Below are positions 1 through 24,115 of a stretch of DNA of 24,115 nt, piece by piece. The translations under genes and the position numbers were made by a program. Under the pieces are notes generated by a model. The model was given only the letters and a program-made list of their open reading frames with translations. It ran no database searches and was not told the DNA's origin. The DNA is from a virus: positions 1 through 24,115 of the IMG/VR virus record IMGVR_UViG_3300009155_000261; one strand, given 5' to 3'. The first letter of the stretch is position 1; every line of letters starts with the position of its first letter.

Positions 1-518
1 ACATCAACCTGAACATCAGTTAAGTTGACTCTTGGTTCAAAGTTTTCAATAGTATTTCTAATTGTTTTTTCAAGAACAGCTTTTAACAATGGAGTAGCTG
101 GTTCGAATAACAAAGCATTAACTTGAGAACCTATCTCTGGATGAAATGGTCTTTCGTAGTTATTTGTTAAGATTAAATTTTTAACTGCAGTTTTGATAGC
201 CTGATCGTCATATTTTTTGACAAGATCTGCTCCATAAGAATACTTGTATGTCTGTCCACTAAAAGATCCGTTAGCATTATGATATAGAACTAAGTGAGTA
301 TTGTCTGTAATACTCTTAACCTTTCCGATAAAGGTTGTTCCTATCCACAGATTTCTTTCTACCATATTATAGGTAGTAAAAGTAGTTCTAGTTCCAGTAA
401 CTATAGCACTAGTTGTTGAACATGTCAACAAACCTATCCCGTCATTCTTTACCAAATAGATTGGAGCAGGAATGAAGTTTAAATCTATATCTGAAAAAGT
501 TCTTGTATTTCTAGCCAT
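1..518 (-). CDS. 25: Baseplate wedge protein, gp25-like (3' end outside window)
   Basis: Partial gene, read from the ATG at 518 to the window edge, 172 codons without a stop. T4 gp25 is a wedge protein that contacts the sheath and helps trigger contraction. Seen: an N-terminus typical of the family (residues 1-20, with FSDID at 8-12) and a core from about residue 97 containing ERPFHPEIGSQV, which corresponds to SRPFDPEFG in T4 gp25, followed by a conserved ENFEPRV segment. Between them, roughly residues 20-96, sits an extra beta-rich stretch (VTGTRTTFTT, IGTTFIGKVKSIT) absent from the 132-residue T4 protein; similar small beta modules occur in other phage structural proteins. No Shine-Dalgarno precedes the ATG; an exact late box lies 5 bases upstream. 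It follows the PAAR gene by 15 bases. The assignment is firm; the C-terminus is unseen. Confidence 0.9.
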   Translation of the reverse strand, partial: MARNTRTFSDIDLNFIPAPIYLVKNDGIGLLTCSTTSAIVTGTRTTFTTYNMVERNLWIGTTFIGKVKSITDNTHLVLYHNANGSFSGQTYKYSYGADLVKKYDDQAIKTAVKNLILTNNYERPFHPEIGSQVNALLFEPATPLLKAVLEKTIRNTIENFEPRVNLTDVQVD

Positions 519-523
519 TTTAT

Positions 524-531
524 TATTTATA
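524..531 (-). promoter_or_regulatory. T4-type late promoter box before gp25
   Basis: The minus strand reads TATAAATA, the exact T4 late promoter element recognised by gp55. Only five bases (ATAAA) separate it from the gp25 ATG at 518. If transcription starts about six bases after the box, as in T4, the mRNA would have essentially no leader. No ribosome binding site is visible. Confidence 0.5.
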
Positions 532-533
532 TG

Positions 534-833
534 TTATCCAGCAAAGCCAGAACCTAATCCTGGACCACATTCGTCTCCGTCTGCTATTGGATCGCCTGTT
601 CTGGCGACTGATTTACCTTCAAAAAACATTGTAGCAGAACCTGCTATAATTTCTCTTTGAGAAGCTGAGTGAGTAACTAATCCTACTGTATGTGATTGAA
701 ACTGATCTCCAACTAAAGCGATTAGTTGTCCACCCCAATATGTTTTAGTTGCTTGGTTTTTAAAGGTGAGAGGAGTTGGATCTCCTCCATCTTTACCTAT
801 ACTTAGATCACCCTTACGAAGAATATTTGGCAT
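534..833 (-). CDS. PAAR-domain spike tip protein (gp5.4-like)
   Basis: 99 residues, close to T4 gp5.4 (97). PAAR proteins form a sharp metal-bound cone that caps the beta-helical needle of the hub and pierces the outer membrane. Seen: an N-terminal PNILRKGD, a VGDQFQSH segment, a central repeat-like core (SATMFFEGKSVARTGDPI) and a glycine-rich end (GPGLGSG), the usual PAAR pattern of short strands and turns with scattered His/Cys. It starts directly where the hub gene stops (the two share base 833), so it is translationally coupled to its structural partner. There is no C-terminal effector extension. Confidence is high on family, length and position. Confidence 0.88.
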   Translation of the reverse strand: MPNILRKGDLSIGKDGGDPTPLTFKNQATKTYWGGQLIALVGDQFQSHTVGLVTHSASQREIIAGSATMFFEGKSVARTGDPIADGDECGPGLGSGFAG

Positions 834-3700
834 TATGATTTGCTCGGTCTAAAAATTCCTACCAAAGATCCGTCTCCTGGAACAGAGTAACCACCTTTCC
901 AAGATTGATTAACTGTACCACCAGAAGGATTATTTGCTGCTTTGTCAGCTTGGTTTCCACCAACGAATGATAGTTTACCATTGGTATTTGTATAAACAAA
1001 GTTAACATGTCCATAACTCCAAAGAGCAATATCTCCAGGTTCAGCTTGTCTCATATCAGATAGTTTTGTAGCACCCCACTGAGAAGTTTCAGTGGCAATT
1101 GCCCTAGCTCCAGCTGATTGTCTGTAACGATATCCACACTGTTTCAGAGTCCAGTTAACAAAACCCATACACCAAGCAGTTTGGTCGGTTTGCCATATTC
1201 CAGATTTAGGGAATCCAATGTCAGCCCAAATTCGAACAATATTTTGATTTGAAGGAGCACCACCCATACCAGTCTCGCTCCAATAACGACCTTGATCTTG
1301 TAACTGTAGTTGTTTAGTTAAGAATGCATAGATGTCAGAAGATCCTGCTCCAGAAATTAAACTAGGTGCATTTCCAGAATCTTTTGGTGTTCCAGCAAAG
1401 TTTTCTTTAACTCCACCAGCTGCAGCTTCAGCATTTTTATACTTGTCTGGATTAGCAATATAGTCATTTACTAATGCACTATTTTCTTCTTCAATAGCAT
1501 ATTTTAACTGAACAGGTGGAGATGGTCTTACTGGAGTAGCCAATGGTTCACCAAATTGATTTAATTTTCCGCTAGCAAAATCTGGAGGAGTTAATTCTAC
1601 TGCTCCTGCTTCTACTGCTGGAGCAGCTGCTGCTGCACCTGATTGTCCTTGGAATTGTGCTCCGTCTACATTAACATTACCACCTGCTAATAGGTGTTGT
1701 TCTCCACCAGCATCGCTATAAACATTTGCTCCAGCTGCAATTCCAGCATTGTCTGCAGCAGTTACAGCAAAAGAAGCACCAGCATTAACTGTAAATGATT
1801 CTGCTGATTCAAATCCAATAGCTGCTCCTGCTTTCATGTTTATAGAACCACCAGCAAGAACTGAAATGTCTCCACCAACTGCAATATCTAAATCACCACC
1901 CACTCCAACAAAAGCATTGTTGTTTAAATTTATAGTAGCTTCACCATCAACCTGAATATCAGCAGTACCCTGCACCAAAATGTTTACAGAATTACCAACT
2001 GTTAGATTACACTTACCTTGAATATAGATTGCACCATTGCGATCAATGATAGTATAACCATCACCAACTATTCTATTAACCTGAGTTCCATTTCCATCTA
2101 TGTCGATAAAAGAACCAGCCTTATGATACAAACTAACATTTTCATTTTGAGGAGTATCATCCATCACAAATAGATGACCAGACTCAGATTCAAAAACTTT
2201 ATTGTAAGGATACATACCACCATAAGGTGCTAGTGGTTGCTCCCAATCATCACTATCATTTGCAGCAGGGATGGCTTTCACTCTTGTTGAATCTTTAAAA
2301 TCTATTGCAGTTTCTTTAATAATTCCACGAGCCAAACGATTGGTATCTGGTTCATCAACTAAATTTCTAAGAGGATATTTACCTTTTGGATCTCTGAATC
2401 CTAAACTATTCGCATCTGATCTATCTTCTAATAGTGCAGCTTGTTTTGATGGGGGTAAATCTTTTACTTCTTCTTTAGTATAAGTTTTTTGATCATCAGC
2501 TGATGGTTTATTGGTTGGCTCAGAACCAACCGAAGCACCAAGAAAATATTCATATAACTTTTTCTTTTTAGTATAACCAGTTCCATTAGCATCAGCACCT
2601 GTTCTTTTAAGTGCAGCTGAGAAATATGATGGATCATTTTGATCAGCTTTAACATTAAGAGCATAAAATGCTGCAGTTGCTAGTGCACATGTTTTTGGAT
2701 CAGATATTAATGTCTCAGGTTTATTTACGATATCAACAATAACACCTTTTGTTTTAAGGTAATTTTGTAATTGAAGGTATAGAGATTTACCAGTGATTTG
2801 GTTAAACCCACGACCATAATATTTGGCTCCATCATCTGGATCTTTATGTCCTAGCAAAGAACCATTACCTGATGGTGAATATATTTTTCTAAAGAAATCT
2901 GCTTTAGATCCTTGCCATTTAGTATATGGCTGTGCTTCTGCTGCACCACCTGGAAAACTTCTTTTAAATATTTTAGCAAGAGAATCTGCGTTACTATAGT
3001 AAGAACCTTCTTCGATTGCTAACCAACCTGATTCGCCACCACAAATACCAAGAATTGCACACTTAGCATATTTACTTTTTAATCCAACTTGATCACAAGC
3101 ATCAATAATATATTGAATATTCTGTTTTGCAAGAGAAGGGTTTGGTGTTGATGTTGGTGGAGGAGTTGTTGGGATATCTTGTTTCAGTGAAGCATCTGAT
3201 GGCTTATTTGTATCTTTCTGTTCTGATAAATTCGGAGCAGAAGATGCAGTAGAAGTTGTTGCAGATGATGGAGGTTTTGCTTGAGACTCTGTAGTACCAA
3301 CTTGAATAGGAGAACCATCTCCTGCAGTTACAGGTGAACCAGAAGAATCTGTTAAAACACCACCATCAGTAGCAACCATATCTCCATCAGACTCTTCAAT
3401 CGCAATGGCTGCTGCTTTACTTTGAGGAATTCCAGGAAGTGTACCAAGCATCAGTGGTTGTTGCTGATCATCATCAGTAAATATAAGAGCAACCCATGTG
3501 CCTGTCACTGGACCAACTGGAGTCCATCCGATACCATTCATTGAAGCTGAAGTAGTTGGAGCCATTGGATGAGCCCATGGAAGATCTTTTGTTGGTAGTT
3601 TTGTTTTGTCTTCTGTATGTAAACCAACTATACGAACTTGGCAACGACCAATCTTTAACGGATCTTCTCTATTTTCAACTACACCTGTATATATTTTCAT
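833..3700 (-). CDS. 5: Baseplate hub/spike protein, gp5-like, with GH19 and CHAP-type cell-wall hydrolase domains
   Basis: 955 residues, against 575 in T4 gp5. Domains in order: OB-fold at about 1-97 (binds the gp27 ring); Ser/Thr/Pro/Gln-rich linker 100-190; GH19 chitinase/lysozyme domain 195-390, with likely catalytic Glu223 in GGESGW, a second acidic pair at 230-231 and the signature YYGRGFNQITG at 294-304; a gp5-like region with DIDGNGTQ around 533; a triple-stranded beta-helix needle 560-680 with repeated V/I-x-V-x-G strands; a flexible Pro/Ala-rich linker 685-780; and a C-terminal CHAP/NlpC-type amidase-like domain 785-955 with Cys844 (TAWCMGFVNW) and His898 (SYGHVNFV). T4 uses a GH24 lysozyme here instead. 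The layout resembles evolved VgrG proteins, which carry an enzyme beyond the needle. The gene overlaps gp27 upstream and PAAR downstream, so needle, tip and socket are coupled in translation. Domain calls come from visible motifs; enzymatic bond specificity is inferred. Confidence 0.9.
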   Translation of the reverse strand: MKIYTGVVENREDPLKIGRCQVRIVGLHTEDKTKLPTKDLPWAHPMAPTTSASMNGIGWTPVGPVTGTWVALIFTDDDQQQPLMLGTLPGIPQSKAAAIAIEESDGDMVATDGGVLTDSSGSPVTAGDGSPIQVGTTESQAKPPSSATTSTASSAPNLSEQKDTNKPSDASLKQDIPTTPPPTSTPNPSLAKQNIQYIIDACDQVGLKSKYAKCAILGICGGESGWLAIEEGSYYSNADSLAKIFKRSFPGGAAEAQPYTKWQGSKADFFRKIYSPSGNGSLLGHKDPDDGAKYYGRGFNQITGKSLYLQLQNYLKTKGVIVDIVNKPETLISDPKTCALATAAFYALNVKADQNDPSYFSAALKRTGADANGTGYTKKKKLYEYFLGASVGSEPTNKPSADDQKTYTKEEVKDLPPSKQAALLEDRSDANSLGFRDPKGKYPLRNLVDEPDTNRLARGIIKETAIDFKDSTRVKAIPAANDSDDWEQPLAPYGGMYPYNKVFESESGHLFVMDDTPQNENVSLYHKAGSFIDIDGNGTQVNRIVGDGYTIIDRNGAIYIQGKCNLTVGNSVNILVQGTADIQVDGEATINLNNNAFVGVGGDLDIAVGGDISVLAGGSINMKAGAAIGFESAESFTVNAGASFAVTAADNAGIAAGANVYSDAGGEQHLLAGGNVNVDGAQFQGQSGAAAAAPAVEAGAVELTPPDFASGKLNQFGEPLATPVRPSPPVQLKYAIEEENSALVNDYIANPDKYKNAEAAAGGVKENFAGTPKDSGNAPSLISGAGSSDIYAFLTKQLQLQDQGRYWSETGMGGAPSNQNIVRIWADIGFPKSGIWQTDQTAWCMGFVNWTLKQCGYRYRQSAGARAIATETSQWGATKLSDMRQAEPGDIALWSYGHVNFVYTNTNGKLSFVGGNQADKAANNPSGGTVNQSWKGGYSVPGDGSLVGIFRPSKS

Positions 3701-5025
3701 TATGATTTACCTGTCTGCAAGTCAAATATTAAACTATCTTTAATCAATTCCATATGGCATTCATGTTTCTCTTTATTGATTGAATGATTTATAGCTGATA
3801 TAAGATAGTTACCGCTATACATTTTGTCTTCAGTTTGTTCTGGAGTATCTGAAGTAGATGTTGGGCTGGGTGAAGTTATGTTTAATTTAACAACTTGTCC
3901 TACCGTATAATCTGTTCTTCCATTAACCTTAACATGAATTTTAAAGGCTTCTGCTTGTTTCATTCTTGATGTTCTATCTTGCATAACTCTAATGTTAGAA
4001 ACATCGCCGAATCCACTGAATACCTGATTTGCAGTTTCGATATTAAATATGGCAGAATTTACTCTTGCAGCCACATCAGGTGTTGTTATTGGAAATTTAT
4101 TTAATCTTGTTTCAGTTCCTTCATTGAACTTAGACAAATAGTCATAGTGAACTGTTTTATATCTCTTGGTAGTCATGTCGTGACTAATTAACTTTGAAGC
4201 ATATGTTCCAGAATTAACTCTGTCAATAATATCAAATCCATGAGGAACACCAAACTCTAAAAGTTTAGAAAAGTCCTCATCAATGTTTCTTGAAGACCCA
4301 CCTGAAGGGCTAATTTCTCCATTGGCAGTTCCGTTATTAAATACCTGTGATGGTTTTTGTTCATTTAAATAATCTAAAGATACGAAATTGAACCCTTGTC
4401 TATTTTCGAAGAAACAATAGGTGGCACTACCATTACCATTAGATGCTTGTTTAGTAAGGAAGTTAATATTTTCAACAACAGACCAATAGTTTGAAACATA
4501 CTTTGTTGCACTCTTTGTATCTTCTAATATCAAAGGTTTATCTGTGCCTAACATTTTTCCATCTTTAACTAATGTTCCAACAATGTCAGAAATCTTTCCT
4601 TCAAATCCTCTACTCAATTTAACATTTAAATCATTAACAGCTTCTGCTGAAATAAAATGTAATTGATATATTACACTTTTTTCACCAACATTTTCTCGTT
4701 CACTCATTTTGTAAATAAAATATCTACCTTGAATGATTCCATCGTCACCCATACCACTATCTAATGTTGGGCTGAATAATTTAATATCCAAATACTCTTC
4801 ACCAACAAATGGCAGTGTATTAATTAGATCAAGAGAATCCTGAACAATAATAGATCCAGTTGTAAATGGGCTGAACATATCCTCATAGATTTCTATTGCT
4901 CTAACTTGATTGGTGATGCTGAACGAAGTGTTCTTGTATAAAGAAATAACTTCTACTTTATCTATATTTACATCACCAGCGACCCTTAATTGGTCTGAGG
5001 ATATATCTCTTTGTTCTTCAGCCAT
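3700..5025 (-). CDS. 27: Baseplate central hub protein, gp27-like
   Basis: 441 residues, versus 391 in T4 gp27. In T4 a gp27 trimer forms the socket joining the tail tube to the gp5 spike. Seen: an N-terminal region with EVISLYKNTSFSITNQ and IEIYEDMFSPFTTGSIIVQDS, the pattern of the first tube-like beta domain of hub proteins in exo-T-even and cyanophage relatives; a middle part rich in Asn/Ser; and a C-terminal tube-like domain with YTVGQVVKLNI and MYSGNYLISAINHSI. Its stop overlaps the hub/spike ATG and its start overlaps the gp53 stop (base 5025). Direct similarity to T4 gp27 is low, so the call rests on the strand pattern, length and its place next to gp5. Confidence 0.82.
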   Translation of the reverse strand: MAEEQRDISSDQLRVAGDVNIDKVEVISLYKNTSFSITNQVRAIEIYEDMFSPFTTGSIIVQDSLDLINTLPFVGEEYLDIKLFSPTLDSGMGDDGIIQGRYFIYKMSERENVGEKSVIYQLHFISAEAVNDLNVKLSRGFEGKISDIVGTLVKDGKMLGTDKPLILEDTKSATKYVSNYWSVVENINFLTKQASNGNGSATYCFFENRQGFNFVSLDYLNEQKPSQVFNNGTANGEISPSGGSSRNIDEDFSKLLEFGVPHGFDIIDRVNSGTYASKLISHDMTTKRYKTVHYDYLSKFNEGTETRLNKFPITTPDVAARVNSAIFNIETANQVFSGFGDVSNIRVMQDRTSRMKQAEAFKIHVKVNGRTDYTVGQVVKLNITSPSPTSTSDTPEQTEDKMYSGNYLISAINHSINKEKHECHMELIKDSLIFDLQTGKS

Positions 5026-5540
5026 TATTCAAACATTTTACTATATTGTTTAAGTACAAAATCTAGTTGAGGTTTAGATATCAACTTGATTCTTCTTTTG
5101 GATTCGTTTAATCTTTCTTCATGTTGATAATTAGAAACTGGGTAAGCATCTACATGGTCTGAGTTTACGATATAGATATTGTCATTATTATTTACATAAA
5201 TCCACTCATAGTGATGTGTTGCATACTCATTGCCTGCTCCATATACATCTGTAACTCGCTTTGAAAGAGCAGTATAATCTAAAGGAAAGTCTTCACGATA
5301 GTCAAACCTCTCATTAGCCAACATAATGATCCAATGGTAATTTGAATTTCCGTATACTTTAGCTGCAATTATTTCTGGTGTTTCTCCGTCAATGATATCA
5401 TACTCATCATAAGATGTAATGTTCTCTAATACTTCTTTAATGAAACGAACATTGACTGTTATGTCTTTTAGAATCTTTAGGTGAGGTGCACCATTTATTT
5501 GAAACTCATAATAGATTTTAGGTATCTTCTCGAAATACAT
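5025..5540 (-). CDS. 53: Baseplate wedge protein, gp53-like
   Basis: 171 residues, slightly shorter than T4 gp53 (196). gp53 locks neighbouring wedges together around the hub. Seen: an N-terminal PKIYYEFQ; a LysM-like segment around residues 52-80 (IDGETPEIIAAKVYGNSNYH, then WIIMLANERFD), matching the T4 motif with IYGNPQLYWVLLMCN; and a C-terminal basic helix (ESKRRIKLISKPQLD) that corresponds to RQIKIIAKSDI in T4. It is separated from gp48 by one base and overlaps gp27 by one base. In T4, gene 53 also lies next to gene 5. The assignment is firm. Confidence 0.9.
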   Translation of the reverse strand: MYFEKIPKIYYEFQINGAPHLKILKDITVNVRFIKEVLENITSYDEYDIIDGETPEIIAAKVYGNSNYHWIIMLANERFDYREDFPLDYTALSKRVTDVYGAGNEYATHHYEWIYVNNNDNIYIVNSDHVDAYPVSNYQHEERLNESKRRIKLISKPQLDFVLKQYSKMFE

Positions 5541-5541
5541 T

Positions 5542-6588
5542 TTAGAATCCGTCCTCGATTTGTTGTTTTGTAAGGATAGCCAATTCTTTGAATGTTAGTT
5601 GCACATTGATTTGGGTTGGCATTCCGTCATCGAAAGTATTAAACATTGCGTTTGGTGTATAGTTCACCGACATTTCTGTTAAAACGCAAGAGGTGTGTCG
5701 ATGAATATTCATATTCTCAACACCATTATTATAGTAGAACACATCAAACTCAGAAGGATAGATAAACAAGAAATTGTTATCATCTTTATACTCTGGATGC
5801 ATGTGAACTTTAAATTCTTTAATTATGTTTCTAACATTTGCAGCTTCTTCTGCGTTTCTTGGAAAGAACATATAATCAAATTGGAATGTTCTAAAGTCTA
5901 CACTCTTAAATAAGTTTTCTTTTTTAGGGTTTGGTGCTAGACCCGATTGTGCAGACAGTAGTTCAGCATTTGGTCCTTTTGTTAGTGCTAAGGTAACTGC
6001 ACCAGCACCAGCTGCACTAAGAATTTGCGAAGAAGCAGCAGTTAATGCTAGCTGTTGTGCTGCAGTATCTTGTGCGTCATAGTTCATACCATAACGAATA
6101 TTTAATTGATTGGGGACATGAAGTGCGATGGCTTTCTTTAATCGCTTTTGTTGACGAGCCATTTTACCACCTGCAGCGATTGCCACAACACCAGCACCCG
6201 CTGCACCCACTGCTGCACCAACAACACCACCCTTTAGGGCAGATTTGGTAACACCACGAATGCCACCCTTTAATCCATTTGCTGCAACTCCAGCGACAAC
6301 ACCTGGAACTGCTCCCTTAATGGCTGCACCACCTACTGTTTGAGCAACACCAGCACCAGTATCTGCTGCATCACCACGCAGTCTAGCTGGAACCGAAGCA
6401 GGATCAACTATGTCTTCTTTAGATTTCTTTAGAATACGACTATCTTCTGCTACATTAATGTAGAAAATAACATAGTTTCCGCCATAAAGACCATTGTTAG
6501 AATACAAGTCTTGAGGATACTGATATTGGCTTATGTTATATTGATCTTTATAGGTAGTAGCTGCGCCACGATCTTGGTTAAGTGCCAT
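5542..6588 (-). CDS. 48: Baseplate tail-tube junction protein, gp48-like, with Gly/Ala-rich insertion
   Basis: 348 residues (T4 gp48: 364). gp48 sits on the hub and is the platform for gp54 and the tail tube. Seen: N-terminal NYVIFYINV; a C-terminal tube-fold half with FRTFQFDYMFFPRNAEEA, a helix EAANVRNIIKEFKVHMHPE, and CVLTEMSVNYTPNAMFNTFD followed by a final FKELAIL, closely matching the gp48 pattern (ALTDMSVNYT...TFKEL). Residues about 79-141 are almost only Gly, Ala and Val with GxxxG spacing, a glycine-zipper-like stretch able to cross a membrane or pack tightly; it is followed by a basic patch (ARQQKRLKK). That stretch is unusual for a tube-cap protein. The gene begins the minus-strand tail operon and has a late promoter upstream. 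Confidence 0.83.
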   Translation of the reverse strand: MALNQDRGAATTYKDQYNISQYQYPQDLYSNNGLYGGNYVIFYINVAEDSRILKKSKEDIVDPASVPARLRGDAADTGAGVAQTVGGAAIKGAVPGVVAGVAANGLKGGIRGVTKSALKGGVVGAAVGAAGAGVVAIAAGGKMARQQKRLKKAIALHVPNQLNIRYGMNYDAQDTAAQQLALTAASSQILSAAGAGAVTLALTKGPNAELLSAQSGLAPNPKKENLFKSVDFRTFQFDYMFFPRNAEEAANVRNIIKEFKVHMHPEYKDDNNFLFIYPSEFDVFYYNNGVENMNIHRHTSCVLTEMSVNYTPNAMFNTFDDGMPTQINVQLTFKELAILTKQQIEDGF

Positions 6589-6595
6589 TATAGTC

Positions 6596-6631
6596 TCTAA
6601 ATAAGTTTATAGGAGTTATTGTATATTTATG
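6596..6631. promoter_or_regulatory. Divergent late promoter region between gp48 and gp4
   Basis: The 40-base gap between two divergent late genes holds late-box-like sequences on both strands. On the minus strand CATAAATA (6631-6624) lies 36 bases before the gp48 ATG, giving room for a normal leader. On the plus strand TCTAAATA (6596-6603, one mismatch to TATAAATA) precedes AGGAG (6611-6615) and the gp4 ATG at 6629. The minus-strand box is the better of the two. Confidence 0.5.
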
Positions 6632-7063
6632 TTCCATAAAAGAAAGTTCACACCAAGAAATCCACAAAAATACAGTGGGGATCCCTCAAACATAATTATG
6701 AGGTCTTCATGGGAAACTAAATTCGCAAATTGGTGCGATTCGAATCCTAGCGTTGTTAAGTGGAAATCTGAAGAAACAATTGTACCATATCGTTGTGCTA
6801 CGGATGACCGCATTCATCGATACTATGTTGATTTTCAGATACAGGTTAAGGATAAAAACAACAGTGATAAGACTTACTTAGTAGAAATCAAACCATCTAA
6901 ACAAACAGTCCCTCCAATATTTCCTGGAAAACAAACTAAAAGATATCTCGAAGAATCCTTTAATTTTATCAAAAATCAGTCTAAGTGGAAAGCTGCAAGA
7001 GCGTATGCAAAGGATCGTGGTTGGGAATTCATTATTATTACAGAACACGAACTCGGCTTATAA
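6629..7063 (+). CDS. 4: Head completion protein, gp4-like (TnsA/endonuclease fold)
   Basis: 144 residues, T4 gp4 (gp50) 150. gp4 is needed to finish filled heads before tails attach; its fold is that of a TnsA/PD-(D/E)XK nuclease. Seen: the family start pattern FTPRNPQKYSGDPSNI; then RSSWETKF with Glu29, YYVDFQ with Asp68, and LVEIKPSK with Glu86 and Lys88, which together form the expected E...D...ExK nuclease centre; and a C-terminal WKAARAYAKDRGWEFIIITE like WKAAQSLAEKRG in T4. The spacing from AGGAG to the ATG is long (13 bases), but the N-terminus aligns with T4 gp4, which supports the start. It heads the plus-strand late operon. Confidence 0.92.
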   Translation: MFHKRKFTPRNPQKYSGDPSNIIMRSSWETKFANWCDSNPSVVKWKSEETIVPYRCATDDRIHRYYVDFQIQVKDKNNSDKTYLVEIKPSKQTVPPIFPGKQTKRYLEESFNFIKNQSKWKAARAYAKDRGWEFIIITEHELGL

Positions 7064-7066
7064 ATA
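7059..7066 (+). promoter_or_regulatory. T4-type late promoter box before the 198-residue gene
   Basis: Exact TATAAATA, overlapping the gp4 stop codon and ending six bases before the ATG at 7073. No Shine-Dalgarno is present before that ATG, so a transcript from this box would be leaderless or nearly so. The same arrangement occurs before gp25 and before the gene at 22935-23189. Confidence 0.45.
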
Positions 7067-7072
7067 TCTATT

Positions 7073-7669
7073 ATGGCTCAAAAGAAATCAGAATTAGAAG
7101 AACTATTCGACAAATATCGATATGATAAAGACATATCGAAGAAGTCTCGTACATGGTTCGAACAACAGGTATTGCTTCTAAGCAAGAAACGCATATCACC
7201 TAATCAACTATTAAGCAAGGCTGATAGCCAGTTGACTAGTACTGCTCTTCCTGGAAAATTGTACATGTTCTTTTATGATCCAAAAACAAAAGATACATTA
7301 CCCTACTACGATAGGTTTCCTCTAGTCTTCCCCTTTAGGAAAACTCCAGATGGATTCATAGGGCTGAATATGCACTATTTACCACACAAGTTAAGATTCT
7401 TGTTAATGGATAGATTATTGATGTTTAAAAATAACGACAAATTCGATGAAACTACAAAACTTCGATATTCATGGGGAATGATAGATGGAGTTTCAAAATT
7501 TGCTATTGCTAAACCATGTGTAAAAAGATATCTGTCATCGCACCTGAGATCTCCTCTTATTGATATCAATGCTGGCGATTGGTCTACTGCTATGATGTTA
7601 CCTGTAGAAAGATTTGTTGGGGCAACAAAAGATCAAGTTTGGCTTGATTCTAGGAGAAACTCAAGATGA
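7073..7669 (+). CDS. Conserved T4-type late protein of unknown function
   Basis: 198 residues. I recognise the family by its core LPYYDRFPLVFPF (about residues 82-94) followed by DGFIGLNMHYLP and a C-terminal half ending ATKDQVWLDSRRN; similar proteins occur beside gp4 and the baseplate genes of marine T4-like phages, but I cannot name a tested function. The N-terminus is charged and helical (SELEELFDKYRYDKD), then a basic region (SKKSRTWFEQQ). There is no signal peptide or membrane segment. In T4 the neighbour of gene 4 is gene 2, the DNA end protector, so a head-tail joining role is possible by position only. It overlaps gp54 by four bases (ATGA), so the two are co-translated. Confidence 0.75.
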   Translation: MAQKKSELEELFDKYRYDKDISKKSRTWFEQQVLLLSKKRISPNQLLSKADSQLTSTALPGKLYMFFYDPKTKDTLPYYDRFPLVFPFRKTPDGFIGLNMHYLPHKLRFLLMDRLLMFKNNDKFDETTKLRYSWGMIDGVSKFAIAKPCVKRYLSSHLRSPLIDINAGDWSTAMMLPVERFVGATKDQVWLDSRRNSR

Positions 7670-8511
7670 AAATAAGCGATTTTGTATCAAGTATATCTAC
7701 AGGATTGGCTAGAACTAATCGTTATAGTGTATTAATGGAATTTCCATCAGTAGTAAATACTCAGGGTTTATTAGATACAAGAACAGTGTTAATGTTCTGT
7801 GATCAAGTTCAACTTCCAGGATTAACTGTACAAACAAACCCAAATAGAACATTCGGAGAAGTTCGTGAAACTCCGTACGAGTTTAATTATGAACCAATAA
7901 CAATGTCATTTTATGTAGATAGTAAAATGAATGTTAAGGTACTATTTGATAATTGGCTCAAAGGATTACAATCTTATGATAGAAGAACCTTTAGATACTA
8001 TGATCAGTATATTTGTCCACAAATGAATATATTAGTTCAAGATACTTTAGATAGAAATACTTATCAAGTTAATCTGTATGAGTGTTATCCAAAATCTATT
8101 GGAGCTGTTCAGATGGATTATGCTGCTAAAGATATCATGAAAATTCAAGTTACAATGGTTTATAAATTTTGGAAATCTGTAGAAATTGGTCCTTCACCTT
8201 CTGATTCTGAATTCGCTTCTGGTGCTCCATTACAAGGTGCAGTAAGTCGTGGCATCGACATCCCATCCTTTGAAGGATTCCAAACAGATATAAATGAAAT
8301 CGTAAATATACCCACACAATACTTGGAAGATTTTAGTACATTCCAAAGTACTGTTATGAAAGAATCTGGTATAACTGAATTTAGAAATGGCGCATCAGAC
8401 GCATTGAATAAAATTAAAAGTGAAAAGTCGAGAATAGAACAAGAAGTGCGAGGTAAAGTGCAGGGTGTACTTACTAGTGCTCAGAATAGTATTAAAAACT
8501 TTTTCGTATAA
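7666..8511 (+). CDS. 54: Tail tube initiator, gp54-like
   Basis: 281 residues (T4 gp54: 320). gp54 sits on gp48 and nucleates polymerisation of the tail tube. Seen: the tube-protein fold over residues 1-175, with RTNRYSVLMEFP, MFCDQVQLPGLTVQTNP and GEVRETPYEFNYEPITMSFY, and FDNWLKGLQ for the conserved helix; YPKSIGAVQMDY and MVYKFWK finish the barrel. The C-terminal 100 residues are helical and charged (about 225-275), which fits the extra region of gp54 relative to the tube protein gp19. It overlaps the preceding gene (ATGA) and is followed after ten bases by the holin-like gene. The call against gp19 itself rests on the C-terminal extension and baseplate neighbours. Confidence 0.85.
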   Translation: MKISDFVSSISTGLARTNRYSVLMEFPSVVNTQGLLDTRTVLMFCDQVQLPGLTVQTNPNRTFGEVRETPYEFNYEPITMSFYVDSKMNVKVLFDNWLKGLQSYDRRTFRYYDQYICPQMNILVQDTLDRNTYQVNLYECYPKSIGAVQMDYAAKDIMKIQVTMVYKFWKSVEIGPSPSDSEFASGAPLQGAVSRGIDIPSFEGFQTDINEIVNIPTQYLEDFSTFQSTVMKESGITEFRNGASDALNKIKSEKSRIEQEVRGKVQGVLTSAQNSIKNFFV

Positions 8512-8521
8512 AGGAAGTAAG

Positions 8522-8953
8522 ATGGCAAACGAAATTAAAGAAGTCAAAAAAGACGAAGATTGGATGCAGAAGAAATGGCGTCCAGCTATGGGTTGGATGT
8601 ACATGGTTGTCTGTATGATGGACATGGTTGTATTTCCTGTTGCTTGGTCAGTGCTGCAAGCAGTTCTTAAACAACCAGTAACTCAATGGAATCCACTAAC
8701 ACTTCAAGGTGCTGGTTTATTCCACTTAGCGATGGGTGCAGTATTAGGTATCGCAGCATTCGGAAGAACTCAAGAAAAGATCGCAGGAACTGCAGCAAAT
8801 GCTCCAGCACCATCTTTACCAGTAAGTATTCCAGCACCTATGCCTGCTCCAGTAGCGATGGCACCAAGACCAATGCCAATGGCTGCACCTCCAGCACCAT
8901 CGATGGATTTGTTGCCAGATGATCCACCAACTAGGAATACTAGAAACGACTAA
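8522..8953 (+). CDS. Holin-like membrane protein
   Basis: 143 residues from the ATG at 8522, preceded by AAGGAAG at a normal distance; a longer reading from 8465 lies inside gp54 and is rejected. Seen: a charged start; WRPAMGWMYM leading into a hydrophobic helix (about 23-49, Met-rich); an amphipathic turn WNPLTLQG; a second helix LFHLAMGAVLGIAAFG (66-81); then GRTQEK and a Pro/Ala-rich tail (92-133). The WRP...LQGAGLFHLAMGA pattern resembles the three-TM phage/GTA holin family, whose members permeabilise the inner membrane to release endolysin. It lies inside the tail operon rather than beside either endolysin. Function is inferred; a structural membrane protein is the alternative. Confidence 0.7.
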   Translation: MANEIKEVKKDEDWMQKKWRPAMGWMYMVVCMMDMVVFPVAWSVLQAVLKQPVTQWNPLTLQGAGLFHLAMGAVLGIAAFGRTQEKIAGTAANAPAPSLPVSIPAPMPAPVAMAPRPMPMAAPPAPSMDLLPDDPPTRNTRND

Positions 8954-8955
8954 CT

Positions 8956-9372
8956 ATGAAAATTGATGATAATTTGAGTAATGTATTTAATATGGAACCT
9001 ATTGATTTGTCTAAAGGTGAAGTAGTTGATGCAGCCACTGGGGAAATAATTGAGAGTAGCCAGAGTAAAATTGAATCGGATTACGATAAAACTAGATCAA
9101 ACTTACTCTCGCTACTTCAAAGCGGACAAGATGCCCTAACGCATGCTCTTGAAGTAGCAAAATCTTCAGAGCATCCAAGAGCATTCGAGGTTGTTGGTAA
9201 TTTGATGAAACAGGTTGCTGACATTAACTCTCAGTTGATGGATCTGCATCAACAGAAACAGAAATTGGATACTCCAAAAGATGGAGCAAAGAGTGTTACG
9301 AATAATGCTATCTTTGTAGGTAGCACTAGCGAATTGAATAAATTGATTGATAAAATGAACAAAGGAGAGTGA
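8956..9372 (+). CDS. 16: Terminase small subunit, gp16-like
   Basis: 138 residues (T4 gp16: 164). gp16 recognises concatemeric phage DNA and stimulates the gp17 packaging motor. Seen: an acidic N-terminus; a central helical hairpin (about 42-105) with DYDKTRSNLLSLLQSGQDAL and HPRAFEVVGNLMKQVADIN, matching [20 protein letters not shown] and SPRHMEVFATLMGQM in T4; and the C-terminal motif NAIFVGSTSELNKLI, parallel to NATVFMGSPTELMDEI. Position is unusual: it lies between the holin-like gene and gp26, and no large terminase (gp17) follows in the window. The assignment is firm from three aligned blocks. Confidence 0.9.
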   Translation: MKIDDNLSNVFNMEPIDLSKGEVVDAATGEIIESSQSKIESDYDKTRSNLLSLLQSGQDALTHALEVAKSSEHPRAFEVVGNLMKQVADINSQLMDLHQQKQKLDTPKDGAKSVTNNAIFVGSTSELNKLIDKMNKGE

Positions 9373-9375
9373 ATT

Positions 9376-10086
9376 ATGGCATTGCCACAAATGAGTACAC
9401 CATATTATAATGCGTATATTCCGTCAACAGAACAAGCTATTAGTTTTAGACCATTTTTAGTAAGAGAAGAAAAAGCATTACTTCTTGCTCAACAAAGCGA
9501 TGACATCAGTGTAATGATCACAACGCTAAAAGAGATTATTAAATCTTGCGTAAAGGATCCTATTGATGTTAACTCACTAGCATTGTTTGATGTTGAGTAT
9601 TTGTTTACTCAAATCAGAGCTAAGTCTGTTGGTGAAGAAGTAGAGTTAATTTTTACATGCGCTCACTGCGATCAAGAAAAGAATAAAGTAAAGTTGAATA
9701 TTGATCTAACAAAGATCCCTTTGATTAAGGATCCAGATCATTCAAATAGAATTCCTCTCTTTGGAGATGTTGGTGTATTAATGAGATACCCAAGTATCGA
9801 TACTCTAAAAAGAACAGATATTAATAAAGACGACATCAATGCAATTATGGATGTAGTTATAGAATGTATTCAAGCAATTTATACTGATGAAGAAGTTTTC
9901 TATACGAAAGAACAGACCAAAGCAGAGATTGAAGAGTTTGTAATGAACCTAACTAAAGAGCAATTCGATAAGATCGAAAACTTCTTTACAACTGTTCCAA
10001 AGTATAAACAAGATATCGAATATGATTGTCCAGCATGTGGTGCTCATAACATTACAGTTCTGGAGGGGACAGCCAGTTTTTTTTGA
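9376..10086 (+). CDS. 26: gp26-like baseplate hub protein / tail assembly chaperone, zero frame
   Basis: 236 residues (T4 gp26: 208). Seen: the family opening YIPSTEQAISFRPFLVREEKA; an internal Cys pair CAHC (about 94-97) and a second pair CPAC near 223-226, suggesting a zinc-binding module as in gp26 relatives; and a long acidic helical region between. AAAGGAGAG lies just upstream of the ATG at 9376. The gene ends in eight T residues followed by TGA. The next frame overlaps this end in the -1 phase, and the tape-measure candidate follows. That order is the one seen for lambda G-GT-H, where the two-frame product chaperones the tape measure. In T4, gp26 is classed as a hub assembly protein; a chaperone role here is inferred from context. 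Confidence 0.85.
   Translation: MALPQMSTPYYNAYIPSTEQAISFRPFLVREEKALLLAQQSDDISVMITTLKEIIKSCVKDPIDVNSLALFDVEYLFTQIRAKSVGEEVELIFTCAHCDQEKNKVKLNIDLTKIPLIKDPDHSNRIPLFGDVGVLMRYPSIDTLKRTDINKDDINAIMDVVIECIQAIYTDEEVFYTKEQTKAEIEEFVMNLTKEQFDKIENFFTTVPKYKQDIEYDCPACGAHNITVLEGTASFF
10062..10083 (+). promoter_or_regulatory. Candidate programmed -1 frameshift site with upstream SD-like stimulator
   Basis: The heptamer T-TTT-TTT (10077-10083) is in the zero frame of gp26, whose next codon is the TGA stop at 10084. A one-base backward slip continues directly into the next frame (TTG ATT AAT...). GGAGGGG at 10062-10068 lies eight bases before the heptamer, the arrangement of the Shine-Dalgarno stimulator in dnaX. 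The stop codon immediately after the slip site should also favour slipping. Confidence 0.65.
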
Positions 10087-10265
10087 TTAATCTCAGTCAC
10101 GAATCATTGGCGAATTATTATAAAACAAACTTCGCCTTGATGCAATACCACAAGTACAGCTTGGCTGAGATTGAAAACATGATACCATTTGAACGAGAAA
10201 TTTATGTATCAATGCTGATAGGGCATTTAGAAGAAGAAAAACAACGAATAGAGAGAAATAAGTAA
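10083..10265 (+). CDS. Short tail-chaperone extension frame (gpT-like / gp51 position)
   Basis: About 60 residues in the -1 frame relative to gp26. It has no ATG near its beginning: the first codon available is TTG at 10083, and the SD-like GGAGGGG is 14 or more bases away, which argues for entry by frameshift rather than independent initiation. Seen: an aromatic-rich start (LANYYKTNFALMQYHKYSL), then IENMIPFEREIYVSMLIGHL and a charged end (EEEKQRIERNK). The MPxxEREIY..L...LEEE pattern is common in short proteins placed between chaperone and tape measure. In T4 the corresponding position holds gp51, a longer hub assembly factor; I do not claim homology to it. The tape-measure ATG follows its stop after one base. 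Confidence 0.7.
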   Translation: MINLSHESLANYYKTNFALMQYHKYSLAEIENMIPFEREIYVSMLIGHLEEEKQRIERNK

Positions 10266-10266
10266 A

Positions 10267-12054
10267 ATGGCACAAGCATCTACCCAGTTCAGCAATGTAA
10301 TAATGTTTGAACAAGCCAAAAGCCTTCGAAACCTTAAAGAGTTATCGGAGAAGGTAGATTCATCGCAAAAGAATAATGAAGATACTAAATCTACCAAAGT
10401 AGTAGAAACATTAAACGAAAATTTAAAAACTCTTGCGCAAAAGATTGAAGATCAAACAAAAATAACTATCAGAAATGCGATCAAGGGTGGTGCTGGGGTA
10501 GAAAAGGCAGAACAAGTTAATAGTAAAGATGTTAAACTTGCTAGAGGTGAAGACGGTAAGGGATCTCGTTTAAGAAAGATTCTTCTTGGTGGTGATCAAA
10601 CAGAAGACATTAAAAAGAATAACTGGATGGGTAAATTCAGTCCAGGAATGGCAGTGTCTGGTTGGTTAGACAAAAGAGAGCAAAAGCAAGCGTATAAGAA
10701 AGAAGAAGGCGAGTTTGTTAAGGGTGCTATTCAAAATGATCCAAGAGCAATTGCTTTAAAGAATCTTAAAGGTGAAGACTACGCAGCTGAAGACGCAAAG
10801 AAACGCTTTGCTGAACTTAAAGAAAAAGAAAAAGAATTAAAAGAAGCTCAAAAAAGAATCGATGAATCTAAAGCAGCTGGATATGCTCCAAAGGTTAAAG
10901 ATGTAAAAGCCAGAGATGATGCAACTAAACAGATAATGGAGATTGATCCAAGAGAGCAATCAAGATTAAAAGCTGATGCTAAAAAAGATATCCAAGAAGG
11001 TAAAGTAAAAGAACCAAAGCATACAGAAAAGTCAGAAGATCAACAAGAAGATTCTAGAATTCAAGCACAGTCTGCTTCAGAAATGATTAATCTCCAAAAA
11101 GGAGAAGCTGCAAACGAAACATCAATGGGTCAAACACTCATTCAGTCTTTAGAAATTCAAAAACAAATGCTTGAAGCACTCAAAGAAGGTGGTGCTGGCG
11201 GTGGAAGTGGTGGTGGCTCGATGTTAGAAACTGCTTCGGATCTACTGGGTAAAGGCAAGGGTAAACTAGCAAAAGCTGGTGGGATGCTTAGTAAAACAGC
11301 TGGTTTCTTAGGTAGACACGCAGGAAAGATTGGAGCAATCGGTGGTGTTGCCATGGGTGCTTATGACGCATACACTGGATATAATGATGCTGAAGATGCA
11401 GTTCAGCGTGGAGAAATAACCAAAGAAGAAGGACAGGTTAAAAAGGGCGAAGCAATTGGTGGTGGAGTTGGTGGTGCTGGCGGTGCTTTTGCTGGCGCAG
11501 CAGCAGGTGCTGCTATTGGTTCAGTTGTTCCTGTTGTTGGAACAGCCATTGGTGGACTAGTTGGTGGTGCTCTTGGATATTATGGTGGTTCGGAAATCGG
11601 TAAAAAAGCTGGTGGAGCAATCACTGAAGGATATCAAGGTGCTAAAAGTTGGTTGGGATTCGGCAAAGAAGAAATTGATCCAGCAACTGGTAAGCCTAAA
11701 GAATCTGGTCTATCTAAATTTGCTGGTGGTGCCAAAGATATGTTTATGAAATATACTCCAGCAGGAATGGCAGCTGGAGCTATTATGAATAACAAAGATT
11801 CTCTAGTCAGTGGTGCTGAAAGTGTTGGTAAAGGTGTTACATCTACTGCATCATGGTTAGGTGATAAATTGTTCGGTGGATCTAAAGAAAACGAAGATTT
11901 GAAAGCTGCTTCTGGTAAGAAACCAGAAGAAACTAAAACAGTTCTCAATACATCAAACAATGTAGTCAATAACAATACAACTCAAGCAGCAAGGAAGTCT
12001 GTTCGATCAGATGAACCCAGTTCCAATAGGTACTTCAATAGTAGATACGCATAA
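10267..12054 (+). CDS. Putative tail tape measure protein (gp29-like by position and length)
   Basis: 595 residues; T4 gp29 has 590. Tape measures run inside the tail tube and set its length. Seen: a charged helical N-terminal half (residues 10-300) with a strong coiled-coil stretch around 172-203 (KKRFAELKEKEKELKEAQK); a Gly/Ser linker at 309-318; and a hydrophobic Gly/Ala-rich zone 325-455 with repeated GxxxG (AIGGGVGGAGGAFAGAAAGA, VGTAIGGLVGGALGYYGG) interrupted by an amphipathic stretch (YNDAEDAVQRGEITKEE). Such membrane-active segments are usual in tape measures. The C-terminus is Asn/Ser-rich and ends NRYFNSRYA. It directly follows the two-frame chaperone gene. I see no clear T4 gp29 motif, so the call rests on length, composition and position. 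Confidence 0.65.
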   Translation: MAQASTQFSNVIMFEQAKSLRNLKELSEKVDSSQKNNEDTKSTKVVETLNENLKTLAQKIEDQTKITIRNAIKGGAGVEKAEQVNSKDVKLARGEDGKGSRLRKILLGGDQTEDIKKNNWMGKFSPGMAVSGWLDKREQKQAYKKEEGEFVKGAIQNDPRAIALKNLKGEDYAAEDAKKRFAELKEKEKELKEAQKRIDESKAAGYAPKVKDVKARDDATKQIMEIDPREQSRLKADAKKDIQEGKVKEPKHTEKSEDQQEDSRIQAQSASEMINLQKGEAANETSMGQTLIQSLEIQKQMLEALKEGGAGGGSGGGSMLETASDLLGKGKGKLAKAGGMLSKTAGFLGRHAGKIGAIGGVAMGAYDAYTGYNDAEDAVQRGEITKEEGQVKKGEAIGGGVGGAGGAFAGAAAGAAIGSVVPVVGTAIGGLVGGALGYYGGSEIGKKAGGAITEGYQGAKSWLGFGKEEIDPATGKPKESGLSKFAGGAKDMFMKYTPAGMAAGAIMNNKDSLVSGAESVGKGVTSTASWLGDKLFGGSKENEDLKAASGKKPEETKTVLNTSNNVVNNNTTQAARKSVRSDEPSSNRYFNSRYA

Positions 12055-12080
12055 AAAAAGGGATCCGTTTGGATCCCTTT
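12053..12080 (-). terminator. Bidirectional intrinsic terminator, strongest on the minus strand
   Basis: A perfect 10-bp stem AAAGGGATCC / GGATCCCTTT (12057-12066 and 12071-12080) with a four-base loop. On the minus strand the stem is followed by seven T (bases 12059-12053), a good Rho-independent signal ending the gp32-pqqA transcript. On the plus strand it lies just after the tape-measure stop, with only three T. The two converging operons share it. Confidence 0.85.
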
Positions 12081-12116
12081 CTAACTAATAACTCAGGCGA
12101 TTTGCAGAGTTAGTGT

Positions 12117-12188
12117 TTATCGATTCATCACATACATAGTAACTTCAAATCCAAAACGCATTTCTGTCACAGCAGGTTTAGTCCACAT
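12117..12188 (-). CDS. pqqA: PqqA-like peptide (pyrroloquinoline quinone precursor)
   Basis: 23 codons: starts [10 protein letters not shown], continues RFGF, then EVTMY and ends NR. PqqA is the ribosomal peptide whose Glu and Tyr, three residues apart, are cross-linked by the radical SAM enzyme PqqE and become the PQQ cofactor. Seen: Trp2, Lys4, Pro5, Ala6, Glu15-Val-Thr-x-Tyr19 and the Asn-Arg end all sit at the positions found in typical 23-residue PqqA peptides, such as that of Klebsiella as I remember it. AGGAG lies seven bases before the ATG. It follows gp32 by 106 bases and precedes a strong terminator, so it is probably expressed with gp32. No pqqB-E genes are in the window; processing would need host enzymes. 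The start codon and Shine-Dalgarno lie in the loop of a 10-bp inverted repeat. A decoy or inhibitor of host PQQ synthesis is the alternative to a supply role. Confidence 0.85.
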
Positions 12189-12215
12189 AGTAATTCTCCT
12201 AAAGAGTGACAGAAA
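12161..12215 (-). promoter_or_regulatory. Inverted repeat enclosing the pqqA translation start
   Basis: TTTCTGTCAC (12161-12170, inside pqqA codons 7-10) is the perfect complement of GTGACAGAAA (12206-12215, upstream of its Shine-Dalgarno). In the pqqA mRNA the arms would form a 10-bp stem with the AGGAG and ATG in a 35-base loop. This could control ribosome access. Confidence 0.55.
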
Positions 12216-12254
12216 ATCCTGTCATTATTACTTATGATAACAGTGACAGGATTT
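12214..12254 (-). promoter_or_regulatory. Stem-loop between gp32 and pqqA
   Basis: AAATCCTGTCA (12214-12224) and TGACAGGATTT (12244-12254) form a perfect 11-bp stem with a 19-base AT-rich loop, 40 bases after the gp32 stop in the minus direction. It lacks a proper T-run, so it looks more like an mRNA stabiliser, processing site or leaky terminator. A 6-bp pairing of CTGTCA (12219-12224) with TGACAG (12207-12212) would compete with it and with the adjacent pqqA stem. Confidence 0.5.
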
Positions 12255-12294
12255 GAGGCGATAATTGATTATTGTTACCTAATGAAAATCATTA

Positions 12295-13218
12295 TTATGC
12301 TTCGTCAGCAATCTTCTGGAAGTATGACATAACATCTTCGTCATCATCCGTAGATTTAGTAACACTAACTGGTTTTGCAGCAACTGCTTGCGGAGCAGAA
12401 CGAGTTGGTGGTGTATAGTTATCATCTTCAGACAACTTCGCTGCAGACTTAACTGGTGAGGATTCTCCATCAAGTACATCAGCCAATTTCTTAGACAGTT
12501 CTTCAAAAGACTTGAAGTTCTTTGGTGCTAAGAATTCAGACAAAGCATACTGACGATTGAGGATCTCAACCATCTTGTCTTCATCACCTTGAGCCAATGG
12601 AGCAGGTTCCATGAATGCTGATTGGTCGTAGTTAGCATAACCATCAACCTTACGCATGCGCAACTTAAAGTCTGCGCCATCATATGGATCAAACACATTG
12701 ACTGGCTTTTCATCTTCAAAAGTTGGTCGTGCTTTGTCCATAATCTTATCAAAGATCTTTTTACCAAATTTGAAGAGCATAACTTTGCCTTCATTCTCTG
12801 GGTGCTTTGGATCAGACACTACCAACACATTGGCAATGTAAGACAAACGACGCTTCTGCTTGCGAGCAATTTCCTTATTGGCTTCTGAACCAGAATTCCA
12901 CAATTTAGAATTCAATTCACCAACAGGATCTTTTTCGTTGAGGGTTGTTAGAGAGTTTTCAATGTACCACTTACCAGTTGGTCCTTGAAATGAGTGATTG
13001 AAGATTCGAACCCATGGGAGTTCATCGCCTTCTACTCGTGGCAAGAATCGCAATGTTGCTGTTCCGTTGCCAGCCTTGTCAGCTTCCAACTTCCAGATGC
13101 GATCGTCTTGATAGGATTTTTGACCACCTGATGATTCGGGATTGGCGATCTTTTCGAATTCGGATGTGATTTTACCGAAGTCTGTGTTGCGCATTTTGCG
13201 TAGTGCTTGAATGTCCAT
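12295..13218 (-). CDS. 32: Single-stranded DNA-binding protein, gp32-like
   Basis: 307 residues (T4: 301). gp32 coats replication and recombination intermediates and recruits gp59, the polymerase and recombinase. Seen: the basic N-terminal cooperativity segment (ALRKMRN); an OB-fold core with GNGTATLRFLP, FNHSFQGPTGKWY, SYIANVLVVSDPKHPENEGK and KFGKKIFDKI, the last matching YRFGKKIWDKI in T4; and a C-terminal Pro/Ala-rich linker ending in an acidic tail (DDDEDVMSYFQ). The zinc-ligand cysteines of T4 gp32 are absent; that loop reads ENSLTTLNEKDP, as in cyanophage relatives. AAAGGAAATACG precedes the ATG, and the leader is AT-rich and unstructured, as expected for autogenous control. A possible promoter (TTGACA at 13286-13281, 16 bp, TACTAA) lies within and just past the preceding gene. 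Confidence 0.93.
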   Translation of the reverse strand: MDIQALRKMRNTDFGKITSEFEKIANPESSGGQKSYQDDRIWKLEADKAGNGTATLRFLPRVEGDELPWVRIFNHSFQGPTGKWYIENSLTTLNEKDPVGELNSKLWNSGSEANKEIARKQKRRLSYIANVLVVSDPKHPENEGKVMLFKFGKKIFDKIMDKARPTFEDEKPVNVFDPYDGADFKLRMRKVDGYANYDQSAFMEPAPLAQGDEDKMVEILNRQYALSEFLAPKNFKSFEELSKKLADVLDGESSPVKSAAKLSEDDNYTPPTRSAPQAVAAKPVSVTKSTDDDEDVMSYFQKIADEA

Positions 13219-13242
13219 CGTATTTCCTTTGTATTAAATGTA

Positions 13243-13437
13243 TTAATGTTTTTTTGTATTAGTATGTTTGTCTTCATGTATGTCAAAATCATAATCTAGA
13301 TCTTCATCATCATAGTATTCTTCAACATAACTATTTAGTACTTTCATACCTTCGCCTTTTTGGTTTCTAGAGTGCTTAACACGCTTTCTACCAAATTCAT
13401 CGTCTTCATCTTGCTGACGAAATTTCTTCTGAGTCAT
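13243..13437 (-). CDS. Small conserved hypothetical protein between gp59 and gp32
   Basis: 64 residues; unknown function. Seen: a basic N-terminal half with FGRKRVKHSRNQKGEGMKVL and an acidic, Tyr/Asp-rich C-terminal half (VEEYYDDEDLDYDFDIHED) ending in His/Lys. This opposite charge pattern suggests a disordered DNA- or gp32-contacting adaptor, but that is a guess. The ATG at 13437 lies one base after the gp59 stop, so it is co-translated, and gp32 follows after 24 bases. I have the impression that similar short proteins occur at this place in other marine T4-like phages. Confidence 0.7.
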   Translation of the reverse strand: MTQKKFRQQDEDDEFGRKRVKHSRNQKGEGMKVLNSYVEEYYDDEDLDYDFDIHEDKHTNTKKH

Positions 13438-13438
13438 T

Positions 13439-14035
13439 TTACAACTCTACTAGTTCCTGTTTAAATTGCTCGTACATCCGTGTAAGTTTTTCGATATCAA
13501 ACTTCACAAACCCTTTACACTTATCTATTCTACGGCATTCTTCATCCCAAAGCAAATTTAAATGAGTCCAGTCTGCAAGATAATTAGTAATAGAATTCAA
13601 AATAACCATTGTTTCAATCGAAATAAAACCACCTAAAAACAGTTTCAATAGTTCTGGACTTCCACCAGAGTACAAGTTATCCATTTTAAGGGATTGTTTT
13701 TCCAAATGAAGCATAATTACTTGCAAGTCATTATTGAAAACTTGAGAAATACTTTGTTTTCTCTTGTTCCATTTAACTAGATTCTCTTCTGCTTCATTAT
13801 CAGAATATGCCACAGAGTCGTTTCCATAGGCAAAGTTTGCCACAAAATATTGGATTATGTCTCTTTCAGTATCGAATCTCCTTGACAACTTATCAAAAAT
13901 AAAACGATCATTGCGATTGTAGAAAGTATCTCTACCACCCTTTACATGACCACGATTATTAAATACATTATATTTGTTGGTAGTGAAATGTAACTTCACT
14001 GCCATATATAACTTCCATACTTTATATCCGTCCAC
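13439..14035 (-). CDS. 59: Replicative helicase loader, gp59-like
   Basis: 198 residues (T4: 217). gp59 binds fork DNA and gp32 and loads gp41 helicase. Seen: an N-terminal DGYKVWKLYMAVKLHF parallel to DGKSVYKLYLMIKQHM in T4; then NVFNNRGHVKGGRDTFYNRN and DRFIFDKLSRRF, equivalent to YQKRRDKYFFQKLSEKY; and an all-helical C-terminal domain with FISIETMVILNSI like IISFETFILLDSF. The start is GTG at 14035, three bases after the gp33 stop and without a strong Shine-Dalgarno, suggesting translational coupling. The order gp32-gp59-gp33 is the same as in T4. The assignment is firm. Confidence 0.92.
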   Translation of the reverse strand: MDGYKVWKLYMAVKLHFTTNKYNVFNNRGHVKGGRDTFYNRNDRFIFDKLSRRFDTERDIIQYFVANFAYGNDSVAYSDNEAEENLVKWNKRKQSISQVFNNDLQVIMLHLEKQSLKMDNLYSGGSPELLKLFLGGFISIETMVILNSITNYLADWTHLNLLWDEECRRIDKCKGFVKFDIEKLTRMYEQFKQELVEL

Positions 14036-14040
14036 TTAAT

Positions 14041-14310
14041 TTAGATATCCAATTTAGCGGTTTTGGGTAAGAACCCATTTTCCTGAAAGTCCATTTTGAT
14101 TTTGTCTTTTAAAGATTTATTGACCAGAGATTTAATCTCTTCTGGATCGATATAGTTTTCTTTACAGTAATCCAAGATAGCATCTACATGCGAACACTTC
14201 TTATCCCTTGCTGTTTGTTCAATGAACTTAGAAAAGGAATTCGAATCTTCAAATACTTTTGTATTTTTTAATGTATATATCTGCTGTTTTAATGATTCCG
14301 TTGAGTTCAC
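14041..14310 (-). CDS. 33: Late transcription co-activator, gp33-like
   Basis: About 89 residues from a GTG at 14310 (T4 gp33: 112). gp33 bridges RNA polymerase and the sliding clamp so that gp55-dependent late promoters fire. Seen: SFSKFIEQTARDKKCSHVDA, then ILDYCKENYIDPEEI and a C-terminal FLPKTAKLDI, which parallels the T4 pattern (IIEKMVEEFGMSYLEA, AFLEENSIPE, and the hydrophobic clamp-binding end LDFLL). I chose GTG at 14310 because AAGGA lies five bases before it; the upstream option at 14385 is a TTG with no ribosome site. The gene begins inside the preceding gene, overlapping it by 62 bases. Family confidence is good; the start is less sure. Confidence 0.8.
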   Translation of the reverse strand: MNSTESLKQQIYTLKNTKVFEDSNSFSKFIEQTARDKKCSHVDAILDYCKENYIDPEEIKSLVNKSLKDKIKMDFQENGFLPKTAKLDI

Positions 14311-14530
14311 TATATTCCTTAGATTTAGTTTTGTATAATTTCCAGATTGGAGTTTCAGTATCTTCCGTAGACATTTTTCGTTCAAACATTTCTAGATACT
14401 TGTCGAACCATCTGTCCATGACAGTGCGTTCTTTCACTAAAACTGCTTTGATCTTTTCTAGTGCTTGGACATCTTGGTCGTAGGCACACAGTGAAAATTT
14501 GTCAAGGTATTCTTGTTTACTCAGTTCCAT
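14249..14530 (-). CDS. Hypothetical protein upstream of gp33
   Basis: 93 residues, unrecognised. It appears fully helical and charged: QALEKIKAVLVKERTVMDRW, DKYLEMFERKM, WKLYKTKSKEYSELNGIIKT, ending IYIKKYKSI. GAGG lies eight bases before its ATG. Its 3' end overlaps gp33. In T4 the genes next to gp33 are dsbA (a small dsDNA-binding protein) and rnh; the size is close to DsbA (89) but I see no sequence match, so I leave it unnamed. Confidence 0.7.
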   Translation of the reverse strand: MELSKQEYLDKFSLCAYDQDVQALEKIKAVLVKERTVMDRWFDKYLEMFERKMSTEDTETPIWKLYKTKSKEYSELNGIIKTADIYIKKYKSI

Positions 14531-14532
14531 AA

Positions 14533-14886
14533 TTATCCTCTTCGCATTGTTGCGATTTCAATTGCTTGTTCATCAGTAAAAATTGGTACAGCGTTAGACT
14601 TGTGCATAGTACCAATACCCTTAATAGCATTACCAGTGTACACAGGATTGGGTTTCTTGTAACATGGCGCACCAGTAAATGGAAGACTTGGAATCTTAGG
14701 TGTCTCACGACAAGCAGGTTTTCCAAGGAAGTCCGACTCACTGAGTTTCTTGTGCTTGCTTGAAGCAGTCGAAGTCTTTGTGGGGTACTTCTTTATCATG
14801 GCTTCCCATGATGCTTGCAACTCTCGTTGCTTTGCGTTTGGTTTGCGTTTCTTAGACTTTTTAAATGATGTATGGATAATCGTCAT
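14533..14886 (-). CDS. Conserved phage hypothetical protein (basic)
   Basis: 117 residues, unknown function. Seen: a strongly basic N-terminus (SFKKSKKRKPNAKQRELQAS), a Ser/Lys/Pro-rich middle, and a C-terminal block KPNPVYTGNAIKGIGTMHKS followed by NAVPIFTDEQAIEIATMRRG, a motif I recognise as recurring in unnamed T4-like phage proteins. It is probably nucleic-acid binding. The ATG lies seven bases after a TATAAT promoter element with no Shine-Dalgarno, so its mRNA may be leaderless. It stops two bases before the next ATG. Confidence 0.75.
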   Translation of the reverse strand: MTIIHTSFKKSKKRKPNAKQRELQASWEAMIKKYPTKTSTASSKHKKLSESDFLGKPACRETPKIPSLPFTGAPCYKKPNPVYTGNAIKGIGTMHKSNAVPIFTDEQAIEIATMRRG

Positions 14887-14893
14887 AATAACT

Positions 14894-14922
14894 ATTATAC
14901 CTCAATTAAGAATTAAAGACAA
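14894..14922 (-). promoter_or_regulatory. Sigma70-type promoter (TTGTCT-17-TATAAT)
   Basis: Minus strand TTGTCT (14922-14917), 17-bp spacer beginning TTAATT, then TATAAT (14899-14894). The -35 box abuts the TGA stop of the upstream gene. It shares the TTGYCTTTAATT core with the promoters at 15442 and 20184. It drives the 117-residue gene and probably the gp33-gp59-gp32 group beyond. Confidence 0.8.
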
Positions 14923-15123
14923 TCAAGCCAAAGTCTTGCGTGGGAATCCGTTTGCAAAGCCACTAGTGCCAGAAACGAATCCACGAGATGTTTTCGCACG
15001 CATGATTTGCTTCGGTGCTTTGCGTGGTTTTGCGACTTCAATGCTTCCACCCTTTTTCAAAAACAACTTTACTTGTTTTTCGGTTTCGGCACGCAATTGT
15101 GATTTAGTTTTAAATACGATCAT
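14923..15123 (-). CDS. Small basic conserved hypothetical protein
   Basis: 66 residues, unknown function. Seen: VFKTKSQLRAETEKQVKLFL as an amphipathic helix, then KKGGSIEVAKPRKAPKQIM, then a Gly/Ser-rich basic end (RAKTSRGFVSGTSGFANGFP). The basic Pro/Lys pattern suggests nucleic-acid binding. GAGGA lies seven bases before the ATG at 15123. Its stop codon directly adjoins the -35 box of the next promoter. Confidence 0.7.
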   Translation of the reverse strand: MIVFKTKSQLRAETEKQVKLFLKKGGSIEVAKPRKAPKQIMRAKTSRGFVSGTSGFANGFPRKTLA

Positions 15124-15140
15124 AATATATTCCTCTTCAA

Positions 15141-15383
15141 TTAAACAGCAGTAGACATTTTTGCTTCCATCATTTCTGACAGAATAAATTTTGCGATGTT
15201 GATATTTTTGCGAGCCTGATCAGTCGCTTGATCGTGACCAAAGGTCATCAGTTCTTGCGCATCAGACAACACACCCATAGCAACCATTTCCAAACCACTC
15301 AGACGAGCAGTAATAGAATTCATGTATTCTTCACGGATGTCAGCTTCAGTCATACCGTAGCAGTTCTTTTCAAATTCAGTCAT
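15141..15383 (-). CDS. Small early hypothetical protein
   Basis: 80 residues from the ATG at 15383, chosen because AAAAGGAAACGA precedes it; an earlier in-frame ATG at 15425 overlaps the promoter. Seen: an acidic N-terminal part (MTEFEKNCYGMTEADIREEY), then helices ITARLSGLEMVAMGVLSDAQ and ARKNINIAKFILSEMMEAK. The family is unrecognised. It is the first gene after the promoter at 15442-15414. Confidence 0.7.
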   Translation of the reverse strand: MTEFEKNCYGMTEADIREEYMNSITARLSGLEMVAMGVLSDAQELMTFGHDQATDQARKNINIAKFILSEMMEAKMSTAV

Positions 15384-15413
15384 TTCGTTTCCTTTTCTAA
15401 TCAACATAAGTCT

Positions 15414-15442
15414 ATTATCGCTCATATTGCAATTAAAGGCAA
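15414..15442 (-). promoter_or_regulatory. Sigma70-type promoter (TTGCCT-17-GATAAT)
   Basis: Minus strand TTGCCT (15442-15437), 17-bp spacer starting TTAATTGCAAT, then GATAAT (15419-15414). The start site would be near 15407, giving a 24-base leader with a Shine-Dalgarno for the 80-residue gene. It follows a strong terminator by about 40 bases: terminator then promoter, as in the stem-loop/early-promoter cassettes described for T4-type phages. Confidence 0.78.
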
Positions 15443-15481
15443 CAAGTATTTTGACCCTCGTAAGTTGTTGTTTTTACAAGG

Positions 15482-15511
15482 AAAAATAACCCCTTGATTA
15501 GAGGGGTTATT
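15482..15511 (-). terminator. Intrinsic terminator
   Basis: Perfect 10-bp stem AATAACCCCT / AGGGGTTATT (15485-15494 and 15502-15511) with a seven-base loop, running into five T on the minus strand (15486-15482). It ends the transcript from the envelope cassette, 20 bases after the stop at 15532. Confidence 0.88.
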
Positions 15512-15531
15512 CAGGAAATAGCCGAAAAGTA

Positions 15532-15813
15532 TTACTTTTTAGCTGGGAAGGGTGAATTAGAGTGGTCTTTTGCAACAGCGTAAGCCACGCAGATGTTGTC
15601 ATTTTCTTTAGCATAAGCGCATCTTACTGCTACAGGATCTACTCCCTTAACGATACCATTTTCAATATTTCGAGACATCATTTCACTTTGTTTAGTATGA
15701 TAATATGAAACAGAACTAATTGTTGTAATTAGAACTGCAGTTGCACACACTGTGAATAAATTACTTTCAGTCATAGTAAACCATCCTCTAAGTTTATTAA
15801 TAAGTTGCATCAT
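15532..15813 (-). CDS. Small membrane-anchored hypothetical protein
   Basis: 93 residues (or 80 if the internal ATG at 15774, with AGAGG ten bases before it, is used). Seen: a membrane segment at about 18-38 (SNLFTVCATAVLITTISSVS), then an exported or cytosolic part with SRNIENGIVKGVDPVAVRCA and two Cys (YAKENDNICVAYAVA) that could pair. I recall similar short proteins (membrane segment followed by DPVAVRCAY...DNIC) in other T4-like phages, with no known role. It overlaps the preceding gene by 17 bases. Confidence 0.7.
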   Translation of the reverse strand: MMQLINKLRGWFTMTESNLFTVCATAVLITTISSVSYYHTKQSEMMSRNIENGIVKGVDPVAVRCAYAKENDNICVAYAVAKDHSNSPFPAKK

Positions 15814-15988
15814 CGATTACTATCCTTATCCATATTGGACCAAGAGATATGTACAAGAAACGACCATTAGGATTCATGTCGTTAAATAAAGCATCCTTAG
15901 TTTCAATCTTTGGTTGCCAGTGAAATGGATTAAGAACAAGTCCAATCCAAACACCAGAATACCTTAGATATTCCATTATCTTTTTCAC
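15797..15988 (-). CDS. Small conserved hypothetical protein
   Basis: 63 residues from a GTG at 15988. I chose this start because AAGGA lies six bases upstream and the GTG overlaps the TGA of the ClpP-like gene (GTGA); an ATG four codons further in is possible. Seen: KKIMEYLRYSGVWIG, an aromatic-rich segment LVLNPFHWQPKIETKD, DMNPNGRFLYI and a hydrophobic GPIWIRIVID end. The function is unknown; it could be membrane-associated by its aromatic content. Confidence 0.65.
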   Translation of the reverse strand: MKKIMEYLRYSGVWIGLVLNPFHWQPKIETKDALFNDMNPNGRFLYISLGPIWIRIVIDDATY

Positions 15989-16560
15989 TTCAGATCCTTT
16001 ACCATATCGCAAAGTCCTAGTTTTTTAGATTCTTCCGCTGACAACCAAATGTCTTGTGGTGGAAGTAGAGTTTCACGAATTTTTGCTTCAGCTAAACCAG
16101 TACATTTTTTATAGTGAGCAATCATTCGTTTCGTAGTCAGATCGAATTCTCTGACTGTAGCAAACAACTCATGTTCTTTACCAAACGCTCCCCATGAATA
16201 CTGATGAGACAGAATAGAAGTGTTTGGTGTAAGAATGCGCTGACCTTTAGTGCCAGCAGCAAAAATTAGAAGTCCAGCAGAAGCAATTTGCCCAAGACCA
16301 ATTGTACGAATTGGAATAGCCGAACCTCTCATTGTATCAATAACAGCAAACGCTGCATTGAGGTCACCTCCAGGAGAACAGATTATCAGATTCAATAGTT
16401 CTGGTCTCTCCTCAGAGAAATTTGATTCCATAATCCACTCGCAAATTGGTTTGACTGTTTGTAGGGAAACTTCGTCAAACAACAGATAAAAACCATGTGT
16501 GGAATTATCACCTTTTGTAAGAAAATCCAAATTCAATTTATTCATCATGTTAGCCATCAT
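15985..16560 (-). CDS. ClpP-like serine protease (S14 family)
   Basis: 191 residues, close to bacterial ClpP. Seen: LIICSPGGDLNAAFAVIDTM with the oxyanion Gly-Gly (64-65); nucleophile Ser94 in GQIASAGLLIF; His119 in ILSHQYSWGAFG; and Asp170 in LPPQDIWLSAEESKKLG, a complete Ser-His-Asp triad in the usual order and spacing. There is no propeptide or signal sequence. Phage ClpP homologues could redirect host Clp unfoldases or act in head maturation; no head genes are nearby, so the first is likelier. GGAG sits just before a tandem ATG. It lies 13 bases after the SleB-type gene and couples to the next gene. The fold assignment is firm; partner and substrate are unknown. Confidence 0.87.
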   Translation of the reverse strand: MMANMMNKLNLDFLTKGDNSTHGFYLLFDEVSLQTVKPICEWIMESNFSEERPELLNLIICSPGGDLNAAFAVIDTMRGSAIPIRTIGLGQIASAGLLIFAAGTKGQRILTPNTSILSHQYSWGAFGKEHELFATVREFDLTTKRMIAHYKKCTGLAEAKIRETLLPPQDIWLSAEESKKLGLCDMVKDLK

Positions 16561-16573
16561 ATACTCCAGTTAA

Positions 16574-17116
16574 TTAATAAGGTGTGTAAAATATGTGATT
16601 CCCAATCACAACAGTTTTCTTCAATTTCCAATTTGGGTTTACATAGTTTGCGTGGTAGTATAACGCACCCTTAGTATTGTCTTTCATGACTTCATAGTTC
16701 ATGTAAACATAAACTGCGAGATCCTTGATGTCATTATACACTACTTTTTGATTTTCCGACAACTTTTCAGACTTGTGCAATGAAGACATTCTTGGTTTGT
16801 CTTCACACCACCAAGAGAATTGACAAGTCGATCTTGTTTTTTGTTTGACAACTCCACAAACGGAGTCTTCAAATCCGTGTTTTACTCTGTTCAGAGTGAC
16901 TAGAGCAACTGCTATTTTGCCTTCTTTTGGCTCATAACCTGCTTCATAGAAAATATTATCTGCGAGGCATTCAACCTCTTTCTTTGTAGATGGTGTTAAA
17001 TCACTAAAATCTACATTCAACATCTCTGTTGCATTACTTGTGTTTGTTATAACAACTGGTGTAGCAATGATTAATGATATAATCAATAATGTTGCTATCA
17101 ATATGTTTTTACGCAT
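16574..17116 (-). CDS. SleB-type cell wall hydrolase (putative endolysin)
   Basis: 180 residues. Seen: an N-terminal hydrophobic segment (residues 4-26, then TNTSNAT) that is a signal peptide or signal-anchor; then a Hydrolase_2/SleB domain with VECLADNIFYEAGYEPKEGK containing catalytic Glu58, VALVTLNRVKH, DSVCGVVKQK and CQFSWWCE, and a C-terminal ALYYHANYVNPNW. SleB-type enzymes cleave glycan strands of peptidoglycan. Export by its own signal would allow lysis without a large holin hole, as for SAR endolysins. AAGGAG lies before the ATG. A separate GH19 enzyme is at 21532-22152, so the phage has two free wall hydrolases. The domain is certain; the role in lysis versus entry or remodelling is inferred. 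Confidence 0.87.
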   Translation of the reverse strand: MRKNILIATLLIISLIIATPVVITNTSNATEMLNVDFSDLTPSTKKEVECLADNIFYEAGYEPKEGKIAVALVTLNRVKHGFEDSVCGVVKQKTRSTCQFSWWCEDKPRMSSLHKSEKLSENQKVVYNDIKDLAVYVYMNYEVMKDNTKGALYYHANYVNPNWKLKKTVVIGNHIFYTPY

Positions 17117-17141
17117 AATGATCTCCTTAATTAGTTAAAGA

Positions 17142-17160
17142 AAGACATGCGTGAGCATGC
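17142..17160 (-). terminator. Weak hairpin, possible terminator or attenuator
   Basis: CATGC / GCATG (17146-17150 and 17155-17159) with loop GTGA, followed on the minus strand by TCTTTCTTT. It lies between the 90-residue gene and the SleB-type gene. The stem is only five pairs, so it may merely dampen read-through. Confidence 0.3.
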
Positions 17161-17175
17161 CTTCCCGATCCCATA

Positions 17176-17448
17176 TCAGGTTGACTTTTTGCTAGTCTTT
17201 GTTTCTAGGGGGATGTTTGAAACGAAACCATTTAAGGTCTGAGCCTTTATAATGATATCTGCTTCTGATGGATAAGTTGGAAATCCTGGATGAACAGGTA
17301 ACTCACCACCATTTATTTTAGCAATTTCTAATTGGGAGTGCCAAACATTGCTAATTACTTCACGCTTTCCATGATAGTCCTCAGAAAGCATATCTTTCGC
17401 CATTTTTAATAGTTCAAGGCGAATCTCGAACGGGGTCATATTACTCAT
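17176..17448 (-). CDS. Conserved phage hypothetical protein
   Basis: 90 residues, unknown function. Seen: an opening SNMTPFEIRLELLKMAKDML that I recognise from unnamed proteins of T4-like phages, a middle stretch with a single Trp (NVWHSQLEIAK), the block GELPVHPGFPTYPSEADII and KAQTLNGFVSN, then a Thr/Lys tail. It has no signal peptide. GGAG lies six bases before the ATG at 17448. It sits between two genes for exported proteins but appears cytosolic. Confidence 0.72.
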   Translation of the reverse strand: MSNMTPFEIRLELLKMAKDMLSEDYHGKREVISNVWHSQLEIAKINGGELPVHPGFPTYPSEADIIIKAQTLNGFVSNIPLETKTSKKST

Positions 17449-17532
17449 ATAAGTCTCCTTTGTGTGTTATGAGTTGTGTGTAATGAAGGTTTTATTGGGA
17501 TCCTTCAACCCATGTGTTCAATTATTTAGGAA

Positions 17533-17763
17533 TTATTTTTTTGCTGGTTCAGCTTTCTTATCTTCCTTTTTCTCTACTTTCTTAGGAGTAGGTTTTTCAG
17601 ATTTTGGTGCTGGAGGACAATTACCTTTCTTATCCTTCGTCACACAATTTGTTTGTTCTTTTGCTGCAATCTTTTCTGGAGCAGGTTGTTTTGCTGGTTG
17701 GGCATCTGCAGCAAAAACTGATACTGCGAAAAATGATGCGATTAACGCTGTAACTAATTTCAT
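17533..17763 (-). CDS. Small secreted Lys/Pro/Ala-rich protein
   Basis: 76 residues. Seen: a clear Sec signal peptide (MKLVTALIASFFAVSVFA, cleavage before ADAQ), then a low-complexity mature part built from Pro, Ala and Lys-Glu (QPAKQPAPEKIAAKE, KPTPKKVEKKEDKKAEP) with two Cys (NCVTKDKKGNCPP) that could form a small disulfide loop. It is likely a periplasmic, extended polypeptide. The family is unknown. It is driven by its own promoter at 17845-17817 and has a 5' hairpin in its leader. AGGAG lies before the ATG. Confidence 0.72.
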   Translation of the reverse strand: MKLVTALIASFFAVSVFAADAQPAKQPAPEKIAAKEQTNCVTKDKKGNCPPAPKSEKPTPKKVEKKEDKKAEPAKK

Positions 17764-17786
17764 AGGAATCTCCTAAAGTTTAAAGA

Positions 17787-17809
17787 TGGTGGTTTTATAG
17801 AGACCACCA
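17787..17809 (-). promoter_or_regulatory. 5' leader hairpin
   Basis: TGGTGGT / ACCACCA (17787-17793 and 17803-17809), nine-base loop. The predicted start site of the promoter at 17817 is about 17810, so the transcript would begin directly with this stem, an arrangement that protects 5' ends from RNase E. Confidence 0.55.
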
Positions 17810-17816
17810 ACTCTTT

Positions 17817-17845
17817 ATCTTACTTCAATATTAAATTGCAGACAA
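17817..17845 (-). promoter_or_regulatory. Sigma70-type promoter (TTGTCT-17-TAAGAT)
   Basis: Minus strand TTGTCT (17845-17840), 17-bp spacer starting GCAATTTAAT, then TAAGAT (17822-17817). The -35 box abuts the TGA stop of the porin-like gene, as at two other sites in the window. Confidence 0.72.
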
Positions 17846-18403
17846 TCAAAACGCACGAGTGTATGCAAGTTCAACACCATTCGTGTCACTATCACCACGC
17901 TTCATAAGATAACGAACACCAACTTCGTCTTTCTTAGTTACAGCGTAGTCAAAACCCAACTTGGTAGTACGAGTTTCATAGTTGTTTGATGTATTGAAAG
18001 CATTACGATAGCGATATGCTGCTTGCAATGATAAGTTATTAGTCAAAGCATAACTGGCTTTTGGTTCAAAAGTGTAGTAAGAGAAATCTTTGGTAGATGT
18101 AAATTTCTCACCAACACTAACTCGAGCACCCAATTTTACTGCAGGATAAACTTCCCACATTTTTTGGAGACGAGCCTCGACTTTATTTTCAAGTGTCTTG
18201 TCACCATCTTCACGACTTGCATAAAATTTGAGATCAGCCTTTAAGCCATTATCAAATTTGTAGTATGGTGCTACACTGAAAGTATTTTCGAAAGTATTTG
18301 GAGAATTATTTCCACGCTCTCGTTCAAACTCATAACCAACACCAGAGCCAGCAGCAAATGCTGAACCTGATGCTACTAATAAAACTAAAATTAACTTTTT
18401 CAT
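17846..18403 (-). CDS. Outer-membrane beta-barrel protein, KdgM-like porin
   Basis: 185 residues from the ATG at 18403 (AAGGAAT upstream; a longer reading overlaps the preceding gene without support). Seen: a signal peptide MKKLILVLLVASGSAFA, then alternating amphipathic beta strands with Tyr/Phe girdles (VGYEFERE, VAPYYKFDNGLKADLKFYAS, KLGARVSVGE, YTFEPKASYALTNNLSLQAA, TKLGFDYAV, VGVRYLMKRG) and a C-terminal strand ending YTRAF; a final Phe is the BAM insertion signal. Strand count suggests about 10-12 strands, like KdgM-type small porins. Phages rarely encode porins. It follows the permease gene by eight bases in the same transcript. The barrel is near certain; substrate and pore activity are unknown. 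Confidence 0.82.
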   Translation of the reverse strand: MKKLILVLLVASGSAFAAGSGVGYEFERERGNNSPNTFENTFSVAPYYKFDNGLKADLKFYASREDGDKTLENKVEARLQKMWEVYPAVKLGARVSVGEKFTSTKDFSYYTFEPKASYALTNNLSLQAAYRYRNAFNTSNNYETRTTKLGFDYAVTKKDEVGVRYLMKRGDSDTNGVELAYTRAF

Positions 18404-18411
18404 TTGATTCC

Positions 18412-19449
18412 TTATAATACAAAAGTAATAATACCTGCGGTTACCAATAATAGCAATCCCCAAGAAGATAGTGCCTTATAGTATGTCAATAGTGGTGTGC
18501 CGAAATATCGGTTACCAACAGCAACACACTTATGAGTTGGACTAATTAAGTAGCCAGCAAAATCGATAGCAAAGAACCATAAGAAATACTCAACTCCGAA
18601 AACTTGAGACATTAATACAGCAATAGCTACAAACTTACCAGAACTACCCATTAGAAAACTGGCGACAAATCCAATAGCACTAATGATGACCATACCAACA
18701 AAAGTGTGAGGATCTAACATACTTGTTTTAATGACGGCTTCGAATGCACCACTATTGGATTTCATATAGTTACCCAACACGATAGCCAAGCCAACCCAAA
18801 CAAGCACATCCCACTTAATGTAACCTAAAAGTTTCTTAGGATTCCATTGTTGTGTGATGATAACATAATATAGAGCCAATAAACCAAAACACAAAATATG
18901 ACTAGCACCAGCAATGTATGCTCCAACAGCAACAAACATTGGCACAGTGTTTCGTAATACAGCACTTAGTTTAAAATTTCCAGGTGTAATCGCAATTTCT
19001 TCTTCGTGTATTTGTGACCAAATATACCATCCGATGAAAAGCAAACTAACCACCAATAAAGGAGCAATCAATCCCAACCATGCTGTATAGGTTAACCCAA
19101 ATGCAGCGATTGGAAGAATCACAGTTTTCTCTAGCGGAGACCACAAATAATAGTGATGTGTCGCTAGATAGTCTACGATGCCCAATTTCTCTCTACCCTT
19201 GCCATCTTTCGAAGCAACAGTATCAAGAAGTCCAGCACTAACAGTAACTCTACCTTCAATTGGTAGAATGCCACCGATAGCACTCAACAGGGCGACCACA
19301 AATCTATTGGATCTGAATGTATTCTTAACATAGGCAAAAGCAGGGGCGAACAATTCGTACTGTTTCGCTAGTCCCGCACTGATCATAATGAAGAATATCA
19401 TCCAGAGGTACGAGATGTCTTTTAACAAGACATTATAGACAAAGTCCAT
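18412..19449 (-). CDS. Polytopic inner-membrane protein, DUF401-like permease
   Basis: 345 residues with about eight to ten hydrophobic segments. Seen: two re-entrant-like motifs in the two halves, SAIGGILPIEGRVTVSAGLL (about 56-75) and GYLISPTHKCVAVGNRYF (299-316), which match the GLLPMPGG...SAP and LSPxHLCLVLTxEYF signatures I associate with DUF401, a family of the ion-transporter type with no known substrate. There is no signal peptide; the first segment starts near residue 12. AAAGGAG lies six bases before the ATG. It directly precedes the porin-like gene, so the pair covers both membranes. The start lies 20 bases after the tmRNA terminator, so expression needs read-through or a promoter I cannot see. 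The family call is from memory of motifs. Confidence 0.72.
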   Translation of the reverse strand: MDFVYNVLLKDISYLWMIFFIMISAGLAKQYELFAPAFAYVKNTFRSNRFVVALLSAIGGILPIEGRVTVSAGLLDTVASKDGKGREKLGIVDYLATHHYYLWSPLEKTVILPIAAFGLTYTAWLGLIAPLLVVSLLFIGWYIWSQIHEEEIAITPGNFKLSAVLRNTVPMFVAVGAYIAGASHILCFGLLALYYVIITQQWNPKKLLGYIKWDVLVWVGLAIVLGNYMKSNSGAFEAVIKTSMLDPHTFVGMVIISAIGFVASFLMGSSGKFVAIAVLMSQVFGVEYFLWFFAIDFAGYLISPTHKCVAVGNRYFGTPLLTYYKALSSWGLLLLVTAGIITFVL

Positions 19450-19469
19450 TTCGTTCTCCTTTAGTTGTG

Positions 19470-19496
19470 AAAAACTCAGTTTTAAAGGGACTGAGC
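19470..19496 (-). terminator. Intrinsic terminator after the tmRNA coding piece
   Basis: GCTCAGT / ACTGAG stem (arms at 19490-19496 and 19475-19480) with a loop of about nine bases, followed by five T (19474-19470) on the minus strand. It closes the tmRNA transcript just before the DUF401-like gene. Confidence 0.8.
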
Positions 19497-19562
19497 AAAA
19501 CCCTAAAGTATTTAGTAGTGGTTATTCTGTTACGAGGAAACCACCAAAACCCTAAGCAGTGT

Positions 19563-19595
19563 TTAGGCTGCTAATGCGAACTGTGAGTCGTTTGC
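19563..19595 (-). other. tmRNA tag reading frame
   Basis: Ten codons then TAA: A-N-D-S-Q-F-A-L-A-A. With the tmRNA-borne alanine the tag would be AANDSQFALAA. The ALAA end is the classic degron read by ClpXP and ClpAP. The resume codon is GCA, preceded by GTAAAC. Confidence 0.9.
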
Positions 19596-19680
19596 GTTTA
19601 CTTTGTTTTCTTCTTTTTACATCGTCGCTGATGTGTTGCCGTCTCTACTATCTCACCCTGTCGAAACCTAGTCACCCCCA

Positions 19681-19749
19681 TCAAAAGAAGACATGTATAC
19701 ATATTACAGTTATTAGTGATACTATACAAATAAACTCATATGTTTTCAT
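19681..19749 (-). CDS. Membrane micro-ORF inside the tmRNA spacer
   Basis: 22 residues: MKTYEFICIVSLITVICI then HVFF, one hydrophobic helix. AAGGAG (19760-19755) lies five bases before the ATG, one of the best ribosome sites in the window. The frame fills the spacer between the two tmRNA pieces almost exactly: it starts 12 bases after the CCA end and its TGA ends one base before the 5' G of the coding piece (19679). It could be a phage membrane microprotein translated from the tmRNA precursor before processing. No family is recognisable at this length. Confidence 0.55.
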   Translation of the reverse strand: MKTYEFICIVSLITVICIHVFF

Positions 19750-19825
19750 AATATCTCCTTATGGTGGAGGTGGGGAGAATCGAACTCCCGTCCAGAATGC
19801 CTTCGCTTTGAAGGGATTACAACAA

Positions 19826-20131
19826 TTACCTATTGTAGCAGAAATTACCCTGCACAATTTGTCCATTAATCATTTCACTTCTCAATTCACAGTATTGACC
19901 CAACTGAGGAATAACAGTAACTGGAGCAGACTGTGGATAAACATAAACAGTTTGCGGTTGCTGATATACTGGAACTTGTTGATAAATTACTGTTGGTTGT
20001 GGTCGTGTTACAATATAACCAAACAATGATCCTGCTACGAATGGCACAAACGGATCACGACCATATCCATGAGCCATTGCTGGTGTCGCAATACTAATAG
20101 AAATCAATAAACTTGCAATTAGTTTTTTCAT
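19826..20131 (-). CDS. Small secreted protein, Pro/Gln/Tyr-rich
   Basis: 101 residues from the ATG at 20131, chosen for AGGAG upstream; longer readings start within the promoter leader. Seen: a signal peptide MKKLIASLLISISIATPAMA, then HGYGRDPFVPFVAGSLFGYIV, a glycine-containing hydrophobic hairpin, a low-complexity stretch of Val/Tyr/Gln/Pro repeats (VIYQQVPVYQQPQTVYVYPQ), and a C-terminal domain with two Cys (YCELRSEMINGQIVQGNFCY). This architecture is common in small proteobacterial envelope proteins, suggesting host origin. Function unknown. Its stop codon is where the tmRNA acceptor piece begins, so both probably come from one transcript. Confidence 0.75.
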   Translation of the reverse strand: MKKLIASLLISISIATPAMAHGYGRDPFVPFVAGSLFGYIVTRPQPTVIYQQVPVYQQPQTVYVYPQSAPVTVIPQLGQYCELRSEMINGQIVQGNFCYNR

Positions 20132-20155
20132 GATATTTCTCCTATTCATATTCTT

Positions 20156-20184
20156 ATTATACACTATTTAGCAATTAAAGACAA
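20156..20184 (-). promoter_or_regulatory. Sigma70-type promoter (TTGTCT-17-TATAAT)
   Basis: Minus strand TTGTCT (20184-20179), 17-bp spacer TTAATTGCTAAATAGTG, then TATAAT (20161-20156), a perfect -10. The -35 box abuts the TAG stop of the nuclease gene. It probably drives the 101-residue secreted protein and the tmRNA. Confidence 0.82.
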
Positions 20185-20838
20185 CTAAACACCCTTCCAC
20201 TGCAGATACTGTTCTCGTAAGCCTATAAAGCCATCAATCCAGTCATCTCGTTTTTCAATAAACAAACTTGCAGGATGATCGTCAATACCCATAAGAATTA
20301 CTAAACGAGAAACAGGAACACCTGTTCGCTCTTCAAATGCTACAGCATATGCTGCACACTGCATAAAGTAATCGTGAATGTCATCTCTTGTCTTAACTCT
20401 GCCAGATGTTTTGAAGTCAATGACAGAAACCTTTCCATCGAACTCAGCAATACAGTCAACTGTGCCAGCAACTTTTAAGTGATCTGAATATAGGGGAGTT
20501 TCTAGACAATGAACATTATCTATTCTGCTGAGTAGTGGAACTAAAGAATTCCACATTGGCACATCAACAAGATGTGGCTCTACAAATTCGTTGTTGAGGA
20601 AATCTTCGCAAACTTTGTGTATAGCAGTACCTCGTTTTGCTGCTTTTGACGAGATTGCATTCGCTTTTTCTTCTCCGACTCGCTTTCGCCATTCCATGAT
20701 TGCCTGTTTTTTGTGCAATCCAGTAATGGTTGTAACGGAGGGATAGGCTGCACCCGAAGGTGTTTTGTATAATCTCGAACCATCGGAATTTGTGACACGC
20801 TCAAGTTTAGGGATATCATGATGTATATGTGTTGTCAT
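20185..20838 (-). CDS. PD-(D/E)XK exonuclease (RecB/Cas4-type fold)
   Basis: 217 residues from the ATG at 20838, just after the IscA stop; an earlier in-frame ATG lies inside iscA. Seen: YPSVTTITGLHKKQAIMEWR; RGTAIHKVCEDF with a His typical of the RecB nuclease family (His74); AGTVDCIAEF with Asp128; and VIDFKTSGR with Asp141 and Lys143, the D...D-x-K metal centre; then YFMQCAAYAVAFEE, the usual QxxxY-like helix. Such nucleases act in phage recombination or host DNA degradation. I do not see the four-Cys iron-sulfur pattern of Cas4, so Cas4 itself is unlikely. No strong Shine-Dalgarno is visible; translation is probably coupled to iscA. Confidence 0.83.
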   Translation of the reverse strand: MTTHIHHDIPKLERVTNSDGSRLYKTPSGAAYPSVTTITGLHKKQAIMEWRKRVGEEKANAISSKAAKRGTAIHKVCEDFLNNEFVEPHLVDVPMWNSLVPLLSRIDNVHCLETPLYSDHLKVAGTVDCIAEFDGKVSVIDFKTSGRVKTRDDIHDYFMQCAAYAVAFEERTGVPVSRLVILMGIDDHPASLFIEKRDDWIDGFIGLREQYLQWKGV

Positions 20839-20840
20839 TA

Positions 20841-21152
20841 TTAAACTGAAAAACTGCTCCCACAACCACAAGTTGTTTTGGCATTTGGATTGGATATAAC
20901 AAATTGAGATCCTTTTAATTTATCACTAGTAAAATCTATAGTAGCGTTGTCAAAATACTGCATACTCATTGCATCTACTACGAGTTTGTCAATAACGAAG
21001 TCATCTTCTTCTTTGTTCTCTTCAATAGTAAACCCATAATTAAAACCAGAGCAACCTCCACCAGAGATAAATGCTCTTACATATTTTCCATTCGGTTCAT
21101 CCATTAGGATTTCATCGAGTTGTTTCTTTGCTGCTTCTGTTACAGTAATCAT
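20841..21152 (-). CDS. A-type Fe-S cluster carrier (IscA/ErpA/HesB family)
   Basis: 103 residues from the ATG at 21152, which overlaps the IscU stop (ATGA). A-type carriers pass [2Fe-2S] or [4Fe-4S] clusters from the scaffold to target proteins. Seen: ITVTEAAKKQLDEIL, the usual start; FISGGGCSGFNYGF with Cys34; and the C-terminal TTCGCGSSF with Cys95 and Cys97, the three conserved ligands. Length is standard. The order IscU-IscA with overlap is an Isc-like pair, but no cysteine desulfurase (IscS) is present, so sulfur must come from the host. Phage HesB-type genes are known in marine T4-like phages. Which member (IscA, ErpA, SufA) cannot be decided. Confidence 0.92.
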   Translation of the reverse strand: MITVTEAAKKQLDEILMDEPNGKYVRAFISGGGCSGFNYGFTIEENKEEDDFVIDKLVVDAMSMQYFDNATIDFTSDKLKGSQFVISNPNAKTTCGCGSSFSV

Positions 21153-21532
21153 GAGCAGGCACACTTTAGTTGATAGTCGTTTACTGCTGCTTTGATCGCA
21201 TCTTCCGCAAGTATACTGCAATGAATCTTGACTGGCGGTAATGCGAGTTCTTCTGCAATCTCGCTATTCTTAATGCTTCCTGCTTGCTCCAGCGTTTTGC
21301 CCTTGACCCATTCAGTGACGAGCGAACTGCTAGCGATTGCAGAGCCACATCCGTAAGTTTTAAATTTCGCATCTGTGATAATGCCATCTTCTACCTTTAT
21401 TTGTAATTTCATCACATCACCACATGCTGGTGCTCCGACCATTCCAGTACCAACCGATGGATCATCTTTATCTAAAGAACCCACATTTCGTGGATTCTCA
21501 TAGTGGTCGATAACTTTGTCTGAGTAAGCCAT
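21149..21532 (-). CDS. iscU: Fe-S cluster assembly scaffold IscU
   Basis: 127 residues, same length as bacterial IscU. It assembles [2Fe-2S] clusters from iron and IscS-derived sulfur. Seen: YSDKVIDHYENPRNVGSLD; APACGDVMKLQ with Cys37 and Asp39; TYGCGSAIASSSLVTEW with Cys62; the chaperone-binding site LPPVKIHCSILAEDAI with LPPVK (98-102), His104 and Cys105. All ligands and the HscA-recognition LPPVK motif are intact, so it should work with host HscA/HscB. Its ATG overlaps the stop of the GH19 gene. A functional IscU in a phage is uncommon; the high conservation points to recent acquisition or strong selection. Confidence 0.94.
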   Translation of the reverse strand: MAYSDKVIDHYENPRNVGSLDKDDPSVGTGMVGAPACGDVMKLQIKVEDGIITDAKFKTYGCGSAIASSSLVTEWVKGKTLEQAGSIKNSEIAEELALPPVKIHCSILAEDAIKAAVNDYQLKCACS

Positions 21533-22152
21533 TATGCCAACAAATGAATTGCTTCATTGTAGTGTTTGATGCGATCTTCAAGACCGATATATCCGCCATT
21601 GATTTTCTTGGTCATTAGTTTAATGTCACCGCTATCTGCTTGAACATTTAACTTGTTTTTATTCCAAAACCAAATAGCTGACATCAATGCGAAGTCACGA
21701 TCAGATGTAACCCAGTCTGGATTCTCAAATAGATTTTCCCAGTCTTCAAACATCTCTTTGGCAAATGCTCTGTAATTATCTTTTCCAGTCAACTGGATTG
21801 GTCCACGACCACGATACTTATATCCATCACCACTTTCTGGAGCACCATTACCCATACGATTAGCATAGATCTTGTTGGCAATCATTTCTGGTTTGCGTGC
21901 ATAAGGTTGTGCTGATTCAAGTGTAGGGAAGTACTTCTTGAAAATACCATTCAATCCTTGTGCGGAGTAGTTTAAGTTTTCTTCGAATACTGTCCAACCA
22001 CCAGACTCATGTCCACACTGAGCAAGGAATGCTGCAACTCGTTCTGGTGTATTAATGTCATATGTTGGAAATACATTATTCATTGACTCTGCCCAAGATT
22101 CTGGATCTTGCGCTCTAGGAAATAGGTGTTTAAATTGTTCTGCTGTGATCAT
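21532..22152 (-). CDS. GH19 endolysin
   Basis: 206 residues, a single chitinase class I-like domain. It cleaves the beta-1,4 glycan backbone of peptidoglycan. Seen: AAFLAQCGHESGGW with catalytic Glu49; EENLNYSAQGL with Glu58; the substrate-cleft motif YKYRGRGPIQLTGKDNY; and SAIWFWNKNKLN near the end. It has no signal peptide, so it needs a holin for export. Similar motifs (GESGW, YYGRGFNQITG) appear in the hub protein at 833-3700, so the phage carries two GH19 domains of different divergence. It overlaps phoH upstream (ATGA) and iscU downstream (TAATG). Confidence 0.9.
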   Translation of the reverse strand: MITAEQFKHLFPRAQDPESWAESMNNVFPTYDINTPERVAAFLAQCGHESGGWTVFEENLNYSAQGLNGIFKKYFPTLESAQPYARKPEMIANKIYANRMGNGAPESGDGYKYRGRGPIQLTGKDNYRAFAKEMFEDWENLFENPDWVTSDRDFALMSAIWFWNKNKLNVQADSGDIKLMTKKINGGYIGLEDRIKHYNEAIHLLA

Positions 22153-22919
22153 CTTTTGTCCTCGTAATCTTCGTATTTTAATTTAGCCAAGATATAATCT
22201 TTGACTAGTGATGAACGAACGATATCATCTACAGTAAATTCGATTCGAGTAAATGCCTTCATATGTTGGGCAATGTCGAAGAATTTAAGAATACCACTGA
22301 CATCGGTCTTTCGTTTATTTAGGTCAGTCTGACGATAATCACCGCACCAAATAATCTTAGACATATGACCAACACGAGTCATAACTGTATCGATCTCATC
22401 ATAATTTAAGTTCTGCATCTCATCAACAATGATGATTGCGTTATCGAACGACATACCACGAATGAAAGAAGTAGAGATAAACTGGATATGTCCTTGTTCT
22501 TCTAAACGATCCCAAGCATCTTTGCGATCAAATAATTGATGGCAGATTTGACGATATGGCTGACCATAAATTTCCATCTTCTCACCAGCATCTCCTGGAA
22601 GATGACCCATCTCACGAGATTGAACTGCTGAACGAACAACAATAATCTTATTGAAAGGATTTGATTTGTCTAACACTTCCTCAATTGCTTTATAAAGAGC
22701 AATGAATGTTTTTCCTGTACCTGCCACACCATGTAATGCTACGAAATAGTCACCTCGTTTATACGCATCGTAAAATAATTTCTGATTGTCAGTTAATGGT
22801 TGAAAGGTTTTTAAATTGTCTAATCTTAATCTTAACTGATTAGATGCTACAGGTTTTGACTCACGGATTTCATTATTATTATCTTTTTCTACTACGGATA
22901 GGGTAGACTTACGAGCCAT
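22149..22919 (-). CDS. phoH: PhoH-like P-loop ATPase
   Basis: 256 residues. Seen: a charged, probably flexible N-terminus to about residue 40; LTDNQKLFYDAYK, the PhoH start motif; Walker A GVAGTGKT (64-71); VVRSAVQSREMGHLPGD; Walker B IIIVDEMQN (162-170); and GDYRQTDLNKRK near the sensor region. PhoH proteins are ATPases common in marine phages; the cellular role (RNA metabolism, phosphate stress or helicase-like activity) is not settled. The family assignment is firm. I see no PHO box in front of it. Confidence 0.92.
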   Translation of the reverse strand: MARKSTLSVVEKDNNNEIRESKPVASNQLRLRLDNLKTFQPLTDNQKLFYDAYKRGDYFVALHGVAGTGKTFIALYKAIEEVLDKSNPFNKIIVVRSAVQSREMGHLPGDAGEKMEIYGQPYRQICHQLFDRKDAWDRLEEQGHIQFISTSFIRGMSFDNAIIIVDEMQNLNYDEIDTVMTRVGHMSKIIWCGDYRQTDLNKRKTDVSGILKFFDIAQHMKAFTRIEFTVDDIVRSSLVKDYILAKLKYEDYEDKR

Positions 22920-22934
22920 TTGCGTTCCTTAAAA

Positions 22935-23189
22935 TTATCCTCCGATATTCCCTGTGGTATTATTCTTCAGGGTACTTCCAGGTGTCCTCTCGTGAATAGT
23001 GTTTAATACATCTTTAAAACCTCCAGGAATTTTTGGAGTACCAATGCGGTATGCCATGGCTGGCGCAGTACCATCATAGTATCTCTCGTGGGTGGGGTGT
23101 GATTGTTTGTACGAATCGTACTCAGACATTCGCAAAACTTCTTCGAAGATTTCGCCAGTTTCAGTGTTTCTAAAAGTGTAGGTAGGCAT
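22935..23189 (-). CDS. FmdB-like small protein lacking zinc cysteines
   Basis: 84 residues. The opening MPTYTFRNTETGEIFEEVLR resembles the FmdB-type zinc ribbon (MPTYEYRCxxCGxxFE...), but both cysteine pairs are missing, so zinc binding is lost or was never present. The rest is MSEYDSYKQSHPTHERYYDG, a basic Pro/Gly middle and a C-terminal TPGSTLKNNTTGN. I recall similar Cys-free versions in cyanophages. Function unknown. No Shine-Dalgarno; a late box lies five bases before the ATG. Confidence 0.72.
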   Translation of the reverse strand: MPTYTFRNTETGEIFEEVLRMSEYDSYKQSHPTHERYYDGTAPAMAYRIGTPKIPGGFKDVLNTIHERTPGSTLKNNTTGNIGG

Positions 23190-23194
23190 AATTG

Positions 23195-23202
23195 TATTTA
23201 TA
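23195..23202 (-). promoter_or_regulatory. T4-type late promoter box before the FmdB-like gene
   Basis: Minus strand TATAAATA, overlapping the stop codon of the upstream gene and ending five bases before the ATG at 23189. It has the same geometry as the boxes at 524-531 and 7059-7066. Confidence 0.45.
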
Positions 23203-23806
23203 AGGGAATCATTTTAGACTTCACTCTACTGTTCGCTGTAGTAGCAATTTGTTTGTGATTTCTATTGTTCCACTCTTTCATATACCACTCTGGAATTGAT
23301 CGATCAGTCCAAACAGCAAAAGGTTGTTTGTCGTTAATATAATAGTTGTGGTATGCCTGAATAGAATCTGGAACTTTATATTGATCAGGCATGCACTGAG
23401 GCATTGCAGTCATGCTACCAATTTTAATATTGGTTGGTAATTTATCGAGGAATGGAATAAGTTTTTCTGCAACATGATGTTTACCGTAACGGAAAGTATA
23501 CTCTCTCATAAGGTCTCGCCACAATGAATACAACCATTGGTAATTGGCAGATGTTTCACGACACCAAATACCAGATGGATGTTTCATATGTGAAGCAAGA
23601 TACAAATTATCTTCACGAGCATCATCTAATTTCCATCGCATAGCCTTGCGTCCAGAAATAGACTTACCTTCATATTCATACCCATCGAGTAAACGATGAG
23701 CAGTGGAAAGAAGTTGTGCGTATTCCAGAATCATCTTAACGACATGTTTGTCAAGATGTTGCTTTGCGCATTCTTTAGTGTCTTCGTGAAGATAAAAAAT
23801 ATTCAT
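23198..23806 (-). CDS. Conserved phage protein, possibly related to pyrimidine-dimer glycosylases
   Basis: 202 residues. Seen: NIFYLHEDTKECAKQHLDKH, then VVKMILEYAQLLSTAHRLLD, a recurrent start in unnamed phage proteins that loosely resembles the helix arrangement of the T4 endonuclease V type (His-rich helix, then DKHxVxxxxE); AMRWKLDDAREDNLYLASHM; HPSGIWCRETSANYQWLYSL; a C-terminal part with AMPQCMPDQYK and PFAVWTDRSIPEWY, rich in Trp/Tyr/His. The protein is likely to be an enzyme of nucleic acid or base chemistry, but I cannot name it with confidence. The ATG lies two bases after the stop of the upstream gene. Confidence 0.7.
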   Translation of the reverse strand: MNIFYLHEDTKECAKQHLDKHVVKMILEYAQLLSTAHRLLDGYEYEGKSISGRKAMRWKLDDAREDNLYLASHMKHPSGIWCRETSANYQWLYSLWRDLMREYTFRYGKHHVAEKLIPFLDKLPTNIKIGSMTAMPQCMPDQYKVPDSIQAYHNYYINDKQPFAVWTDRSIPEWYMKEWNNRNHKQIATTANSRVKSKMIPL

Positions 23807-23808
23807 AA

Positions 23809-24115
23809 TTAGTAAGCACCCATATCATCATAACTAAACTTCAACGCATTCAAACCACGAATGCCACGAATGGTGTCATGAATCTGTTGAATTGAACTAC
23901 TAGAAGAAGTATGTAAAATACCATGTCCTGATTTTGCGATGAATGGATTGATACACCCTATTGAGTCATCAACTAAAATAGAAAATTCATCGGCATACTT
24001 CGACTTTTCTTCTTTGGATCTAACAAAGTTGGCTTTATATGGAATGTTCCATTTGTCTAACCATTTTTGTTTTTGTCTTGATGCTTCGTTGCCTTGATCG
24101 ACATCAAATGTTCCT
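23809..24115 (-). CDS. HAD-type 5'(3')-nucleotidase-like protein, C-terminal part (start outside window)
   Basis: About 102 residues visible, open at the window edge. Seen: GNEASRQKQKWLDKWNIPYK, a NFVRSKEEKSKYADEF segment placing a Lys where HAD motif III is expected, FSILVDDS with the motif IV acidic pair, and INPFIAKSGHGILHTSSSSS, the pattern ending phage HAD deoxynucleotidase-like proteins. Such enzymes dephosphorylate nucleotides and tune the dNTP pool. The nucleophile motif (DxD) is not in the window, so activity cannot be judged. Confidence 0.68.
   Translation of the reverse strand, partial: GTFDVDQGNEASRQKQKWLDKWNIPYKANFVRSKEEKSKYADEFSILVDDSIGCINPFIAKSGHGILHTSSSSSIQQIHDTIRGIRGLNALKFSYDDMGAY

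Follow-up and report, generated by a model that had tools for sequence, protein, structure and literature searches.

PqqA encoded beside gp32 in a T4-type virus, and at other positions in many further phages: a putative supply of the PQQ precursor to methylotroph hosts

Cyanophages carry psbA and with it supply their host with a fast-consumed part of its energy machinery. PqqA, the precursor peptide of the cofactor PQQ, may offer a parallel by analogy: each PQQ consumes one PqqA, which makes the peptide the part that the pathway uses up and leaves the enzymes reusable, whereas psbA encodes a protein subunit, and the benefit of a precursor peptide to a phage is putative. It is established that PqqE joins a Glu and a Tyr of PqqA with the help of PqqD (PMC5715301, accessible text). 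The closest described system is VP_266, a T4-like phage population from Lake Baikal assigned to Methylophilaceae, for which PqqA was reported in 2020 and read as an aid to methanol oxidation (PMC7678222, accessible text). The locus described here is likewise a pqqA in a T4-like phage of a probable methylotroph, but VP_266 also encodes a methanol dehydrogenase, which is not among the five largest ORFs (345–955 aa) of our fragment, and the accessible text of that account holds no study of the position, conservation or spread of pqqA. The initial annotation of our locus, which counted no PqqA among the known auxiliary metabolic genes of T4-like phages, was thus mistaken on this point: the gene is not unprecedented, and what is new is the extent of phage pqqA. 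Viral pqqA, pqqD and pqqE have also been listed among phosphorus-cycle genes of reservoir sediments, where pqqA is counted as viral, as here, but in the accessible text is listed without gene-level study and framed as phosphate solubilisation (PMC13188868). On the host side, a methanol-grown PQQ producer carries five pqqA copies, three of them away from the operons, and one operon copy and one solitary copy are expressed most (PMC9851590, accessible text). We found no cross-lineage study of phage pqqA in the open-access literature, and the breadth of phage pqqA appears to be undescribed in the searchable literature.

The window, by which we mean the whole stretch of DNA analyzed (a virus contig of 24,115 bases), contains the following features at and around pqqA:

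12117..12188, minus strand: pqqA, 23 codons plus stop (translation, profile matches and whole-record search)
12195..12200, minus strand: Shine-Dalgarno AGGAGA ahead of the pqqA ATG (read in the sequence)
12295..13218, minus strand: gp32, single-stranded DNA-binding protein, upstream neighbor, possibly co-transcribed (PF08804, 149.6 bits; phrog_224, 360.7 bits)
10267..12054, plus strand: tape-measure-like gene, convergent downstream neighbor (weak phrog_794 match, E 2e-9)
12055..12082, minus strand: terminator-like hairpin 3' of pqqA, common to the convergent tail gene (-17.5 kcal/mol, z -4.9)
12214..12254, minus strand: stem-loop between gp32 and pqqA (fold -20 kcal/mol, z -3.9)

The strand of pqqA, absent from the initial annotation, is minus by translation. 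All of the features that had suggested PqqA are present in the translated peptide, namely the length, Trp2, Pro5, the Glu15-Val-Thr-x-Tyr19 segment (here with Met as the variable residue) and the Asn22-Arg23 end. The profile search that had been proposed with them was clearly positive: the peptide scored 43.8 bits against PF08042 (Pfam PqqA; cut-off 21.1, E 2.2e-11) and 46.5 bits against the NCBI equivalog TIGR02107 (cut-off 20, E 2.2e-12). With about 23 residues, its own start and its own ribosome site, the gene is what is expected of pqqA. A whole-record search found one PqqA site in the contig and no sites in 14 control genomes. Because both curated cut-offs are exceeded and the control genomes gave nothing, this is not a chance match. 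With the window peptide as query, PHROGs returned no family, although a query of this length could escape its filters, and a PDB sequence search gave no match. T4-type tail, hub, head-closure and helicase-loader genes and a PhoH gene lie within the window, which is thus phage DNA, and pqqA is a host-type metabolic gene within a real phage genome, that is, an auxiliary metabolic gene. The identity of this frame as a genuine phage-encoded PqqA is strongly supported. Elsewhere in the window, all on the minus strand, we observed an IscU gene (TIGR01999, 224 bits) adjoining an ErpA-type Fe-S insertion protein gene (NF010147, 126 bits; 20841–21532, both over cut-off), a DUF401-type membrane protein of 345 aa (18412–19449, also phrog_14035) with an outer-membrane beta-barrel gene (17846–18463), and a ClpP-type protease (PF00574, 15985–16560). 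A link of the IscU and ErpA-type genes with pqqA is possible because PqqE is an Fe-S enzyme.

As described, pqqA lies between gp32 and a terminator-like hairpin, with gp32, which is T4-type and lies 106 nt upstream, identified by two profiles and the hairpin by its fold (12-bp stem and U-run). A simple terminator scan did not list this hairpin, we think because its stem occupies part of the T-run; it may be the former terminator of gp32, now shared with the convergent gene. The stem-loop between gp32 and pqqA has a similar counterpart, by fold and alignment, in the one gp32-linked relative (L136; -27 kcal/mol, z -3.6). A scan of the minus strand between positions 11900 and 12500 of the window gave no sigma-70-like site, and the likeliest route to a pqqA transcript would be read-through from gp32 past the stem-loop. 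The gene may be expressed abundantly together with gp32, as had been suggested. A T4-type late promoter before pqqA was also considered (CATAAGTA at 12229–12236, where L136 has TATAAGTA), and this reading was dropped because such octamers are no commoner in the window than in shuffles.

The association of pqqA with gp32 is rare. Among the best 80 of at least 600 gp32 loci, picked by similarity to the gp32 of the window, a permissive PqqA motif scan found pqqA in a single locus, L136, which shares its contig with L068; there it lies some 100 nt beyond gp32. Three of the 80 loci stop less than 300 nt from gp32. A profile search of whole records, covering 40 of these best 80 relatives, likewise detected the gene in one, and none was found in gp32-relative records of 174, 168 and 165 kb. 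The idea that related phages would carry the gene beside gp32 therefore did not hold in this set, a conserved gp32-pqqA operon is rejected on both counts, and, with 39 of the 40 records lacking pqqA, the lineage can evidently do without it. In six relatives (L137, L138, L139, L141, L143 and L145), a terminator-like hairpin, recognized by eye, directly follows gp32, so the window and L136 carry about 130–190 extra nt at this point; the absence of pqqA from the same site in close relatives is that of a moron-like cassette. The pqqA genes of the window and L136 differ at 10 of 23 codons, 8 of them synonymously, a mainly synonymous pattern that agrees with the protein selection anticipated for the frame (NG86: pqqA dN 0.065 with dS not computable, against gp32 dN 0.108 and dS 1.9). 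At the DNA level, the window gene matches the gp32-linked L068 copy at 56 of 69 bases and the best host or other phage copies at 60 of 69; the L068 copy is thus no nearer than these, and the two gp32-linked genes need not share one recent transfer. With the upstream stretch included, L068/L136 is the best match to the window (82% over 132 nt). Other T4-type phages carry pqqA elsewhere, about 4 kb (L258) or 2.5 kb (L295) before a gp32-family ORF; in Melnitz, pqqA lies at 76 kb and gp32 at 49 kb.

Outside the gp32 relatives, pqqA proved to be widespread. A tblastn search of the window peptide against 50,697 phage records matched 12, of which we left out both records named Acinetobacter phage MD-2021a because the one inspected (L008, CAKLQF020000010.1), in which pqqA is followed by pqqB, pqqC, pqqD and a radical SAM gene, looks bacterial. 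The ten kept records are MW202481 (source Manatee Spring), Venkman, P19250A, MEP301, MEP401, MEP402 and four Melnitz records, and nine of them are Methylophilales phages, of unlike types. None of the ten is annotated with PqqA under the match, and in Melnitz and MW202481, among the six deposited loci inspected, an antisense 'hypothetical protein' overlaps the gene; annotation misses pqqA because it is so short. Neither 'pqq' nor 'pyrroloquinoline' occurs in the main text of the MEP301 paper (PMC8024684) or in that of the study describing phages of OM43 strain FZCC0133, which hosts MEP401 and MEP402 (PMC10580990); in the Melnitz paper, PQQ is mentioned solely as a medium additive (PMC9004378). 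Pattern scans of IMG/VR added at least 237 loci: at least 126 of the Met10 type, found in two scans of at least 120 rows each that read IMG/VR in the same order and are not independent samples, 104 of the Leu10 type, and 7 of the alphaproteobacterial type. With the window, the total is at least 239 sites in 238 loci, since one contig carries two copies. On one viral contig (L245), two pqqA genes lie in tandem (11629–11700 and 11763–11834). In the MEP301-like lineage, sampled by terminase rather than by pqqA (at least 80 records), the gene was present in 9 of the 27 longest of 80 records, and in 5 of the 7 records of at least 32 kb, the remaining 2 being without it.

Among the matches listed, all 233 translations inspected run to the stop, and the ribosome-site match is 5 bases in 139 sites, 4 bases in 92 and none in 6 of the 237 assessed. 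A Met10 pattern that fixes residues 10–20 only also recovered the PqqA Trp and Pro in 80 of the 80 loci listed. Glu15 and Tyr19 are fixed by most of our patterns and free in one Met10-type scan, and there both residues are kept in 122 of 122 sites among the matches listed, with codons that do change (Glu15: 120 GAA and 2 GAG; Tyr19: 66 TAC and 56 TAT); the free variation that would have spoken against a working PqqA was thus not seen. The positions that vary are 4, 6, 7 and 21. Judged from codon tables of this pattern-chosen set, in which positions 1, 4, 6–8, 15 and 19–23 were free, phage pqqA is under purifying selection on the protein. Conservation in related phages, which the initial annotation had named as a test, was borne out in part: the frame recurs in more than 200 other phage loci, but it is absent from nearly all close gp32 relatives. 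The varying positions would suit a peptide redirected to another use, for example in regulation or as another kind of cross-linked peptide, which we nevertheless regard as highly unlikely, given that none of the residues involved in the known chemistry has changed and that the equivalog cut-off is exceeded. It is more improbable still, to the point of being negligible, that these contigs stem from the host or are bacterial sequence under a wrong label. The two matching MD-2021a records, of which the one inspected looks bacterial, and a peptide close to the locus end in L251 and L252, of a type that we take to be enterobacterial, point in that direction. However, gp32, tail tube, hub, head-closure and helicase-loader genes surround the site in the window, pqqA occurs in records deposited as complete phage genomes, and one terminase profile matches 25 of 50 records, although it also matches 11 of 14 control genomes.

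We also compared the placement of pqqA across 245 sites (239 plus six from deposited phages, among the matches listed), of which 219 have both neighboring ORFs visible. At 83 of these, pqqA is in line with both ORFs, and at 69 it is antisense to both; a sense ORF before and an antisense ORF after is seen at 48, and the reverse at 19. Based on mechanically called ORFs and single linkage, which make the neighbor assignments and counts rough, the 245 sites show 148 distinct flanking-family pairs, with contig ends counted as a kind of neighbor, and fall into 43 contig clusters. Among the matches listed, a terminator-like hairpin follows 117 of 234 phage pqqA genes versus 73 of 1370 ends of other ORFs from those loci (random-window control: 30 of 1070), an excess that is partly expected because pqqA may end a transcript while the comparison ORFs lie within gene strings; at convergent sites the hairpin may belong to the neighbor. 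Where the upstream ORF is antisense, a sigma-70-like site precedes 51 of 89 pqqA genes versus 613 of 1780 shuffles that preserve base composition alone, a modest excess. Because of these enrichments, phage pqqA often looks, at the level of sequence signals, like its own transcription unit, a pattern to which the window may be an exception. The variety of positions bears on whether pqqA is instead a passenger, a piece of host DNA of no use to the phage, acquired by chance or as an integration attachment site. We hold this to be very improbable in spite of the patchy presence among gp32 relatives: the protein is conserved while synonymous change accumulates, the sites are as diverse as the flanking pairs indicate, and a tyrosine integrase is over cut-off in 3 of 50 records (many of them fragments, with serine integrases outside the search), on which count the attachment-site version was rejected.

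We searched genome_contigs with a pattern of the window peptide type and obtained at least 80 rows, several of which may share one genome. Of the 80 rows listed, 67 carry names that we take to be Methylophilales, and 13 are vaguer (e.g. Betaproteobacteria). The 22 whole genomes taken from these rows, 19 with Methylophilales-type names, contain pqqA by construction, at 1–12 copies per genome (median 3, 91 in all), and 21 of the 22 have PqqE over cut-off. Phage copies belong to the same peptide family as those of multi-copy methylotroph hosts, some of which are solitary (PMC9851590, accessible text), but unlike host copies they lie among phage genes, and PqqE was over cut-off in none of 50 phage records (of 237, mostly the longer ones and many of them fragments, with PqqB, PqqC and PqqD outside the search); the 50 records gave one weak radical-SAM match. 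A PQQ-dependent dehydrogenase was over cut-off in one of the same 50 records (L041, 72 kb) and weakly matched in another. L041 carries pqqA and a methanol/ethanol-type PQQ dehydrogenase (607.9 bits), followed by a formate dehydrogenase alpha subunit, contains phage exonuclease and virion-protein families, and has ribonucleotide reductase and methanol dehydrogenase in common with the Baikal phages (PMC7678222, accessible text). On the same contig, the stretch L538 (13989–18783) encodes, next to pqqA and phage genes, the PQQ-dependent dehydrogenase, formate dehydrogenase alpha and a DnaK, and by eye also contains curli-like and cytidylyltransferase-like genes. The median best match between phage and host pqqA DNA is 62 of 69 bases, and 2 exact sequences are common to the 185 unique phage and 114 unique host genes.

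As to the host of the window virus, the contig bears a permuted tmRNA gene (19492–19875, minus strand) of betaproteobacterial type (RF01850, E 1.2e-48; ARAGORN tag ANDSQFALAA), which indicates a betaproteobacterial host, in line with Methylophilales. A blastn search of this tmRNA against phage records gave short matches only, in six Pseudomonas phage records, and because two patterns of the tag found it in none of the 22 genomes, we infer rather than assign that the virus probably infects methanol-eating bacteria. Phage-host pairs with the gene exist in culture: Venkman and Melnitz on H5P1, MEP301 on FZCC2181 and P19250A on IMCC19250. In such hosts the peptide could in principle act as a decoy that occupies PqqD and PqqE and lowers PQQ, or serve some other host-phage conflict. 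If overproduced, so small a peptide could act as a competitor, and a host RiPP family annotated as PqqA and co-expressed with defence systems has been suggested to have a host-phage role (PMC11118758, accessible text). We consider this very unlikely, as a decoy would have no need of both reacting residues, which phage pqqA retains at every listed site where they were free to vary, the phage genes are close to host genes, hosts themselves keep several copies, and one phage also has a PQQ-type dehydrogenase.

The reading that we favor, and consider probable, is that a host-derived, Methylophilales-type pqqA is kept by the phage and feeds the host Pqq enzymes during infection, thereby sustaining PQQ. 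It builds on the family identity, the retention of the reacting residues, the selection on the protein, the recurrence of the gene in phage records that gave no PqqE match, and the occurrence of this peptide type in PqqE-bearing Methylophilales; the window virus would infect such a host, express the gene, have its peptide converted to PQQ and gain from it. Specifically, pqqA would have been taken from the host and retained as a small extra gene, and the 23-residue peptide would be made in the infected cell and bound by host PqqD. Host PqqE would then cross-link Glu15 and Tyr19, other host Pqq enzymes would finish PQQ, and the product would load PQQ-dependent methanol dehydrogenases. When the phage stops host gene expression, its own pqqA copy could maintain the cofactor and methanol-derived energy. 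Since the phages bring the substrate and no PqqE was found with it, feeding the host pathway is the most economical reading, and the peptide may raise PQQ in infected cells. In Acetobacter, overexpression of pqqAB raised PQQ by 29% and that of pqqABCDE eightfold (PMC7936290, accessible text), a difference implying that PqqA may not be the main limit.

Our observations suggest that a contribution by phages to the PQQ supply of their hosts is frequent. A wider proposition, to which we give somewhat less than even chances, is that pqqA is among the most common metabolic genes of methylotroph phages and among the most overlooked, a tiny self-contained unit acquired repeatedly by unrelated phages because PqqA, used one for one, would run out first at host shutdown. 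If this is true, phages would control a cofactor required for methanol oxidation, and phage PqqA would set PQQ, and perhaps methanol oxidation itself, in infected methylotrophs of oceans and lakes.
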